64,000 bases of DNA from NCBI RefSeq assembly GCF_015831355.1, contig NZ_JADWYR010000001.1:2170001-2234000 (forward strand), written 5' to 3'. Positions 1 through 64,000 of this stretch are shown one piece after another. The notes beneath the pieces are model-generated. The model had not been told where the DNA came from, searched no databases, and saw only the letters and a list, made by a program, of their open reading frames with translations. Source of the stretch: Panacibacter microcysteis. Lineage in GTDB: Bacteria > Bacteroidota > Bacteroidia > Chitinophagales > Chitinophagaceae. How positions within the stretch are numbered: position 1 is the stretch's first letter; every line of letters begins with the position of its first letter. The translations under genes and the position numbers were made by a program.

Positions 1-297
1 GATTTTAAAAAACCAAATACGCTAACTTTCGAAGAGCCCGATACACGCACGTTCCGCAACCTGGCGCTGGCTACAGAGGCTTTACAAAAAGGTGGCAACA
101 TGCCCTGTATTTTAAATGCCGCCAACGAAATAGCCGTTTTTGCTTTCCTGCGCAACCGTATTGGTTTTCTTGATATTACAGAAATGGTAGAGCGTACCAT
201 GCACAAAATAGGCTTTATTGAAAACCCCACGCTGGATGAATATTTCGACAGCGATGGCGAAGCCCGCCATTTTGCCGCTTCTCTTATACAGATGTAA
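1..297 (+). CDS. dxr: 1-deoxy-D-xylulose 5-phosphate reductoisomerase, C-terminal part
   Basis: The open frame enters from the left edge and ends at a TAA at 295-297, giving the last 98 residues. It reads through a typical DXR C-terminus: the TRTFRNLALA stretch, a GG-NMPCILNAANEIAV core and a closing helical domain. DXR converts DXP to MEP in the non-mevalonate isoprenoid pathway and is cytosolic. The active-site and NADPH domains lie outside the window. The next gene downstream is rseP, an order I recall as common in bacteria. Identification rests on the NAANEIAV region and is secure for a fragment. Confidence 0.93.
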   Translation, partial: DFKKPNTLTFEEPDTRTFRNLALATEALQKGGNMPCILNAANEIAVFAFLRNRIGFLDITEMVERTMHKIGFIENPTLDEYFDSDGEARHFAASLIQM

Positions 298-339
298 ACC
301 GGCCATAATATCTGTTTTCGTTAACGGTTATTGTACTAT

Positions 340-394
340 TATTGCACCGGCTTTTACAGCGCTGTTCAGCTGTTGTTGTGTCACTCACTTGTAC
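340..394 (-). repeat. Family A repeat copy 1 (GTGTCAC form)
   Basis: Core GTTGTGTCACTCACTTGTAC at 375-394, 43 bases after the dxr stop. The outer end is degenerate. It faces copy 2 in the same 286-bp gap. Confidence 0.85.
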
Positions 395-488
395 GCCTTT
401 AGCTTTATTGAGCTTTGGCGATCAGGACAAAAACCGGCAGCATAAACACGGCAACGCCCGGTTCAAAGTGCTGAGCAATGAACAGAAC

Positions 489-543
489 GATGCAGTGTGC
501 GACGCAACGGCAGCTCCATTGAAATACAAAAGCCGGGTTCATA
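489..543 (+). repeat. Family A repeat copy 2 (GCGACGC form)
   Basis: Core GTGTGCGACGCAAC at 495-508, followed by the usual spacer and AAAGCCGGGTTCAT. The first bases of the GTACAAG end are mutated. It ends about 40 bases before the rseP start and is inverted relative to copy 1. Confidence 0.85.
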
Positions 544-583
544 AAATTTATCACGTAAAAAATCCTTCGGGTTACAAGGATAT

Positions 584-1948
584 ATGACTTTATTAGCGAT
601 TAACTGGGGCGATGCAGGAATACAGGCTTTACAGTTTATTCTTTCCTTCTCTATCATCGTTACACTACACGAATTAGGACACTTTCTTACCGCACGCTGG
701 TTCAAATGCCGTGTTGAAAAATTCTACCTGTTCTTTAATCCATGGTTTAGTTTATGGAAGAAAAAAATTGGCGAAACTGAATACGGTTTGGGCTGGGTGC
801 CATTTGGCGGCTATGTAAAAATATCCGGCATGATAGACGAGAGCATGGACAAAGAGCAAATGAAACTGCCGCCGCAACCGTACGAGTTTCGCGCAAAACC
901 CGCCTGGCAACGGCTCATTATTATGCTCGCCGGTATTATTGTAAATCTTATCCTCGGCTTTCTTATTTATGCCATGATGTTGTGGCATTGGGGCGAAGAA
1001 TATATTCCCACCAATAAGATGACGTATGGTATAGCAGCAGATTCATTGTCGCAAAGTATTGGTTTAAGAAGCGGCGATAAGATTATTGCTGCAGACGGTG
1101 AGTATGTAGACAAATTTGAAAAAATAAGAATGAATGTGTTGCTCAATTCAACCAAATCTTTAACGGTAGACAGGAATGGAGAAAAAGTAAACATTACAAT
1201 ACCGGAAGATTTTTCCAGCAAGCTTATTCATTTTAAAGATGTTGGTTATATCGGCTTACGTATGCCTTTTCTGGGTATAGATTCACTGGCATCAGATACA
1301 TCTGCAGCAGCTAAAGCCGGCATAAAGGCAAACGACAAAGTACTTTCAGTAAATGGTAAACCTGTTACCTATTTTGATGAATTCAGGTCAGTAGTAATTG
1401 CCAATAAAAAGAAGCCTGTAAATATGGTATTGCTGCGCGGCGCAGATACTGTACAGGTTACCGTAAATATCCCGGGAAGCGGCATGATAGGTATTGCCAA
1501 TAAAATAAATGAAAAGGTACTGGACTCTTTGTTTGAAGTAAAAAAGATCGATTATTCTTTTGGCGAATCCATTCCTGCAGCATTCAGAAAGAGTTATGAA
1601 ACACTGGAGTCTTACTGGTTGCAACTGAAATTAATTTTTGGTGGTAAAGTAAACCTCAACGAATCGTTGGGAAGTGTTTTCAGCATTGGTAAAATGTATT
1701 CTACCACCTGGGATTGGTTTACCTTCTGGGAGAGAACGGCATTTTTCTCATTGGTACTGGCGCTGATGAACCTTTTGCCAATACCTGGTCTTGATGGAGG
1801 GCATGCATTGTTCACATTAATAGAAATGATCAGTGGCCGTAAGCCAAGTGATAAATTCATGGAATATGCGCAAATGGTGGGTATGGTGCTGTTGCTCGGG
1901 TTAATGGCTTATGCATTAGGGCTGGACATATTCCGGATGTTTAAGTAA
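584..1948 (+). CDS. rseP: RIP metalloprotease RseP (site-2 protease)
   Basis: 454 residues. An intramembrane zinc protease of the M50 family that cleaves membrane-spanning regulators. The zinc motif HELGH is at residues 29-33 in the first membrane helix. One or two PDZ-like domains occupy roughly 130-330. The second motif, NLLPIPGLDGG, starts near residue 396 and supplies the third zinc ligand, Asp 404. C-terminal membrane helices follow. Length fits the family. It follows dxr across a gap carrying two family A repeats and ends at a strong terminator shared with the convergent gene. The substrate is unknown; no anti-sigma factor gene is next to it. Confidence 0.95.
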   Translation: MTLLAINWGDAGIQALQFILSFSIIVTLHELGHFLTARWFKCRVEKFYLFFNPWFSLWKKKIGETEYGLGWVPFGGYVKISGMIDESMDKEQMKLPPQPYEFRAKPAWQRLIIMLAGIIVNLILGFLIYAMMLWHWGEEYIPTNKMTYGIAADSLSQSIGLRSGDKIIAADGEYVDKFEKIRMNVLLNSTKSLTVDRNGEKVNITIPEDFSSKLIHFKDVGYIGLRMPFLGIDSLASDTSAAAKAGIKANDKVLSVNGKPVTYFDEFRSVVIANKKKPVNMVLLRGADTVQVTVNIPGSGMIGIANKINEKVLDSLFEVKKIDYSFGESIPAAFRKSYETLESYWLQLKLIFGGKVNLNESLGSVFSIGKMYSTTWDWFTFWERTAFFSLVLALMNLLPIPGLDGGHALFTLIEMISGRKPSDKFMEYAQMVGMVLLLGLMAYALGLDIFRMFK

Positions 1949-1970
1949 TACAACTGTCATAAAATATTTT

Positions 1971-2006
1971 AAAGGTTGACAAGCGAAAGCTGTCAACCTT
2001 TTTTTA
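1971..2006. terminator. Bidirectional terminator between rseP and the MutS-like gene
   Basis: An 11-bp perfect stem, AAAGGTTGACA / TGTCAACCTTT, closes a GC-rich loop (AGCGAAAGC) and runs into T7. The T-run overlaps the stop codon of the convergent gene at 2004-2006. Confidence 0.9.
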
Positions 2007-3806
2007 TAACTCGATGCCTATTTTTTTCATGAGTATAGAAGCATTGAGACTGGTGCAAATGCCATGCTTTAGTTTGTAATCGAAGTACAACTCTTCTCCC
2101 GCTACCTGCACATCAAAATGATAATTGGCAATGTTTTGAGGGTAGCCTGTTTCAAGTTTTGCAAGCTCCACATCATGCGTTGCAATAAGTGCTACGGCAT
2201 TTTCTTTAATAAGTTGTTTGATCAACGCCGCTGATCCTGTATGCCTGTCTAAAGAGTTGGTGCCACGCAATATTTCATCAAGCAATATAAAGGTGTCCGC
2301 ATGCTTACCCACTGCTTCAATAATTGATTTCAGCTTTTTAAGTTCTGCATAAAAAGTAGAGGTGTTTTCTGCAAGGTTATCTGTTATGCGCATACTGCTC
2401 ATCAGTTTAGCAATAGAAATGGTAAAGCTTTTGGCACACACCGGCGCACCCGTATACGCCAGTATCAAATTAATGCCAAGGCTCCGTAGAAACGTACTTT
2501 TACCAGCCATGTTAGAGCCGGTAATAAGATCTATGCGTGCTGTACCTTTTATGGTAAATGAATTGTTTACCCTGTTTGCCTGCGGTATAAGCGGGTGCCC
2601 GATAGCCTCGCCGGCTAATACAAAATGTTCGTCAGCTATAATCGGGTAAGCCCATTTTTCATGGTTGAATGCAAGCGTTGCCAGCGTGCCCGCTACCTCA
2701 ACAGAGGCAATGGTACTAAACCAACCGGGAACGGCAGCTTTATTTTTTTCTTTCCATTTTTTCAGGGCCATAAACTGCTGAAGGTCCCACAGCAGGAAAG
2801 TATTGAGCAGTATAAATGCAAAAACATTCAGTCTTACATCAAAGCGGTTCAATATTGCTTTTAGTTGCGCAATTTCACCGGACGCCTGCAGGTTGTTTTG
2901 CCGCAGCTCTTTTTGTAAACCGGCCAGCAGATCACTTTCAAATTTTTCTTTCTCAAACCAGTTTAGCTGGTTAGAGAGCACACTTATTTCAGGAACGATC
3001 CTCGACAATAAATGATATGTGCCTGTAATTTTTTTGCTGACAGCTAATGAAACGATATAAAAAATAAAGATGAGTGCCGACAAGGCAGTGGTGCTTACCA
3101 GGCCCGTAAAATAAAGTACCAGTGTGCCAACTGCTGCAGCGGGCAGCAAAAAACGTAAAATGTTCCAGTAAGACCGGGTATAATATTTTTCAGGTTCTGC
3201 AAGCCAGTTTAATACGCGCTGTTCTGTTTGTACGGTAATCTTCTGCCTGCTGCCAAATGCCTGTAACTGCTGCCGCCATTCCGGTTTTGAGGTAAGTTCT
3301 TTTACGGCTTGTTGCTGCTGCAGAATGTCGGTTTTAGGTAATGGTTGCAGCAGGCGTTCTGCCAGCAACGCTTTTGCTTTTTCTGCATGGCAGCGGTTAA
3401 TGTACTGGTACAACGATGCACGGCCAAAAAGGTCCAGGTCTGCTGCATAAGCATGGTTCCATGGTTCAAGGTCTTTACCATCGTATTGGTGATAATAATC
3501 GCCTTGCTGGTAGGCTATCTCATCTTTGTTAACAGCATGTAATGTTTCCAGGTTTTCGATAGTGCTTTTGTTATCAGAATCTTTTGAAACGATGAAAAGA
3601 AACAATGCCACACCGCCTGTTATAGTAGCTATAATATATGCTGTACCTGCATTCCAGGTGGCGTACACGGCAAGAATGGTAAGTGCAATAACGCCAAAAC
3701 GTAACCATCCAAAAAGGGTTCTCCTGCTGTAGCGTGTTTTTAGTGCAGTATCCAGTTCGGTTATTCTCTTATGATAATATGAGGCTGCAGTATCATTATT
3801 ATTCAT
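2004..3806 (-). CDS. Membrane-anchored MutS-like ATPase
   Basis: 600 residues from the ATG at 3806. The frame stays open further upstream, but that stretch overlaps a family A repeat and looks non-coding. The C-terminal third is a MutS domain V ATPase: Walker A GSNMAGKST near 430-438, Walker B ILLDE near 507-511, then the LRGTNS and ATHD motifs. The N-terminal half lacks the mismatch-binding domain and carries several hydrophobic segments: a pair near residues 35-75, another pair near 205-250, and one near 330. It is therefore a MutS-superfamily protein of the inner membrane, not the repair MutS. Function unknown; similar proteins are usually annotated simply as DNA mismatch repair protein in Bacteroidota. 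Confidence 0.85.
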   Translation of the reverse strand: MNNNDTAASYYHKRITELDTALKTRYSRRTLFGWLRFGVIALTILAVYATWNAGTAYIIATITGGVALFLFIVSKDSDNKSTIENLETLHAVNKDEIAYQQGDYYHQYDGKDLEPWNHAYAADLDLFGRASLYQYINRCHAEKAKALLAERLLQPLPKTDILQQQQAVKELTSKPEWRQQLQAFGSRQKITVQTEQRVLNWLAEPEKYYTRSYWNILRFLLPAAAVGTLVLYFTGLVSTTALSALIFIFYIVSLAVSKKITGTYHLLSRIVPEISVLSNQLNWFEKEKFESDLLAGLQKELRQNNLQASGEIAQLKAILNRFDVRLNVFAFILLNTFLLWDLQQFMALKKWKEKNKAAVPGWFSTIASVEVAGTLATLAFNHEKWAYPIIADEHFVLAGEAIGHPLIPQANRVNNSFTIKGTARIDLITGSNMAGKSTFLRSLGINLILAYTGAPVCAKSFTISIAKLMSSMRITDNLAENTSTFYAELKKLKSIIEAVGKHADTFILLDEILRGTNSLDRHTGSAALIKQLIKENAVALIATHDVELAKLETGYPQNIANYHFDVQVAGEELYFDYKLKHGICTSLNASILMKKIGIEL

Positions 3807-3931
3807 GCGGGTGAAGCTACGGAAAAGAGTTTTATGAAATAAATAGCGCGGTGTTTTGTAAATTTGCTGTTCGTTTGTGCAGTTCTTTGAAAATATGAGC
3901 GGGGTGCACGTTGCCGAAAAGCGTACAAAGC

Positions 3932-3986
3932 GCACAAGAGTGCGACGCAACGTACGTTTAATAGCAGCAATGCAGCCGGGCTCATA
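3932..3986 (+). repeat. Family A repeat copy 3 (GCGACGC form)
   Basis: Core GCACAAGAGTGCGACGCAAC at 3932-3951, then a spacer with TTAATAGCAGCAATGCA and the end GCCGGGCTCAT. It sits in the divergent gap between the MutS-like gene and tmRNA. Confidence 0.9.
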
Positions 3987-4037
3987 CCATCGTTTTACAT
4001 ACACAATATCTCACATCTTATATCGTACATTTTTTAT

Positions 4038-4411
4038 GGGGCTGTATTGGTTTTGACAGCATAGGTTACGGTAGGTGTAAGCATGCAGTGCGTTGTATCA
4101 TTAGCACTTAAATCTGAAGATTCAAACATTAAATGGCAATACTCAGTATGCCATGGCTGCCTAATCAGTGATTAGTTAGTCATTAGGGCCGCGTTGAGCC
4201 GGTTGTTCTGTTGCCACGCTCCGCCGCCGACTCAAAAAACAAATACAGAATGCTGTAATGGAAGGCTGTGACCATTGCAAAAGACTATGCAGCTAAGCGC
4301 AGGGTCGGTTTGTTCATTTCCTGCTTTGTGCCGACAAATAATAATGGAATAAGCATGTAGAAAGCTTATGGTAATTGTGTTTGGACAGGGGTTCGAGTCC
4401 CCTCAGCTCCA
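4038..4411 (+). ncRNA. ssrA: Transfer-messenger RNA (tmRNA)
   Basis: The 5' end GGGGCUG pairs with the 3' CAGCUCC to form the acceptor stem. The 3' end carries a T-arm with GGTTCGAGTCC, and position 4411 is the discriminator A; CCA is not encoded (CTA follows). The tag reading frame is at 4135-4161 and ends at TAA 4162-4164. Reading from the GGC resume codon gives GNTQYAMAA. It rescues stalled ribosomes with SmpB and tags products for proteolysis. The rest folds as pseudoknot domains that I did not model. A terminator follows directly. Confidence 0.95.
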
Positions 4412-4413
4412 CT

Positions 4414-4447
4414 AAAGCCACCATTGACAAACAATGGCGGCTTTTTT
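4414..4447 (+). terminator. tmRNA terminator
   Basis: Stem AAAGCC-CCATTG / CAATGG-GGCTTT with a one-base bulge on each side, followed by a run of T. It begins immediately after the mature tmRNA end. Confidence 0.88.
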
Positions 4448-4469
4448 ATTTACTTCCTGTAGTATTTTT

Positions 4470-4524
4470 TATGTAGTCAGCAGTAGTTTTTTATGGCATC
4501 GCCTGTTGCCACGCTCGGTTCATG
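4470..4524 (-). repeat. Divergent family A copy (third core form)
   Basis: The flank ATGGCATCGCCTGTTG before the core and GTTCCGTTTTTATGGCGGC after it match other copies (compare 47675-47730). The core itself reads GTTGCCACGCTCGGTTCATG at 4505-4524 instead of the usual GTTGYGTC form. The 14-mer CTGTTGCCACGCTC also occurs inside tmRNA at 4208-4221. Confidence 0.6.
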
Positions 4525-4665
4525 GTTCCGTTTTTATGGCGGCTTGCCGCGTTCAGAAACACCGGCGTGCTTATATTTTACTGCAACACTCAAAACTGCC
4601 GGCACTGCACACTTTTCAATCTTCTCATCCATTCATTCACTATCTTACGCCAAAGAAAAGACCTT

Positions 4666-5763
4666 ATGCAAAGAATAAAGATTGCTGCAGGCTTTATAGC
4701 ACTGTCTCTTAATGCTGCCGCGCAAAATGCACCGGTATTAAAAGTAAACAGCTTTTACAAGCCAGCTGAGAACCCCATTGTACGGGCAGACTCCTCTTAT
4801 ACTTTTAAGGATCCTATAAAAAATGAAACAGTGAAATGGCAGAAAGCAGATGTTTTCAATCCTGCTGCCATTGTTAAAGACAATAAGGTCTTCCTGCTCT
4901 ACCGCTGCGAAGATAATCCTGCGGCACACCTGGGCGGCAGAACCTCACGCTTAGGCCTTGCCGAAAGCGAAGATGGCATACATTTTAAAAAATTTCCTGA
5001 GCCCGTTTTATACCCCGATAAAGATGCTTACCAGGAATATGATTTTCCCGGCGGTTGCGAAGATCCGCGGCTGGTGCAAACGGAAGAAGGCATGTACGTT
5101 GTGGCTTATACAGCTTGGAACTATGAAGTGCCGAGGCTGAGTATTGCCTTCTCAAAGGATCTTTTTCACTGGGAGAAAAAAGGCCCTGCATTTTTAAAAG
5201 CGCATAATGGAAAATATGCCAACGAAGCCAGCAAGTCCGGTTCTATTATCACCAGGTGGTTAAATGGTAAACCTGTTGCCGCAAAAATTGATGGTAAGTA
5301 CTGGATGTACTGGGGTGAGCATATTATTAACCTTGCATGGAGCGAAAACCTGTACGACTGGAATCCGCTGCTTGATGAAAAAGGTGATCTGCTGGCTGTT
5401 GTAAGAACAAGACCTAAAATGTTTGACAGTGATCTTACCGAATGTGGCCCGCCGGCAATAATTACCGACAAAGGAATTGAGTTATTGTACAATGGTAAGA
5501 ACGCCACAAACCAAAATGCGGCCACAGATCTGCCGCAAGGTATGTATTCGGTTGGTCGTGTTATTTTCGATGTTAAAGACCCCAAAAAAGTAGTGGAACG
5601 TTTAGATCAGCCGTTTTTGCGGCCAACACTTCCGCATGAAGTAACCGGCCAATACCAGGCAGGAACAACATTTGCTGAAGCATTGGTGTATTTTAAAAAC
5701 AAATGGTTCCTGTATTATGGCACCGCAGATTCATTTGTGGGCGTTGCAGTAACAAAAGACTAA
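4666..5763 (+). CDS. Glycoside hydrolase family 130 protein, exported
   Basis: 365 residues from ATG 4666. This start gives a signal peptide (MQRIKIAAGFIALSLNAAAQ); the longer open frame overlaps a repeat remnant. GH130 enzymes are mostly beta-mannoside phosphorylases or hydrolases with a five-bladed beta-propeller. Recognisable stretches are FNPAAIVKDNKVFLLYRCED, GCEDPRLV, TECGPPAI, and the C-terminal WFLYYGTADSFVGVA. The signal peptide implies a periplasmic or surface location, so a hydrolase or scavenging role on mannosides is plausible. No other polysaccharide-utilisation genes are adjacent, so the substrate is open. Confidence 0.88.
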   Translation: MQRIKIAAGFIALSLNAAAQNAPVLKVNSFYKPAENPIVRADSSYTFKDPIKNETVKWQKADVFNPAAIVKDNKVFLLYRCEDNPAAHLGGRTSRLGLAESEDGIHFKKFPEPVLYPDKDAYQEYDFPGGCEDPRLVQTEEGMYVVAYTAWNYEVPRLSIAFSKDLFHWEKKGPAFLKAHNGKYANEASKSGSIITRWLNGKPVAAKIDGKYWMYWGEHIINLAWSENLYDWNPLLDEKGDLLAVVRTRPKMFDSDLTECGPPAIITDKGIELLYNGKNATNQNAATDLPQGMYSVGRVIFDVKDPKKVVERLDQPFLRPTLPHEVTGQYQAGTTFAEALVYFKNKWFLYYGTADSFVGVAVTKD

Positions 5764-5788
5764 AGATTTTTGCGAAAGCGTATACAGC

Positions 5789-5820
5789 AAAAGGTCTCCG
5801 CAGCGGGGCCTTTTGTTTTT
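5789..5820 (+). terminator. Terminator after the GH130 gene
   Basis: Imperfect stem AAAAGGTCTCCGC / GCGGGGCCTTTT followed by G and a T run. Confidence 0.75.
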
Positions 5821-5831
5821 TATTTTCCAAC

Positions 5832-5845
5832 GTGATGGAAGTCAC
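5832..5845. promoter_or_regulatory. CRP/FNR-type operator, copy 1
   Basis: GTGATGGAAGTCAC, that is GTGA-N6-TCAC, the half-site spacing of CRP/FNR-family regulators. It lies 62 bases before the persulfide dioxygenase start. A possible -7 element CAAATTTG follows at 5868-5875 (consensus TAnnTTTG, first base off). The same arrangement recurs at 8012-8025. Confidence 0.65.
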
Positions 5846-5907
5846 AATCCGGTGGTTTTATACACCTCAAATTTGTGTGGTATTAATAAACATAAAAATT
5901 GAGTTGT

Positions 5908-7326
5908 ATGAAAATAGAACAAATCTATACCGGTTGTCTTGCACAAGGCGCTTATTATATTGAGAGCGATGGCGAAGCTGTAGTAATTGACCCATTGCGG
6001 GAAGTAGAACCCTATATACAAAAAGCAGCCCGCAATGGTGCCACCATTAAGTATGTACTGGAAACGCATTTTCATGCAGATTTTGTTTCCGGGCACTTAG
6101 ACCTTGCTAAGAAAACAGGTGCTACCATAGTATATGGCCCTACTGCAAAACCCGGTTTTGCAGCACATGTAGCTACAGATGGAGAAGTGTTGAAAGTGGG
6201 CAAAGTAACTTTTAAAGTAATGCATACGCCAGGCCATACAATGGAGAGCACATGTTATCTTTTGGCAGATGAAAGCGGAAAAGACACAGGCATATTTACC
6301 GGTGACACATTGTTTATAGGCGATGTTGGCCGCCCCGACCTTGCGCAGAAAGTGATCGCAGCATTAACACAGGAAAAACTGGCAGCACATTTATACGAGT
6401 CGCTGCAATATAAAATTATGCCACTGGCAGATGATATTGTTGTATACCCTGCACACGGCGCCGGCAGTGCATGCGGTAAAAATATGAGTAAAGAAACCAC
6501 AGATACACTGGGCCACCAGAAAGCAACCAATTATGCACTGCGTAAAGGGCTTACCAAAGAACAGTTTATACAGGAAGTACTCACAGGCTTAACGCCGCCA
6601 CCCGCATATTTTCCATTGAATGTTTTGATGAACATAAAAGGTTACGATAGTATAGATGAGGTATTGCAACGTGGCCGCCACGAACTTACACCCGATGCTT
6701 TTGAAGCTGCAGCCAATGAAACAAACGCATTGATCCTCGATACAAGAGATGCACAGGTTTTTGCCAAAGGCTTTATACCTAATGCTATCAACATCGGTAT
6801 AGACGGCAGCTTTGCGCCATGGGTAGGTACCATGATACCAGATGTAAAACAGGAAATACTGCTTGTAGCAGAGCCGGGCAGGGAAGAAGAAGTTATTACG
6901 CGCCTGGCACGCGTAGGCTACGATTTTACCATTGGCTACCTGAAAGGTGGCTTCGATGCATGGAAAGCAGCAGGCAAAGAAACAGACACCATAACCTCTG
7001 TAACTGCAGATGAAGTGGCAGATGCATTAAAGAAAAATGATATGCATATACTAGATGTGCGTAAGAAAAGTGAATACGACAGCGAGCATGTTGTAGCTGC
7101 AGAAAATGCGCCGCTCGATTATATAAACGACAGCATGTTGCTTGTAGATAAAAGCAAACAATACTTTGTGCATTGCGCAGGTGGTTACAGGTCTATGATC
7201 TTTATCTCTGTTTTAAAAGCAAGGGGCTACAATAACCTGGTTGATGTAAAAGGTGGTTTTAAAGCATTGAAAGAAAGCGGCAACTTTAAAATAACCGACT
7301 ACGTTTGCCCTACAACGTTGTTATAG
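5908..7326 (+). CDS. Persulfide dioxygenase-like metallo-beta-lactamase-fold protein with two rhodanese domains
   Basis: 472 residues from ATG 5908. The N-terminal metallo-beta-lactamase domain has THFHADFVSGH (His 54, His 56, Asp 58, His 63), then HTPGHTMES and TGDTLFIGDVGRPDL, the pattern of ETHE1-type persulfide dioxygenases. Two rhodanese domains follow. The first (about 265-365) has no cysteine at its active-site loop and is probably structural. The second has the loop HCAGGYRS with Cys 423. Expected role: oxidation of glutathione or protein persulfide to sulfite with sulfur transfer. It heads a locus with two small membrane proteins and an SQR-like pseudogene, which fits sulfide detoxification. 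A CRP/FNR-type site lies upstream. Confidence 0.9.
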   Translation: MKIEQIYTGCLAQGAYYIESDGEAVVIDPLREVEPYIQKAARNGATIKYVLETHFHADFVSGHLDLAKKTGATIVYGPTAKPGFAAHVATDGEVLKVGKVTFKVMHTPGHTMESTCYLLADESGKDTGIFTGDTLFIGDVGRPDLAQKVIAALTQEKLAAHLYESLQYKIMPLADDIVVYPAHGAGSACGKNMSKETTDTLGHQKATNYALRKGLTKEQFIQEVLTGLTPPPAYFPLNVLMNIKGYDSIDEVLQRGRHELTPDAFEAAANETNALILDTRDAQVFAKGFIPNAINIGIDGSFAPWVGTMIPDVKQEILLVAEPGREEEVITRLARVGYDFTIGYLKGGFDAWKAAGKETDTITSVTADEVADALKKNDMHILDVRKKSEYDSEHVVAAENAPLDYINDSMLLVDKSKQYFVHCAGGYRSMIFISVLKARGYNNLVDVKGGFKALKESGNFKITDYVCPTTLL

Positions 7327-7329
7327 TTT

Positions 7330-7384
7330 TATTAGCCAAACTGCATTACTACTATTAAGCCTGTGTTGCGTCGCACTCTTGTGC
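7330..7384 (-). repeat. Family A repeat copy 4 (GCGACGC form)
   Basis: Core GTTGCGTCGCACTCTTGTGC at 7365-7384, preceded by CTGCATTACTACTATTAAGC. It begins just after the dioxygenase stop and faces copy 5. Confidence 0.9.
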
Positions 7385-7458
7385 GTTCGGTTGTAAACCC
7401 GGCAATGTGCACGGCGCTACATTTATTACGATGTACGTTGCTGCCCTTACTTGTTACA

Positions 7459-7513
7459 GTACAAGTGTGCGACGCAACAGAAGCTTCATCTGTGATGCAA
7501 AAGCCTGGTACAA
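7459..7513 (+). repeat. Family A repeat copy 5 (GCGACGC form)
   Basis: Core GTACAAGTGTGCGACGCAAC at 7459-7478, ending in AAAGCCTGGTACA four bases before the next start codon. With copy 4 it makes an inverted doublet inside an apparent operon. Confidence 0.92.
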
Positions 7514-7517
7514 AATT

Positions 7518-7760
7518 ATGTATACAATATTAACGGAATGGAATGTAATGCGCATTTTGCGGCTGACCATAGGTATTATGGCCCTCGTGCAGGCATTCAC
7601 CGAAGGTTCATGGATAATGGGCATTGCAGGTTTTTTTGTAATGATAGCTGCAATTGCTAACTTAGGTTGCTGTGGCCCTGCTGGCTGTGCAGTAAGCAAG
7701 CAAAGAAAGCAACGCCACATAAACAAAGAAGGAATAACATATGAAGAGTTGGGTAAATAA
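7518..7760 (+). CDS. Small membrane protein, YgaP/DUF2892-like
   Basis: 80 residues from ATG 7518; ATG 7548 is also possible. Two hydrophobic segments follow MRILRLTIGIMALVQAF and WIMGIAGFFVMIAAIANLG, then a cysteine-rich turn (GCCGPAGC) and a basic tail. This matches the membrane module found in YgaP-type rhodaneses and as stand-alone proteins in sulfur loci. The paired cysteines suggest sulfane-sulfur handling, which is inference. It overlaps the next gene by 20 bases. The upstream spacer holds an inverted pair of family A repeats. Confidence 0.75.
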   Translation: MYTILTEWNVMRILRLTIGIMALVQAFTEGSWIMGIAGFFVMIAAIANLGCCGPAGCAVSKQRKQRHINKEGITYEELGK

Positions 7761-7950
7761 AAATATTTTATACATAGCCGGGGCTTTTGCCGGCGCACTT
7801 GCCGGCTATCTGTACTGGAAGTTTATTGGGTGCACTTCTGGCACATGTGCTATCACAAGCAAGCCTGTAAACAGTACTGTTTATTTTGCTGTAATGGGGG
7901 CCTTATTATTTGGTATGTTTCGCAAAGAAAAAAAGCATACAGAAGTATAA
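7741..7950 (+). CDS. DUF6132-like small membrane protein
   Basis: 69 residues with two predicted membrane helices (about 9-27 and 46-61). Between them is the cysteine-containing loop IGCTSGTCAITSKPVNS, typical of small proteins annotated as DUF6132 in Bacteroidota. The start codon overlaps the end of the upstream gene by 20 bases, indicating translational coupling. Its function is not known. The CTSGTC loop and its position between a persulfide dioxygenase and an SQR-like pseudogene point to sulfur transfer or transport. A terminator follows. Confidence 0.75.
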   Translation: MKSWVNKNILYIAGAFAGALAGYLYWKFIGCTSGTCAITSKPVNSTVYFAVMGALLFGMFRKEKKHTEV

Positions 7951-7971
7951 TTTTTTTGCTGGTGGTAATGT

Positions 7972-8001
7972 AAAAGCTTTCTGAAAAGAAAGCTTTTTTT
8001 A
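7972..8001 (+). terminator. Terminator of the persulfide dioxygenase operon
   Basis: Stem AAAGCTTTC / GAAAGCTTT with loop TGAAAA, followed by T7. It separates the operon from the SQR-like pseudogene, which has its own promoter region. Confidence 0.88.
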
Positions 8002-8011
8002 TTTTTCGAAG

Positions 8012-8036
8012 GTGATAAATGTCACGTTTATTTTTG
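8012..8036 (+). promoter_or_regulatory. CRP/FNR-type operator copy 2 and -7 promoter element
   Basis: GTGATAAATGTCAC (GTGA-N6-TCAC) at 8012-8025 matches the site at 5832-5845 in 10 of 14 positions, including both arms. TATTTTTG at 8029-8036 is a perfect TAnnTTTG element of the Bacteroidota primary sigma factor. The operator lies immediately upstream, where a bound protein would contact or block polymerase. Confidence 0.65.
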
Positions 8037-8072
8037 CACGAAGGTTTAGTATGCTGCTATAAAAAGATTGCT

Positions 8073-9231
8073 ATGTCACAACATTTTTAAATTGTAATAG
8101 TGGGTGGCGGAAATGCAGGCATATCTGCGGCAGCGCAGTTGCTCAATAGAAACAAAGGTCTTGATATCTGTATTATTGAGCCTTCTGATAAGCACTACTA
8201 CCAGCCCGCCTGGACGCTGGCAGGCGCCGGTGTGTTCGATATTGAAAAGACGCAGCGCAATGAGGCTGATTTTATACCATCATCTGCCACCTGGATCAAA
8301 CAAAAGGTAAAGCTGTTCTTTCCAGAAAAAAACCAGGTAGCACTTGATAATGGTGAAACGATCGTATACGATTACATGATCGTAGTACCCGGCATACAAT
8401 TAAACTGGAGCGCTGTAAAGGGCTTGCAGGAATCACTTGGCAAACACGGTGTTTGCTCTAATTACAATTACAAAACGGCACCTTATACTTTCGAATGCAT
8501 AAAAAACCTGAAGAAAGGAAAAGCCCTTTTTACTAACCCGCATACACCTGTTAAAGTGGCGGTGCACCGCACAAAATAATGTAACTGGCTGCGGATTACT
8601 TCAGAAAACATGGGGTGCTTGATAACATAGACATTCAGTACCGGAGTGGCGGTACAAGATTGTTCGCAATAGAAAAGTATGAGCGCACATTAAGAAAAGT
8701 GGTAGAACGTGGCCACATAAAACTCCATTTTTTTGTGCGGCTCGATGAAATTGACGGATCAAATAAACGGGCTAAGTTTGTTGGCTTTGGCGAACAAAAC
8801 AAGGACCATGAATACTGGGTAGATTTTGATATGATTCATGTAACACCACCCAGTCTGCGCCTGATTTTATCAAAGAAAGTCCTTTGGCCAATGCGGCAGG
8901 CTGGGTAGATGTAAATAAACAAACATTGCAGCATGTACGCTTCGGCAATATCTTTTCTTTGGGAGATGCGTCAGGGTTGCCCACTTCCAAAACCGGCGCA
9001 GCCATCAGAAAGCAGGTACCCGTACTGGTAGAAAATTTACTGGCATTTATGGCACATAAAGCCATGCATGGTTCTTACAACGGGTATACATCGTGCCCGC
9101 TTGTAACGGAGTATGGCAAGCTTGTATTGGCAGAATTTGACTACAACAACATGCCCGCTGAAACATTCCCGTTTGACCAAAGCAAGGAAAGATGGAGTAT
9201 GTACCAGTTAAAAAAGCAGGTTTTACCGTGA
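8073..9231 (+). pseudogene. Decayed sulfide:quinone oxidoreductase-like flavoprotein
   Basis: The reading frame is recognisable but broken at least four times. ATG 8073 is followed by an in-frame TAA at 8088-8090, just before IVIVGGGNAGISAA, the FAD-binding motif. Near 8555 a base is lost where an active-site cysteine codon (K-C-G-G-A-P) is expected. After that frameshift, a TAA falls in the new frame at about 8583. Near 8850 one C is missing from a CCC run. Downstream the frame continues through FGNIFSLGDASGLPTSKTGAAIR to 9231. An intact protein would be about 385 residues. SQR oxidises sulfide at the membrane and would supply persulfide to the dioxygenase upstream. Confidence 0.85.
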
Positions 9232-9273
9232 TTATACTGGAATAAGATTCTTACCGGTAAAATGTAACCAAGC

Positions 9274-9636
9274 CTAATGACGCAGGTGTACGTTCACTTT
9301 GTCGAGTAGTTTTTTAAGGTCAAAAGGCTTTTCAAGGAATTCATCGGCACCTGCATCGTGAGCAATTTTTTTCCCATCAATGCTTGCAGAAAAAATAATT
9401 ACGGGCAAATCTTTTGTCTGAGCATTTAGCTTTAACTTTTTTACAATTTGTTCGCCGCTTAATACGGGCATCCATAGGTCCAGGATAACTACAGAAGGTT
9501 GTTCCTGTGTAATCTTCTCAAAAATGTTTGCACTGTTACGCTCGGTAACCGCGTTGATCTTTTTTGCAGCCAGCACAAGCGTTAGCAGGTCTAAGATACC
9601 TTCATCATCATCACAGATCAACACCTTATTTTCCAT
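9274..9636 (-). CDS. Single-domain response regulator (receiver only)
   Basis: 120 residues, a complete CheY-like receiver domain with no output domain. Acidic pocket Asp 9-11, phosphoacceptor Asp 53 (VVILDLWMP), Ser 83 and Lys 103 (LEKPF) are all present. No histidine kinase is encoded nearby, so the partner is unknown. Such orphan receivers act by protein-protein contact or as phosphorelay intermediates. It is transcribed convergently with the SQR-like pseudogene. Confidence 0.92.
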   Translation of the reverse strand: MENKVLICDDDEGILDLLTLVLAAKKINAVTERNSANIFEKITQEQPSVVILDLWMPVLSGEQIVKKLKLNAQTKDLPVIIFSASIDGKKIAHDAGADEFLEKPFDLKKLLDKVNVHLRH

Positions 9637-9816
9637 AACTACATTTTTAAAAGCATGATTATTCTTTCTGATAAACGCCTGTAAAACTTTGATTTATATA
9701 CTCAACGGCATAAAATTGTATTAAATAAAATTTATATAAGTTAATGGCGGATGTCGTTTTAAAATATTATGGCATGGTTTTTTTCCCTTTCATATTCATA
9801 CACCAAAATTTTCATT

Positions 9817-10386
9817 ATGTCTGTTAACCTTATACAATCCATTAAGAAAAATCTCGGATTCGCAGAATTAAAGAAAATCGATCCTAACACGCAACGACCC
9901 GTTGACGATGGAAGGGAGGAAGATCGCCTGAATCAGTCTGCTATACCAACAGTGCTGATCGTTTTATATAAGTATACAAGAACAGATGGAGGGGCGCAGG
10001 AAGTGTTGTCTTCATCTATTACAAGTGACTGGATGGAGAAAATGCTTGCAGAAGACACCGTGGATGCGGTGGCTAAAGTGGCAAAATATAGCGATGTGCC
10101 TGAAGTAATAGCCCTGGAACGCATGGAACAAATCGCAAAGCAGGCAGTAGCATTGATAAATACTGCTAATCCTGCCTCGTCTGATGAAGTCAAAAATATT
10201 GTTGCCGCAGAGCGCAACGCCATTCTTTCCTATTTGCCGCCATCGTTACACATGGGCGAATTGCTTAATGATGGTACACTTGATGACAATGTAAATAAAA
10301 TGGAAGGTCCTATGTCTGGGATGATGAAATCATTAGGTGGCATATTCTCGTCTAGTGAAAGAGGCAAGGATGACCAGGGAAAGTAA
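9817..10386 (+). CDS. Hypothetical protein
   Basis: 189 residues from ATG 9817; a start at 9769 would add 16 residues that resemble untranslated leader. No family recognised. The protein looks soluble and largely helical: a short N-terminal helix, a mid-region with KYTRTDGGAQEVL, an acidic helical stretch, and a C-terminal tail rich in Met, Gly and Ser ending in charged residues. It is followed after 43 bases by a YtxH protein on the same strand, suggesting an envelope or stress-related pair. That context is all that can be said. Confidence 0.7.
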   Translation: MSVNLIQSIKKNLGFAELKKIDPNTQRPVDDGREEDRLNQSAIPTVLIVLYKYTRTDGGAQEVLSSSITSDWMEKMLAEDTVDAVAKVAKYSDVPEVIALERMEQIAKQAVALINTANPASSDEVKNIVAAERNAILSYLPPSLHMGELLNDGTLDDNVNKMEGPMSGMMKSLGGIFSSSERGKDDQGK

Positions 10387-10429
10387 AATATCGTACACAA
10401 CATTCTATCAAATCAATAATTAAACATTT

Positions 10430-10708
10430 ATGAGTACACAAAAAATTATTACCGCACTTGTTATAGGTGCCGCCGCAGGCGCAGTATTAGGCGTTTTATT
10501 TGCGCCGGATAAAGGCTCCGAAACCAGGAAGAAAATAGCAGATGGCAGCAGCGAACTTGCTGACTCTTTAAAAGCCAAAGCGAATGACCTGGCAGAAGAA
10601 ATGAGCGATAAAATTAAATCTGCAAAAGAAGAAATTTCTGATATGCTTGCGAAGGGAAAAGAAAAACTCCAGGGTTATAAAAAGCAGGCAGATTCTCAAC
10701 TTTCCTAA
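10430..10708 (+). CDS. YtxH domain protein
   Basis: 92 residues. A glycine/alanine-rich membrane segment (LVIGAAAGAVLGVLFAPDKG) is followed by a charged amphipathic helix with regular Lys/Glu spacing to the C-terminus. This is the layout of YtxH/gas-vesicle-like general stress proteins of Bacteroidota and Firmicutes, anchored in the inner membrane with a coiled tail. The molecular role is unknown. It probably forms a two-gene unit with the preceding hypothetical gene. A second YtxH-type gene lies at 26712-26930. Confidence 0.85.
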   Translation: MSTQKIITALVIGAAAGAVLGVLFAPDKGSETRKKIADGSSELADSLKAKANDLAEEMSDKIKSAKEEISDMLAKGKEKLQGYKKQADSQLS

Positions 10709-10768
10709 AATGAACTAAATTTTGTCTTCCGAAAGGAAGATTGTATGTAGTGTAGTTTTGGTATGAAT

Positions 10769-10802
10769 GGTCCGGCCTTCAAAAAGGCCGGATCCCTTTT
10801 TT
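10769..10802 (+). terminator. Terminator after the YtxH gene
   Basis: Stem GGTCCGGCCTT / AAGGCCGGATCC with a short loop and a trailing T6. It lies between convergent genes. Confidence 0.85.
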
Positions 10803-10820
10803 AGAAATCTTTTCCGTCAA

Positions 10821-11393
10821 CTAGCTATACTTGTCTTCATTTTTTATACATGCAGCGCTAATTTTTTCAGCCGGCGTTGATGCAAGTATAAACTTATACA
10901 AACATTCGTCTACCGCACCCTCAAACTGAAAACTGTGTGAACGCAACAGTTTTATAGAAGAGAAGTTGTCCTTATGTATACAAGCCGTAACAGCCGGCAG
11001 GGCCAGTGTTGTGAACGCAAATACCAGTACAAGCCCCAGCGCTTCAGTCATAATACCTTTCCCCTGGTGTTGTGGTAACAGTTCGTAGCCGGTTTCTGTT
11101 TCTGCTGTATTATCCTCGTTATGCCATAACAAAATAGTTCCTGCAAATGCGGCTGATTCTTTCAATTCGATTACCCAAAACAATGTTGCGCCCTCTGCTA
11201 CCTTTCGTATTACCAGGTCTATAAACTGCAGAGCATCTTCCATCGTATGTGCTTTGGTGCGGTGGAGGTATTTGTTGTGCGCATCATCAGCACGCAGATA
11301 GAATATATTTGCTGCATCCTCAGGCCGTAAAGCTCGTAAACGTAACCTGCTATTTTCCAGTATTGGAAAGGCCGGTAGTATAAATTTTTTCAC
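10821..11393 (-). CDS. GNAT family N-acetyltransferase (RimJ/RimL-like)
   Basis: 190 residues. The N-terminus LENSRLRLRALRPEDA is typical of the RimJ/RimL-type branch. The acetyl-CoA motif appears as LLPQHQGKGIMTEAL near residues 107-121, followed by ACIHKDNFSSIKLL, which corresponds to the conserved N-x-x-S motif. Predicted to acetylate a protein N-terminus or a small amine; the substrate is not inferable. Its start overlaps the stop of the VOC gene by four bases (ATGA), so the two are translationally coupled. Confidence 0.88.
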   Translation of the reverse strand: MKKFILPAFPILENSRLRLRALRPEDAANIFYLRADDAHNKYLHRTKAHTMEDALQFIDLVIRKVAEGATLFWVIELKESAAFAGTILLWHNEDNTAETETGYELLPQHQGKGIMTEALGLVLVFAFTTLALPAVTACIHKDNFSSIKLLRSHSFQFEGAVDECLYKFILASTPAEKISAACIKNEDKYS

Positions 11394-11788
11394 GATGGTT
11401 GTTTTGGCTCAATCAGGTCCCAAAGGTTTCCGTAAAGGTCTTTAAACACCGCTACTGTTCCGTACGTTTCTTCAGTCAGTGGTCTTATAAATACTACGCC
11501 CTGTGCAGTAAGTTTCCCGTGGTCTCTGCGTATGTCATCTGTGTGAAGGAACAGGAATACACGTCCGCCTGTCTGGTTACCAACTCTCGATTGCTGTTCT
11601 TCATTGGCCGCTTTTGCAAGTAAAATGTTACACCCGCCCTCGCCTGCAGGTTTTACAACTACCCAGCGTTTTGTTTCCGAAAGCGTGGTGTCTTCCAGTA
11701 ATTCAAAATGGAGTATGTTCGTGTAGTAAGTTATCGCTTCATCATAATCATTTACCAAAAGCGCTATTTGTACAAGACGTTGATTCAT
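11390..11788 (-). CDS. VOC family (glyoxalase/bleomycin-resistance fold) protein
   Basis: 132 residues, two beta-alpha-beta-beta-beta modules: LVQIALLVNDYDEAITYYTN at the N-terminus and a second module ending KDLYGNLWDLIEP. The terminal Glu in WDLIEP is at a usual metal-ligand position. Members include metal-dependent lyases, dioxygenases and drug-binding proteins; this one cannot be assigned further. It is four bases downstream of the DUF5009-like gene and overlaps the GNAT gene by four bases, so all three are probably one operon. Confidence 0.85.
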   Translation of the reverse strand: MNQRLVQIALLVNDYDEAITYYTNILHFELLEDTTLSETKRWVVVKPAGEGGCNILLAKAANEEQQSRVGNQTGGRVFLFLHTDDIRRDHGKLTAQGVVFIRPLTEETYGTVAVFKDLYGNLWDLIEPKQPS

Positions 11789-11792
11789 GTTT

Positions 11793-12986
11793 TTATAATT
11801 GCAATTTTATGTTCATTTTATTAAGCACTGTTACTATTCCCATTACTGCTACAGCGTATACTGCAGACCATAATGTTCCGGGCAAACCATACCGCAGGCT
11901 GTCTGGTACCAGGCTTATACCAAGCCATGCTGTTAAAAAATAAATGATGTCAGGTATTATATAAGTCAGCAGTGGGTTAGCCGCAGCCGGCTTAAAAAAT
12001 CCTGTCCATTTGTCAATGTGTTTTTTATCAGTCAGCCAGTACAGGAAAATAAAGATGATGCAGCAAAGGCCTGCACTGTACAAAGCCCATGTAGGTGTTG
12101 CGTAAATCTTCGAGATTTTATAGGCAGGTCTCAGTATATAACCTGCAATAAATAATACAAACGTAAACACAAAAGCGTTGGCAAACCTTTTGTAATCACT
12201 TGTTGGCTTATCTGCCTGGAAGAATAGCAGGGAAAGTAATATACCACTCAAAGTTATAGCGGTATCAATTGCATTGCCGCTTTGTATGCGTGTCCACTGC
12301 AGCCAGCTTAGCGCTGCCACAGACTCCGTACGACTAACTACATATATCCCTATACATACAGCGATCATCAAAAAGATCATCAGCATGTTACCCCTTGTTA
12401 ACTGGTAAATAATACTGCTGTATAAATAAGCCCATCCAATAAGGCCGAGTATGCCCCACCACTGTGGGGTAATATGGCCACCCTGCACGTTCTTATAAAG
12501 AAACGCAAGTATAGTCAGTACAACAATGCCCAGCACTTTAAAACTATATACGAGAATTTTATTTTGCGTGTAATAAACCTTCCATATCATTATCGCAGCC
12601 GCAAGAAAAATCAACGCCCATACGTTGATAGACATACCCATCTCCGCTTCATTATAGCCGCCTTCCGTGTTTACAAGAAATACACCCAGTACAAGCAGTC
12701 CAAGTGTACGAGACGCAATGTGGCCCTGCAATTGCCAGAACCCATCTCCTTTCTTCAAACGGTTATTGATGGCAAATGGAACAGACATGCCCACTATAAA
12801 AAGAAATGCAGGAAATACCACATCTACAAAGCTCATTGCATCAGCATCTGCCGGCATGTGTTTCATCCATGCGGGTATGTCCCTGATACCCGCAAGTTCA
12901 TTTACAAAAATCATTACCAGGATCGTTATGCCACGAAATGCATCGATAGACAATACCCGTTGGTTGCTTAGCTGATTATATTGCAT
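11793..12986 (-). CDS. DUF5009 / heparan-alpha-glucosaminide N-acetyltransferase-like membrane protein
   Basis: 397 residues with about ten hydrophobic segments. The N-terminus QRVLSIDAFRGITILVMIF is the signature of the HGSNAT/YeiB-like acyltransferase superfamily, which moves acyl groups across the membrane to sugars. WMKHMPADADAMSFVDVVFPAFLF follows, containing a likely catalytic histidine region. In Bacteroidota such proteins often sit in polysaccharide loci, but here the partners are a VOC protein and an acetyltransferase. The acceptor is unknown. A family A repeat lies about 50-100 bases upstream of its start. Confidence 0.85.
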   Translation of the reverse strand: MQYNQLSNQRVLSIDAFRGITILVMIFVNELAGIRDIPAWMKHMPADADAMSFVDVVFPAFLFIVGMSVPFAINNRLKKGDGFWQLQGHIASRTLGLLVLGVFLVNTEGGYNEAEMGMSINVWALIFLAAAIMIWKVYYTQNKILVYSFKVLGIVVLTILAFLYKNVQGGHITPQWWGILGLIGWAYLYSSIIYQLTRGNMLMIFLMIAVCIGIYVVSRTESVAALSWLQWTRIQSGNAIDTAITLSGILLSLLFFQADKPTSDYKRFANAFVFTFVLFIAGYILRPAYKISKIYATPTWALYSAGLCCIIFIFLYWLTDKKHIDKWTGFFKPAAANPLLTYIIPDIIYFLTAWLGISLVPDSLRYGLPGTLWSAVYAVAVMGIVTVLNKMNIKLQL

Positions 12987-13034
12987 GAGAGCGTTGGTTG
13001 TGTGCGTTGCAGTGGTTCAAATATAATGATTGTT

Positions 13035-13089
13035 TTATGTAGCCAACTGCAGTGCTACTATCATCGCCTGTTGTGTCACTCACTTGTAC
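13035..13089 (-). repeat. Family A repeat copy 6 (GTGTCAC form)
   Basis: Core GTTGTGTCACTCACTTGTAC at 13070-13089, preceded by TGCTACTATCATCGCCT and followed by GGTTGGCTCATTATGCAGCA. It lies beside the tandem array. Confidence 0.92.
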
Positions 13090-13176
13090 GGTTGGCTCAT
13101 TATGCAGCATGGGTGCTGGCTTGCTGCGTTTCAGCAAATAGTTTTGGTGCTGGCAATAAGCATGCTTTGTTGTTAT

Positions 13177-14033
13177 GCATCTGCGGCTTCAAAAGTTGCA
13201 GTTGCCTCAGCACGATGCGGAGTAGCAGTTAAGTTGATTGGGCCAGGAATATTTCACATTTACCGTTTCACGTCTCACGATTCAGGATTCACCATTCACG
13301 CATCTGCGGCTTCAAAAGTTGCAGTTGCCTCAGCACGATGCGGAGTAGCAGTTAAGTTGATTGGAACAGGAATATTTCACGTTTACCGTTTCACGTCTCA
13401 CGATTCAGGATTCACCATTCACGCATCTGCGGCTTCAACAGTTGCAGTTGCCTCACCACGATGCGGAGTAGCAGTTAAGTTGATTGGAACAGGAATATTT
13501 CACGTTTACCGTTTCACGTCTCACGATTCACCATTCACCATTCATGCTTCTTCGAACAGTTGCAGTTGCCTCACCACGATGAGGAGTAGCAGTTAAGTTG
13601 ATTGGACCAGGAAAATTTCACGTTTACCATTTCACGTCCCACGATTCACCATTCACGCTTTTGCGGCTTCAAAAGTTGCAGTTGCATCAGCACGATGCGG
13701 AGTAGCAGTTAAGTTGATTGGAACAGGAATATTTCACGTTTACCGTTTCACGTCTCACGATTCAGGATTCATCATCCACGCTTCTGCGGCTTCAACAGTT
13801 GCAGTTGCCTCACCACGATACGGAGTAGCAGTTAAGTTGATCGGACCAGGAAAATTTCACGTTTACCATTTCACGTCCCACGATTCACCATTCACGCATC
13901 TTCGGCTTCAACAGTTGCAGTTGCCTCACCACGATGCGGAGTAGCAGTTAAGTTGATTGGACCAGGAATATTTCACGTTTACCGTTTCACGTCTCACGAT
14001 TCAGGTTCACCATTGACCATTCACCATTCACCC
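13177..14033. repeat. Seven-unit tandem array built from family B repeats
   Basis: Units begin at 13177, 13300, 13423, 13545, 13657, 13780 and 13896, so lengths are 123, 123, 122, 112, 123, 116 and about 138 with the tail. Each unit starts GCWTCTGCGGCTTCAAMAGT, contains CACGATGCGGAGTAGCAGTT and TTGATTGG, and ends in a simple stretch of TTCACGTCTCACGATTCACC type. Differences between units are mostly single bases plus trimming of the simple stretch. Single dispersed relatives occur at 17981, 18438, 18541 and 51155. The array fills most of the 1,055-bp gap between the DUF5009-like gene and murA. Confidence 0.95.
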
Positions 14034-14041
14034 CGATTGAT

Positions 14042-15346
14042 TTATACACGTTTGATATCTGCACCGAGATTTCTTAAACGATCATCGATGTTTTGATACC
14101 CGCGGTCTATTTGCTCGATGTTTTGTATGGTGCTCTTACCTTCTGCACTAAGCGCTGCAATAAGCAATGCCTGGCCTGCACGAATATCCGGGCTGCTCAT
14201 TGTAATTCCACGCAACTGGTTTTTGCGGGCAAGACCTATAACCGTTGCGCGGTGCGGATCACACAGAATGATCTGGGCACCCATGTCGATCAGCTTGTCA
14301 ACAAAAAACAAGCGGCTTTCAAACATTTTTTGGTGGATGAGCACACTGCCGACTGCCTGCGTGGCCACTACCAAAACGATGCTTAGCAAGTCTGGTGTAA
14401 AACCCGGCCATGGATGATCATATACCGTTAAAATACCACCATCGAGGTAAGTGCTGATCTCGTATTTTTCCTGTGCGGGAATATAAATATCATCTTTACG
14501 GAACTCCATTTGTATACCGAGTTGCTGAAACTTTTCAGGAATAACACCCAAATGTTCGATGCCTGCATTTTTAATGGTGATCTCACTTTGTGTCATTGCC
14601 GCAAGCCCGATAAAACTGCCTATCTCAATCATATCTGGCAGCATACGGTGCTCTGTGCCACCAAGGTATTCCACACCTTCTATGGTAAGCAGGTTGCTGC
14701 CAACACCGCTTATTTTTGCACCCATGCGGTTAAGCATTTTACACAATTGCTGCAGGTACGGCTCGCAGGCTGCGTTGTAAATTGTTGTGGTGCCTTTTGC
14801 CATTACTGCTGCCATTACAATATTTGCCGTACCTGTTACAGAAGGCTCATCGAGCAGCATATAAGTGCCCTGCAGGTTGGGTGCTACGAGTTGAAAATAA
14901 TTCAGTTCTTCATTGTATTCAAAACGGGCGCCGAGTTTTTCAAAACCGATGATATGTGTATCAAGTCTTCGTCTGCCAATTTTGTCACCGCCGGGTTTGG
15001 GGATGTATGCTTTTTTAAACCTGGAAAGCATGGGCCCTGCAATCATTACAGAACCGCGCAAACGGCCGCTCTTTTTCCTAAAGGCTTCTGAACCGAGAAA
15101 GTCAACATCAACATTATCTGCCTGGAAAGTGCAGATATCTCTTGAAGCGCGGTCGATTTTTACTCCCAGTTCTCCCAATAATTCGATGAGCAGGTTTACA
15201 TCAATAATATCTGGAATATTACTGATCGTTACCTTTTCAGGCGTGAGCAATACGGCTGAGATGATTTGGAGTGCCTCATTTTTAGCGCCCTGTGGCGTTA
15301 TTTCTCCTGTTAATTTTTTCCCGCCACGTACTTCAAAAGATGCCAT
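14042..15346 (-). CDS. murA: UDP-N-acetylglucosamine 1-carboxyvinyltransferase with Cys to Asp active site
   Basis: 434 residues, full length for MurA, which transfers enolpyruvate from PEP to UDP-GlcNAc in the first committed step of peptidoglycan synthesis. Lys 22-Asn 23 (AKNEAL) bind substrate. The loop that normally reads GGCxIG has GGDKIG: Asp 121 replaces the cysteine that fosfomycin alkylates. Further motifs are RRRLDTHI and DIRAGQALLIAAL. The Asp form is catalytically active in other bacteria and confers intrinsic fosfomycin resistance. The gene stands alone; its 3' end abuts the tandem array. Confidence 0.95.
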   Translation of the reverse strand: MASFEVRGGKKLTGEITPQGAKNEALQIISAVLLTPEKVTISNIPDIIDVNLLIELLGELGVKIDRASRDICTFQADNVDVDFLGSEAFRKKSGRLRGSVMIAGPMLSRFKKAYIPKPGGDKIGRRRLDTHIIGFEKLGARFEYNEELNYFQLVAPNLQGTYMLLDEPSVTGTANIVMAAVMAKGTTTIYNAACEPYLQQLCKMLNRMGAKISGVGSNLLTIEGVEYLGGTEHRMLPDMIEIGSFIGLAAMTQSEITIKNAGIEHLGVIPEKFQQLGIQMEFRKDDIYIPAQEKYEISTYLDGGILTVYDHPWPGFTPDLLSIVLVVATQAVGSVLIHQKMFESRLFFVDKLIDMGAQIILCDPHRATVIGLARKNQLRGITMSSPDIRAGQALLIAALSAEGKSTIQNIEQIDRGYQNIDDRLRNLGADIKRV

Positions 15347-15468
15347 TTGTTATAATTGAAAAGTTGATTGATTGGTTATTGAGGCGAATGTATTAAAGGT
15401 TGGGTATTTTATAAGGCTTGCATAATTTTTTTTAATTTATCGTTTTTTTGAAGCCTAAATCCATTTTC

Positions 15469-16187
15469 ATGCTAAACCGGCTGCTTATTTTGATGGTGCT
15501 GATCTTATCCGGAGCTAATGCTCAAAAATTTAAAGTTGATACACTTTACCATAACAGAAGAATGGGAAGACTATAGTCTAAAGGTTAATGAATACAATGC
15601 CACAGGCAAATTATTATCATCAACGATACAATACAAAATAGGGTCGGGCTGGACAAATGCAGGATCTACAATTAATACTTACAATGCATCGGATTTTCTT
15701 GTAAACCGATGTATTTACAGTTGGAACGCTATGTCCAGCATCTGAAATAAGACGTGGGAATACAATTACATTAACTATAGCGATGGCAGTGTAAAAGAGG
15801 TGGCAGATTTTCGAAATCCATATACACTCGAATGTTTCAGGTATAAAATCAACGACACTTTACTATCGCGTTCAATCTGTTGACAAAGACAACAAAGCTT
15901 TATACTCCAATATTGCCCCGGTTAAATTAAGTAACAATAAAGGCGACTTAACAATTTATCCTAACCCTGTAAAAAACAATTTATCCGTTCACTACAATCT
16001 CAATCCAAATAGTTCGCCGGCTTCATACATTATCATGGACATAAGCGGAAGAAGAGTGTGTACCGGGCCTATAGACGTAAACAGCACTTTCGTAAATATT
16101 AATGTAGCTCACTTAAGTAAAGGGATTTATTACGTTCAAATCTTTAATGGTAAAGAAACAATGCGCACAAAATTTATAAAAGAATAA
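15469..16187 (+). pseudogene. Decayed type IX secretion cargo protein
   Basis: ATG 15469 opens a signal peptide (MLNRLLILMVLILSGANAQ) that runs to a stop at about 15574. The continuation, with ITEEWEDYSLKVNEYNATGK and SGWTNAGSTINTYNASD, is in another frame and stops near 15743. Further shifts lead to the last part, which carries a clear type A sorting domain (LTIYPNPVKNNLSVHY ... GRRV ... LSKGIYYVQI) ending at 16187. The W-x-N/Y-x-Y repeat style matches the intact protein encoded convergently at 16256-17644, so this is a shortened, broken relative of it. Confidence 0.8.
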
Positions 16188-16205
16188 AAAAAGCTGGTTA
16201 TGTAA

Positions 16206-16235
16206 AAAGCGCCCGGGCAATTACCCGGGCGCTTT
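16206..16235. terminator. Bidirectional terminator
   Basis: Twelve-bp perfect stem AAAGCGCCCGGG / CCCGGGCGCTTT with loop CAATTA and T run. It separates the T9SS pseudogene from its convergent intact relative. Confidence 0.9.
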
Positions 16236-16255
16236 TGTTTACGTGCAATGCGTAT

Positions 16256-17644
16256 TTATTCAATCACCAGTTTTTGACTGTGGCTTTCTGTGCCTTCCAC
16301 AACCCTTACCACATAAACTCCTTTTGCAATCCCTGAAGTATTGATCGTGTGCGAACCGGCACCATTGAGATTTTGCCTGTAAACGATATTGCCTGCAAAG
16401 TTTACAATAGCAAGTGCGGCCTTTTCTGAATTGGTTTTTACCACGCAATAAGTGCGTGCAGGATTTGGTTGAAGCGTAACCTGTAACACTTTACCTGTTA
16501 TACTCAGCGTGATGATCCTGCTTTCAGTATGTTTTCCATCCTTATCAAACATCTGCAGTTTGTAGTAAATCTTGTCAGCTTTTACGGCAGCAATGTCATC
16601 TGCGAACCGGTAAGTGTTTTTGGCTGCACTTCCATTATTTAGGGCGTTAACATTACCAACGGCTGTAAAGTTGCTGCCATTGCTGCTGCGCAGCACAACA
16701 AAATGAGAAGTATTGATCTCGCTTGTAGTTTGCCACTGCAACGCTACCGTGTTGTGGTTTTTTGTTCCGGTAAAATTTACCAATGTAAGCGGCAGTGTAC
16801 AACCTGTATAAGAGAAAGTAAACCTTGAATCGTTTACCCATGCGTTGCTAAGCCAGTCCTGCGAAACATTTTCAGCTATTGTACCATCGCCGTTGTAAGT
16901 AAAATCTGTTTGTGCATCATTGATCCACGCACTACCTGTCCAGTCCTGTATCAGCTCTTTGGTTAAATTGTTACCGGTGTAAGTACTTTTTGTAAGTGCA
17001 TCGTGTACCCACGCAATCGCATTCCAGGAATCCATTGTATCTGTCACCTGGTGTTTGTTTACATCGTAGGTATAACGGTTTCTTGCCTGGTTTGTCCAGC
17101 TAACAAATGACCATCCTTCCGTAACCATTTCTTTTACTGTTTTGTCTGCATTATAGGTATATGTTTGGCGGGAAAAATCTGTCCAGTCTGTAATAAACCA
17201 GAGCTTTGTTGTTACGGTTTGCAACGTAAGATCCGGGTTGTATCCGTACACTGATAAATAAGTATTTTGAAAAGTGGTGCCGAGTGGTGCGTTTTCCGTT
17301 AGCATGCTATCCATCTGGTCATTTTCATTGTAACTGTAGGTAATTCGTAGCAGGTTTTTCCATGCTCCGCCCGTCCAGCTTTGTGTTACCGATTGTGCCA
17401 GCTTTTTTGTTGCAGTATAGGTATTTGTTGTCAAAGATGCATTCACCCACTGAGAAGTACCTGCCGCCAGGTTTTGGGTTAAAACTGTTGCTGCCTGGCA
17501 TTGGGCGTTATTGGTATAAATGCTTCGCATAAACGGTTGCCACGCATTGTTTTTCCATTCATAAGCCAGGGTTGTATCCAGCGCCTGGGATTGTGCATTA
17601 AATACAATTGAAAGCAGCAGCAGAAGAGATAAAATTTTTTTCAT
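16256..17644 (-). CDS. Type IX secretion system sorting-domain protein with repeated W-x-N motifs
   Basis: 462 residues. A signal peptide (to about residue 21, ending NAQSQA) is followed by about seven imperfect repeats of 35-40 residues. Each repeat has the pattern W-x-x-x-x-x-x-T/F-Y-x-Y-N with W-T/V-N before it, to about residue 280. A fibronectin-like segment (TLVNFTGTKNHNTVALQWQTTSEIN) follows. The C-terminal type A sorting domain has VTLQPNPARTYCVV and IAKGVYVVRV, ending QKLVIE. Secreted or attached to the surface by the type IX system. No enzymatic motif is seen; it may bind carbohydrate or serve as an adhesin. The neighbouring pseudogene is a relative. Confidence 0.88.
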   Translation of the reverse strand: MKKILSLLLLLSIVFNAQSQALDTTLAYEWKNNAWQPFMRSIYTNNAQCQAATVLTQNLAAGTSQWVNASLTTNTYTATKKLAQSVTQSWTGGAWKNLLRITYSYNENDQMDSMLTENAPLGTTFQNTYLSVYGYNPDLTLQTVTTKLWFITDWTDFSRQTYTYNADKTVKEMVTEGWSFVSWTNQARNRYTYDVNKHQVTDTMDSWNAIAWVHDALTKSTYTGNNLTKELIQDWTGSAWINDAQTDFTYNGDGTIAENVSQDWLSNAWVNDSRFTFSYTGCTLPLTLVNFTGTKNHNTVALQWQTTSEINTSHFVVLRSSNGSNFTAVGNVNALNNGSAAKNTYRFADDIAAVKADKIYYKLQMFDKDGKHTESRIITLSITGKVLQVTLQPNPARTYCVVKTNSEKAALAIVNFAGNIVYRQNLNGAGSHTINTSGIAKGVYVVRVVEGTESHSQKLVIE

Positions 17645-17831
17645 AAACGGTGTTTTTGTGTTTGATCTGTGTATAACAAATAATCATTGGCCGCTCCTGG
17701 CGGTTAATAATTTTAAAGGTAGCAGCAACCGGAAAGTTGGTATGGCCGGGCCGGGTTAACAGTGCTTTTCGTTGTATGAATTGTAGAAAATAGGTAGTAA
17801 ATGTTTGCTGGTTTTTTTGCAAAAGCATTTT

Positions 17832-17886
17832 TTGGTTGACGGGCTGCATTACTACTATCATCGCCTGTTGTGTCACTCACTTGTAC
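17832..17886 (-). repeat. Family A repeat copy 7 (GTGTCAC form)
   Basis: Core at 17867-17886, preceded by GGGCTGCATTACTACTATCA. It is the left boundary of an 0.9-kb gene-free composite module closed by copy 8. Confidence 0.92.
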
Positions 17887-17980
17887 GGCTGGTTCTTTAT
17901 GCAGCAAGGGTGCGGCCCTGCTGCATTTCAGCAAATAGTGTTGTTCGGGCAATACATGTGCTTCGTTGCAAACAGTGATA

Positions 17981-18038
17981 CTTTGGCTTCAGCAGCAGTA
18001 GTTGCATCTACACGATACAGAATAGCAGTCTTGTTTAT
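17981..18038 (+). repeat. Family B repeat, single copy
   Basis: CTTTGGCTTCAGCAGCAGTA, then GTTGCATCTACACGATACAG and AATAGCAGTCTTGTT. It aligns with the tandem-array unit at 13177. The following bases (18038-18085, GTAAAGTTCGATTTTGTTGC) match 51013-51035. Confidence 0.8.
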
Positions 18039-18265
18039 TTTATGGAAAGTAAAGTTCGATTTTGTTGCGGCTTTAGCCGGCCTCGGAAAAATGGCGTGAA
18101 GAAATTTATGTAATGCAGCGTTAAGCAGCGAAGATGATGCGTAATGTTCAAATGCAATTTATATGTCTTCGTTCAATAGCTATTCTACTGTTACATGTAT
18201 AACTTCTTCGCTGTAGCGTAATGCAGTAAATTTTAGCCGATTTTTCCGCAGCCTTGATCTTTTTT

Positions 18266-18298
18266 GTTACTTTTTTGCATCAAGGCAAAAAAGTAAAC
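18266..18298. repeat. Long perfect hairpin inside the composite module
   Basis: GTTACTTTTTTGC / GCAAAAAAGTAAAC around loop ATCAAG. Neither side resembles a usual terminator, because the stem itself is the T-rich part. It lies between two family B copies, in a 400-bp stretch where I see nothing else. Confidence 0.6.
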
Positions 18299-18437
18299 AC
18301 GCTGCTGGTGAAGACAAAGGTTTGGTTCTTCAAAGTTGTTTCCTGTTCTTTTGTACTGACACAAAAAAAACAAAAAGCCAGGTAAGAAAAGATGTACAGC
18401 CCTTTTCCTGCTTTCGCCTTGATGAAGGTTTTATGCT

Positions 18438-18535
18438 ACTTTGGCTTCAGCAGCAGTAGTTGCATGAACACGATGCAGAATTGCAATTACGTGGCTGAAC
18501 AAGAATATCTCACGATTCACGTCTCACGTTTCACG
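18438..18535 (+). repeat. Family B repeat with simple-sequence tail
   Basis: ACTTTGGCTTCAGCAGCAGT, then TTGCATGAACACGATGCAGA, followed by CTCACGATTCACGTCTCACG-type simple repeats like those ending the array units at 13.2-14.0 kb. Confidence 0.8.
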
Positions 18536-18540
18536 CGTCC

Positions 18541-18670
18541 TTTGGCTTCAGCAACGGTAGTTGCATCTACACAATACAGAATAGCAGTCTTGTTAATTGA
18601 ACAATGAGCATTTTCACGTCTCCTGTTTGCCGTTTCACGTCTCCCGCTTCACCATTCACCATCCCCGCCC
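18541..18670 (+). repeat. Family B repeat with simple-sequence tail
   Basis: TTTGGCTTCAGCAACGGTAG, then TTGCATCTACACAATACAGA and AATAGCAGTCTTGTT, followed by TTTCACGTCTCCCGCTTCAC-type repeats. It is adjacent to copy 8 of family A. Confidence 0.8.
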
Positions 18671-18700
18671 ATGATCGCTGCAGCTGCATATTGTTATGCT

Positions 18701-18755
18701 GTACAAGAGTGCGACGCAACCAAAGCTTCATGCTTAGGCAAAAGCCGGGTACATC
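18701..18755 (+). repeat. Family A repeat copy 8 (GCGACGC form)
   Basis: A near-consensus copy: GTACAAGAGTGCGACGCAAC at 18701-18720, then CAAAGCTTCATGC and AAAAGCCGGGTACAT. It ends two bases from the DUF423 stop codon and is the right boundary of the composite module. Confidence 0.95.
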
Positions 18756-18756
18756 A

Positions 18757-19143
18757 TTAACTCTTCCACACTGCAACGGCTATGCAAACCCAGCCGGCAA
18801 TAAAGCATAAACCCCCGATGGGTGTAATGGCGCCAAGCCATTTCATGCTTTCGTTGCCTGCTACCAGGAAAGCTGTTAACAGGTAGAGTGAACCTGAAAA
18901 TAATACGGTGCCTGCTATAAACATGCGGCCACTCCAAAGTAGCCACGTGGCATTGAAGAATTGAAATAGAATGGCTACAGCAAGTAACGCAAATACATGG
19001 TAAAACTGGTATTTAACGGCGGTTTCGAAAATGCCCAGGGTATAATCGTTTGCTTTTGCTTTTAAACCGTGTGCGCCAAATGCGCCCAGCGCCACTGCCA
19101 GTGCGCCAAGCAGCGCAGCAGTAATAAGAAATGATTTATGCAT
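18757..19143 (-). CDS. DUF423 membrane protein (YgdD-like)
   Basis: 128 residues with four hydrophobic helices. The N-terminal ALLGALAVALGAFGAHGLK is the DUF423 hallmark, followed by ETAVKYQFYHVFALLAVAIL and a C-terminal ITPIGGLCFIAGW. Small inner-membrane protein of unknown function, conserved across bacteria. Its start overlaps the 3' end of aroK by eight bases, so the pair is co-transcribed. Length and motifs fit the family closely. Confidence 0.92.
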   Translation of the reverse strand: MHKSFLITAALLGALAVALGAFGAHGLKAKANDYTLGIFETAVKYQFYHVFALLAVAILFQFFNATWLLWSGRMFIAGTVLFSGSLYLLTAFLVAGNESMKWLGAITPIGGLCFIAGWVCIAVAVWKS

Positions 19144-19642
19144 GTTGCTGTATTATTTCGGCAAAGCTATGGGCAGAAATTTTATCGGCCTGTAAATGGT
19201 ATTGGCTTTGTGCATAAAATTTACTTCGCTCCGCCAGTTTGATGGAGAGAAAATGAAGCAGTTCTTCATCGGTAAGATTTTTTATGAGCGGGCGCTGCTC
19301 TTTTTCTTTCTTCAGGCGGTCTGCCAGCACCTCTACTTTTTCGTCTATCCAGATGGTGATGCCGTGTTCATTCATCCACTTAATGTTATCATGAAAACAC
19401 GGTGTACCGCCGCCTGTGGCGATTACCATATTGCTAAAGGTTGCAAGCGCATGCAGTACTTCTTTTTCTTTATCGCGGAAATATGCCTCACCGTCAGTTG
19501 CAAAAATTTCTTTAATGGTCATGGAGGTTTCTTTTTCCACCTGCGCATCAAGATCTATCCAATCCATTTCATGTGCATCGGCTACCTGCTGTGCCCAATA
19601 GCTTTTGCCCGTACCCATCATACCTGTCAGGAAAATCTTCAT
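19136..19642 (-). CDS. aroK: Shikimate kinase
   Basis: 168 residues. P-loop GMMGTGKS at 7-14, shikimate-binding DLD near 30-32, AYFRDKEKEVL with the conserved arginine, and the GGG of ATGGGTP. A C-terminal lid arginine sits in EKEQRPLI. It phosphorylates shikimate with ATP in chorismate biosynthesis. No other aro gene is adjacent. It overlaps the DUF423 gene by eight bases. Identification is firm. Confidence 0.95.
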   Translation of the reverse strand: MKIFLTGMMGTGKSYWAQQVADAHEMDWIDLDAQVEKETSMTIKEIFATDGEAYFRDKEKEVLHALATFSNMVIATGGGTPCFHDNIKWMNEHGITIWIDEKVEVLADRLKKEKEQRPLIKNLTDEELLHFLSIKLAERSKFYAQSQYHLQADKISAHSFAEIIQQHA

Positions 19643-19670
19643 TGGTTAACCATTTTTTGTGCAACGTACC

Positions 19671-20855
19671 TTATTTGAAGGCGTTGAAACCTGTAACATC
19701 CATACCTGTAATCAATAAATGAATATCGTGTGTACCCTCATAGGTAAGTACACTTTCAAGGTTCATCATATGCCGCATAATACTGTATTCGCCTGTTATA
19801 CCCATGCCACCCAGTATGGTACGCGCATCACGAGCAATGTTTACTGCAATTTCGCAGCTATTGCGTTTTGCCATACTTACCTGCTGTGGTGTGGCCCTGC
19901 CCTCACTCATTAATACACCAAGGCGCCATACCAGCAACTGGGCTTTGGTTATTTCGGTGATCATTTCTGCCAGTTTTTTTTGCTGCAACTGAAACGCACC
20001 AATTGGTTTATCAAACTGCACGCGTTCTTTACTGTAGCGCAAAGCGGTATCATAACAATCCATTGCAGCTCCCAATGCGCCCCATGCAATACCATAGCGT
20101 GCTTTTGTAAGGCAACCCAATGGTCCTTTTAATCCCTTTACATTAGGCAGAATATTTTCTTTGGGCACTTTTACATCGTGAAAAACCAGTTCACCTGTTG
20201 CGCTGGCACGCAGGCTCCATTTGCCATGTGTAACAGGTGTGGTAAAGCCTTCCATACCGCGCTCCACCACCAGGCCGCGAATATCACCTGCCTCATCTTT
20301 GGCCCATACCACCGCAACAGTTGCAAAGGGTGCATTACTGATCCACATTTTGGCACCATTGAGTATTACATGGTCTCCGGCATCTTTAATATTGGTAACC
20401 ATACCGCCGGGGTTACTGCCATGGTCTGGCTCAGTAAGGCCAAAACAGCCCAGCCACTCACCACTGGCAAGCCTGGGCAGGTATTTCATGCGTTGTGCTT
20501 CGTTGCCGTAAGCATATATCGGGAACATTACCAGCGAGCCCTGCACGCTGGCTGTAGAGCGTACGCCACTATCGCCACGTTCGAGTTCCTGCATCATTAA
20601 CCCATAGCTTATATAATCCATACCCCCGCCGCCATATTGCGCAGGAATGGTTGGCCCAAAACAACCCAGTTCGCCCATTTGCTTTACAATATGTTCCGGG
20701 AAGGTGGCACGTTGTGCATAATCTTCAATGATGGGCGATATTTCTTTCTTCACGTAATTGCGTACAGTTTCCCTGATCATGATATGTTCTTCTGTCAGCA
20801 ATTCATCCAGCTGGTAGTAATCCGGCGATTGGAAAAGATCTGTTTTTACGGCCAT
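19671..20855 (-). CDS. Acyl-CoA dehydrogenase, glutaryl-CoA dehydrogenase-like
   Basis: 394 residues, full length. The sequence LGCFGLTEPDHGSNPGGM is the FAD/substrate region, and TYEGTHDIHLLI holds the catalytic base Glu 373. The N-terminal EEHIMIRETVRNYVKKEISP and the GVRSTASVQGSLVMFPI stretch resemble glutaryl-CoA dehydrogenases, which oxidise and decarboxylate glutaryl-CoA to crotonyl-CoA in lysine and tryptophan breakdown. Substrate is not certain from sequence alone. It is separated from the next gene by a family A repeat upstream and a terminator serving the gene beyond. Confidence 0.88.
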   Translation of the reverse strand: MAVKTDLFQSPDYYQLDELLTEEHIMIRETVRNYVKKEISPIIEDYAQRATFPEHIVKQMGELGCFGPTIPAQYGGGGMDYISYGLMMQELERGDSGVRSTASVQGSLVMFPIYAYGNEAQRMKYLPRLASGEWLGCFGLTEPDHGSNPGGMVTNIKDAGDHVILNGAKMWISNAPFATVAVVWAKDEAGDIRGLVVERGMEGFTTPVTHGKWSLRASATGELVFHDVKVPKENILPNVKGLKGPLGCLTKARYGIAWGALGAAMDCYDTALRYSKERVQFDKPIGAFQLQQKKLAEMITEITKAQLLVWRLGVLMSEGRATPQQVSMAKRNSCEIAVNIARDARTILGGMGITGEYSIMRHMMNLESVLTYEGTHDIHLLITGMDVTGFNAFK

Positions 20856-20877
20856 GGCAATAGTTTGAAATGATTTT

Positions 20878-20932
20878 TTGTGTACCTGCTGCTGATACGC
20901 TGCTCATCGTCCCTTGTGTCACTCACTTGTAC
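20878..20932 (-). repeat. Family A repeat copy 9 (GTGTCAC form)
   Basis: Core CTTGTGTCACTCACTTGTAC at 20913-20932, with outer end TGTACCTGCTGC at 20881. It lies just upstream of the acyl-CoA dehydrogenase start. Confidence 0.9.
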
Positions 20933-21054
20933 TGTATCTCTTCATGGAGCAGCTTCAATGCGGTTTGCTTACTGCGGCACAATGAGCAGCAAAATTAAAG
21001 CCCTAACATTTGTTCGCAAATAAATATTGTAGAAATAATCATTAATAGACAAAC

Positions 21055-21083
21055 AAAAAACCATTCCCGGGGGAATGGTTTTG
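21055..21083 (-). terminator. Terminator of the 21.1-kb outer-membrane gene
   Basis: Stem AACCATTCCC / GGGAATGGTT with flanking A and T runs. It lies about 25 bases past the stop codon of the minus-strand gene. Confidence 0.85.
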
Positions 21084-21106
21084 GAAACTAAGTGTTTTGT
21101 GTAAGC

Positions 21107-22198
21107 TTACTTAAAAATATACGCAATTCCTATAGTAGGATAATGCATGAATAATTCGTAACGGTAATCTGCGCGAATAAAAAGGCGGTTAGTTATATAA
21201 CAATCAATGCCGAAAGCTGCGGTAAATGCCAGGCCAGCCTTGTTTTCATTGATGATTTTTCCGGCACCATCCAACTCTCCATTCCGCTGAAGATAATCTA
21301 TAGAAAGACCGGCATCGATATATGGTTTTATAAATCCTTTGGTAAGATAGTATTGTACTGTTAATGGCACGCTCAGAACAGATCTTTCTGCTGTTTGTGT
21401 TTTAAAAGCAGGGTACCCATTTATACTTACTTTCTCTGTTGATACCTTTCTTTGCGCCATATAATTGATGCCAAAATTCAAAGACAGGTTTTTATCTATT
21501 GAGGGAGCACTCAGTTTGCCAAGCACCCGGGCCGTGTATTCATGTCCTTTAGAACCAAGTGTTATACCTCCGGCATATGCAAAAATGTTGAATTGTGATT
21601 GTTCTTTTTTCAGAACAATGTTATTGGCCTGGGAAGGTGCCGCACAATTGTTTAATTTGCTGACATAGCCGATTAAGTCTTTTTCCGAATAGTTTAACCG
21701 CTCCAGGGCCGGCCTTAGTTCACTGCATGCCTGAGACAAGAAAAGCAGCTCATTTTGAAAGTTACCTTTTTCGTTAACGAAGCCTGTGGTTAGCCTCTCG
21801 TCATCCATGAGCAGGCGATAAGTATTGTCAGGCTTTTTTATGATGAAGTATTTTATGTCCTTACTCCAGAAAGTCAGGAGGCTATAATAGCCTGTGCTTA
21901 GCATTTTCGCAAACCTTGTTACCTCGCTTGCATCAACTGTATTGGTATAAGATACTTTTTCAAAACTATTTCCTCCATCGTAACCAAAACTTTTAATTTC
22001 AGCACTGGTATAGGTAGTTAAGTTACCTGCTGAGGCACCAAATGATATCGTGTTATTCAACAGCTTTAATTCAACAGCGTTGAGAAAGCCACGCAAAGTG
22101 TCGCCACTTGTTTTTACGATGTAGCCTGTTTTGTCATTGTTCTGAGAATAGGAAACAACAGAGATAGCAAGCATTGCCAGAGTAAGGAAAAATTTCAT
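21107..22198 (-). CDS. Predicted outer-membrane beta-barrel protein
   Basis: 363 residues. A signal peptide (to about residue 19, SVVSYSQ) is followed by an N-terminal globular part of about 170 residues with two Cys (ACSEL, NCAAP). A C-terminal region of alternating hydrophobic strands begins near FNIFAYAGGITLGSKG and ends in an aromatic residue (YPTIGIAYIFK). The C-terminal half resembles the PorT/OmpA-type small barrels common in Bacteroidota. No specific family or ligand can be named. Monocistronic, with its own terminator. Confidence 0.75.
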   Translation of the reverse strand: MKFFLTLAMLAISVVSYSQNNDKTGYIVKTSGDTLRGFLNAVELKLLNNTISFGASAGNLTTYTSAEIKSFGYDGGNSFEKVSYTNTVDASEVTRFAKMLSTGYYSLLTFWSKDIKYFIIKKPDNTYRLLMDDERLTTGFVNEKGNFQNELLFLSQACSELRPALERLNYSEKDLIGYVSKLNNCAAPSQANNIVLKKEQSQFNIFAYAGGITLGSKGHEYTARVLGKLSAPSIDKNLSLNFGINYMAQRKVSTEKVSINGYPAFKTQTAERSVLSVPLTVQYYLTKGFIKPYIDAGLSIDYLQRNGELDGAGKIINENKAGLAFTAAFGIDCYITNRLFIRADYRYELFMHYPTIGIAYIFK

Positions 22199-22323
22199 AT
22201 CAGAAAGCGTTTAAGGTTTTGCAGCTAAAGTACAGAAGTAATTTAAATTACGAAATTTTATTGCCGTACTTAACTACTAATTAAGGCGTGCATTTGCGCT
22301 ATCTTTATTTTACAAAGTAAAAT

Positions 22324-22938
22324 ATGACCAAACATATTTTTTCACTGCTGGCCCTTGGCGATTCTTACACAATTGGTGAAGGTGTACCCGTTTATGAGAG
22401 TTTTCCATACCAGGCGGTACAAATGTTGCGTAAACAGGGATTCCATTTTCATGCGCCGGAGCTTGTTGCTAAAACAGGTTGGACAACTTTTGAACTTGCG
22501 GAGCATATACTGCATACTTCACTGAATGAGCACTATGATTTCGTAACACTGTTAATTGGCGTAAATAACCAATACAGGAATCTCAATGCCGGTGATTATA
22601 AAACAGATGTTGAGTTTCTCCTGAAAAAGGCCATTCATTTTGCAGGTGAGCGAAGCGATCATGTAATAGTCTTATCAATACCAGATTGGGGCGTTACGCC
22701 TTTTGCCAAAGAAAAAGACACGCAAAAGATTGCAATGGAAATTGATGAATACAACCGCTTAAACAAACAGGTAGCGCTACAGTATAACGTACATTACCTG
22801 GATATTACAACCGCAACCAGAAGTGCCGCTACAGACAGTACCCAGGTTACCGCAGATGGCCTGCACCCCTCAGGAAAGGTATATGCGCAGTGGGCGCAAT
22901 TGCTTGCCGGGCATATCAGTAAAACAGCAGGGTCATAA
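22324..22938 (+). CDS. SGNH/GDSL-family hydrolase
   Basis: 204 residues without a signal peptide. Block I LALGDSYTIGEG holds the nucleophile Ser 14; block III is LIGVNNQYRN; block V DGLHPSG gives Asp 178 and His 181. This is the lipase/esterase SGNH fold acting on carboxylic esters; the substrate cannot be told. The membrane-protein gene 33 bases downstream on the same strand is likely co-transcribed. Confidence 0.9.
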   Translation: MTKHIFSLLALGDSYTIGEGVPVYESFPYQAVQMLRKQGFHFHAPELVAKTGWTTFELAEHILHTSLNEHYDFVTLLIGVNNQYRNLNAGDYKTDVEFLLKKAIHFAGERSDHVIVLSIPDWGVTPFAKEKDTQKIAMEIDEYNRLNKQVALQYNVHYLDITTATRSAATDSTQVTADGLHPSGKVYAQWAQLLAGHISKTAGS

Positions 22939-22970
22939 AAGCTGATCTCTACATTCACTAAAAGATACAC

Positions 22971-24245
22971 GTGCAGACATTTTTGATTTTTATTTGCTGG
23001 TTCATTGTTTTTGCATGGCTGCTTACCAAGATAAAATTTGTTACCAAAACCGGCCTGGGTGCATGGTGGATCATCGCATTATTCAGTATTAAGGTTATTG
23101 CGGGTATTGGCTATGCATGGTTTTATAGTCAGCCGGCTTATTTTGCCACCAGCGACACCTGGCATTTTTATGCACTGAGCAAAGGGGAAACTGACTGGCT
23201 TTTAAACGACCCGGTGGCATTTCTCAAAGACATTTTTGTGTACGGCTACGAGCGCAGCGGCAATCTTTTTCTAAGTGAAAATTCTTACTGGAACGATCTC
23301 AAAAGCAACCTGGTAATTAAACTGCTTGCTATTTGCAACGTGTTAACGCTGAAAGAATATTACGCAGATATCGTGCTTTTCAATTTCATTTTTTTCTTTG
23401 GCCCCGTAGCACTGTTCAGGATCGTTCAGCAACTATTTACAGTAAACAGGTTATTACTGATCGCCGGTGTATTCCTCATACCATCTTTTCTTTTCTGGTA
23501 TAGCGGGGTGCACAAAGACGGGCTGATCTTTACCACACTGGCATTGGTTGTTTACTACTTTAATGAGCAGCTTTTGCATAAAAAAATAAACTGGCAGCAG
23601 TTGCTGTTGATGGTGTTTTTCTTCACCATACTTTTTGCATTCCGCAATTTTATGGCGCTGCTTCTGCTGGGTGGTTTGGTGGTGTGGTTGCTGTGCGAAA
23701 TACTACCCCTTAAAAAAATATGGGTTGTAAGTACAGTGATCGTATTGGCTGTTGTCGCTTTTTTTGTTTCGGCCTCCATTAGTACGGCCACCGATATGCC
23801 GCAATACATTATTCAGAAGCAGGCCGAGTTTAAAGCTTTATCCGGCAATTCGGGTATAGATGTTCCGGTGCTGGAGCACAGCGTTGCCGGCTTTCTACGT
23901 TTTCTGCCTTATGCGCTCGATATTGCATTCTTCAGGCCGCATGTTGCAGAAATTAAGAACATCAGCTACATACCTGCAGTGGCAGAAATTTACTTTTTCT
24001 GGGCGGTGGTCATTGTATCAATATTTGTGAGAAAAAAGGTAGCGTATACTAACAAACAGGTTTCGTTTCTTGTGTTTTGTATGTTCTTTTCCTTTTCTTT
24101 TCTTTTACTGGCAGGTTATACCATCACTTTTTCGGGAGCTATTGTGCGCTATAAAGCCTGTATTTTACCTTTTCTTTTTGTGCCGGTTATTTTAAACCTC
24201 TCATCATTTGCTGAAAAGATTTTTAAAGGCAAAGCGTCGCAGTAA
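22971..24245 (+). CDS. Polytopic membrane protein of unknown function
   Basis: 424 residues from a GTG start at 22971; no ATG fits near the first membrane helix. About ten hydrophobic segments are spread over the whole length, with a large external loop near residues 50-115 (TSDTWHFYALSKGETDWL). FWYSGVHKDGLIFT and the overall layout resemble membrane glycosyltransferase or O-antigen-polymerase-like proteins, but I cannot assign a family. It follows the SGNH hydrolase closely and has no obvious terminator. Confidence 0.7.
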   Translation: MQTFLIFICWFIVFAWLLTKIKFVTKTGLGAWWIIALFSIKVIAGIGYAWFYSQPAYFATSDTWHFYALSKGETDWLLNDPVAFLKDIFVYGYERSGNLFLSENSYWNDLKSNLVIKLLAICNVLTLKEYYADIVLFNFIFFFGPVALFRIVQQLFTVNRLLLIAGVFLIPSFLFWYSGVHKDGLIFTTLALVVYYFNEQLLHKKINWQQLLLMVFFFTILFAFRNFMALLLLGGLVVWLLCEILPLKKIWVVSTVIVLAVVAFFVSASISTATDMPQYIIQKQAEFKALSGNSGIDVPVLEHSVAGFLRFLPYALDIAFFRPHVAEIKNISYIPAVAEIYFFWAVVIVSIFVRKKVAYTNKQVSFLVFCMFFSFSFLLLAGYTITFSGAIVRYKACILPFLFVPVILNLSSFAEKIFKGKASQ

Positions 24246-24373
24246 TAAGGACAATAAAACTACCTGCCGGTAATATTACCAGCCACGCCAATAATTGTTC
24301 TACTAAAGTTTGTTGAGTTTGGTATTTTAAGAAAAAGCGGGAACTGCGCAATGTGTTCACTAAAGAACAGAAC

Positions 24374-24428
24374 CTTGAAGAGTGCGACGCAACAGGTGCT
24401 TAATAGTAGCAATGTTGCCGGGCTCCAA
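24374..24428 (+). repeat. Family A repeat copy 10 (GCGACGC form)
   Basis: AGAGTGCGACGCAAC at 24379-24393 with a degenerate GTACAAG end, then TTAATAGTAGCAATGTTGCCGGGCTCC. It ends four bases from the acylphosphatase stop. Confidence 0.88.
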
Positions 24429-24431
24429 AAA

Positions 24432-24701
24432 CTATCTTATAATTTCAAAAGCATCAAAATCGTCCAGGTGAAGCGGTGTTACCAATACATCAGTAACAGT
24501 TGCTTTCTTTTCGCCGTTTTTACACCACTCAATAAATTCGCTGATGGCCTGTTGCGAACCTTTGGCCATAATTTCAACATTGCCATCTTCATGGTTTTTT
24601 ACCCAGCCGGTTATACCGAGTTTATCTGCAGCATCTTTGGCTTCTGCCCTGAAAAAAACACCCTGAACTTTTCCTTTTACAATAAGATTTACCGTAGCCA
24701 T
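24432..24701 (-). CDS. acyP: Acylphosphatase
   Basis: 89 residues. The motif GKVQGVFFRAEA contains catalytic Arg 18, and GWVKNHEDGNVEI contains Asn 36. It hydrolyses acyl phosphates. Length and both motifs match the family. Monocistronic; a family A repeat follows its stop codon. Confidence 0.95.
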   Translation of the reverse strand: MATVNLIVKGKVQGVFFRAEAKDAADKLGITGWVKNHEDGNVEIMAKGSQQAISEFIEWCKNGEKKATVTDVLVTPLHLDDFDAFEIIR

Positions 24702-24794
24702 AATAAAATTTTTTTCGCGTCTAAGATAGCATCAAAAAATGCATGTCACATACTAAAATATTAATCCGAAATTTAAATAACAAATGTTGCGCTT

Positions 24795-25652
24795 ATGAAA
24801 ACGATTAAAGCCAAACACAAGGCAGTATACGAGCCCATTGCAGACCTCGTTACCTACCGTGCAATGCCTACACGATTGATGCCAATGAATGCGCTTGACC
24901 CATTTATTTTTCTCAATCACCATGGCTGGCAGCAATATGCGCCCAACAACAATGGATTGCCATTTGGGCCACACCCGCACAGGGGTTTTGAAACAGTAAC
25001 ATTTATTATTGAGGGAGACCTTACGCACAAAGACAGCAGCGGGCAGCAAAGCATAATAAAAGCGGGTGGCGTGCAATGGATGACGGCCGGCCGCGGCCTG
25101 GTACACGCAGAAATTTCTTCTGACACGTTTAAAGAGAAAGGCGGGCCTTTGGAAATACTACAACTTTGGATAAACCTTCCATCTAAGTTTAAAATGACGC
25201 CGCCTGCCTATACGGGTTTGCAAAAAGAAGAGATCCCCGTACAAAAGTGGGATGATGGCAAAGTGCAGGCGCAGATCATTGCAGGAAACTGGGATGGTGT
25301 GATTGGCCCTGTAAAACCGCTTACAGATGTACACCTTGCATGCATTGCCTTTACCGCAGGCGGCAGGGTAACGTTTTCGATAGAAAAAAATAAAACCGTT
25401 TTTCTATACGTGGTAAAGGGTTCAACCCGCATCAATGGAGAAGAAGCGGCAATGCATCACCTGGTAGAGTTTAGCCACGAAGGATCCAGCATAGAGATGA
25501 AAGCGTTATCAGATGCATTGGTCTTATTTGGCCATGCTACTCCTTTTCATGAGCCTTTTGCCGCATATGGTCCGTTTGTAATGAATACGCAGGAAGAGAT
25601 CATGCATGCATACGAAGATTATCATGCAGGAAAGTTTGGCACAGTATCCTGA
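24795..25652 (+). CDS. Pirin family protein
   Basis: 285 residues, bicupin. The metal-binding region of the first cupin reads LPFGPHPHRGFETVTFIIEGDLTHKDS (His and Glu ligands), followed by GGVQWMTAGRGLVHAE, the pirin signature. A second, degenerate cupin follows with a pirin C-terminal domain (GHATPFHEPFAAYGPFVMNT). Bacterial pirins include quercetin dioxygenases and redox-stress proteins; the in vivo substrate is unknown. Divergent from acylphosphatase. Confidence 0.93.
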   Translation: MKTIKAKHKAVYEPIADLVTYRAMPTRLMPMNALDPFIFLNHHGWQQYAPNNNGLPFGPHPHRGFETVTFIIEGDLTHKDSSGQQSIIKAGGVQWMTAGRGLVHAEISSDTFKEKGGPLEILQLWINLPSKFKMTPPAYTGLQKEEIPVQKWDDGKVQAQIIAGNWDGVIGPVKPLTDVHLACIAFTAGGRVTFSIEKNKTVFLYVVKGSTRINGEEAAMHHLVEFSHEGSSIEMKALSDALVLFGHATPFHEPFAAYGPFVMNTQEEIMHAYEDYHAGKFGTVS

Positions 25653-25823
25653 TACAGACAGTTTGTAAAAGCTTGTAAACAATGTGTAGAGTTAGGGCAA
25701 CACTATAGTAAAACTGCAACGGATACATACAAAGTAATGATCATATGGATTGATTATTATCGTCATATTTAGTGTGGCACGATTTTATTATCTTTCCATA
25801 ACACTTAAACAGCAAGCTGAATA

Positions 25824-26213
25824 ATGGAAAAAGAAGCCGATTTTTTTGCAGATTCGAAGCAGAAAGTAAAAGAGTATATACAAAACAGGATGTTGTTGCT
25901 TCGGCTGGAAATGGTAGAAAAAACCTCCAAGCTGGTATCAGTCATGTTCATAGGGCTATTGATTGCCATTCTCAGTCTCTTCATTCTTTTGTTCCTGAGT
26001 TTTATGGCTGGCTACTATTTTGCAGCGCTTACAAACAGTTTATACCTTGGTTTTGGAATTGTATGCGGTTTTTATATTTTGCTCCTTGTATTCATTATAC
26101 TGGGTGGTAAAAAATTACTGCAAAAATTTATTACCAATACTGTAATAGAAACAATATTCGACCAAACTGCAGATAATGATGACGACGATGACACAGACAA
26201 TAAAGAAGCGTAA
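25824..26213 (+). CDS. Phage-holin-superfamily-like (DUF1469/YqjE-type) membrane protein
   Basis: 129 residues. An N-terminal amphipathic helix (KQKVKEYIQNRMLLLRLEMVEKTSK) precedes two long membrane helices at about 40-66 and 75-95. The tail is strongly acidic (seven Asp in the final 15 residues). This layout is the phage_holin_3_6 / YqjE group common in stress-related clusters with YtxH proteins. A phage origin is not implied. The next gene starts inside its 3' end. Confidence 0.8.
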   Translation: MEKEADFFADSKQKVKEYIQNRMLLLRLEMVEKTSKLVSVMFIGLLIAILSLFILLFLSFMAGYYFAALTNSLYLGFGIVCGFYILLLVFIILGGKKLLQKFITNTVIETIFDQTADNDDDDDTDNKEA

Positions 26214-26547
26214 GAAAGACCTCTCGCATATAGATACTCTTGCAGATCTGATGCAGGAAAAGCGTGCGCTCAAGGCGCGGCTTAAACAGCAGGAAAAAGA
26301 AATCGAAGACCAATGGAAAAAGCTGCCTGCAGAATCTTTTAAGCTGGTAGTGCGCAAGGTGGTACCATTTTACCTGAATAATAAAGTGCTCGATAAATCG
26401 TGGGGCGTTGTAAGTGCCTTAACCGGTTTTATGAGTAAAGGCACACGCAGTACGGCTAAGAAAGAAGTATTGGGCAATGCAAAAAAACTGGGTCTTTTTA
26501 CAGCTATAAGAGCAGGTTATAACTTCTGGAAGAATAAGAAAAAATAG
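26176..26547 (+). CDS. Hypothetical basic coiled-coil protein
   Basis: 123 residues from ATG 26176 (ATG 26188 also possible), overlapping the holin-like gene by 38 bases in another frame. Very basic. A coiled-coil stretch (LADLMQEKRALKARLKQQEKEIEDQWKKL) is followed by a C-terminal region ending FWKNKKK. No family recognised. Translational overlap with the holin-like gene and the YtxH gene downstream suggest a small envelope-stress cluster. Confidence 0.7.
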   Translation: MMTTMTQTIKKRKKDLSHIDTLADLMQEKRALKARLKQQEKEIEDQWKKLPAESFKLVVRKVVPFYLNNKVLDKSWGVVSALTGFMSKGTRSTAKKEVLGNAKKLGLFTAIRAGYNFWKNKKK

Positions 26548-26602
26548 TGTGTACCAGGCACCGGTTGTACTATTAAGCTGCTGTTGCGTCGCACTCTTGT
26601 AC
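26548..26602 (-). repeat. Family A repeat copy 11 (GCGACGC form)
   Basis: GTGTACCAGGCACCGG, then TACTATTAAGCTGCT and core GTTGCGTCGCACTCTTGTAC at 26583-26602. It begins directly at the stop codon of the preceding gene. Confidence 0.93.
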
Positions 26603-26711
26603 AATATAACATTACTCAGCAGTGCGAAGATTCACAGGTGGTATAAACATCAACAGGCCGGAACAACAAACGAAAAATACACTTAAGCAACAATTCAACA
26701 TACACGGACTT

Positions 26712-26930
26712 ATGAGTAAAAATGAAAAAATTATCGCAGGCATCCTGATTGGCGCAGCCGCTGGCGTTGCTGCTGTTTTATTTTTCCAGACAGAAAAAGG
26801 AAAACAACTACTGGCAGACATTAAAGATATGGCATCCGATACGATGGAAGATGCCATTCAGCGGTTTGGTAAAGTAGAACAGAAATTTAAAGAGCAGCTT
26901 GCCATAAATGAAACCGAGGAAGATGTATAA
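26712..26930 (+). CDS. YtxH-like small membrane protein
   Basis: 72 residues from ATG 26712; the frame is open upstream but reads from a repeat. One glycine/alanine-rich membrane segment (IIAGILIGAAAGVAAVLFF) is followed by a charged helix with an acidic end. It is the second YtxH-type protein of the window (compare 10430-10708). It lies 26 bases upstream of tamB and may be its operon leader gene. Confidence 0.8.
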   Translation: MSKNEKIIAGILIGAAAGVAAVLFFQTEKGKQLLADIKDMASDTMEDAIQRFGKVEQKFKEQLAINETEEDV

Positions 26931-26956
26931 CGCTAACATTGTATCAACACCGTTTA

Positions 26957-29900
26957 ATGACAGGAAGAAAAATCTTACGTAAAACACTCAAAGTATTGGC
27001 ATGGGTAGCAGGTAGCATTATTGCACTTGTATTGCTTGTGCTGATCCTTATTCAGATTCCCGCTGTTCAGAATTTTGCAAAGGATAAAGCTGTAGCCTAT
27101 CTCGAAAATAAAATTCATACCAAAGTAGTTATTCAAAGACTTGCTATCGATTTTCCAAAACAAATTGTTTTGGAGCAGGTATATTTTGAAGATCAGCAGA
27201 AAGATACCTTGCTATCAGGTGGCAGAATACGGGTAGATATCGCTTTATTGAAACTGTTGAGTAATAAGCTTCAGGTAGATTACCTGGGGCTGGAAGACAT
27301 GTATGTAAACGTAAAACGGCTAAAGCCGGATTATGTCTTTAACTACGATTACATTGCAAAAGCATTCGCATCAGAAGATACAGACACCACTACTTCAGAA
27401 AGCAGTGCAATGAGCTTCCAGCTTGGCCAGATAGAATTGAAAAATATCCGGCTCCGGTACAGAGATGACGTAACAGGCAATGATGGCGTTTTCAGGCTTG
27501 GCAAACTGGAGACAAATATCAAAACATTCGACCCGGACAAAGCAGTTTATGCCATACCCAAAATCGAAATTGCAGATATCACCTCATCATTGCGGCAGTA
27601 CAAGCCTTTAATGCAGCCCGAACCGGAAGCTGTTGTTGAGGCAGAAAGCAATGAGCCAATAAAGATCAATCTTCAGCTAAATACAATTGACCTTCGCCGT
27701 ATTAAGTTTGACTACCAGAATGATGTTTCAGCGCTAAAAAGTAACCTGGATCTTGGTCTGCTGGCAGTAGATGTCAATGCAATAGACCTGTCGAAGTTAT
27801 TTATCGATCTCAGGAAAATTGAATTGGCCGGAACAACAGTGGGTGTGGTGTTTGGTAAATCTCAGCAGGCAGTAGTAGTAAAAGAAGAAGTGAAGAAAGA
27901 GACAAAAGCGCAGGTAAATAATCCGTGGAAAGTTCAGGTAGCCGATCTCCTCCTGGATAGTAACAATTTATATTTCGACGATAACAATTTTAAAAAGGTA
28001 GCAAAAGGAATAGATTACAATCACCTTGGCATTACAGGCTTTACATTTTCTACGAAAGACCTGGTGTTAACACCTACAGAGTATAAAGGTAACCTGCAGC
28101 AGCTTGCTTTCAAAGAGCAAAGCGGCCTGGAACTTACGGAACTGCATACCGTTTTTTTTTATAATGAAAAAGAAGCTGCACTTAAAAACCTGGTGCTGAA
28201 AACGCCTAATTCCGCCATTAATACTACTATTAACGCTGCTTACCCGTCTATTGATTCTATTTCAAAAAATATAGGACTACTTTTTGTTGATGCCTCCATC
28301 CAAAATACTGCTGTTGCAGTGAAGGATGTGTTGCTGATCAATCCTGCATTACAACCACAGCTAAAAGGTAATGAGAATGCAGTGATAAAAGTAAACGGGC
28401 AGGCAAAGGGATATGTAAATAACATTGCTATTCCTGGCTTTACTCTCAGCGGCATAGGCCAGACAAACGTAGATGTGGCCGGCAATATTAAGGGATTGCC
28501 AAACGCAGATAAAGCTTACTACGATATAAAGCTTAACCGTTTCAATACAACAAGAAAAGATATACTGGCATTTGTTCCGAAAAACACATTGCCCGAAAGT
28601 ATAGCCTTACCCGATGTAATTCAGACCTCCGGCTTTTTTAAAGGCACCATGAATGACTTTAACAGCCGGTTAAACGCAAGGACCAATAAAGGAAATGCTG
28701 ACATCATTGCAAATATGGCCGGCAAGGGTAAAAGCTACAATGTGAAAGCAAACCTGAATGCACTTGACCTTGGCTATATCCTGAAACAGCCCGATACTGT
28801 ACTGGGTAAGATTTCGATGACAGCAACAGCAAAGGGCAGTGGCTTTGATTATAAAACAATGCGTGCAGATATAGACGCGAATGTAACCAGCGCAGATGTA
28901 AAAGGATATACTTACAAAGGCCTGCAGCTAGGTGCCAACTTAAACAACGGCGAGGCTGTGGTCAATTCTTCAATGGACGACCCGAATATTCGCTACAAGC
29001 TTGAGGCAACAGCCAATGTAAAATCTACCTATCCTACCAATCTTACCATGTTATTGCAGCTCGATACGCTCAACCTTACCGGGCTGAACCTTACTGATAG
29101 TTTATTTACACTGCACACAGTTGTAAACGCAGATATGGCATCAGTAAATCCTGACTCGCTGGTTGGCACACTTACGCTGGCCAAAACATCTGTTGTAAAA
29201 GGCTCGGAGGCATTTTCAACAGATTCCGTACAACTGGTTGCTGAAAGAGATGCAGGTATCCAGTCTATTGCATTGAACTCGGAAGTGGCCACGCTTGACT
29301 GGAAAGGAGAATTTAAACTTACCGAAACAGGAGACCAGGTAATGCAAACCATTAAGCGTTACTACAATTTGCCTTATACAACAAAAGACACCACATTCTC
29401 TCCGCAGAACTGGTTAATGAATATCCTTGTTAACACCTCTGCGCCACTCGTACTAAAATTTATGCCTGAGCTTAAGGGTTCAGATACCCTTGGCGCACGT
29501 ATAGCTTTTAACAGCGAAGCAAATGATCTCGATGTAAAGATCAACGGGCCGCACATACAATTCGGCGGGCAGTCGATTGATAACATTGCAGTGTCTGCAG
29601 AAACAAATGATGCACAGTTGGATTACAGCATTAAAGCAGACCGCCTCGGCACATCATCGGTAAGGTTGTATAAAACTTCTGTTGATGGCAAACTTGCCAA
29701 TGATGAACTCTTCACCAATATTTTGTTGAAAGATAAAAATGATAAGGATCGTTACCGCATCAGTGCAAAAATAGACCAGCCCGACAGTAATGCTTACCGG
29801 TTATCTTTAAATGCAGACAGCCTGCTTCTCAACTACGACAAGTGGCAGGTGAGTAACGATAATTATATACAGTACGATTCTACCGGCATTATAGCCAATA

Positions 29901-31954
29901 ATTTTGCCTTAAGCCACAATGAGCAATCACTGAGCATTAACAGCCAGACAAAAACCACTACATCACCAATTGATGTTGTGTTCAAGGATTTCAGAATAAA
30001 AACACTTACCAATTTTGCAGACCAGGATTCGTTGTTGGTAGACGGCCTTGTAAATGGTACCACTGTTGTAAGAGATGTAATGACAAATCCTGTATTTACC
30101 TCTGACATCGCCATTAATAATCTTAGCTATAAAAAAGATACCATTGGCAACATTACCGTAAAAGTTGACAATGAAACTGCAAATGCATTCAATGCAAACG
30201 TGCAGGTAAAAGGTAACGGAAATGATATTGTACTGGCCGGAAAATATTTTACAGGCGAAAGCAGGATGGACATGAAGCTTGACATCAATAACATTGACCT
30301 GGCTACTGTCAAAAATTTTGCTGCCGGTCAGTTGAAAGATGCAAGCGGCAACCTGAAAGGAAACATCACTATTGCCGGCACTACAAAGCAGCCCGATGTA
30401 AATGGTTCCGTGCATTTTGAAAATGCAGTAATAGCGCCTACGGCTTTAGGTGCGCCTTTTAAACTTACCGATGAAAAAATAGATATTACGAGTAAAGGTG
30501 TGGCGTTCAACAATTTTACGATGGTAGATTCTGCAGGTATGAAGGCCGTATTAAACGGAAATATTACCACAGAAGATTATTCCAGCTTTGGTTTTAACCT
30601 GTCATTTAAAGCAGATGATTTTACCGCCATCAATTCTACACAAAAAGATAACCCGCTTTTTTATGGCAAACTCAATATGGACGCCGACGTTAAAGTAACC
30701 GGTACCATGGATGCGCCATCTGTAAAAGCGGTGTTGAGAGCAAACGGTAACACCAATTTTACTTTCGTGTTGCCTTCTTCAGATCCTGAGGTAGTAAGCC
30801 GCGAAGGTGTGGTAAACTTTATTAACCGCAACGGAAATACAGACAGCAGCGCATTAAGATCGGCACTCGATTCTGCATTGCAGAACAAGCAGCTTGCAGG
30901 CTCAGATTTTGATGTAACATTCGCAACAGATACAGCGGCATTGTTTACGCTGGTGGTAGATGAGCGCAATGGCGATGCACTGCAGGTAAAAGGCAATGCC
31001 CAGCTTACCGGTGGTATAGACCAGGGTGGTAAACTTACCATGGCAGGTAATTATGAATTAAGCCGTGGCTCTTACCAGGTTACATTAAGCCTGCTCAAAA
31101 GAAAATTCGAGATACAAAAAGGAAGTGTGCTTACATGGAAAGGTGATCCTACAACTGCAGATGTGGATATTACGGCAGTGTACCAGTTAAACACACCAAC
31201 GATCGATCTTATAGAGAACCAGCTTGCGGGCAAGGCAGCAGCAGATGTTACACGCTTTAAACAAAAAATTCCTGTTCAGGTACTACTGAAAATGAGCGGC
31301 GAATTATTGAAACCGCAGATAACATTCGATGTGGTATTACCGGCCAGCATAAGCGCACAATGGAGAGAAGTAGATGATAAGCTTGCGCAGTTAAGGCTCG
31401 ATGAATCTGAGATGAACAAGCAGGTATTTTCACTTTTGTTGCTTGGCCGTTTTACGCAGGAAGATCCTTTTGAATCTGCCGGTGGCAGCAGCAATGAAAC
31501 AATGGTAAGAGAAAGTGTAAGCCGTATACTCACACAACAGCTCAACCAGCTTGCGGGTAACCTGGTAAAAGGTGTTGACCTCAACTTTGGTCTAAACTCC
31601 GGCGAAGATTACAGCACAGGTACTGCGCAAACAAGAACCGACCTCACCGTGGGCGTGTCAAAATCTTTATTGAATGACAGGTTGAAAGTAAGCGTGGGCA
31701 GCGATTTTCTTGTCGAAGGCGCAACCGCATCAAACGAAAGCGGATCTAATATTGCGGGCGATGTGGAACTGGATTACCAGCTTACAAAAGATGGCCGCTA
31801 CCGTGTACGTGCTTATCGTGTAAATAAATTTGAAGGTGTGGTAGAAGGCCAGGTGGTAGAAACAGGATTAACATTCGCCTTTACGCTTGATTATGACCAG
31901 TTCAGGGAACTGTTTAATAAAAGCAAAAAGACAAAGGCAAAAAATAAAAAGTAA
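26957..31954 (+). CDS. tamB: Translocation and assembly module protein TamB
   Basis: 1,665 residues from ATG 26957 (a TTG six codons earlier is open). One N-terminal membrane helix (KTLKVLAWVAGSIIALVLLVLILIQ) anchors it in the inner membrane. The rest is beta-rich and repetitive, as in AsmA-like/TamB proteins that form a periplasm-spanning hydrophobic groove for lipid movement. The C-terminal DUF490 domain is clear: GNYELSRGSYQVTLSLLKRKFEIQKGSV, then FDVVLPAS and GVDLNFGLNSGEDYSTG. With the BamA-like lipoprotein encoded next (TamL) it forms an envelope assembly or lipid transfer system. The two genes are separated by a head-to-tail-inverted doublet of family A repeats. Confidence 0.93.
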   Translation: MTGRKILRKTLKVLAWVAGSIIALVLLVLILIQIPAVQNFAKDKAVAYLENKIHTKVVIQRLAIDFPKQIVLEQVYFEDQQKDTLLSGGRIRVDIALLKLLSNKLQVDYLGLEDMYVNVKRLKPDYVFNYDYIAKAFASEDTDTTTSESSAMSFQLGQIELKNIRLRYRDDVTGNDGVFRLGKLETNIKTFDPDKAVYAIPKIEIADITSSLRQYKPLMQPEPEAVVEAESNEPIKINLQLNTIDLRRIKFDYQNDVSALKSNLDLGLLAVDVNAIDLSKLFIDLRKIELAGTTVGVVFGKSQQAVVVKEEVKKETKAQVNNPWKVQVADLLLDSNNLYFDDNNFKKVAKGIDYNHLGITGFTFSTKDLVLTPTEYKGNLQQLAFKEQSGLELTELHTVFFYNEKEAALKNLVLKTPNSAINTTINAAYPSIDSISKNIGLLFVDASIQNTAVAVKDVLLINPALQPQLKGNENAVIKVNGQAKGYVNNIAIPGFTLSGIGQTNVDVAGNIKGLPNADKAYYDIKLNRFNTTRKDILAFVPKNTLPESIALPDVIQTSGFFKGTMNDFNSRLNARTNKGNADIIANMAGKGKSYNVKANLNALDLGYILKQPDTVLGKISMTATAKGSGFDYKTMRADIDANVTSADVKGYTYKGLQLGANLNNGEAVVNSSMDDPNIRYKLEATANVKSTYPTNLTMLLQLDTLNLTGLNLTDSLFTLHTVVNADMASVNPDSLVGTLTLAKTSVVKGSEAFSTDSVQLVAERDAGIQSIALNSEVATLDWKGEFKLTETGDQVMQTIKRYYNLPYTTKDTTFSPQNWLMNILVNTSAPLVLKFMPELKGSDTLGARIAFNSEANDLDVKINGPHIQFGGQSIDNIAVSAETNDAQLDYSIKADRLGTSSVRLYKTSVDGKLANDELFTNILLKDKNDKDRYRISAKIDQPDSNAYRLSLNADSLLLNYDKWQVSNDNYIQYDSTGIIANNFALSHNEQSLSINSQTKTTTSPIDVVFKDFRIKTLTNFADQDSLLVDGLVNGTTVVRDVMTNPVFTSDIAINNLSYKKDTIGNITVKVDNETANAFNANVQVKGNGNDIVLAGKYFTGESRMDMKLDINNIDLATVKNFAAGQLKDASGNLKGNITIAGTTKQPDVNGSVHFENAVIAPTALGAPFKLTDEKIDITSKGVAFNNFTMVDSAGMKAVLNGNITTEDYSSFGFNLSFKADDFTAINSTQKDNPLFYGKLNMDADVKVTGTMDAPSVKAVLRANGNTNFTFVLPSSDPEVVSREGVVNFINRNGNTDSSALRSALDSALQNKQLAGSDFDVTFATDTAALFTLVVDERNGDALQVKGNAQLTGGIDQGGKLTMAGNYELSRGSYQVTLSLLKRKFEIQKGSVLTWKGDPTTADVDITAVYQLNTPTIDLIENQLAGKAAADVTRFKQKIPVQVLLKMSGELLKPQITFDVVLPASISAQWREVDDKLAQLRLDESEMNKQVFSLLLLGRFTQEDPFESAGGSSNETMVRESVSRILTQQLNQLAGNLVKGVDLNFGLNSGEDYSTGTAQTRTDLTVGVSKSLLNDRLKVSVGSDFLVEGATASNESGSNIAGDVELDYQLTKDGRYRVRAYRVNKFEGVVEGQVVETGLTFAFTLDYDQFRELFNKSKKTKAKNKK

Positions 31955-31986
31955 GCACGTTGCACATGCTGCAAAGCGAACAGGAA

Positions 31987-32041
31987 GTACAAGTGAGTGA
32001 CACAACAAAAGCCCAATAGTAGCAATGCCGCCGGCACAATA
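31987..32041 (+). repeat. Family A repeat copy 12 (GTGACAC form)
   Basis: Core GTACAAGTGAGTGACACAAC at 31987-32006, then AATAGTAGCAATGCCGCCGGCACA. Unusually, it and copy 13 point away from each other instead of facing. Confidence 0.93.
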
Positions 32042-32052
32042 AAAAACATAAT

Positions 32053-32107
32053 GATGTACCCGGCATTTGAACAATAATGAAACTTTCGTTGCGTCGCACT
32101 CTTCAAC
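32053..32107 (-). repeat. Family A repeat copy 13 (GCGACGC form)
   Basis: GATGTACCCGGCATT, then core GTTGCGTCGCACTCTTCAAC at 32088-32107, the last bases diverging from CTTGTAC. It lies 12 bases after copy 12, between tamB and tamL. Confidence 0.9.
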
Positions 32108-32210
32108 TGTTGAAGCTATATTGAGCTGAAGCGATCCATTCCTGTTAAGATGTTCAGCTATCTGTCAGCAGCGTTTTATGTTATATCAAACTATGAAAAG
32201 GCACTAAAGA

Positions 32211-34508
32211 ATGCAGTTGAAAAATTTAGTCATATTGTTTTGCTTAACCATGCTCGGCGCATGCAGTGTTACCAAACAAATACCGCCGGGAGATGCATTG
32301 TACACAGGCGCAAAGGTGAAATTGAAGCCTGCAACAGACAGTGCAAAGTTTAATAAGAAAGACCTTTCGGCAGAGCTGGAAGATCTTATAAGACCGGTAC
32401 CAAATAAAAGCATACTTGGCATCAGGTTCAAGCTCATGATCTTTAATATGGTAGATACACCAAAAAAAGATCACGGTTTGAAATACTGGTTGAAGTATAA
32501 AGTAGGAGAGCCGCCCGTGCTGGCAAGCAGTGTAAACCTGGAGAAGAACAGCACCATTATGGTAAACAGGCTCGAGAACCGTGGCTTTTTCAGGAGTGAG
32601 GCTGTTGCAGACACGGTGGTGAAGAATAAGAAAATGGAAGCAACGTTCAACGTGTCTGTGCAGCAGCAATACAAGATCAGGAATGTGTACTACCCGAACG
32701 ATTCCGGTGCCATATACAGTATCATCAGGAATATTAAAAAAGGATCCCCGCTGAAAAAAGGCAGGGCATATACGCTGGATGCGGTGATTGCCGAAAGGGA
32801 CAGAATTAATGCCCGGCTTAAGCAACAGGGCTTTTATTATTTTAAACCAGATGATCTTATAGTAGATGTTGATTCGTCTGTCGGGGACCATAAAGTAGAT
32901 ATGTACGTCCGTTTTAAATCGAACGTACCATTCAGGGATCTTGTGAACTACCGGATCAACGATGTAATCGTGTATGCCGATTATGACATCAATACGTCTG
33001 ATACTGCATCAGTAGACCTCGACAGCGTGCCTAAGTTCCAGGGCTATAAGATCATTGATCCGGAAGAAAAATTTAACCCCAAACTTTTCCCGCGTACACT
33101 TGTCTTCAGGCCCAATTCAATGTACCGCAGTTCAGATCATTCACGTGCACTGAACAGGTTGGTAAGCCTTGGTGTATACAAGTTTGTAAAGATCAGGTTC
33201 GATGACGTGGATACATTGAGCAGGCCTATGCTAAATGCGTTTTATTATCTTACGCCTGCACCAAAAAAATCTTTAAGCCTGGAGGTTTCAGGGCTTACAA
33301 AATCTAATAATGCAACGGGTACCGATGTATCGCTCAACTGGAAGAACCGGAATTTTTTACGGGGTGCAGAACAATTTACCGCTACAGTTTACGGCGGGTT
33401 TGAAAAACAGGTCTCAGGCCAGCAGCGTGTAAATACCATTCGCGGCGGTTTGGATCTTAATCTTGTTATACCACGCGTGGTAGGTCCGTTTAAAATTAAA
33501 AATGCCAATGCTTTTGTGCCGCAGACTTTTATTAATGCCGGCTACGAGATATTTTCAAGAGATACGCAATACACATTGAATTCTATCAGGCTCGGTTTTG
33601 GTTACCGGTGGAAGCGCAGTATACGCAACGAGCACGAGTGGAGAATATTATCAGCTAACTATGTGCGGCCAACAAATATTACACCGGCATTTCAGCAGGC
33701 GCTGGATACCAATATTACACTGGCAAGAAGTATAGAGAAGCAGGTAATTCTTGGAATGGTGTATAATTACAACTTTAACTCGCAGGCGGTTGCCAACAGG
33801 AAGAAACACAATTTTTATGTTAATGGAAACGTAGATGTTTCCGGTAATATTCTTGGCCTTGTTACAGGTGCAAACGCCAAAGCAGAAAACCAGAAACTGA
33901 TATTTGGTACACCTTTCTCGCAATATATACGCGGCGAAGCTGATTTCAGGCATTATATGCGTATAGGAAAGAACAACACACTGGCCAGCCGAGCACTCGG
34001 TGGTATGGGTTATTCATGGGGTAACAGCCTTACTATGCCTTTTATCAAACAATTTTTTAGCGGCGGCGCCAATGATATCAGGGCTTTCAGGGCAAGAAGC
34101 CTTGGACCCGGCAGTTACTATGCCGGCAACAGGAAAGATAGTTTTGTGGCAGATCAGCCGGGCGACATAAAAATATTATTGACTTCTGAATTGCGTTTTA
34201 AACTGGTATCGGTGCTTTACGGCGCCTTGTTTGTAGATGCAGGTAATGTGTGGACGTTAAGAGACGATGTAAACCGGCCGGGTGCTAAGTTTACGTCAAA
34301 CTTTTTGGATGATTTTGCCGTTGGTACCGGTCTTGGTTTGCGTGTAGATGTAAAATTCTTTGTAATACGTGCAGACGTAGGTTTTCCGTTGCGAAAACCA
34401 TATATTACCAACGATTCGAAATGGGAGTTTGGCAGGATCAAATTTGGAGACAGCGAATGGCGACGGGATAACCTGATTGTAAACCTTGCCATCGGCTATC
34501 CATTCTAA
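32211..34508 (+). CDS. tamL: TamA/BamA-like outer-membrane lipoprotein (TamL)
   Basis: 765 residues. A lipoprotein signal peptide ends at Cys 18 (LGACS). POTRA-like domains span roughly 30-330. A C-terminal 16-strand barrel of the D15/Omp85 superfamily follows, with the FFSGGANDIRAFRARSLGPGSYY loop motif and an aromatic terminus (NLAIGYPF). A lipid-anchored TamA homologue paired with TamB is characteristic of Bacteroidota and is called TamL. It works with TamB in outer-membrane assembly or lipid transport. Terminated by a strong bidirectional hairpin. Confidence 0.92.
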   Translation: MQLKNLVILFCLTMLGACSVTKQIPPGDALYTGAKVKLKPATDSAKFNKKDLSAELEDLIRPVPNKSILGIRFKLMIFNMVDTPKKDHGLKYWLKYKVGEPPVLASSVNLEKNSTIMVNRLENRGFFRSEAVADTVVKNKKMEATFNVSVQQQYKIRNVYYPNDSGAIYSIIRNIKKGSPLKKGRAYTLDAVIAERDRINARLKQQGFYYFKPDDLIVDVDSSVGDHKVDMYVRFKSNVPFRDLVNYRINDVIVYADYDINTSDTASVDLDSVPKFQGYKIIDPEEKFNPKLFPRTLVFRPNSMYRSSDHSRALNRLVSLGVYKFVKIRFDDVDTLSRPMLNAFYYLTPAPKKSLSLEVSGLTKSNNATGTDVSLNWKNRNFLRGAEQFTATVYGGFEKQVSGQQRVNTIRGGLDLNLVIPRVVGPFKIKNANAFVPQTFINAGYEIFSRDTQYTLNSIRLGFGYRWKRSIRNEHEWRILSANYVRPTNITPAFQQALDTNITLARSIEKQVILGMVYNYNFNSQAVANRKKHNFYVNGNVDVSGNILGLVTGANAKAENQKLIFGTPFSQYIRGEADFRHYMRIGKNNTLASRALGGMGYSWGNSLTMPFIKQFFSGGANDIRAFRARSLGPGSYYAGNRKDSFVADQPGDIKILLTSELRFKLVSVLYGALFVDAGNVWTLRDDVNRPGAKFTSNFLDDFAVGTGLGLRVDVKFFVIRADVGFPLRKPYITNDSKWEFGRIKFGDSEWRRDNLIVNLAIGYPF

Positions 34509-34523
34509 AGAATAAATTTTATT

Positions 34524-34566
34524 ATCCGCGGTGTTATTGGTTATAATAACACCGCGGATTTTTTTT
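34524..34566. terminator. Bidirectional terminator after tamL
   Basis: Long perfect stem CCGCGGTGTTATT / AATAACACCGCGG with a six-base loop and T8. The convergent gene ends at 34565. Confidence 0.92.
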
Positions 34567-35533
34567 AAGGCCTGATGAAATCTTTATGACCAGCCGCAGG
34601 GTCACCCGCATAAAAATTAGCCGGTACACCTTTTGCGCCGGCATTAACGGTAAAGACATCTCCGCTGGCAGGATATTTATCCAAATCTTCTTTGGTCATA
34701 TCGTTGCGTGCTGTAGTAATATAAAGCGTTTGCAGGTCTTCGCCGCCAAAGGCGCAGGAAGTTACATTCGGCGCCGGTACGTTTACTTTCAGTAACATTT
34801 TGCCGGTACGAGGATCGAACTTTGCAACACCGCTGCCGCCCCACAGTGCCACCCACAAGTTGTCTTCACTATCTATCGTCATACCATCAGGAGAGCCATT
34901 ACCCTCCGGTACTTTGATCACCACCCTGCGGTTTGTGATGGCGCCGGTTGACACATCGTATTCGAATGCTTCAATAGTGCCGGTAGGTGTGTCTGTATAA
35001 TACATTGTTTTTTTATCGGCGGTCCATACTATACCATTGGAGCAGGTAACGCCTGTTATCATGGTATGTAAAGTTTTATCTGCATCAAAGCGGTACAGAT
35101 CAGCAGCGCCTTCTTTAAAGTCCAGGCCCATGGTGCCTACCCAAAACCTGCCGGCGGGGTCGCATTTGCCATCGTTGAACCTGATGTTATCACCAAGCGG
35201 GTTGGTAAGAAATGTGAGTTTGCCTGTTTTGGTATCTATGAAATGAATACCGTTTTGCAGGGCCACCAGGGCACCGCCAATCTTAACAGGCACAACCGTT
35301 CCAATCCTGCTGCCCAGTGTAAAATGCCTGTCTGCTTTTGTTGCAGGATCGTACAGGTGCAGTTCACCTTTTTCAATATCGATCCAGTAAAGTTTTTTTT
35401 CTGCCGGGTGCCACAAAGAGCCTTCACCCAATTGCGCTTTTGCATGTAGAACAACGGTTGCTTCCATAGTTTGCTTATTATTTTGCACACCTGATAGTAG
35501 TGCGCATATGGCCAATAACACAGATAATTTCAT
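34565..35533 (-). CDS. SMP-30/gluconolactonase/LRE family protein
   Basis: 322 residues. A hydrophobic N-terminus (MKLSVLLAICALLSG) suggests export; an internal ATG at residue 23 would give the cytosolic form. Six-bladed beta-propeller with metal ligands at the expected places: Glu in GEGSLWH, Asn in CSNGIVW, and Asp in GSPDGMTID. Family members hydrolyse sugar lactones or organophosphates using a divalent metal. The native substrate is not evident. Monocistronic. Confidence 0.9.
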   Translation of the reverse strand: MKLSVLLAICALLSGVQNNKQTMEATVVLHAKAQLGEGSLWHPAEKKLYWIDIEKGELHLYDPATKADRHFTLGSRIGTVVPVKIGGALVALQNGIHFIDTKTGKLTFLTNPLGDNIRFNDGKCDPAGRFWVGTMGLDFKEGAADLYRFDADKTLHTMITGVTCSNGIVWTADKKTMYYTDTPTGTIEAFEYDVSTGAITNRRVVIKVPEGNGSPDGMTIDSEDNLWVALWGGSGVAKFDPRTGKMLLKVNVPAPNVTSCAFGGEDLQTLYITTARNDMTKEDLDKYPASGDVFTVNAGAKGVPANFYAGDPAAGHKDFIRP

Positions 35534-35590
35534 GCCTTAAATGTTAACGCTGCTAAATTTAAACAATTATCTGTTGCGCAAGCAAGGCGG

Positions 35591-36004
35591 TTATGGTGCA
35601 ATCCTGCGGTAAGTAGAGGAGCCTCCATCTGCAATACATTCAGTATTGGAAATGGTGAGTTCATTATCAACAATCGAAATAGTATTCTCGAAAATACTGT
35701 TGTCAAAATTTATCAGTGCGCGGTCATCTCCTTCGGTTATACAGGATGGTTTTCCTTTGGTGAGTGAGAATGTGCCTTCTGTTGTGTATGTTGTATCAGC
35801 ATACACTACTACAGAAGTGTACGTGTTTTCGCTGAACCTGACGGTGTTTCCGTTGCCGGGTTCATATACTCTTTCTCCAGCCCAGCCAGAAAAACTACGC
35901 TTCAGCTCCCATGTGCCATTGAGGTCATCTTTTAATACCGTGAGATCTTTTCTACAAGCTGCCAGTGCTGCCAGACAAACGAAGACGAAAGCTGCTTTTT
36001 TCAT
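35591..36004 (-). CDS. Lipocalin-like lipoprotein
   Basis: 137 residues from ATG 36004 (ATG 36019 possible). Signal peptide with lipobox LAAC (MKKAAFVFVCLAALAACRK), so a lipid-anchored envelope protein. The mature part starts LNGTWELKRSFSGW and has alternating strands, as in the small lipocalin-like domain proteins of Bacteroidota. Two later cysteines (SCITE, TECIADG) could form a disulfide. Function unknown. The frame is open upstream but the extra part has no coding character. Confidence 0.75.
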   Translation of the reverse strand: MKKAAFVFVCLAALAACRKDLTVLKDDLNGTWELKRSFSGWAGERVYEPGNGNTVRFSENTYTSVVVYADTTYTTEGTFSLTKGKPSCITEGDDRALINFDNSIFENTISIVDNELTISNTECIADGGSSTYRRIAP

Positions 36005-36112
36005 ATTGCCATTTTGCATTGCTGACAGTGAATGTAGTGCAAGCGTTGCACCAATGCCCGGATTGTTTTTTGAAACGCGGCATGCACCGGAGAGCTGAAT
36101 AAAGTACCAGCC

Positions 36113-36167
36113 GTACAAGTGAGTGACACAACCAAAGCTTCATAGCAGCAATACAGCCGGCTACATA
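36113..36167 (+). repeat. Family A repeat copy 14 (GTGACAC form)
   Basis: Core GTACAAGTGAGTGACACAAC at 36113-36132, CAAAGCTTCATAGCAGCAAT spacer, GCCGGCTACAT end. It lies in the divergent gap before the pseudouridine synthase gene. Confidence 0.95.
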
Positions 36168-36220
36168 AAAGAACTGCTAAAACCTACATCAATTAATTCC
36201 CTTTATTTTGCACATCTTAT

Positions 36221-37267
36221 ATGCAGGAAGCACAGGACATATTACAGGATGACAACAATGAAGAGCTGTATGAGCGGCGCACTTTTCATGTAGACAAAGG
36301 CCAGGAGCCCATGCGTATAGACAAATGGGTGCAGCAGCGTATGGAAAATGCTACACGCAACAAAATACAGCGCGGTATTGAAGATGGTTTTTTAACGGTT
36401 AACGGCAAGACGGTTAAAAGCAACTACAAAGTAAAACCGGGTGATGATATTATATTGCTGAGCCTTGAACACCCCGATGAATCTGATATAAAGCCGGAAC
36501 CAATGGCGTTGCAGGTGGTGCATGAGGATGATGCGGTAATGATAATCAACAAGCCCGCCAATATGGTGGTGCACCCGGGCGTGGGTAATTACAGCGGCAC
36601 TTTGCTCAATGGTATTGCTTATCACTTATTACAACAAAACCCGGCAATAGATGAAGAGAGTCTGCCACGCTATGGCCTGGTACACCGCATAGATAAAAAC
36701 ACCACGGGCCTGTTGGTTATAGCAAAAACGGCTGAAGCTGCTGCCAGTCTTGCCAAACAGTTTTTTAACCATACGGTGGCAAGAAAATATGTGGCGCTGG
36801 TATGGGGAAATGTGGAAGAAGACAGCGGCACCATTGAGGCACATATTGGCAGGCACCAGCGTTTCAGGAAAATGTTTGATGCTTACCCGGAAGGCGATCA
36901 TGGTAAACATGCCATTACACATTACCGTGTACTGGAACGTTTTAATTATGTAACACTGGTAGAGTGTGTGCTGGAAACAGGGCGCACACACCAGATACGG
37001 GTACACATGCGCCACATTGGCCATACCTTATTCAACGACTGGGAATATGGCGGCGATAAAATTTTGAAAGGAACCATCTATACCAAATACAAACAGTTTG
37101 TAGAAAATTGTTTCGTTGCGTGTCCGCGCTGTGCATTGCATGCAAGAACACTGGGCTTTCAACATCCGCTTACGGGCAAAGAGATTTTTTTCGAAAGCGC
37201 CCTGCCGGATGATATGAATAAGGTAATTGACAAATGGCGTAATTATTTAAAGCCTAAAGACCTTTAG
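36221..37267 (+). CDS. rluD: RluD-type 23S rRNA pseudouridine synthase
   Basis: 348 residues. An N-terminal S4 RNA-binding domain occupies about 31-80 (MRIDKWVQQRMENATRNKIQ). The catalytic domain has HRIDKNTTGLLVIAK with the essential Asp 158, and the RTHQIRVHMRHIGH motif. RluD isomerises uridines in helix 69 of 23S rRNA; RluC/RluA paralogues are close, so the exact target is a little uncertain. It is convergent with the GDPD gene, with only two bases between stop codons. Confidence 0.9.
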   Translation: MQEAQDILQDDNNEELYERRTFHVDKGQEPMRIDKWVQQRMENATRNKIQRGIEDGFLTVNGKTVKSNYKVKPGDDIILLSLEHPDESDIKPEPMALQVVHEDDAVMIINKPANMVVHPGVGNYSGTLLNGIAYHLLQQNPAIDEESLPRYGLVHRIDKNTTGLLVIAKTAEAAASLAKQFFNHTVARKYVALVWGNVEEDSGTIEAHIGRHQRFRKMFDAYPEGDHGKHAITHYRVLERFNYVTLVECVLETGRTHQIRVHMRHIGHTLFNDWEYGGDKILKGTIYTKYKQFVENCFVACPRCALHARTLGFQHPLTGKEIFFESALPDDMNKVIDKWRNYLKPKDL

Positions 37268-37269
37268 CA

Positions 37270-38076
37270 TTACTGCTGTCTTTCTTTCAACAATGAAAAC
37301 AAAAGACCGGGCTCGTTGGTAGTAATATAATCTATGCCACTACCGAGCAGTACAAGCATATCTTTTGATTCATTCACCGTCCATGCATTTGCAATAAGCC
37401 TCTGTGCTTTTAATTCTTTTATCCATTCCGGGTGTTTTTGATATACAGAGAAATGATAATCGGCGCCGTCTATGCCATCAGCCTTCAACTGCACCGGAGA
37501 CTTATCACCGTTAAGGTATTGTGTAATAACCCGTTTGTTCAGTTGTTCAAGCGTAAGCAGTATATCGTAATCGAAACTGATGTATTGAACTTTGTTACCT
37601 GCATGCAGGGCCGTGATTGTATTGTACACTTTTCGTGCTGCTGCTGCTGCGTGCGCTTTATCAATATCTGATGGTTTGATCTCTACAACGAGTGTAGTGC
37701 CGGTATTTTCCTGTAAACCTGCGGTAATGTATTCATACAGGGTAGGCAATTTTTCACCGTTTGCCAATGTCGTTTTTACCAGGTCGGCATAAGCACTTGC
37801 TTCTATTTTTAAACCATGAAAAACGGGGTCATGGTTAATAACCAGCGAATCATCTGCCGTCATGCGCACATCAAATTCAGTACCGGCACAATGTAGTGCA
37901 ATGGCTTGCCGCAGTGATGCGATCGAGTTTTCGGGAAGGTTATTTTCCTTCCATGCGCCGCGGTGCGCCACCACCGGGTTGGCTGATTTTCTTACCGCTT
38001 TTTTTGCGTTGCCGCAGGCGTATAACAACACAGTGAAGGAAACAACGGCCAGCAATTTCATGTAAATGGTTTTCAT
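37270..38076 (-). CDS. Glycerophosphodiester phosphodiesterase family lipoprotein
   Basis: 268 residues from ATG 38076; ATG 38061 is an alternative. Lipoprotein signal with LLYACG. The GDPD barrel begins VVAHRGAWKENNLPENSIASLRQAI, with the catalytic HRG and NS. TEFDVRMTADDSLVINHDPVF supplies the metal-binding Glu/Asp and second His. VVEIKPS gives the later Glu. It hydrolyses glycerophosphodiesters to glycerol-3-phosphate in the envelope. Its position near the Pst-type cluster is suggestive of phosphate scavenging, but it is a separate unit. Confidence 0.9.
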   Translation of the reverse strand: MKTIYMKLLAVVSFTVLLYACGNAKKAVRKSANPVVAHRGAWKENNLPENSIASLRQAIALHCAGTEFDVRMTADDSLVINHDPVFHGLKIEASAYADLVKTTLANGEKLPTLYEYITAGLQENTGTTLVVEIKPSDIDKAHAAAAARKVYNTITALHAGNKVQYISFDYDILLTLEQLNKRVITQYLNGDKSPVQLKADGIDGADYHFSVYQKHPEWIKELKAQRLIANAWTVNESKDMLVLLGSGIDYITTNEPGLLFSLLKERQQ

Positions 38077-38134
38077 TGTTGCAATGTTACAACTTATCAG
38101 TTTTATAGCGCGGTTAAGTGGCATACCGGGTAGT

Positions 38135-38189
38135 ATCTGGCCGTAGCTGCATTACTACTTTCAGCACCTGTTGTGTCACTCACTTGTAC
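38135..38189 (-). repeat. Family A repeat copy 15 (GTGTCAC form)
   Basis: GCTGCATTACTACTTTCAGC, then core GTTGTGTCACTCACTTGTAC at 38170-38189. It lies upstream of the GDPD gene. Confidence 0.93.
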
Positions 38190-38265
38190 TGCACCAGGTA
38201 TTGCAGCATGGTATAGCCCGCTGCCTTTTTTTGTACCCGTTTAATGGTAAGTGGATACAATGCAG

Positions 38266-38299
38266 TATAAAAAAATTGAGCCACATAGACATGTGGCTC
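38266..38299 (-). terminator. Terminator of the Pst-type operon
   Basis: Stem GAGCCACAT / ATGTGGCTC with loop AGAC at 38277-38299, followed in the minus direction by a T7 run. It lies about 45 bases past the pstB stop. Confidence 0.85.
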
Positions 38300-38343
38300 T
38301 CATTAGTAGAACTAAAACTCAAACTTAAAAAATACCAAAAATC

Positions 38344-39150
38344 TTAGTGTCCTACACGTAAATATTCTTTGAGTATATCAGTCTTTGGATTCTCGAAAAT
38401 TTCTTTGGCAGGTCCGTATTCAATGATTTCTCCATAATACATAAACACCACATAATCTGCCAGGCGCTTTGCCTGCCTTAAGATGTGTGTTACCAGGATA
38501 ATGGTATAATCATCTTTCAGTTTCGAAAATTCTTCTTCAATTACACGGCTCGAAATAGGGTCGAGTGCAGAAGTAGGTTCGTCAGCCAGGATAATTTCAG
38601 GTTCTACGGCCAGCCCGCGGGCAAGGCATAAGCGTTGTTGCTGCCCGATTGATAATCTTTGTGCCGATGTTTTAAGCCTGTCTTTCACTTCGTCCCACAA
38701 TGCCACTTCACGCAGGTGTTTTTCAACTTTCTCTGCCAGTATTTTTTTATTCTTTACGCCTTTTAGTTTAAGGCCGTAGGTAATGTTATCTGCAATAGAC
38801 ATCGGCAGTGGAAAAGGTCTTTGCATAACCAGTCCCATTTTCTGCCTGATGGCGGTAATGTCATGTTTTTCGCTCAGTATATCCTGCCCGTCAATCTCAA
38901 TGGCGCCATCAAGTTTAAGGTCTGCATACAGGTCAGTAAGCCTGTTCATGCATTTTAGTAAAGTTGTTTTGCCGCAGCCTGAAGGGCCGAGAAAAACAGT
39001 GATAGCATTTTTAGGTACTTTAAGGTTGATATTTTTAAGTATGTGTGCATTCTTGCTGTATACATTCAGGTTACGAATGTTTAATACGGGTACTTCAACC
39101 GTTACAGGTTGTAGTATAGTGCCGGTATTTGGGGCGGTTAATGTTTCCAT
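38344..39150 (-). CDS. pstB: Phosphate-type ABC transporter ATP-binding protein
   Basis: 268 residues. Walker A GPSGCGKTT near 55-63, signature LSIGQQQR, Walker B EIILADEPTSALD, and the H-loop VTHILRQAKR. FMYYGEIIEYGPAKEIFENP is characteristic of PstB. It powers import through PstC and PstA. Last gene of the minus-strand block; a terminator follows. The short N-terminal extension (about 20 residues) before the ABC domain is unusual but not remarkable. Confidence 0.93.
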   Translation of the reverse strand: METLTAPNTGTILQPVTVEVPVLNIRNLNVYSKNAHILKNINLKVPKNAITVFLGPSGCGKTTLLKCMNRLTDLYADLKLDGAIEIDGQDILSEKHDITAIRQKMGLVMQRPFPLPMSIADNITYGLKLKGVKNKKILAEKVEKHLREVALWDEVKDRLKTSAQRLSIGQQQRLCLARGLAVEPEIILADEPTSALDPISSRVIEEEFSKLKDDYTIILVTHILRQAKRLADYVVFMYYGEIIEYGPAKEIFENPKTDILKEYLRVGH

Positions 39151-39191
39151 AAAAAGCGGTTTTAAATGTTTGAGTTTATCAGTTGTTGTTT

Positions 39192-40031
39192 TTATTTTTT
39201 GCCACGGTATAATAACCTGGCAGATACACTTATAACGAGTACGATAAATGTCAGTATGATCGCTGCAGCAAAAGCCCTGTTCTGCACTTCCGGTATGGGT
39301 GAGCCAAGCTGGAAGTAAATGGCCAGTGGCAGGGTAGCAGTAGGATCGCTAAAGCTGCGAGGTATATAATCCGTGTAGCCCGCAGTAAACAATACAGATG
39401 CAGCATCGCCAATACCGCGGCCAAAAGCAAGCAGGATAGCGGTTGCAAACCCCGGCAATGCCTGGCGGAACAATACTTTATAAGATGTTTCTGTTTTGGT
39501 AGAGCCTAATGCATAGGCCGCTTCCTGCAGACCGATAGGTGTTGTTTTCAATACTTCGTCCATGGCGCGTATCATAATAGGAGAGATCATGGCGCCTACC
39601 GTAAGAATACCAAAACCAAGCGAAGAGCGCAGCCCCAGGTACACCATTAATGTAAAACCAAACGCACCATAAACAATAGAAGGTACGCCCCACAGCACAT
39701 CAAGGAAAAACCTGATGCCTGTTAATGTACGCGGGTATTTGATAAGGTAAACATTCATGAACAATGCCACCGGAAGGCTTACAACAAAGGCCAGAAAAGT
39801 GGCGCATATAGCCAGGTAAAAAGAACCCGCAATAGCATTGAGAATGCCACCTTCCTTACCAAAATAAAAACCGCCTTGTGGTTCTTTGGTAATAATATCC
39901 CAGCTTAGCGATGAAAAGCCTTTTCCCACAATGCTGATGATAATGTGTGCCAGTACAAACACAATAACAAGTGTGAATATGGCCGATAATACGCGGAAAA
40001 ATTTCTCTTCCAGTTTTCTTCTTAGTGTCAT
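39192..40031 (-). CDS. pstA: Phosphate-type ABC transporter permease PstA
   Basis: 279 residues with six membrane helices and the permease coupling motif EAAYALGSTKTETSYKVLFRQALPG. Length and the C-terminal DPTATLPLAIYFQ agree with PstA. Its ATG overlaps the pstC stop by four bases (ATGA), showing translational coupling, and pstB follows after 41 bases. Confidence 0.93.
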   Translation of the reverse strand: MTLRRKLEEKFFRVLSAIFTLVIVFVLAHIIISIVGKGFSSLSWDIITKEPQGGFYFGKEGGILNAIAGSFYLAICATFLAFVVSLPVALFMNVYLIKYPRTLTGIRFFLDVLWGVPSIVYGAFGFTLMVYLGLRSSLGFGILTVGAMISPIMIRAMDEVLKTTPIGLQEAAYALGSTKTETSYKVLFRQALPGFATAILLAFGRGIGDAASVLFTAGYTDYIPRSFSDPTATLPLAIYFQLGSPIPEVQNRAFAAAIILTFIVLVISVSARLLYRGKK

Positions 40032-40912
40032 AGGGCTTCAGATTTATAGATCATGTAACGGAAAATAACGTTGATGGCTATGATGATCACAAACAACAAC
40101 AAAGAGCCAAACATCAGTGCAGCGTCGTAAGATGGAATAGACATCATCTCACCATAGTTGTTGGCAACAAGTGCCGGCAAAGGATATCCTGCATCAAATA
40201 CAGATGTGGGCACCTGCACCACGTTGCCAATAACCATCATAACCGCAATGGTCTCACCCAATGCCTTTGAAAAGCCGAGGCCGTAGGCAGATATAATACC
40301 CGTTGCGCCTTTGCGTAAGAAAATATGTTTAATGGTTTCCCATTTGGTAGATCCCAGTGCCAGGGAAGCTTCGCCAAGTTCTACAGGTATCTGCCTGAAC
40401 ACTTCGAGCAGCATGTTTAAGATGTAAGGCACACTCATTACCGCCAGTACCAGTGCACCCGCAAGAATGCTGTAGCCAAGCGATTCGGTATTGAAAAACG
40501 GCGCCAGTTGCTCACTTACAAAAGGCACAATAACCAATACACCCCATACGCCATATACCACCGATGGAATACCCGCCAGTATGTCTATAACCGGGCGCAT
40601 AAATTTCAATACCCAGCCCGGCGCAAATTGTGTAAGGTAAATGGCAGACAGCAGGCAAAAAGGAATAGCAATAACCAGTGCCACAACTGTTACCCACAAA
40701 GAGCTTAAGATAAAAGGAAAGAAGCCGAACTTACCTTCCCACGGTGCCCATTCAGAAGATGTGATGAGCGTTCCGATTGACCGGCCTTCAAAAAGCCCGG
40801 TAGATTTTACAATAAGTCCTGCCGCAATTGCCAGTGGCAACATCAGGAAGAACATTAAACAGACGACCATCCATTTGGAGGATACTGCGTCAAGAAGTTT
40901 GCGTTTAGTCAT
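40028..40912 (-). CDS. pstC: Phosphate-type ABC transporter permease PstC
   Basis: 294 residues with six membrane helices. The coupling motif ELGEASLALGSTKWETIKHIFL matches PstC permeases, and FSKALGETIAVMMVIGN is the typical ETxAVxMV segment. It heads the pstCAB part. The 382-bp gap to the upstream pstS-like gene carries two family A repeats and no other feature, so pstCAB may have its own promoter or be read through. Confidence 0.93.
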   Translation of the reverse strand: MTKRKLLDAVSSKWMVVCLMFFLMLPLAIAAGLIVKSTGLFEGRSIGTLITSSEWAPWEGKFGFFPFILSSLWVTVVALVIAIPFCLLSAIYLTQFAPGWVLKFMRPVIDILAGIPSVVYGVWGVLVIVPFVSEQLAPFFNTESLGYSILAGALVLAVMSVPYILNMLLEVFRQIPVELGEASLALGSTKWETIKHIFLRKGATGIISAYGLGFSKALGETIAVMMVIGNVVQVPTSVFDAGYPLPALVANNYGEMMSIPSYDAALMFGSLLLFVIIIAINVIFRYMIYKSEAL

Positions 40913-40964
40913 AGTTCTTATTTTTAAGTTTTGGTTTCGGTTTTACATTGGTACGAATTGTTTT

Positions 40965-41019
40965 TTAGGGGGTGGGCTGCAGTGCATGCTGCATCTTCTG
41001 TTGTGTCACTCACTTGTAC
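40965..41019 (-). repeat. Family A repeat copy 16 (GTGTCAC form)
   Basis: GTGGGCTGCAGTGCATGCTG, then core GTTGTGTCACTCACTTGTAC at 41000-41019. It is the left member of a facing doublet between pstS and pstC. Confidence 0.93.
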
Positions 41020-41154
41020 GTTCAGTTCTTTATTCGGCAACGATGTGCTTTCGGCTGCGGCGTTTAAATGCGAAGCATGTAAACGCCATAATTATCTTGT
41101 TGATTTGATTTAGAAAATTTGCGTCACACACATTGCTGCTTAAAACCCCCAAAG

Positions 41155-41209
41155 TACAAGTGTGCGACGCAAGGGACGATGCCATGAAAAACCGCTGTTC
41201 AGGACACAT
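41155..41209 (+). repeat. Family A repeat copy 17 (GCGACGC form)
   Basis: GTACAAGTGTGCGACGCAAG at 41155-41174, then GACGATGCCATGAAAAACCG. A more degenerate piece, TTGCGTCACACACATTG, lies at 41120-41136 in the opposite sense. Confidence 0.88.
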
Positions 41210-41294
41210 ATACCTGCGGCCTTTATAGAAGCACCGGGTAAGATTAAACAGTGCGTTCTATGCATCATCCGGTTTATTAACCCTCGTCCGGTTA

Positions 41295-42260
41295 TTATTC
41301 AAGTTTCTTTAGTTGCGCTGCAACCACATCTGCCGGCAACGGCACGTAACCGGCTTCTTTTACCATTGTCTGGCCATCTGTTAACACCCATTTGAAAAAT
41401 TCGAGTATTGCTTTGTTCGATGATTTGCCTTTTGTAAGAAAATACAGTTCACGTGCAGGTGGCGCTGGAAATTTACCGGTGTTTACCGCATCAAGAAATG
41501 TATTCAGGTCTGCGTAAACATTTTCGTCGGCATCTATTTTGCCATTTCCGTTTACGTCAATGGGCGCTACCTCAATACCCGGATTTTTTTTGCCGGTAGT
41601 GTTATCATATACAAACAATGTGTTGTTATAGCCAATACCACCTTTGTCTTTCTTTACAGCTTCGGCTACGCCGGGGTCGCCCGATACACCAATGCCTTTC
41701 AGGTTTTCCTGTTTTTTACCGAAAAATGCTGCCCACGAATCTGCTGCACCTGCTGCATCAGCCCTTGTGTACACAGCCAGTTTCAGCTTGCTGCCGTTTT
41801 TGATGTTGAGCAGGCTGTCCCATGTGCCGGGGCGCTGGTCGATAAAGATGCTTTTGAATTCATCTTTTTTCAGGCCACGTGTTTTTATACTGTCGAGGTA
41901 TGGGTTGGTAGCACTAATGGTTGGTATAACGGCATCTTTGCAAAGTGAAACCCACCAAACACCTTTTGCCTTTTCTGCATCAGATATTTCCCTGGAAAAC
42001 ATGCCCACATCTACTGTGCCTGCAAGACAGTCAGTAAGACCTTTACCGGCGCCACCTGCCTGTATGTTGAACCTTACATTGGGATGCGTTTTATTATATT
42101 CCTGTGCCCATTTTTGCGCAAGCGGGTAAAGTGCAAAGGCGCCTGAGAAAGAAATGGATACATTTTCGTCACCTGAAGTGTTTTCATTACTGCCACCCGA
42201 GCAAGAGCTAAAGAGTACTGCAGCAGTTAAGAGTTGAAAAAGAAGTGTTCTGGTCTTCAT
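41295..42260 (-). CDS. pstS: PstS-like substrate-binding lipoprotein, paralogue 1
   Basis: 321 residues. Lipoprotein signal with Cys 20 (LFSSCSGG). Type II periplasmic binding fold of the PstS family: ISFSGAFALYPLAQKWAQEY, then NIQAGGAGKGLTDCLAGTVDVGMFSRE and AVYTRADAAGAADSWAAFFG. Classical phosphate PstS has GSTT-x-x-P and GGGSG; here they are SGAF-x-L-Y-P and GGAGKG, so the bound anion may differ. A Ca-binding-like loop, DVNGNGKIDADEN, sits in the C-terminal half. It precedes pstCAB. A 25-bp inverted-repeat operator lies 46 bases upstream. Confidence 0.85.
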   Translation of the reverse strand: MKTRTLLFQLLTAAVLFSSCSGGSNENTSGDENVSISFSGAFALYPLAQKWAQEYNKTHPNVRFNIQAGGAGKGLTDCLAGTVDVGMFSREISDAEKAKGVWWVSLCKDAVIPTISATNPYLDSIKTRGLKKDEFKSIFIDQRPGTWDSLLNIKNGSKLKLAVYTRADAAGAADSWAAFFGKKQENLKGIGVSGDPGVAEAVKKDKGGIGYNNTLFVYDNTTGKKNPGIEVAPIDVNGNGKIDADENVYADLNTFLDAVNTGKFPAPPARELYFLTKGKSSNKAILEFFKWVLTDGQTMVKEAGYVPLPADVVAAQLKKLE

Positions 42261-42306
42261 ACTATTAGTTTAAGATTTAAAATTCTATTTATCCTATATA
42301 TTCTAT

Positions 42307-42331
42307 ATTACCTATAAAATTAATAGGAATT
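42307..42331. promoter_or_regulatory. Inverted-repeat operator, copy 2 (putative Rrf2 site)
   Basis: CCTAT-N7-ATAGGAATT core within 25 bases, sharing right arm and spacing with 44871-44895 and 57738-57762. The left arm is weaker (ATTACCTAT). It lies 46 bases upstream of the pstS-like gene start. I see no clear TAnnTTTG element next to it. Confidence 0.65.
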
Positions 42332-42411
42332 AAAATTATGAGTTTTTCCCGTTTCACCAAATAATTATAGGATTAAAAAAAGATTACGAAAAAAACGGTC
42401 GGAGAAAAATA

Positions 42412-43389
42412 TTATTTAGAAAGTTTTTTGAGCTGGTCTGCTACTGCATTTTTAGGCAGCTGAACATAGCCTGCTATACCTACATATTTCTGGCCATCTG
42501 TAAGAACCCATTTAAAAAAGTCGAGGATTTCTTTCTTCTGTGTTTTGCCTTTTGTAATAAAATAGAGGTTCCTGGCAGGCGGGGAAGGATATTTTCCATC
42601 ATTCACAGCTTTCAGGAACTGGCGCAGGTTGCCGTAAAAGTTCTCATCTGCGTCTATTGTGCCGTTGCCGTTTACATCAATAGGCACCACATCTATACCG
42701 GGCAGTTTTTTTCCTGACGCAGCATCGTATACAAAAAGTGTGTTGTTATAGCCAATAGCATTCAGGTCTTTCCTTACGGCATCAGCCACGCCGGGGTCGC
42801 CAGATACGCCGATACCTTTCAGGTTCTCCTGTTTTTTACCAAAAAAAGCAGCCCATGAATCTGCCGCACCCGCAGCATCAGCCCTTGTGTAAACGTTGAT
42901 CTTATGCGGGCTTTTTGTATTAATGCCCAGCAGGCTCTCCCATGTGGTAATGCTTTTATCAACAAATATGGAATTGAATTCTGCTTTTTTCACCCCACGT
43001 ATCTGTATGCTTTTGCTGTTGGCGTTTTTGGCATTGTATGTTGGTATAACTGCGTCGCGGCATAAAGCAAGTGTCCACACACCTTTGGCTTTTTCCGCAT
43101 CAGATAATTCACGGGAAAACATGCCCACATCCACAGAGCCTGAAAGGCAGTCGGTCAAGCCTTTGCCCGCTCCCCCTGCCTGTATATCGAAGCGTATTTC
43201 GGGGTGTATCTTATTGTATTCTGCTGCCCATGTTTGCACCAAAGGGTACAATGCAAATGCACCGGAAAAGGAAATAGATACAGCTTTTACGCTTTTCGGT
43301 TCCGGATCGGGCTCGTCTTTTGGCTTGCCTGAAAAATTGGTAAATAGTGCTGCAAGGGCGGTTACGGATACGAGAATTGTTTTTTTCAT
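42412..43389 (-). CDS. PstS-like substrate-binding protein, paralogue 2
   Basis: 325 residues, closely similar to the product of 41295-42260 over the whole length (same SGAFALYPL, GGAGKGLTDCL, YTRADAAGAADSWAAFFGKK and DVNGNGTIDADEN segments). It has a signal peptide but no evident lipobox cysteine, so it is probably soluble in the periplasm, unlike its lipid-anchored paralogue. A tandem duplicate, probably sharing the permease encoded downstream. It lies 64 bases after the porin gene and likely in its transcript. Confidence 0.85.
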   Translation of the reverse strand: MKKTILVSVTALAALFTNFSGKPKDEPDPEPKSVKAVSISFSGAFALYPLVQTWAAEYNKIHPEIRFDIQAGGAGKGLTDCLSGSVDVGMFSRELSDAEKAKGVWTLALCRDAVIPTYNAKNANSKSIQIRGVKKAEFNSIFVDKSITTWESLLGINTKSPHKINVYTRADAAGAADSWAAFFGKKQENLKGIGVSGDPGVADAVRKDLNAIGYNNTLFVYDAASGKKLPGIDVVPIDVNGNGTIDADENFYGNLRQFLKAVNDGKYPSPPARNLYFITKGKTQKKEILDFFKWVLTDGQKYVGIAGYVQLPKNAVADQLKKLSK

Positions 43390-43453
43390 GACAATAGATT
43401 TACAGGATGCAGTGCAGATCGCATCCGGTGGTGATTGTTATATGGTTGTTGTG

Positions 43454-44845
43454 CTAAAAGTTAAGTTTTGCTAATGTTGGTGTGAATTTAAAACTCAGGT
43501 AAGACCAGAATGGGGTTTTGTAAGCAGACTCGGGTTCAGCAATTTTGGGGTTACGAATTACCGCCATAGAGTTGGTTACAAGCGCCCAGGAAAAACCGCC
43601 TTCCAGTTCAATCATACTATTGAATTTGTAGTTGATCCTGAGATCATTTTCAAAGCCCAGGTAATGATTAAGCGGCGAGTTCTTATAGATGTAATCCTTT
43701 TGAGTATAAAACAGGTGGTTTTCCGCTCTCAGGAACAGTTTGTTTTTCTGGTACCAGATAAAGAGATAAGGGTTAATGAGGCCGGCACTGCTTACATCTA
43801 CAGGAAATCTCGTAAAGAAGTCAAGGTTACCCATAAACCTGTGCGCCACACCATATAGAGGAACAAAATTGTTGTCTTTATCTGCAGGTTGGTTGCCATC
43901 ATGGCCGCTGAGGTATTCCATTCCCAGGCGGAAGGTCCACGCCTTATTGTTATATTTTACCTCCGGCTGAAAATAATATGCATCAAGCTTTTTGCCGGAC
44001 GAGTCTTTTCCATACTGGTAATACCCGCTCAAAGTTGCGTACCAGTTGTATGCAGTATATTCCAAACGGCCGCCACTGGTAAAACGCATAAATGTAGTTG
44101 TGTAATCTGTTGGGTTAGCGCTTTGAAAACCATCTGCGGTATTCAGCGTTAAAAAAGAAAAGTGGCTGCTTAATTTATAGTTCAGGTAGTGTACCAACAG
44201 GGTTTTATAATTATTGAAACCCGTCGGCTTGTAATTGGTGCTCAGGTTGTTTTCGGCAGATTGATTATATGCTGCCAAAAATTCTGTTGTAAAATTCCTG
44301 TTGTTGTTATAAATCAGTCTTACAGCATCGTGCGCATTGGCCGCTGCCCTCCAGTCATTTTCTGCAAAAAGGCGCTGGTTGTCATAAATTACTCTCTGGC
44401 GGCCCAGTCTTACAGAAAACTTATCTGTAATTTTTGGCTCTGCATATAGCTCAAAAAATGTGATCGGGATTGTTGGGTTGGCACCATCCTGCTGGCCCCA
44501 AACCCTGGTTTCCTGCAGAGAGGCCCTGAAGTCAAATCGCTTGGTTTTAAAGTCAAGTACAAGCCTGCCACGCTGGTTGGTAAAGAATGCGGCTGTTGTG
44601 TCTTCTGTAGGTAAAACGCGGTAACCATACCGGTATTCACTGCGCGTTCTGAATTCAAACGATACATTCAGGCTGTTGTTTGTTTTAGCTGGTGTTGTCG
44701 CAGTTTTAAGAGAATCCAGTTTTGCAAATGCCCAACGCAAAGAGTCACTCAGCGTCATTGTTTTGGTTGTGTCCTGGGCATTGGATAAAAAGGGTAAGGC
44801 TAATAATAGGGATAGGACTAATCCTGGTGTCAGTTTCAACTTCAT
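43454..44845 (-). CDS. Alginate-export-family outer-membrane porin
   Basis: 463 residues. Signal peptide (LPFLSNAQD), an N-terminal helical stretch of about 40 residues, then a beta-barrel of about 18 strands with FEFRTRSEYRYGY, SVRLGRQRVIYDNQRL, FRLGMEYLSGHDG and a C-terminal aromatic residue (LAKLNF). AlgE-type barrels are anion-selective. Next to PstS-like proteins and a Pst permease it most likely serves as the outer-membrane channel for the same anion (inference). A -7 element and the Rrf2-type operator lie directly upstream. Confidence 0.85.
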   Translation of the reverse strand: MKLKLTPGLVLSLLLALPFLSNAQDTTKTMTLSDSLRWAFAKLDSLKTATTPAKTNNSLNVSFEFRTRSEYRYGYRVLPTEDTTAAFFTNQRGRLVLDFKTKRFDFRASLQETRVWGQQDGANPTIPITFFELYAEPKITDKFSVRLGRQRVIYDNQRLFAENDWRAAANAHDAVRLIYNNNRNFTTEFLAAYNQSAENNLSTNYKPTGFNNYKTLLVHYLNYKLSSHFSFLTLNTADGFQSANPTDYTTTFMRFTSGGRLEYTAYNWYATLSGYYQYGKDSSGKKLDAYYFQPEVKYNNKAWTFRLGMEYLSGHDGNQPADKDNNFVPLYGVAHRFMGNLDFFTRFPVDVSSAGLINPYLFIWYQKNKLFLRAENHLFYTQKDYIYKNSPLNHYLGFENDLRINYKFNSMIELEGGFSWALVTNSMAVIRNPKIAEPESAYKTPFWSYLSFKFTPTLAKLNF

Positions 44846-44861
44846 ATTGGAAAAATTTTCA

Positions 44862-44869
44862 CAAATATA
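44862..44869 (-). promoter_or_regulatory. -7 promoter element of the porin gene
   Basis: Reads TATATTTG on the minus strand, a perfect TAnnTTTG. It is 16 bases before the start codon and one base from the operator at 44871-44895. Confidence 0.65.
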
Positions 44870-44870
44870 T

Positions 44871-44895
44871 AACTCCTATCGGTATTGTAGGAATT
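44871..44895. promoter_or_regulatory. Inverted-repeat operator, copy 1 (putative Rrf2 site)
   Basis: AACTCCTAT-N7-GTAGGAATT. The arms and spacing are nearly identical to 57738-57762. It lies between the Rrf2 stop (44917) and the porin start (44845), abutting the porin -7 element, so a bound dimer would block polymerase. Confidence 0.75.
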
Positions 44896-44916
44896 GAGGG
44901 CAAAAAAAATCCATCT

Positions 44917-45369
44917 TTATGGATTTTTAATTTTTCCCTCTTCCAGGTTATGCGTACGCATCATTATTTCTGCAAGGGTGGCATTCTTAAGCATATTTAC
45001 TGTTTCGTTTCGTACATCCAGGAAAACCGAGCGTATACCACAGGTAGCTTCGTCCTTGCATTCCTCGCAGCGCTCGTAATACATATGTGTTACACAAGGC
45101 AGTAAGGCGATGGGCCCATCAAAGAGTCGCATTACCTCTGCAATGTTTATTTCTTCCGGCGTTTTGTGCAGGTAATAGCCACCGGTTTTCCCTTTCCGGC
45201 TGCTGAGCAATCCCGCATTCTTTAGGTCCAGCAGAATAGCTTCCAGAAATTTGCGCGGAATATTTTCATGCTCTGCAATCCTGCTTATTTGTATTGGTTC
45301 TGTGCCCTTTTGTTCTTTGGCAAGATATACAAGTGCGTTTATGGCGTATTTTGTTTTTTTTGAGATCAT
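44917..45369 (-). CDS. Rrf2 family transcriptional regulator with four clustered cysteines
   Basis: 150 residues. N-terminal winged helix (MISKKTKYAINALVYLAKEQ ... IPRKFLEAILLDLKNAGLL, wing RKGKTGGYYL). Cysteines at 92, 101, 104 and 110 form C-x8-C-x2-C-x5-C in the position where IscR and NsrR bind a [2Fe-2S] or [4Fe-4S] cluster. That points to redox, nitric oxide, iron or sulfur sensing. It stands directly upstream of, and in the same direction as, the porin/PstS-like block, with an inverted-repeat operator between. Confidence 0.92.
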   Translation of the reverse strand: MISKKTKYAINALVYLAKEQKGTEPIQISRIAEHENIPRKFLEAILLDLKNAGLLSSRKGKTGGYYLHKTPEEINIAEVMRLFDGPIALLPCVTHMYYERCEECKDEATCGIRSVFLDVRNETVNMLKNATLAEIMMRTHNLEEGKIKNP

Positions 45370-45414
45370 AGTTTTTAAATGCCGGTATTTTCCGGGTTTA
45401 AAAAAAAGAAATAT

Positions 45415-45469
45415 GATGTACCGGGCTGTATTACTACTATTAAGCTTTTGTTGCGTCGCACACTTGTAC
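45415..45469 (-). repeat. Family A repeat copy 18 (GCGACGC form)
   Basis: ATGTACCGGGCTGTATTACT, then ACTATTAAGCTTTT and core GTTGCGTCGCACACTTGTAC at 45450-45469. Close to consensus. It fills the short gap between the GH13 stop and the Rrf2 start. Confidence 0.95.
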
Positions 45470-45494
45470 GTTCTGCAGGTGCCTCGGCAAGAGA

Positions 45495-46877
45495 TCAGTA
45501 GCTGTAAACAAGATAATCCCAGGGTTTCAGACTAAACACCTGGCCGTTCTTCAACTGTTCAGGTTTGTCTAAAAATACATTCTTTACTTCACCTTTTGCA
45601 GCAATATTTTTCAGCACTGCCTGCTGAGGCTGGTTTGTTAGATTTACAACTACCAGTACACCCGCATTGCCATTGCTTCTTTCAAATGCATACACCGCTT
45701 TATCATTGTCTGTCGCTATTTTTCTAAAGGCCGCGTTGGCGGCAAGTGCAGGATTTTCTTTTCGCAGCGTAAGCAAGGTCTTATAAAAACCGGCCCTCGC
45801 ATAGTTCTCAAACCTGATAGTGTCTTTGTAAAAAAAGCTGATGCTGTCCAGGTAAGGCTCTTCCTGCCCGCTATAAATAAGCGGTACAGATCTTTGTAAT
45901 GTTTGTGTAAGTACCGCAAATGGTGCGTGGGCAGCACCGGGCATTGTGCCATAGTCTGCCTTGTTCCAGCTGTTCTCATCATGGTTGCTCGTAAAATACA
46001 TCAGCAATGCATTTGTTGGAAAGCTGCTGTCTGTTTGTGCAATTACACTATCTATTGCGAAAGCTGGTCTTTCTCCTTTCGCAATCAGCTTCATCATATT
46101 AAATTCGTTCCATGTGTAGGTTGCATCAAAACCATCACGGGGCAACGATGCTTTATTACCTTCTGCCAGCATAAAGATGTTCTTCATTTTCTTTAGCTCC
46201 GGTATGCATTTTTGCCAGTAATCATCTGCTACTTCGCCCGCCACATCGCAGCGAAATCCATCTATATCAGTTTCTTTTATCCAGAACTTCATACTGTTGA
46301 TCATACTGTCAACCAATACCGGGTTGGCGTAATTGAGCCTTCTTGTATCTGTCCAGTCGTACAAAGAAATAGCCTTGCCTGTTATACTGTCTCTCACATA
46401 AAAGTCAGGATGTTGCTCCAGCCAGTAATGGTCTGCGCCGGTATGGCTTGGCACCCAGTCAATGATCACTTTAAACCCCATGTTGTGGCATTGCTTTACC
46501 AGTGCTTTCCAGTCGGCCATTGTACCAAACTCGGGGTTAATCTGTGTGTAGTTGGCCACGGCGTAATAACTGCCCAGCGCACCTTTACGGTCCACTTTAC
46601 TAATAGGGTTTATGGGCATAAACCACAACGTTTGTACACCCATGGCCTGCAGCCGTTCAAGATTTGCAGCAAATGCGTTGAAAGTACCTTCCCGTGTATA
46701 TTGGCGCACATTTACTTCGTAAATATTTCCCTGCAATATCCATGCAGGGTGGCCATCGGTGATGGCCGTATCAATATTACCCGTTGCGGTGCCGGCTTGT
46801 TCTGTGGTATTGCTTTTACAGGAAAAGAGGCTGATGGCAAGCAATAACAAAGCAATATAACTGCTGTATTTATACAT
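45495..46877 (-). CDS. Alpha-amylase family (GH13) lipoprotein
   Basis: 460 residues. Lipobox in LLLLAISLFSCKS, so lipid-anchored. GH13 conserved regions in order: VIIDWVPSHTG, DGFRCDVAGEV (nucleophile Asp), MLAEGN (acid/base Glu) and FTSNHDENSW (transition-state His-Asp). A C-terminal beta domain ends DYLVYSY. It cleaves alpha-1,4 glucans in the periplasm or at the surface. No susCD pair is adjacent. Flanked by family A repeats on both sides (45415-45469 and 47022-47076). Confidence 0.92.
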   Translation of the reverse strand: MYKYSSYIALLLLAISLFSCKSNTTEQAGTATGNIDTAITDGHPAWILQGNIYEVNVRQYTREGTFNAFAANLERLQAMGVQTLWFMPINPISKVDRKGALGSYYAVANYTQINPEFGTMADWKALVKQCHNMGFKVIIDWVPSHTGADHYWLEQHPDFYVRDSITGKAISLYDWTDTRRLNYANPVLVDSMINSMKFWIKETDIDGFRCDVAGEVADDYWQKCIPELKKMKNIFMLAEGNKASLPRDGFDATYTWNEFNMMKLIAKGERPAFAIDSVIAQTDSSFPTNALLMYFTSNHDENSWNKADYGTMPGAAHAPFAVLTQTLQRSVPLIYSGQEEPYLDSISFFYKDTIRFENYARAGFYKTLLTLRKENPALAANAAFRKIATDNDKAVYAFERSNGNAGVLVVVNLTNQPQQAVLKNIAAKGEVKNVFLDKPEQLKNGQVFSLKPWDYLVYSY

Positions 46878-47021
46878 GGAAAACTTTCATTCGTTCTACT
46901 AAAGCGCTGCAAATTTAGCAATAATACGCGCAACGGCAAGTTGCCAAATATAGCAGCAAATGTTAAAGCATTACCCGGAGCATGGTATTGCCTCCGCATC
47001 GCTGTTGCCATTTGCATGGAA

Positions 47022-47076
47022 GTACAGGAGTGCGACGCAACAGGCGATGCCATGAAAAACGACAGCCGGGTTCATA
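47022..47076 (+). repeat. Family A repeat copy 19 (GCGACGC form)
   Basis: GTACAGGAGTGCGACGCAAC at 47022-47041, then AGGCGATGCCATGAAAAACG and CAGCCGGGTTCAT. In the divergent gap upstream of the thioesterase. Confidence 0.92.
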
Positions 47077-47108
47077 AAAGAACTCACCCGCTTACTGTAC
47101 GGCGCCTA

Positions 47109-47116
47109 TATCTTTG
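47109..47116 (+). promoter_or_regulatory. -7 promoter element of the thioesterase gene
   Basis: TATCTTTG, a perfect TAnnTTTG, 16 bases before ATG 47133 and just beyond family A copy 19. No good -33 TTTG is visible. Confidence 0.5.
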
Positions 47117-47132
47117 TGCAAAATGTAATGGC

Positions 47133-47648
47133 ATGGATGGCAAAAAAGCTGTTGAAAGTTTTACGATCATGAATGAACTGGTGCTCCCCAACGATACAAA
47201 TACGTTTGGTAACCTCATGGGCGGGCGGCTGATGTACTGGATGGATATTGCCGCCGGTATTGCGGCAGGCAAACACTGTAATGCACCCAACATGACTGCC
47301 AGCGTAGACAACCTTAGTTTTAAAACACCCATTAAACTGGGCAACGTGGTGCATATTGAAGCCAAGGTTACCAGGGCATTCAATACATCTATGGAAGTGC
47401 ACCTGAAAGTGTGGGGAGAAGACAACCTGCATCAATACAAGTACGAAAGCAATGAAGCATATTTTACATTCGTGGCACTCGACCCCAACGGTAAACCCCG
47501 CACGGTGCCGCAATTGATTCCCGAAACAGACGAAGAAGTAAAATTATACGACGGCGCTTTGCGCAGGCGCCAGTTGCGTTTGATTCTTGCCGGCAAAATG
47601 AAACCAGACGATGCCAGTGAGTTAAAAGCCTTGTTTATGACAAAGTAA
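47133..47648 (+). CDS. Acyl-CoA thioesterase (hotdog fold, YciA/BACH type)
   Basis: 171 residues from ATG 47133, chosen because a TAnnTTTG element lies just upstream and the longer frame reads through a family A repeat. Motifs: NELVLPNDTNTFGNLMGGRLMYWMDIAAGIAA (hotdog helix with the Asn and Asp region), then SVDNLSFKTPIKLGNVVHIEAKV. It hydrolyses acyl-CoA thioesters. C-terminal 40 residues are charged and helical. Monocistronic. Confidence 0.9.
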   Translation: MDGKKAVESFTIMNELVLPNDTNTFGNLMGGRLMYWMDIAAGIAAGKHCNAPNMTASVDNLSFKTPIKLGNVVHIEAKVTRAFNTSMEVHLKVWGEDNLHQYKYESNEAYFTFVALDPNGKPRTVPQLIPETDEEVKLYDGALRRRQLRLILAGKMKPDDASELKALFMTK

Positions 47649-47652
47649 TCTT

Positions 47653-47707
47653 GTATGGGCCGGCTGTCGTTTTTTATGGCATCGGCAGTTGTGTCACTCA
47701 CTTGTAC
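47653..47707 (-). repeat. Family A repeat copy 20 (GTGTCAC form)
   Basis: GTATGGGCCGGCTGTCG, ATGGCATCGGCA, then core GTTGTGTCACTCACTTGTAC at 47688-47707 and the flank GTTCCGTTTTTATGGCGGC. It follows the thioesterase stop after four bases. Confidence 0.92.
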
Positions 47708-47825
47708 GTTCCGTTTTTATGGCGGCAACAGCGATGTGTTTATTCAGCCACCGTATGCAATCATACATTTGGAGCAAACACTTATCTTGCGAAACTATAT
47801 ACTTAACCACTTTATTTGAGTAAGC

Positions 47826-49115
47826 ATGAAACACTTGCCGCTTAATGCCAAAATATTTACAGAGAACCGTAAAAGGTTTACCAAAGAAATGAAAGCCAAC
47901 AGCATTGCTATATTTAACAGCAATGATGAAGTGCCTTCTAACGGCGACGCACTATACCGTTTTCAGCAAAACAGCGATTTGTACTGGCTTTGCGGTATAG
48001 AACAGGAAGACACTATGGTGGTATTGTTTCCTGATAACCCGGATGCAAAATACCGGGAAGTACTCGTATTGGTAAGGCCAAATGAGCTGAAGGAAAAATG
48101 GGATGGCAAGCGGCTTCGTGCAAATGAAGCTACCGGACTTACCGGTATACAAACCATCGTCTGGCTCGACAGCCTTGATGCATTATTGCAGCAATGGATA
48201 CACCTTTCAGACAATATTTATTTAAACACCAACGAAAACGACCGCAAAGGCAGCCTTCTTGAAACAAGGGATTACCGCTACGCAAAAGAAATAATGCAGC
48301 GTTACCCGCTGCATAAGTTTGAGCGCAGCGCAAAGATTATGCGTAACCTGCGCGCTGTAAAGTCTGCACTGGAAGTAGAAGTGCTGCAAACAGCTATTGA
48401 CATTACTGAAAAAGCTTTCAGACGGTTATTGAAGTTTATACAACCCGGTGTTTTTGAACATGAGATAGAAGCAGAACTTGTGCATGAATTTTTGCGCAAC
48501 CGTGCCCGCGGCGAAGCATATGGAAGTATCATTGCCAGCGGAGACAGGGCAAGAACATTGCACTACATCTTCAACAACGAAGAATGTAAAGACGGCGAAC
48601 TTATTCTCATGGACTTTGGTGCCAACTACGGTGGTTATGCAGCAGATCTTACGAGAACGGTTCCGGTAAACGGTAAGTTTACCAAACGGCAGAAAGAGGT
48701 TTACAATGCCTGTCTGCACCTGCACAATTATGCCAGGAGTTTATTAAAACCAGGCATCACCATTTTAAATTACCACGATAAAGTGGGTGATGAAGCCACC
48801 AAAACATTTATAAAAATTGGCCTGCTTACCAAAGAAGATGTAAAGAATGAAGACAGTAATAACAGGGCATACAGGAAGTACCTGTATCATGGTATTTCTC
48901 ATCATCTTGGAATAGACGTACACGATCTCGGTACCAAAACAGAACCACTAAAACCAGGGATGTTGTTAACAGTTGAACCTGGTATCTACATCGAAGAAGA
49001 GCAGATGGGTGTGCGCATAGAAAACAACGTGTGGATAACAAGAAATGGCAACAAAGACCTGATGAAGAACATCCCGATAGAGGCAGAGGAAATTGAGCAA
49101 CTGATGAAAAAATAA
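47826..49115 (+). CDS. pepP: Xaa-Pro aminopeptidase (M24B)
   Basis: 429 residues. An aminopeptidase P N-terminal domain (about 1-150) is followed by the pita-bread catalytic domain. Metal ligands are visible in LMDFGANYGGYAADLTRTVPV (two Asp), HGISHHLGIDVHD (His), TVEPGIYI (Glu) and GVRIENNVWI (Glu). It removes N-terminal residues preceding proline, in the cytosol, with manganese or similar metals. It is followed by pssA after 77 bases that contain a hairpin. Confidence 0.93.
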   Translation: MKHLPLNAKIFTENRKRFTKEMKANSIAIFNSNDEVPSNGDALYRFQQNSDLYWLCGIEQEDTMVVLFPDNPDAKYREVLVLVRPNELKEKWDGKRLRANEATGLTGIQTIVWLDSLDALLQQWIHLSDNIYLNTNENDRKGSLLETRDYRYAKEIMQRYPLHKFERSAKIMRNLRAVKSALEVEVLQTAIDITEKAFRRLLKFIQPGVFEHEIEAELVHEFLRNRARGEAYGSIIASGDRARTLHYIFNNEECKDGELILMDFGANYGGYAADLTRTVPVNGKFTKRQKEVYNACLHLHNYARSLLKPGITILNYHDKVGDEATKTFIKIGLLTKEDVKNEDSNNRAYRKYLYHGISHHLGIDVHDLGTKTEPLKPGMLLTVEPGIYIEEEQMGVRIENNVWITRNGNKDLMKNIPIEAEEIEQLMKK

Positions 49116-49136
49116 TTAGCTAATGAGTTGATTTGA

Positions 49137-49165
49137 AAATTTGAAAATGGCCGGTTTTCAAATTT
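49137..49165. repeat. Inverted repeat upstream of pssA
   Basis: Eleven-bp perfect arms AAATTTGAAAA / TTTTCAAATTT around TGGCCGG. No T-run follows, so it is more likely an operator or mRNA leader hairpin than a terminator. It ends 28 bases before the pssA start. Confidence 0.55.
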
Positions 49166-49192
49166 CCAGGTTCTCCAATTTTCAGATTTATA

Positions 49193-49957
49193 ATGAAACA
49201 AATCCCCAACATTTTTACACTGCTCAACCTTGTCTTTGGTTGTATGGCAATTGTATGTATTCTGCAATACGGGCTTTCCTATACCGTAAATGACAACGCA
49301 GAAGCGTTTGTTATAATGCCGGAAAAAATTTATATGGCTTCCATTTTTATAGGTTGTGCAGCCGTTATAGATTTTCTAGATGGCTTTGTAGCGCGGTTGT
49401 TAAAGGCATCTTCAGAAATAGGAAAGCAACTGGACTCTCTTGCAGATGTGGTAAGTTTTGGTGTTGCCCCGGGTTTGATCGTTTACCAGTTTCTCCGCTT
49501 AAGCTTTGCCCAGCAGGAAGGTGGTTTGGACGTTAGTACAGCATGGTTGCTGCCGGCCTTTGTTATACCATGCGCCGGTGCCTACAGGCTTGCAAGATTT
49601 AATATTGATACTACACAATCGCACGGGTTTAAAGGTGTGCCTATTCCTGCAGCGGGGTTACTGGTGGCTTCTTTCCCGTTAATATACTGGTTTAGTAATA
49701 CAGATCTTATTATTAAGCTTTTTACCAATCAATGGTTTTGGTATGTTGTCATATTGGTGGTTAGTTACCTGATGGTTTCCAAACTGCCTATGCTGGCATT
49801 AAAGTTTAGTGGTGTATCCATAAAAAAGCTGATGCCGTTTATCAGTATTGCGGCAATAGCAGCTATTACCGCAATAACATTCGGTTGGATTGCTGTACCT
49901 GTTTCCTTTGTTGCGTATGTTATTTTATCTTTGCTCGTAAAACAAAAAGAATCATGA
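49193..49957 (+). CDS. pssA: CDP-diacylglycerol-serine O-phosphatidyltransferase
   Basis: 254 residues, seven or eight membrane helices. The CDP-alcohol phosphotransferase motif D-x2-DG-x2-AR-x8-G-x3-D-x3-D is complete in DFLDGFVARLLKASSEIG and KQLDSLAD. It makes phosphatidylserine, the precursor of phosphatidylethanolamine. Its stop codon overlaps the purS start (ATGA), an unusual pairing of phospholipid and purine genes. Confidence 0.93.
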   Translation: MKQIPNIFTLLNLVFGCMAIVCILQYGLSYTVNDNAEAFVIMPEKIYMASIFIGCAAVIDFLDGFVARLLKASSEIGKQLDSLADVVSFGVAPGLIVYQFLRLSFAQQEGGLDVSTAWLLPAFVIPCAGAYRLARFNIDTTQSHGFKGVPIPAAGLLVASFPLIYWFSNTDLIIKLFTNQWFWYVVILVVSYLMVSKLPMLALKFSGVSIKKLMPFISIAAIAAITAITFGWIAVPVSFVAYVILSLLVKQKES

Positions 49958-50202
49958 CTTATAATGTTCAGATTAAAGTAATGCCGTTAAAAGACTTATT
50001 GGATCCCCAGGGTAAAGCTGTAATGGGCGGGCTGAAGAACTTAGGCATTACTGCAATTGATGATGTACGTATAGGTAAACATATCACCCTGCAAATAGAG
50101 GCAGCATCGGAAGATGCAGCAAAAGCACTGGCAGATGAGGCAAGTAAAAAACTGCTGGCTAATCCTGTAATGGAGTTCTACGAAATAGAAATGATCAATT
50201 GA
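49954..50202 (+). CDS. purS: Phosphoribosylformylglycinamidine synthase subunit PurS
   Basis: 82 residues. Ferredoxin-like small subunit with VMPLKDLLDPQGKAV and GITAIDDVRIGKHITLQIE, both typical of PurS. It bridges PurL and PurQ in the fourth step of purine synthesis. The ATG overlaps the pssA stop by four bases; a longer frame exists but lies inside pssA. purL and purQ are not in the window. Confidence 0.92.
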   Translation: MTYNVQIKVMPLKDLLDPQGKAVMGGLKNLGITAIDDVRIGKHITLQIEAASEDAAKALADEASKKLLANPVMEFYEIEMIN

Positions 50203-50276
50203 TCAGATTAGAGATTAAGCTAATTTGAAAATTCCTGCATTCATTTTAAAATTTCCAAACTGCGTAATTTTCGTTG

Positions 50277-50966
50277 ATGCTTTACCTCGTTCCCACTCCG
50301 CTCGGTAATTTAAAAGATATCACGCTCCGTGCACTGGAGGTGCTGCAGCAGGTTGATGTAATTCTTTGCGAAGACACCCGCACATCATCAAAACTGTTGC
50401 AGCATTATAATATACAGAAGCCGCTATCTCCTTACCACCAACACAACGAACATAAAATTTTTGAACATGTAGCCGATCAGCTGGCCGTGGGTAAAACAAT
50501 GGCCCTGGTTACCGATGCCGGCACACCCGGCATTTCTGATCCCGCATTTTTACTGGTAAGAGAATGTAATAAGCGGAATATTAAGGTAGAATGCCTGCCC
50601 GGTCCTGCGGCTTTTGTTCCGGCACTTGTGAATAGTGGTTTGCCAATCAACCGTTTCATATTTGAAGGATTTTTGCCTTTGAAAAAGGGCCGCCATACGT
50701 TGTTTACGCAACTTGCCACCGAAGAACGTACCATGGTATTTTACGAAAGCCCGGTACGACTGCTTAAAACACTCAAAGACCTGGTAGCATACTTTGGTGC
50801 AGACCGGCCATGCTGTATAAGCCGGGAGCTAACAAAAATGTTCGAAGAAAATTACCGTGGTACTTTGCAGCAGGCTTATGATCATTTTTCTTCGAAAGCC
50901 ATTAAAGGGGAGATTGTGATGGTAGTGCAGGGAAAAGAAAAGTTTGTTCACTCTTCTGTTGAGTAG
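50277..50966 (+). CDS. rsmI: 16S rRNA (cytidine(1402)-2'-O)-methyltransferase
   Basis: 229 residues from ATG 50277. Starts MLYLVPTPLGNLKDITLRAL, then DVILCEDTRTSSKLL, YHQHNE and VTDAGTPGISDPAFLL, all diagnostic of RsmI (tetrapyrrole-methylase fold). It methylates the 2'-O of C1402 in 16S rRNA. Monocistronic. The gap that follows carries family B and A repeats. Confidence 0.94.
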   Translation: MLYLVPTPLGNLKDITLRALEVLQQVDVILCEDTRTSSKLLQHYNIQKPLSPYHQHNEHKIFEHVADQLAVGKTMALVTDAGTPGISDPAFLLVRECNKRNIKVECLPGPAAFVPALVNSGLPINRFIFEGFLPLKKGRHTLFTQLATEERTMVFYESPVRLLKTLKDLVAYFGADRPCCISRELTKMFEENYRGTLQQAYDHFSSKAIKGEIVMVVQGKEKFVHSSVE

Positions 50967-50989
50967 CTGCTTATATATTACGAGCCAAT

Positions 50990-51314
50990 ACCGCTGTTTA
51001 TTCTCCGGGAAATAAAGTTCAGCTTTGTTGCCGCCAGGCGCTTATTTCTACGAAGTTGTTTACTGTACCATTTTCTTGAAAAAAAGTATTAAAGTTCAGG
51101 CACAGTGATCTTACGACACATCTGTGCACACGCCCTGATGAGGCTTTTATGCTATTGTGGCTTCAGCAATGGTAGTTGCGTCAACACGATGCTTAACAGC
51201 AGGTTTGTTATTTGAACAGCATTCTACTCACGTCTTTCGTTTCACCTCTCACGTTTCACGTCTCACGATTCACGTCTCACCTCTCACGATTGACCATTCA
51301 CCATTCACCATCAC
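50990..51314 (+). repeat. Right half of a composite A-B-A module, with family B copy
   Basis: 50990-51040 matches 18030-18085 (GTTTATT ... AAAGTTCAGCTTTGTTGC). A family B core follows at 51155-51210 (ATTGTGGCTTCAGCAATGGT, GTTGCGTCAACACGATGC). Then come TTTCACGTCTCACGATTCAC-type simple repeats to about 51314, and a C-rich run. This accounts for most of the 529-bp gap; the left A arm is missing. Confidence 0.75.
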
Positions 51315-51375
51315 CCCCCCCTCCCGCACAACCGTTGCGCGGCCCGTGCCCGGCGCAGCTGAGTAAAGCTTTGCT

Positions 51376-51430
51376 GCACAAGAGTGCGACGCAACAGGTG
51401 CCAAATGCCTGTTCTGCAGCCGGGTACATA
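51376..51430 (+). repeat. Family A repeat copy 21 (GCGACGC form)
   Basis: GCACAAGAGTGCGACGCAAC at 51376-51395, ending GCAGCCGGGTACAT. It is the right end of the composite module and lies upstream of the deoxyhypusine-synthase-like gene. Confidence 0.95.
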
Positions 51431-51469
51431 AAAACACCAAATACATATTTAAACACCCCACGCGTTTAC

Positions 51470-51477
51470 TACATTTG
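51470..51477 (+). promoter_or_regulatory. -7 promoter element of the deoxyhypusine-synthase-like gene
   Basis: TACATTTG, a perfect TAnnTTTG, 18 bases before ATG 51496. Confidence 0.55.
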
Positions 51478-51495
51478 CAGCCTAAATTTTTGAAT

Positions 51496-52470
51496 ATGCA
51501 TAAAGGACCTGTTTCTCAGTTCATACAGCACCATTATCGTCATTTTAACGCGGCTGCACTGGTAGATGCTGCCAAGGGATACGAGGCGCACCTGGCAGAA
51601 GGTGGTAAAATGATGGTGACGCTTGCAGGCGCTATGAGTACTGCTGAACTTGGTATTTCGCTGGCTGAAATGATTCGCCAGGATAAGATTGCTATCATTA
51701 GCTGTACCGGTGCAAATCTTGAAGAAGATGTAATGAACCTGGTGGCACATTCGCACTATAAAAGAGTTCCCAATTACCGCGATCTTACACCACAGGATGA
51801 ATGGGACCTGCTCGAGAACCACTATAATCGCGTAACAGATACGTGCATACCTGAAGAAGAAGCATTTCGCCGCCTGCAAAAGCACCTGGTAAAACAATGG
51901 AAGGATGCAGAGGCAAAGGGTGAACGTTATTTTCCGCATGAATTTTTGTATAAGACCGTGCTGAGCGGCGATCTTGATCAATACTTTGAAATAGACCCCA
52001 AAGACAGCTGGATTGTTGCGGCTGCCAAGAAAAATATTCCAATCGTTTGCCCAGGCTGGGAAGACAGCACCACGGGTAATATTTTTGCCAGCTATGTCAT
52101 CAAGAATGAACTGCAGGCAAGTACTGTGAAAAATGGTATTGAATACATGGTGTGGCTGGCAGACTGGTACCGGCAGAACAGTGGTGGAAAAGGTGTAGGC
52201 TTCTTCCAGATCGGTGGTGGCATTGCCGGTGATTTTCCTATTTGCGTGGTACCTATGATGTACCAGGATCTCGAATGGCATGATGTTCCTTTCTGGAGTT
52301 ATTTCTGCCAGATAAGCGACAGCACCACATCTTTCGGATCGTACAGCGGCGCCGTACCAAACGAAAAAATAACCTGGGGTAAACTGGGTATAGACACGCC
52401 CAAGTTTATTGTAGAGAGTGATGCTACAATTGTTGCCCCGCTTATGTTTGCCTATATACTGGGCTGGTAA
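51496..52470 (+). CDS. Deoxyhypusine synthase family protein
   Basis: 324 residues from ATG 51496, with a -7 element just upstream. The family's NAD/spermidine fold is recognisable: VTLAGAMSTAELG, ISCTGANLEEDVMNLVAH, GFFQIGGGIAGDFPICVVPM, and the WGKL segment with the equivalent of the catalytic lysine at about 296. Bacteria lack eIF5A, so the product is more likely a polyamine (homospermidine-type) or an unknown aminobutyl transfer. Well conserved in Bacteroidota. It stands alone, ending at a strong terminator. Confidence 0.88.
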   Translation: MHKGPVSQFIQHHYRHFNAAALVDAAKGYEAHLAEGGKMMVTLAGAMSTAELGISLAEMIRQDKIAIISCTGANLEEDVMNLVAHSHYKRVPNYRDLTPQDEWDLLENHYNRVTDTCIPEEEAFRRLQKHLVKQWKDAEAKGERYFPHEFLYKTVLSGDLDQYFEIDPKDSWIVAAAKKNIPIVCPGWEDSTTGNIFASYVIKNELQASTVKNGIEYMVWLADWYRQNSGGKGVGFFQIGGGIAGDFPICVVPMMYQDLEWHDVPFWSYFCQISDSTTSFGSYSGAVPNEKITWGKLGIDTPKFIVESDATIVAPLMFAYILGW

Positions 52471-52493
52471 AATATATAGTAGTAATGGCCGTA

Positions 52494-52528
52494 AAGATCC
52501 GGTGCCGCAGGCACCGGATCTTTTATTT
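52494..52528 (+). terminator. Terminator after the deoxyhypusine-synthase-like gene
   Basis: Stem GATCCGGTGCC / GGCACCGGATC with loop GCA, preceded by A's and followed by TTTTATTTT. Confidence 0.9.
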
Positions 52529-52577
52529 TGTACGCAGGCAGCACAGTTTTACAGTCACACGTATTAATTTTATTACC

Positions 52578-53468
52578 ATGCTACGCCGGAATCTTCTCAA
52601 AAATATAGCACTTACAGGCAGCGCGTTAGCGTTAGGCCAGCCTTCTTTTGCTGCAGCCAGTAAGCGGGTGCTACGCATTGCCCATATTACAGATGTGCAT
52701 ATAAGACCGGAGTACAATGCCCCCACACGGTTCATGCAATGCCTTGAAGCTATCAAGGCACATCAACCGGATATTTTTCTCAATGGCGGAGACACCATCT
52801 ACGCCGCAGACTATGATCACATCACCAGGGAGCGTGTTAATGAACAATGGGAGATATGGAACAAATGTATTGCTTCTGTTAAGCATTACCCGCTTTATAG
52901 CTGCCTCGGCAACCATGACATGTGGTGGGCCGCACCAGGTAAAGATGACGGGATGTACGGAAAGGATTATGTGGTAAAACAACTGTCTATGCCCGGCCGC
53001 TACTACAGCTTCAGCAAAAACAACTGGCATTTTTTTATACTCGATAGTAACAATGATCCCGCCGGCTCGCTCGATGCAGCACAAAGTAGCTGGTTTGAGG
53101 AATCATTGCATGCATTACCTGCGGGCACACCTGTGCTCGTTATGAGTCACTACCCTTTACTGGCAGCCTGCACACACCTGGATGGCGGTGGCATGCATAC
53201 AGATTTCAAATATCTTACAGAATTGTTCTACCGGCACCGCGACAAAATAAAAGCCTGCATCAGCGGCCACATTCACCTGCAGGATAGCGTGGTATACAAC
53301 AATCTTTCATATTACTGCAATGGTGCCATGAGCGGTTTCTGGTGGGAGGATGGCGACAAAAATTCTGCGGCAAAATATTACTACCTCCAAACGCCACCGG
53401 GCTATGCTATCATAGACCTGTATGCAGATGGTACAGTAGTGAACACCTATCACCCCCATAAATATTAA
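52578..53468 (+). CDS. Exported metallophosphoesterase
   Basis: 296 residues from ATG 52578, which gives an Arg-Arg signal peptide (MLRRNLLKNIALTGSALALG ... AAASK). Calcineurin-like motifs in order: ITDVH (Asp 39, His 41), LNGGDTIYA, CLGNHDMWW, VMSHYPLL and SGHIHLQD. A dimetal phosphoesterase of the periplasm acting on phosphomonoesters, nucleotides or similar. Twin-arginine export is possible but the consensus is imperfect. Confidence 0.9.
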   Translation: MLRRNLLKNIALTGSALALGQPSFAAASKRVLRIAHITDVHIRPEYNAPTRFMQCLEAIKAHQPDIFLNGGDTIYAADYDHITRERVNEQWEIWNKCIASVKHYPLYSCLGNHDMWWAAPGKDDGMYGKDYVVKQLSMPGRYYSFSKNNWHFFILDSNNDPAGSLDAAQSSWFEESLHALPAGTPVLVMSHYPLLAACTHLDGGGMHTDFKYLTELFYRHRDKIKACISGHIHLQDSVVYNNLSYYCNGAMSGFWWEDGDKNSAAKYYYLQTPPGYAIIDLYADGTVVNTYHPHKY

Positions 53469-53476
53469 AGGTTATA

Positions 53477-53531
53477 TTGTGTACCCGGCAGCAGTGCATG
53501 TGGCATCACCTGTTGCGTCGCACACTTCAGG
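53477..53531 (-). repeat. Family A repeat copy 22 (GCGACGC form)
   Basis: TTGTGTACCCGGCAGCAGTG, TGGCATCACCT, then core GTTGCGTCGCACACTTCAGG at 53512-53531, the last bases diverged. It follows the phosphoesterase stop. Confidence 0.92.
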
Positions 53532-53604
53532 GTTCTTCTTTTATGGCGGCTGCAGCGTTCCGGTTTTCAAACACCAGTATGTTATTGGCTTTCGTATGCA
53601 GTAA

Positions 53605-53641
53605 AACAAAAAAGCCCCAAGTTTATTACTCAAGGCTTTTT
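53605..53641 (-). terminator. Terminator of the tRNA operon
   Basis: In the minus direction AAAAGCCTTGAG / CTTGGGGCTTTT with a seven-base loop and a T6 run, starting just after tRNA-Gln. Confidence 0.75.
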
Positions 53642-53645
53642 TTTG

Positions 53646-53716
53646 TTACCCGACCTGGATTCGAACCAAGACAAGCAGAACCAGAATCTGCGGTACTACC
53701 ATTATACTATCGGGCA
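53646..53716 (-). tRNA. tRNA-Gln (CTG anticodon)
   Basis: 71 bases. Acceptor TGCCCGA / TCGGGTA with discriminator A. The anticodon stem GCAGA / TCTGC closes the loop TTCTGGT, giving anticodon CTG. T-loop GGTTCGAATCC is present. CCA is not encoded. It reads CAG and is the second gene of a tRNA-Lys - tRNA-Gln pair. Confidence 0.95.
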
Positions 53717-53726
53717 ATGAATTCTG

Positions 53727-53799
53727 TGACCCCGCAGGGACTCGAACCCTGGACCTACTGATTAAGAGTCAGTAGCTCTACCAACTGAGCTACGGAGTC
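53727..53799 (-). tRNA. tRNA-Lys (CTT anticodon)
   Basis: 73 bases. Acceptor GACTCCG / CGGGGTC with discriminator A. The anticodon stem ACTGA / TCAGT closes the loop CTCTTAA, giving anticodon CTT. T-loop GGTTCGAGTCC is present. CCA is not encoded. Ten bases separate it from tRNA-Gln. Confidence 0.95.
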
Positions 53800-53901
53800 A
53801 GCGGGCTGCAAATTTACGTGCTCTTTTCAAATTGCAAAACCTATTTCATCAATTTTCTTAGTTCGTAATTTATCCCGGGCCTGTGCGCTTACTTTTGGTG
53901 T

Positions 53902-54486
53902 ATGACAAATTTTGAAACATTACAACATATCATAAGAAACAGGCGCAGTTCAAAACCTGCGCTGATGAACGGGAAAAGCATTGATGACAGCACCATACAA
54001 CAGTTACTGGAACTTGCAGACTGGGCACCTACCCATGGCCATACAGAGCCATGGCGTTTTGTGGTGTATGGCGGAGAAAAAGTAAAGGAATTTTGTAATG
54101 ATCATGCATCGCTTTACAAAGCAAACACCCCGGAAGAAAAATTTATGCATGCCACTTACGATAAATTACAGCGACAGGGAGACCTTGTTTCCCACATCAT
54201 ACTCGTGTACATGAAGCGTGGCAATAATCCAAAAATCCCGGTACTGGAAGAAATAGCCGCTGCATCATGCGCAGTAGAAAATGTATTACTGGGTGCAAGC
54301 ACATTAAATGTAGCTGTTTTGTGGGGCAGTGGCGGCATGACGCACCATCCTGCCATGAAACAATACCTAAACCTTGCAGAAGAAGATGTGGTGCTTGGTA
54401 TTTTATACCTTGGTTATACAGATGACCAGGTTGCAAAAGAGGGCAGGCGCATTGTTCCCGCAGCAGATAAAATAACCTGGAAATAG
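53902..54486 (+). CDS. Nitroreductase family protein
   Basis: 194 residues. FMN-binding nitroreductase fold: the N-terminal IIRNRRSSKPALM holds the phosphate-binding Arg-Arg-Ser. LADWAPTHGHTEPWRFVVY follows, with AAASCAVENVLLGASTLNVAVLWGSGG and the C-terminal LGYTDD. It resembles YdjA-type small nitroreductases using NAD(P)H. Substrate unknown. Monocistronic. Confidence 0.9.
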   Translation: MTNFETLQHIIRNRRSSKPALMNGKSIDDSTIQQLLELADWAPTHGHTEPWRFVVYGGEKVKEFCNDHASLYKANTPEEKFMHATYDKLQRQGDLVSHIILVYMKRGNNPKIPVLEEIAAASCAVENVLLGASTLNVAVLWGSGGMTHHPAMKQYLNLAEEDVVLGILYLGYTDDQVAKEGRRIVPAADKITWK

Positions 54487-54566
54487 TATTGTTTTACAAC
54501 AAATTAGAACACCATTAGTTTTCATAAAGAAGCAATTCATTAACACGTGTACAGTTACAATTCGGT

Positions 54567-54574
54567 TACTTTTG
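54567..54574 (+). promoter_or_regulatory. -7 promoter element of the HAD phosphatase gene
   Basis: TACTTTTG, a perfect TAnnTTTG, 43 bases before ATG 54618. Confidence 0.5.
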
Positions 54575-54617
54575 CAGTAATCTGTGAAAACGTATTGTTA
54601 ACCTAAATCATCACTGC

Positions 54618-55352
54618 ATGTTATTAGCTACGGATCTCGATGGAACTTTTCTCGGTGGAACGGCAGATCAAAAAGAGCAGCTATATTCATTAATAGATCA
54701 ACATAATGTAACCCTTGTGTTCGTAACAGGAAGAGGTGTGGCAAACATCTATCCTTTATTTACAGACAATGCAGTACCGCGCCCCGCTTACATAATAGCA
54801 GATGTGGGTGCAACCGTTGTGTACGGCAACAGTTTCGAGCCTGTTGAAGAAGTGCAGTCTGTCATCAAAAGCAACTGGCCGGGCTCATCAGAAGTGCTGC
54901 ATCATTTTAAAGATATTGAGTGGCTGCAATACCAGCCCGTACCCCAGCAAAGGCGTTGCTCATTCTTCTTAAAAGACCAGGCTAAACTGCCGCTTGTAAA
55001 GCAAATGGCAGAAGAGATACATTGCGATGTTATTTATTCGGCAGGTAAATTTCTCGATGTATTACCGAAAGGCGTAAACAAAGGTTCCACACTTACAAGC
55101 CTGCTCAACCACCTGCAGGTAGACAGGAAAGCAGTATTGGTTGCAGGCGATACACTCAACGACCTGGCCATGTATCACTGTGGCCTGAACAGCGTGGCGG
55201 TAGGAGATTCTGAGCACGGTCTCATTAAAGCCACGACGGGCATGCAACACGTGTACCATGCTGAAGCAGCCGGTGCAGGAGGTATTCTGGAGGCTATCAG
55301 TCATTTCCGTATGCTGCCGGCCATATCAGAACCGTCAGTTAATTTCAGTTAA
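54618..55352 (+). CDS. HAD-IIB phosphatase, sucrose-phosphatase-like
   Basis: 244 residues. HAD motif I DLDGT (Asp 6, Asp 8), motif II FVTGR, the motif III lysine in GVNKGSTL, and motif IV GDTLNDLAM. The cap and IIADVGATVVYG segment resemble sucrose-6-phosphate or mannosylglycerate phosphatases. No sugar-phosphate synthase is adjacent, so the substrate is open. It ends 49 bases before gmk. Confidence 0.85.
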   Translation: MLLATDLDGTFLGGTADQKEQLYSLIDQHNVTLVFVTGRGVANIYPLFTDNAVPRPAYIIADVGATVVYGNSFEPVEEVQSVIKSNWPGSSEVLHHFKDIEWLQYQPVPQQRRCSFFLKDQAKLPLVKQMAEEIHCDVIYSAGKFLDVLPKGVNKGSTLTSLLNHLQVDRKAVLVAGDTLNDLAMYHCGLNSVAVGDSEHGLIKATTGMQHVYHAEAAGAGGILEAISHFRMLPAISEPSVNFS

Positions 55353-55390
55353 ACTGCAGGCGTACTATTTTTCAGCATTTGCAATTATTC

Positions 55391-55398
55391 TACTTTTG
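55391..55398 (+). promoter_or_regulatory. -7 promoter element at the gmk start
   Basis: TACTTTTG, perfect TAnnTTTG, ending only three bases before ATG 55402. If used, transcription would begin at or beside the start codon. Confidence 0.5.
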
Positions 55399-55401
55399 CG
55401 C

Positions 55402-55974
55402 ATGGCCAATAAAAACAAGCTTATTATTATCACTGCGCCGTCGGGTGCCGGTAAAAGCTCGATTACCAAATATCTTATTGAGCAATTTCCACAATTAACA
55501 TTTTCCGTTTCCGCAGCTACAAGAAGCCCACGCAATTACGAGCAGCATGGAATGCATTACTATTTTATAAGTGTGGAAGAGTTCCAGCAAAAGATAAAAG
55601 ACGATGCCTTTATAGAATGGGAGATGGTGTACGAAGGCAGGTACTACGGCACACTGAAAAGTGAGATATTCAGGATATGGGATGAACAAAAAGTGCCCGT
55701 ACTCGATATTGATGTGCAGGGCGCCATTCATGTGCAGCAGCAATTCAAAGAAAATGCATTGAGTATTTTTATTGAACCGCCTTCTATTGAAGAACTGGAA
55801 AGAAGACTGCATACCAGGGCAACAGAAACACCCGAAACGATTGCGACAAGACTGGGCAAAGCCAACTATGAAATCTCTTTCCGCCACCAGTTCAATAAAA
55901 TTGTTGTAAACGATGTGCTTGACAAAGCCTGCGCAGAAACGGCCCATATCATCCGCGAATTTTTAGCTTCATAA
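55402..55974 (+). CDS. gmk: Guanylate kinase
   Basis: 190 residues from ATG 55402; a longer frame overlaps the upstream gene and has no coding character. P-loop APSGAGKSS at 12-20, SAATRSPRNYEQHGMHYYFIS (GMP-binding), and WEMVYEGRYYGTLKSE. It phosphorylates GMP to GDP. A TAnnTTTG element ends three bases before the ATG. Confidence 0.95.
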   Translation: MANKNKLIIITAPSGAGKSSITKYLIEQFPQLTFSVSAATRSPRNYEQHGMHYYFISVEEFQQKIKDDAFIEWEMVYEGRYYGTLKSEIFRIWDEQKVPVLDIDVQGAIHVQQQFKENALSIFIEPPSIEELERRLHTRATETPETIATRLGKANYEISFRHQFNKIVVNDVLDKACAETAHIIREFLAS

Positions 55975-55990
55975 ATCAATACCAAACTGT

Positions 55991-56815
55991 ATGGCCATGA
56001 ATTTTCAAAACAGGACAATCCTCATCACAGGTGCAAGCCGCGGCATAGGCAAAGCAATGGCATTGCGTTTTGCCGCAGAGGGTGCCAATATTGTTGTGGC
56101 AGCCAAAAGTGTAGAGGAAAACGCAAAACTTGGTGGCACCATTTACTCCGCCGCGCAGGAAATAGAAGCAGCCGGTGGCAGGGCGCTGGCCGTACAGGTA
56201 GATATTCGCAATGAAGAGCATATAATAGCAGCCGTAAAACAGGCGGCAGAAACATTTGGTGGTATAGATATATTGATCAACAATGCTTCAGCCATACAGC
56301 TTACCAATACAGAGCAAACAGAGAGTAAACGTTTCGATTTAATGCACGATATCAATGTACGTGGCACATTCCTCGTAACCAGGCATTGCATTCCGCATTT
56401 AAAAAAAGGCACAAATCCGCATATACTCACACTTTCCCCTCCGGTAAATCTCCAAACCAAATGGCTTGCACCACACGTAGCCTATACAATAAGTAAGTAT
56501 AACATGAGTATGATGGCGCTCGGCTGGGCCGAAGAATTAAAGCAATACAACATTGCATCAAATGCGCTGTGGCCGCGAACAACCATCGATACCGCGGCAG
56601 TAAGAAATCTGCTCGGTGGAGAGATGCTTGCGAACATGAGCAGAACGCCTGCTATTCTTGCAGATGCCGCTTATGCCATCATCAGCAAGACTGACCTTAC
56701 TTATACGGGCAACACGTTTATAGACGAAGACGTTTTACAAAAAGAAGGCATTGGTAATTTCGATGCATATGCAGTAAAACCCGGTTCCCAATTATATCCT
56801 GACCTTTTTATTTAG
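55991..56815 (+). CDS. Short-chain dehydrogenase/reductase, HSDL2-like
   Basis: 274 residues (ATG 55991 or 55997). NAD(P) motif TGASRGIG at 13-20, INNASAI, catalytic Ser region TLSPPVNL and the YTISK pair. The C-terminal RTTIDTAAVRNLLGG and the overall length match the HSDL2-like group without its SCP2 domain. Substrate unknown. It follows gmk by 16 bases and may be co-transcribed. Confidence 0.9.
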   Translation: MAMNFQNRTILITGASRGIGKAMALRFAAEGANIVVAAKSVEENAKLGGTIYSAAQEIEAAGGRALAVQVDIRNEEHIIAAVKQAAETFGGIDILINNASAIQLTNTEQTESKRFDLMHDINVRGTFLVTRHCIPHLKKGTNPHILTLSPPVNLQTKWLAPHVAYTISKYNMSMMALGWAEELKQYNIASNALWPRTTIDTAAVRNLLGGEMLANMSRTPAILADAAYAIISKTDLTYTGNTFIDEDVLQKEGIGNFDAYAVKPGSQLYPDLFI

Positions 56816-56887
56816 CCAATTACGCACTTGAATGGTGATTTTATTCTTGTCAGCAAAATTTTCGTTGCGCTGAGTGCTTTGTTTATT

Positions 56888-56942
56888 TATTGTTTCAGCA
56901 GTAGTATGCTATGGCATCGCCTGTTGTGTCACTCACTTGTAC
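56888..56942 (-). repeat. Family A repeat copy 23 (GTGTCAC form)
   Basis: GTAGTATGCTATGGCATCGC, then core GTTGTGTCACTCACTTGTAC at 56923-56942 and GGTTGGTTATTATGGCGAC. The outer end is degenerate. Confidence 0.92.
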
Positions 56943-57001
56943 GGTTGGTTATTATGGCGACTGTAGCGATCTGTTGCAGGCAAGCCGCCCGTGTATAAAA
57001 C

Positions 57002-57439
57002 TTATTTCAGTAACAGCTTTGCAAATTTATTCAGCTCTGCAACTTCTGCCGGTTGCAATATTTCGTTGTTGGCTAATTTAGATTTAAAGAAAAGTACCCG
57101 CTTGTGTTGTGGGTATCTAGCCAGTATATCCTCAACAAGGTTTTCGCTGGCAGTATCTTTTTCATAAAGCGGTTTGGTAATTTCCGGCAGGTCAGATCTA
57201 AAGCGGTCAGGCATTTTGATGATTTTTGCTTCCAGTGTGGCCAGTTTAGAAGTAGCGACCTCATTTATTTTCGAAGCCTTGTTATGCAGCCCCTGTAATT
57301 GTTTTTTGCTAAGGCTGCCACGCTCCAGGTATTGCATGCGCAGGCTTTGCAGAAAAGGCGAATCGGGCCTGTATACAATTGCTGTATCAAGAATATCTAA
57401 AATAATATCCAGCTCGGGTTTTTGTGAAAACTTGCGCAT
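57002..57439 (-). CDS. Hypothetical helical protein
   Basis: 145 residues, no family recognised. Soluble, charged and helical, with an N-terminal region (DIILDILDTAIVYRPDSPFLQSLRMQYLERG) that resembles the HEAT/TPR-like helices of small Bacteroidota proteins. No signal peptide. It is 51 bases downstream of the small membrane gene on the same strand and may be co-transcribed with it. Confidence 0.7.
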   Translation of the reverse strand: MRKFSQKPELDIILDILDTAIVYRPDSPFLQSLRMQYLERGSLSKKQLQGLHNKASKINEVATSKLATLEAKIIKMPDRFRSDLPEITKPLYEKDTASENLVEDILARYPQHKRVLFFKSKLANNEILQPAEVAELNKFAKLLLK

Positions 57440-57490
57440 GGCCCCTAAAGTAAGATTTTTAAAAAACTGTACATGCCCAGTTTGTAAAAC

Positions 57491-57688
57491 TTATGCAATA
57501 TGCCGCGATGATGAAAAATGGTGGAATACAATAGAACCTGTTTTTGCCTGCGGTGCAACAGGCTTATTATGCGTTCTGGGGTTGGTTACCGGGTTATAAT
57601 CTTCATCTACCGCAACGGCTTCTTTCAAACACAAAAAGATTATAACACCGGAAACAAGCATAAAAATGGTTAGCACGGCCACGATCAT
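57491..57688 (-). CDS. Small single-pass membrane protein
   Basis: 65 residues. The first 22 residues form one membrane helix (MIVAVLTIFMLVSGVIIFLC), followed by a proline-rich polar tail ending HHFSSSRHIA. No family recognised. What makes it notable is the promoter: a perfect TAnnTTTG element at 57716-57723 and, just beyond it, the same 25-bp operator found at the porin and pstS-like genes. That regulatory link supports it being a real gene. Confidence 0.55.
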   Translation of the reverse strand: MIVAVLTIFMLVSGVIIFLCLKEAVAVDEDYNPVTNPRTHNKPVAPQAKTGSIVFHHFSSSRHIA

Positions 57689-57715
57689 ATAGGAAGTTGG
57701 ATTTTAAATGCCGCA

Positions 57716-57723
57716 CAAAAGTA
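57716..57723 (-). promoter_or_regulatory. -7 promoter element of the small membrane gene
   Basis: Reads TACTTTTG on the minus strand, a perfect TAnnTTTG, 27 bases before the start codon. The operator at 57738-57762 covers the expected -33 position. Confidence 0.6.
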
Positions 57724-57737
57724 AACGCTTTATCTAA

Positions 57738-57762
57738 AACTCCTATTAGACTGGTAGGAATT
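57738..57762. promoter_or_regulatory. Inverted-repeat operator, copy 3 (putative Rrf2 site)
   Basis: AACTCCTAT-N7-GTAGGAATT, arms and spacing matching 44871-44895; only the seven central bases differ. It overlaps the -33 region of the small membrane gene. Confidence 0.7.
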
Positions 57763-57887
57763 AAACTTTTCTTTCACATTTGAATTTTTCATATGCAGGC
57801 ACATTATCGGTTATGTAGCCAAGGCAGCCTGGCAAGCTTATCAATGTGTACGCTGTTACACCCGGAGCAGCTGAATCATGCTTTGCT

Positions 57888-57942
57888 GTACAAGTGTGCG
57901 ACGCAACGGAAGGCGGGCTTTGCAATGGTGCCGGGTACATAG
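57888..57942 (+). repeat. Family A repeat copy 24 (GCGACGC form)
   Basis: GTACAAGTGTGCGACGCAAC at 57888-57907, ending GTGCCGGGTACAT. It lies in the 509-bp divergent gap before nrdJ. Confidence 0.94.
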
Positions 57943-58015
57943 CCATTCTTTGCTTTTATATAGTGATTAATGAGCTACGATCGGCCTAATTTTTATTAAC
58001 TTACCGTTGATTTCG

Positions 58016-58080
58016 TGTGGATAATTGCTGTAATGCAACACTGTGTTGACCTATGAGTTTTTCCACGCTTATTTTCCACA
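58016..58080. promoter_or_regulatory. DnaA-box cluster and palindrome upstream of nrdJ
   Basis: TGTGGATAA at 58016-58024 is an exact DnaA box (TTATCCACA on the minus strand). TTTTCCACG at 58059-58067 and TTTTCCACA at 58072-58080 are near matches in the opposite orientation. Between them lies CAACACTGTGTTG (58036-58048), a perfect 13-base palindrome around a central T. The start codon of nrdJ is about 118 bases further on. Confidence 0.6.
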
Positions 58081-58197
58081 AAGTGTGCATATTTCAAAAC
58101 TGTAGTTTTCAGCTTAGAAAGATATTTTCGTCTCCTGCTTCGCTATTAGTACAACGATTCAGACACTAATTTTCTTAACTATATAATTGTTTAAACC

Positions 58198-61100
58198 ATG
58201 GCAAATGAACCTAAAAAAGGGTTGCAGTTTAATCGCCGTTTTACTGCAGACGATAAGAGCCCTTTTGATCTGTTTGAGTATGACTACCGCACCAGCGTTA
58301 TCCGCAATCCTAACGGTGAGGTAGTGTTTGAGATGAATAATGTAGAGGTACCCAAACAATGGAGCCAGATTGCCACGGACATTATTGCACAAAAGTATTT
58401 TCGTAAAGCGGGTGTGCCACAGCCAGACGGTTCACTTGGCCGGGAAACATCGGCAAAACAGGTTGCCCACCGTATGGCAAACTGCTGGCGCGTATGGGGT
58501 GAGCGCTATGGTTATTTTGCTTCTGCAAACGATGCACAGGTTTTTTACGATGAGCTGGTGTACAGTATTCTTAACCAGTCCTGCGTGCCTAACAGTCCTC
58601 AGTGGTTCAATACCGGTTTACACGAGAGTTACGGCATTACCGGTAAACCCCAGGGGCACTACTATGTAGACCCTGTAGATGGAGAACTAAAAAAATCAAG
58701 AAATGCATACGAGCGCCCACAGCCGCATGCATGCTTTATCTTAAGCGTAAGCGATGATCTTGTGAACGATGGCGGTATCATGGATCTGTGGGTTCGTGAG
58801 GCACGCATTTTTAAATATGGCTCTGGTGTTGGTACCAACTTCTCACAAATCCGCGGCGAAGGAGAGAAGCTGAGCGGTGGCGGCACATCGAGTGGTTTAA
58901 TGAGCTTTCTGAAAATAGGCGACCGCGCAGCGGGCGCCATCAAAAGTGGTGGTACTACAAGACGTGCCGCTAAAATGGTTTGTCTTGATCTTGACCATCC
59001 TGAGATCATGAAATTCATTAACTGGAAAGTAGAAGAAGAAAAAAAAGTAGGCGCACTCATTGCAGCAGGTTACGACAGCCACTACGAAGGTGAGGCTTAC
59101 ATGACCGTAGCAGGACAAAACTCCAACAACTCTGTACGTATACCCAATTCTTTCTTTGAAGTATTGGAGAAAGATGGCGACTGGGAACTGAAAGCAAGAA
59201 CAGATGGCCGGGTAATGAAAAAAGTTCCGGCACGCGAAGTGTGGAACCAGATTGCTTATGCAGCGTGGCGCTGTGCTGACCCCGGTACACAGTATGATAC
59301 AACCATCAACGAATGGCATACCTGCCCGCAGGGTGGCCGCATCAATGCGTCTAACCCATGTTCAGAATACATGTTCCTGGACAATACGGCATGTAACCTG
59401 GCAAGTGCCAACCTCATGAAGTTCTTTGATACAGACAGAAACCTGCTGGATGTGGAAGGTTTTGAATATACCTGCCGCCTGTGGACAGTGGTACTCGAAA
59501 TTTCGGTATTGATGGCGCAATTCCCGTCCCAGGAAGTTGCACAGCTTTCTTACGATTACAGAACATTGGGTCTTGGTTTTGCAAACCTTGGTACAGTGCT
59601 TATGGTAAGCGGTATTCCTTACGATAGCGAGGCCGCACGTGGTATCGCCGGTGCCGTTACCGCTATCATGACAGGTATTGCTTACAAAACATCTGCAGAG
59701 CTGGCAGGCATACTCGGGCCCTTTGCCAAATACAACGAGAACAAAAACGATATGCTGCGTGTAATGCGCAACCACCGCGCCGCAGCTTATGATGCAAACG
59801 AAGCATACGAAGGCCTTAGCGTAAAACCTGTAGGTATAGACGCAAAATATTGCCCTGATTATTTATTAAAAGCTGCAACAAAAGCGTGGGATGATGCTGT
59901 ACAGCTTGGTGAAAAATATGGTTACCGCAATGCACAAACAACCGTCATTGCACCTACAGGAACAATCGGTCTGGTAATGGATTGCGACACTACAGGCGTT
60001 GAGCCGGATTTCGCTTTGGTTAAATTCAAAAAACTCGCAGGTGGCGGTTACTTCAAGATCATTAACCAGAGCGTACCGGTAGCATTGAGAAACCTGGGCT
60101 ATAAAGAAAATGAAATCGATTCTATCATTAAATATGCTGTGGGTGCAGGTAGTTTTGAAGGTGCTCCTTTCATCAACCCGCAAACGTTAAGCGAGAAAGG
60201 TTTTATTGCAGATGAAATCAAGAAACTGAATGAGGCCGCTAAATCGGCTTTTGAAATTGGATTTGTGTTTAACAAATTTGCACTCGGCGAAAGCTGCCTG
60301 GAAAGACTCGGCTTTACTGCAGCACAATACAACGACTGGAACTTTAACCTGCTCGAAGCGTTGGGCTTTACAGATGATCAGGTAGATGCAGCTAATGACT
60401 ATGTATGTGGTACCATGACTGTAGAAGGTGCACCATACCTGAAGAACGAACATTTACCGGTATTTGACTGTGCCAATAAATGTGGTAAGAAAGGCGAAAG
60501 ATTTATTCATGCGCATGGCCACATTAAAATGATGGGTGCATGCCAGCCGTTCCTGAGCGGTGCTATTTCCAAAACCATTAACCTGCCACATGAAGCATCT
60601 GTAGAAGAAATAGCAGACTGCTACATGCTTAGCTGGAAGCTTGGTCTGAAGGCAAATGCATTATACCGCGATGGTTCAAAACTTTCTCAGCCGCTGAGCA
60701 ACAAATCAGACAAGAAGAAAAAAACAGAAGAAACAAAAGAAGAAGAAAAAGTTGCAGAAGCAACGGCACCTGAATCTCACATTGTAGATTTAAGCAAGCT
60801 TACCGTAGAAGACCTGCTCGATGAAATGCATAAACGTATGCAGGCAAGTAACGATACCAATCTTAAACGTGAGCTCTCCAAGATCGTTGAGCGTAAGAAA
60901 CTGCCGGCCAAACGCCGTGGTTTTACACAAAAAGCAAAGATTGGTGGCCAGGTATTGTTCCTGCGCACCGGTGAGTACAACGATGGTACCATTGGCGAAA
61001 TCTTTATCGATCTTGCCAAAGAAGGTTCTACGCTGCGCAGCCTCATGAACTGTTTTGCCATTGCTGTTTCAGTTGGCCTGCAATATGGTGTGCCGCTGGA

Positions 61101-61536
61101 AGAGTTTGTAGAAAAATTTGTCTTCACCAAGTTTGAACCTGCAGGTATGGTAGACCACCCGAACATTAAGACAACAACATCGCTGGTAGACTTTGTGTTC
61201 CGTGCGCTGGCTTACGAATACCTTGGCAGAACAGATCTTGTACATGTAATAGACAGGCCTGAAATCGGTAATACCGGTGAAGAAGATGGCAGCGAGGTTA
61301 CGCTTATTGGTAAACCAGATTTAAGCAATGTACGCGTTGCCGCACCGGCATCACAACCGGTACGTACACAAAAAGCTACAGCCGTAAGAGCAGAAGTTGG
61401 TCTCGATGCCGTAAATGCAGCAGCAAAAAATATGCAGAGTGATGCACCGGCCTGTAACGTATGCGGTCATATTACCTTACGCAGCGGTACCTGCTACAAG
61501 TGTTTGAATTGTGGCAACAGCATGGGTTGCAGCTAA
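58198..61536 (+). CDS. nrdJ: Adenosylcobalamin-dependent (class II) ribonucleotide reductase
   Basis: 1,112 residues. Reduces ribonucleotides to deoxyribonucleotides with a B12-generated thiyl radical. Landmarks: NSPQWFNTGLHESYG, PHACFILSVSDD (first active cysteine), NASNPCSEYMFLDNTACNLASANL (NxCxE motif) and VIAPTGTIGLVMDCDTTGVEPD. A Lys/Glu-rich linker lies near 840-860. A TSCPD-type domain follows (LRTGEYNDGTIGEIFIDL ... LRSLMNCFAIAVSVGLQYG). The C-terminus is a cysteine cluster (CNVCGH, CYKCLNCG, GCS) for re-reduction or zinc. No intein. No cobalamin riboswitch was recognised upstream; DnaA-like boxes are present there. Confidence 0.95.
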   Translation: MANEPKKGLQFNRRFTADDKSPFDLFEYDYRTSVIRNPNGEVVFEMNNVEVPKQWSQIATDIIAQKYFRKAGVPQPDGSLGRETSAKQVAHRMANCWRVWGERYGYFASANDAQVFYDELVYSILNQSCVPNSPQWFNTGLHESYGITGKPQGHYYVDPVDGELKKSRNAYERPQPHACFILSVSDDLVNDGGIMDLWVREARIFKYGSGVGTNFSQIRGEGEKLSGGGTSSGLMSFLKIGDRAAGAIKSGGTTRRAAKMVCLDLDHPEIMKFINWKVEEEKKVGALIAAGYDSHYEGEAYMTVAGQNSNNSVRIPNSFFEVLEKDGDWELKARTDGRVMKKVPAREVWNQIAYAAWRCADPGTQYDTTINEWHTCPQGGRINASNPCSEYMFLDNTACNLASANLMKFFDTDRNLLDVEGFEYTCRLWTVVLEISVLMAQFPSQEVAQLSYDYRTLGLGFANLGTVLMVSGIPYDSEAARGIAGAVTAIMTGIAYKTSAELAGILGPFAKYNENKNDMLRVMRNHRAAAYDANEAYEGLSVKPVGIDAKYCPDYLLKAATKAWDDAVQLGEKYGYRNAQTTVIAPTGTIGLVMDCDTTGVEPDFALVKFKKLAGGGYFKIINQSVPVALRNLGYKENEIDSIIKYAVGAGSFEGAPFINPQTLSEKGFIADEIKKLNEAAKSAFEIGFVFNKFALGESCLERLGFTAAQYNDWNFNLLEALGFTDDQVDAANDYVCGTMTVEGAPYLKNEHLPVFDCANKCGKKGERFIHAHGHIKMMGACQPFLSGAISKTINLPHEASVEEIADCYMLSWKLGLKANALYRDGSKLSQPLSNKSDKKKKTEETKEEEKVAEATAPESHIVDLSKLTVEDLLDEMHKRMQASNDTNLKRELSKIVERKKLPAKRRGFTQKAKIGGQVLFLRTGEYNDGTIGEIFIDLAKEGSTLRSLMNCFAIAVSVGLQYGVPLEEFVEKFVFTKFEPAGMVDHPNIKTTTSLVDFVFRALAYEYLGRTDLVHVIDRPEIGNTGEEDGSEVTLIGKPDLSNVRVAAPASQPVRTQKATAVRAEVGLDAVNAAAKNMQSDAPACNVCGHITLRSGTCYKCLNCGNSMGCS

Positions 61537-61563
61537 TGATGTAACTTTTGGAATGCAAATAAT

Positions 61564-61597
61564 AACCACGCCAGTTTACTGAGCGTGGTTTTCTTTT
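61564..61597 (+). terminator. nrdJ terminator
   Basis: Stem AACCACGC / GCGTGGTT with an 11-base loop, followed by TTCTTTTTTT. Confidence 0.88.
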
Positions 61598-61599
61598 TT

Positions 61600-61654
61600 T
61601 ATGAACCCGGCTGCAGCAATACTGTTGGGCTTTCGTTGCGTCGCACTCTTGTAC
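61600..61654 (-). repeat. Family A repeat copy 25 (GCGACGC form)
   Basis: ATGAACCCGGCTGCAGCAAT, GGGCTTTC, then core GTTGCGTCGCACTCTTGTAC at 61635-61654. It directly follows the nrdJ terminator. Confidence 0.94.
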
Positions 61655-61775
61655 GGCAGCAACTACATCAGCATGTGCACAGTCTGGTTAAGCAAATACT
61701 GGCAGGCAATTATTTGGCGTGGTTTGTAATAACAGCAATATTTGTATCAGATAATTTTCGTCAAGCTGTTTACAA

Positions 61776-62693
61776 ATGCCTGTAAAATTTGTTTTTGTTA
61801 TACTGCCCGAAGTACACCTGCTGGATCTTGCAGGTGCAGACCAGGTAATAAGCGAATCAATAGACTTCGGCGCTGATTTTACCATTGAATACTGCGGCGT
61901 AGAACAAACCATACAATCTTCCGCAGGTTTGGGTATAAACAACCTGAAACATTTTTCAACTGTAGTTTGTAACCCCGGCGATTACATCATCATTCCGGGT
62001 TCAAGGGTTAAATACATTCAATCCGCAGCTTTTAAAAAACATACTGACCTCTTTGCATGGCTACAGTCTGCACATGCCGGCAGCATCAACCTTGTAAGCA
62101 TTTGCGTAGGCGCATTTGTACTGGCAGAGGCCGGTATACTTGATAACAGGGAATGCACAACACATTTTCAGCTTACGCGCCGGTTACAGGAGCAGTACCC
62201 GCTTGCAAAAGTTAAAGAGCATATACTTTTTACATCAGGTGAGCACATACATACCAGTGCCGGCATAGCATCAGGTATAGACCTGGTTTTACATTTGGTA
62301 GAAACATTAACGGACGGCTTTTTTGCGCATAAGGTGGCCCGCGAGCTGGTTATTTATAACAGGCGCAACAGTGTGGCAACACAAATAACATCGTACTTCA
62401 ATTACAGGAACCATGTACATGCAGGTATTCATCATGTGCAGGATTATATTATTGAAAATATTGCCGCAAAATTGTACCTGTACCAGCTTGCAGAACTTGC
62501 AAACATGAGTGAAAGAAATTTTACAAGAATTTTCAGGAAAGAAGTTGGTATCAGCGTTATTGAATACATCAATACCATTCGGCTGGAAAAAATAAAAGAA
62601 CTGATGAAAGCACCTGATCTCTCCAGGAAACAGATAGCCAGCCTTGTAGGTCTGAAAACGGAAAAACAAATACAAAGGCTGCTTAAGAAATAA
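61776..62693 (+). CDS. GlxA-type AraC-family transcriptional regulator with DJ-1/PfpI domain
   Basis: 305 residues. The N-terminal half is a DJ-1/PfpI-like domain (FVFVILPEVHLLDLAGADQV), with VSICVGAFVLAEAG at the nucleophile-elbow cysteine. The C-terminal 100 residues are an AraC helix-turn-helix pair (LYLYQLAELANMSERNFTRIFRKEVGISVIEYINTIRLEK). Regulators of this type respond to small molecules or amine compounds. The second helix-turn-helix is short at the end. No co-regulated enzyme is adjacent. Flanked by family A repeats on both sides. Confidence 0.9.
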   Translation: MPVKFVFVILPEVHLLDLAGADQVISESIDFGADFTIEYCGVEQTIQSSAGLGINNLKHFSTVVCNPGDYIIIPGSRVKYIQSAAFKKHTDLFAWLQSAHAGSINLVSICVGAFVLAEAGILDNRECTTHFQLTRRLQEQYPLAKVKEHILFTSGEHIHTSAGIASGIDLVLHLVETLTDGFFAHKVARELVIYNRRNSVATQITSYFNYRNHVHAGIHHVQDYIIENIAAKLYLYQLAELANMSERNFTRIFRKEVGISVIEYINTIRLEKIKELMKAPDLSRKQIASLVGLKTEKQIQRLLKK

Positions 62694-62728
62694 TGCGCCG
62701 GACGCACCTTGCTGCATAATGCATTACA

Positions 62729-62783
62729 GTACAAGTGTGCGACGCAACAAAGATGCCATACAGGCTATTGCCGGGAACATAAA
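62729..62783 (+). repeat. Family A repeat copy 26 (GCGACGC form)
   Basis: GTACAAGTGTGCGACGCAAC at 62729-62748, then AAAGATGCCATACAGG and TTGCCGGGAACAT. Confidence 0.94.
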
Positions 62784-62887
62784 AAACAAAATGGTTCTTT
62801 ATGCCGGTTGGCCGAAAATGTCTGTAAACAGGCCCGGTAAGTTTTGATAAGGCTGATACTTTTACATTGCTCTTATGCAATTGCCTT

Positions 62888-64000
62888 ATGCGAAAAAAAA
62901 GATGTTTTGTAATAAATGCCCTGCTGTTTATAACCACATCATTATTGGCGCGGCAGCCGCAAACATATATAGCTGGTGATGGCATTGACGTACAGCACTA
63001 CAAGATTAATCTTGAATTTGACTGGCAAAAGATGCGGGCCAAAGCCGATGTAAAAGTGTCTTTACTTTTTACAAAACCCTTGCAAACGGTTTGCCTGGCA
63101 GCTAACAACCTGTTAATTTATGAAGTTAAAACCGGTGGCGTTAAACATCGTTTTGTAACAGATACAGCAGGCCACACTCTTATTATTCTGTTGGATAAAA
63201 TATACCAGGTTAATGATACAGTCAGCATCAGCATCACCTACGAAACATTGCACAGCAACGAGCCGGATGTAAATGCTTTGGGTGGCAGTTTTGGTAAAGG
63301 AATACGTTTTATAATCCCATCAACAGCAAGCCCGGTGCGACGCAGGCAGTTATGGTCGCAAAGTGAGTTGATGAATACTTCGTATTGGTTGCCGTGCAGT
63401 GCATCCATTGCAGATATTGCCACCACGGAAATTACCGCTACAGTAGAAAAGGGAATGATGTTTCTTGCAACCGGTGCGCTGGTAAGCAGGCGTGTGAACG
63501 ATGATGATAACTCGGTAACATTCAGCTACAAGACAACGTATCCACATCCTGCTTATTTAACAGCCTTTGCTGCAGGGGAGTACACAGCGATTAGCCAAAC
63601 AGTCAATGGTGTAACGTTATATACTTATTGTTATCCTGGTGAAGAAGCAGCGGCAAAAGCAACAACAGTAGAGCTGCCTGCCATGCTGCAATTTCTTGAA
63701 AAAGTAACAGGCTTTGCCTACCCGTACCGGCAGTATACGCAGGTAGTGGTGCAGCAATATCCCTTTCCCGGTCTTACCGGGCAGCATACTTTCAGTATTA
63801 TTTCAGACAATATGATCGATGATTACGGTACACACCTTGATTACCTGTACCTGTGGGATGGTGTTGAATGTAATGCATTGGCAAGCCAGTGGTTTGGCAA
63901 CATCATTATGCCGGCAAAAGTACAAGACATGTGGCTTGCAAAAGGGTTTGCACAATATTTTGAAGGCATGTATGTGGCCGCTGTGCATGGAATGGAGGAG
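62888..64000 (+). CDS. M1-family metallopeptidase homologue lacking catalytic residues (5' part)
   Basis: The first 371 residues, running off the right edge. Signal peptide (FVINALLFITTSLLARQ), then the M1 N-terminal beta domain (DVQHYKINLEFDWQKMRAKADVKV). The catalytic domain follows the family layout but the active site is gone. Where HExxHxWFG is expected it reads NALASQWFGN. The downstream zinc-ligand Glu (normally LNEGFA) is Lys in LAKGFAQYFEG. The GxMEN exopeptidase motif is replaced by FPGLTGQHTFSIIS. The frame is intact and the flanking fold residues are conserved, so this is a pseudoenzyme rather than a pseudogene. It is probably exported. Confidence 0.85.
   Translation, partial: MRKKRCFVINALLFITTSLLARQPQTYIAGDGIDVQHYKINLEFDWQKMRAKADVKVSLLFTKPLQTVCLAANNLLIYEVKTGGVKHRFVTDTAGHTLIILLDKIYQVNDTVSISITYETLHSNEPDVNALGGSFGKGIRFIIPSTASPVRRRQLWSQSELMNTSYWLPCSASIADIATTEITATVEKGMMFLATGALVSRRVNDDDNSVTFSYKTTYPHPAYLTAFAAGEYTAISQTVNGVTLYTYCYPGEEAAAKATTVELPAMLQFLEKVTGFAYPYRQYTQVVVQQYPFPGLTGQHTFSIISDNMIDDYGTHLDYLYLWDGVECNALASQWFGNIIMPAKVQDMWLAKGFAQYFEGMYVAAVHGMEE

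Follow-up and report, generated by a model that had tools for sequence, protein, structure and literature searches.

The window analysed here, a stretch of 64,000 nucleotides, corresponds to C1:2170001-2234000 of the 5.2-Mb source genome (G000, 11 contigs). In simple longest-ORF calls, the longest open reading frame touching the gap at 17832-18755 (gap 1) has 92 amino acids. The gap starts with an arm of a repeat termed A, whose core occurs in two forms, GTACAAGAGTGCGACGCAAC (A1) and GTACAAGTGAGTGACACAAC (A2). This left boundary arm is an A2 (17830-17912, minus strand; core at 17867-17886) and turns its outer end toward the gene 16256-17644, for which a protein search gave only weak matches to the C-terminal part and no synteny. 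Segment L follows (17887-17978, plus strand) and is common to the repeat islands described below; the TATGCAGCA flank after the A2 core carries a TGCAGCAAGGG/CCCTGCTGCA hairpin at 17900-17925, and the fold of 17887-17960 had a z-score of -2.57, with 4 of 200 shuffles equally good. The first copy of B, a 60-bp repeat, lies at 17979-18037 (plus), a AAAGTTCGATTTTGTTGC segment at about 18052-18069, and a left flank of the element C, shared with an island at C1:2284.6k, at 18048-18078 (plus). C itself (18079-18295, plus), dispersed and structured, consists of 217 bp forming a long imperfect hairpin and then a T-rich tail hairpin (18253-18295, plus). A copy of the element D in reverse orientation (18349-18448, minus) adjoins the second B copy (18437-18492, plus), which has a heptamer tail H (18503-18535, plus), as has the third (18540-18597, plus; tail 18613-18659, plus). 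The right boundary arm is an A1 (18675-18757, plus; core at 18701-18720), the outer end of which touches the stop codon of the gene 18757-19143 (minus). Every piece was thus found where the sequence-only reading had placed it. The perfect T-rich hairpin claimed at 18266-18298 is the tail of C, and its fold was confirmed (18260-18300, z -4.67, none of 200 shuffles as good). Rfam recognized a tmRNA and two tRNAs as the only families in the window, and for 17800-18800 five weak matches far under the gathering scores.

Two further gaps of the window had been proposed to share the plan of gap 1. Gap 2 (50990-51430) was said to repeat the right part of the order and indeed holds a D copy (51071-51164, minus), a B copy (51154-51210, plus), a heptamer tail (51227-51315, plus) and an A1 core (51376-51395, plus), the latter having a counterpart at the corresponding gene start in a second species of the genus (G001), the one congener compared (79 versus 82 nt). 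Gap 3 (13035-14033), described as an A arm followed by amplified B, has an A2 core (13070-13089, minus) and then seven tandem B-H units (13177-14014, plus; period 123 bp, 7.0 copies, 88 % matches), the last of which ends some 28 bp away from the stop codon of aroA. Pairwise blastn comparison with the low-complexity filter off gave best E-values of 4e-22 (gaps 1 and 2), 8e-40 (1 and 3) and 4e-19 (2 and 3). The heptamer tails are of low complexity and could make unrelated AT-rich spacers look alike; such a chance likeness is nevertheless exceedingly improbable. The E-values rule out short chance matches as the source of the shared segments, A1 occurs at 892 places in G000 (genome-wide, at most three mismatches) versus none for a reversed-pattern control, and a B model had 28 hits in 464 kb of G000, chosen partly to include islands, and none in 340 kb of G001. 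This B model found nothing either in 40 kb of G005, in further stretches of G001 or in 80 loci of relatives.

Islands of this kind follow the order A2-L-D'-B-H-A1, complete or partial, with one reading direction. The fill L-D'-B-H, again complete or partial, was present at 16 places in the 464 kb, 15 with a B-model hit and one, at C1:2284.6k, with a truncated B, no B-model hit and an A2 upstream, which stayed outside the polarity count. When features less than 700 bp apart were clustered, an A copy stood upstream of B in 11 of the 15 B-hit islands (9 A2, 2 A1; 4 islands without) and downstream in 8 (all A1, no A2; 7 islands without), a significant polarity (Fisher p 7e-4); the island at C2:1537.8k had neither copy. 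Five islands have both A copies, four of them with A2 upstream and A1 downstream, and they span 345 to 981 bp, cores included. Thus the idea of one plan held insofar as the order recurs with fixed polarity, and was not supported insofar as it meant a defined element of about 0.9 kb with A as its ends. The length is not fixed, and the interior is not a single element: at least three other repeat families make it up, and two of them, C and D, are found in G001 without B. D, about 105 bp long, immediately precedes B and points the other way, and all 10 D copies of about 90 nt or more in G000 adjoin B. The fill varies in size because B-H units are tandemly duplicated, with longer tandem units at C1:1031.4k (three), and because C sits in some islands. 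Decay to different extents, as had been suggested, therefore accounts for a part of the variation, to which tandem gain, the carriage of C and breaks in gene order contribute as well. For L the search scored at most 40 candidates per genome, so that its copy numbers are lower bounds.

The A repeat is by far not confined to the islands. At up to four mismatches 152 copies (82 A1, 70 A2) were found in the 464 kb, which scales to an estimated total of about 1,700 in the genome; as a check on the scaling, the sample predicts 887 A1 at three mismatches or fewer versus the 892 counted. Core positions 4-18 of A1 are 99-100 % constant save position 7 (A or T) in the 82 copies, which were found by that very core. 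Degenerate blocks flank it at about -20 (TGC.GaataAag) and from +43 to +57 (GCCGGGtaCAtAAAA), and the information content extends from about -26 to +57, giving a repeat of about 85 bp. A structured RNA was considered and rejected: the consensus has no stem longer than 3 bp on either strand, and 76 of the 152 copies, folded singly, behaved like shuffles (mean z -0.09, 5 % under -2). A coding function was rejected since the core, inspected by eye, is without third-codon-position variation. Between ORFs of at least 110 amino acids lay 134 of the 152 copies. Where two neighbouring A copies had their cores within 1.5 kb of each other (44 pairs), the arrangement was '-+' in 35 cases, '+-' in 7 and '++' in 2, thus the outer ends mostly point apart, toward genes. 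One pair in the rare '+-' order, at 31987-32107, has a counterpart in G001 that matches it in place and in core forms, and four pairs in G001 have exactly 24 nt between the cores (C1:2441546, 3809722, 3890685 and 3893229). Of the copies that face a stop codon, 32 of 78 in G000 and 45 of 90 in G001 have their core at a distance of 35-49 nt from it, and a second group stands at 80-94 nt (15 and 14 copies); in several of the latter a terminator hairpin with a T-run was seen by eye between stop codon and A. A further copy, at 3932, is situated just upstream of the tmRNA gene (4038-4414). From the invariant core, the missing RNA fold and the placement we infer that A is most likely a DNA site recognized by a chromosomal protein where transcription units end.

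The position of A is partly kept between the two species. For 40 orthologous genes, A was present at the 5' end in both species in 7 cases, in G000 only in 2, in G001 only in 3 and in neither in 28 (p 2e-4); the values for 3' ends were 7, 5, 8 and 20 (p 0.09). At 12 of the 14 ends that share an A the core form is the same, and the flanks of these shared copies have mostly diverged. These patterns indicate that A is old, with turnover. At two mismatches or fewer, A1 was detected in 12 of 39 genomes, the source included, with 1 to 1475 copies and the most in G001. Both species have an A about 100 nt past the stop codon of the ribonucleotide reductase (58198-61536), whose best matches among relatives were UBA7600 (89 %) and Limnovirga soli (86 %), both Chitinophagaceae, the family in which the source genome is placed on this basis. 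Among the loci of relatives, the best 80 of 553, three share this reductase-end A (UBA7600, Limnovirga soli and UBA4407) and 16 have any A-like site. REPINs driven by a RAYT transposase were rejected as a source of A: the domain PF01797 (Y1_Tnp, RAYT-type) has two matches in G000 and none in G001, the genome with most A copies, which speaks against a RAYT-driven element. A search of plasmids gave no match. Within 2.9 million viral contigs the exact A1 core occurred in 5 stretches and the exact A2 core in 10, which are possibly host flanks of proviruses.

Inverted A copies on both sides of five islands, together with the fixed polarity, resemble a non-autonomous MITE-like transposon that would measure about 0.4-0.5 kb in an intact copy, have A2 and A1 for its long terminal inverted repeats and be moved by a transposase acting in trans; the 0.9-kb copy would then carry a nested C and extra B. 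The single-B islands, whose cores enclose spans of 345 and 410 bp, would suit this size, and the A2 arms of islands are alike over their whole length: among 11,476 A pairs, the seven most alike all join A2 arms of islands. This likeness outside the core counts against our own reading, developed below, as it is not predicted by A2 copies that strictly pre-existed. We nonetheless consider the transposon unlikely. Arms of A stand without fill or B at many gene ends, in places common to both species, the outer parts of the A1 arms differ by eye between islands, and no target-site duplication was noticed when the flanks were inspected by eye. A search for empty sites in related strains had been proposed as a check; one gap without fill was found in G001, in which both A copies are kept, and this speaks against A as the element's own end. 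In this gap (G001 3612937-3613203) the order is gene Y, A1, 102 bp, A2, gene X, with Y and X as divergent neighbours; the models for B, C and D had no hit there, L and H were absent by eye. Its spacer between A1 and A2 is made up of short GAGCTAT/AGCTCAT-like repeats. The contrast in fill fits either a gain in G000 or a loss in G001.

In G000 the same genes X and Y are found with A2 and an island, and with A1 and an island, respectively, 21 kb apart, and the two islands are oppositely oriented. Such a layout would result from one inversion between two islands; the second junction of such an inversion had no match in the G001 stretches examined. Gene order was compared more generally with 72 reciprocal best matches, asking at each gene end whether either of the two nearest ORFs in G000 had a homologue among the two nearest in G001. 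A homologous neighbour was kept at none of 7 island-facing ends versus 87 of 121 other ends (p 2e-4), where the choice of G001 stretches by similarity raises conserved order among the controls and both ends of one gap may count, so that control ends are not independent. For other gaps of at least 300 bp the share was 10 of 16 (p 0.007 versus islands) and, with A, 9 of 11. The seven ends represent seven islands (C1:955.3k, 958.7k, 976.9k and 1820k, gap 1, gap 3 and C2:1537.8k); at C1:1031.4k and gap 2, outside the uniform test, the neighbours differ in G001 too. Against gaps of at least 300 bp the contrast is modest, and the test is exploratory.

Taken together, we regard it as probable, with moderate confidence, that the 0.9 kb represent a rearrangement-prone island of repeats between gene-end repeats and not one mobile element. 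The order, its recurrence, the tandem copies and the contrast of filled and unfilled gaps are observations; a spread of the fill and a role in recombination are inferred from them. Recombination or gene conversion via the A2-L side and the heptamer tails may carry the fill from one A-bounded gap to another, and slippage or unequal exchange within the heptamer tracts may enlarge it. Filled islands would offer homologous substrate for chromosome rearrangements and would in consequence end up at breaks of gene order, and an island would need no protein of its own. What appears as a single decayed element can thus be a stack of independent repeat families between gene-end marks, and the gaps studied here give a concrete case in which stacks of this kind are found where the gene order has changed.

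Among the components of the fill, C shows strong covariation. An alignment of 13 C copies has standard pairs in 97.5 % of the pair cells, and 53 cells changed on both sides versus 14.7 in shuffles (none of 500 as high; slid versions reached at most 8). Over the tail as a whole, two-sided changes were counted in 17 cells, against 5.1 in shuffles. The loop of the tail can pair with an upstream CTTGAT, as in gap 1, or CTTGAC in the manner of an H-type pseudoknot; this helix is 98.7 % paired, with covariation in one of six pairs (6 of 13 sequences). Since only one of six helix pairs covaries, the pseudoknot is likely, not proven. A strict search for the tail recovered 21 in the DNA examined and none in reversed sequence; D shares this tail. 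With a covariance model, scoring at most 60 candidates per genome, at least 3 full copies of C were detected in G000 and at least 11 in G001, and weaker matches in eight other genomes, five of them from other families of the order; the matches in G014 are short and may be the tail only. C has no Rfam match and may represent a new family of structured non-coding elements.

All 10 scorable copies of C in G001 follow a gene of their own orientation, one copy inside a predicted ORF being omitted, and so do 9 of 9 distant loci outside ORFs. If two loci overlapping a predicted ORF are added, the latter become 11 of 11; three distant loci were omitted from the count, two that lie within a predicted ORF and one that has no ORF upstream, and several copies are close together or near-duplicates, thus the counts are not independent. 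Covariation and orientation would be expected if the island as a whole were a functional unit, e.g., a transcribed regulatory RNA or a terminator or insulator built from C, D and A. This we judge quite improbable, because only one of three C copies in G000 is co-oriented with its upstream gene, the D copy of gap 1 folds no better than shuffles (z 0.23 and -0.74), and number and content of the units vary freely. The B pattern, sought genome-wide at up to three mismatches, occurs 14 times in G000 and, at three mismatches, once each in 6 of 38 relatives (G001 and five others), with no match for the control. The covariation of the long hairpin could also come from the correction of DNA palindromes. 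A repeat island between gene-end repeats remains our preferred reading.

The repeats belong to a known kind, the dispersed intergenic repeats; none of the families tested, however, equals A in its combination of traits or C in its structure. REP elements are defined in PMC12306157 as extragenic, present in many copies, with a common consensus and a palindromic stem-loop, and short, e.g., 14-40 nt in E. coli. By this definition A agrees in being extragenic, numerous and of common consensus, and differs in having neither the stem-loop nor the shortness. Like the REP/BIME sequences of enterobacteria and Pseudomonas, A is short, extragenic, very abundant, paired in inverse orientation and often situated after stop codons, but it is about 85 bp long, forms no stem-loop and has two core forms that are mostly kept at shared orthologous ends. 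The REPIN/RAYT system comprises a RAYT-type Y1 transposase in the genome, which G001, by its lack of PF01797, does not offer for A. Correia, ERIC and RUP elements are MITE-like small intergenic repeats. C resembles MITEs and these elements in a length of a few hundred bases, hairpin formation and several dispersed copies per genome, whereas it ends in a likely H-type pseudoknot and lies mostly downstream of co-oriented genes; neither a transposase nor a target duplication was identified for C. With A as the terminal repeat, the inverted ends of a MITE are there, and the one empty site has retained both terminal repeats. DNA uptake sequences, the DUS of Neisseria and the USS of Pasteurellaceae, have a short over-represented core in coding and non-coding DNA. 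A is similar in that its short core is invariant, copies occur about once per 3 kb and inverted pairs stand at gene ends; it is different in that nearly all copies are intergenic and conserved blocks flank the core over its full length of about 85 bp. For the repeats themselves no Rfam family was reached at the gathering score. Literature searches with the strings of the A cores, the heptamers and the C and D hairpins gave no match in the papers searched, and searches on repeats in Chitinophagaceae or Bacteroidetes and on uptake signals, at the level of titles and abstract openings, found nothing on these repeats.

A broader interpretation is advanced tentatively, as a possibility rather short of an even chance. 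A may be a gene-end punctuation mark across part of the Chitinophagaceae, with a putative protein reader acting as roadblock, insulator or nucleoid organiser; islands would accumulate and recombine between such marks, and C, with D linked by the tail, would be an undescribed, order-wide family of hairpin plus pseudoknot. This putative mark is an 85-bp, three-block, non-hairpin sequence with a near-invariant core of 15-16 bp in two discrete forms, which turns one side to the neighbouring gene and is kept at many orthologous gene ends while the flanks drift. A is uncommonly numerous and long-lasting for a sequence without a hairpin, and the existence of two core forms turns the putative reader protein into a direct experimental question. 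As for the tandem arrays, the B-H units of gap 3 are like minisatellites in their seven head-to-tail copies, but such units also occur scattered among many loci, with A as their frame. The H tracts, at 51227-51315 and elsewhere, are seven-base repeats of the type TCAC[GC]NN, and similar tracts were seen in other genera (G014, G017 and G022).
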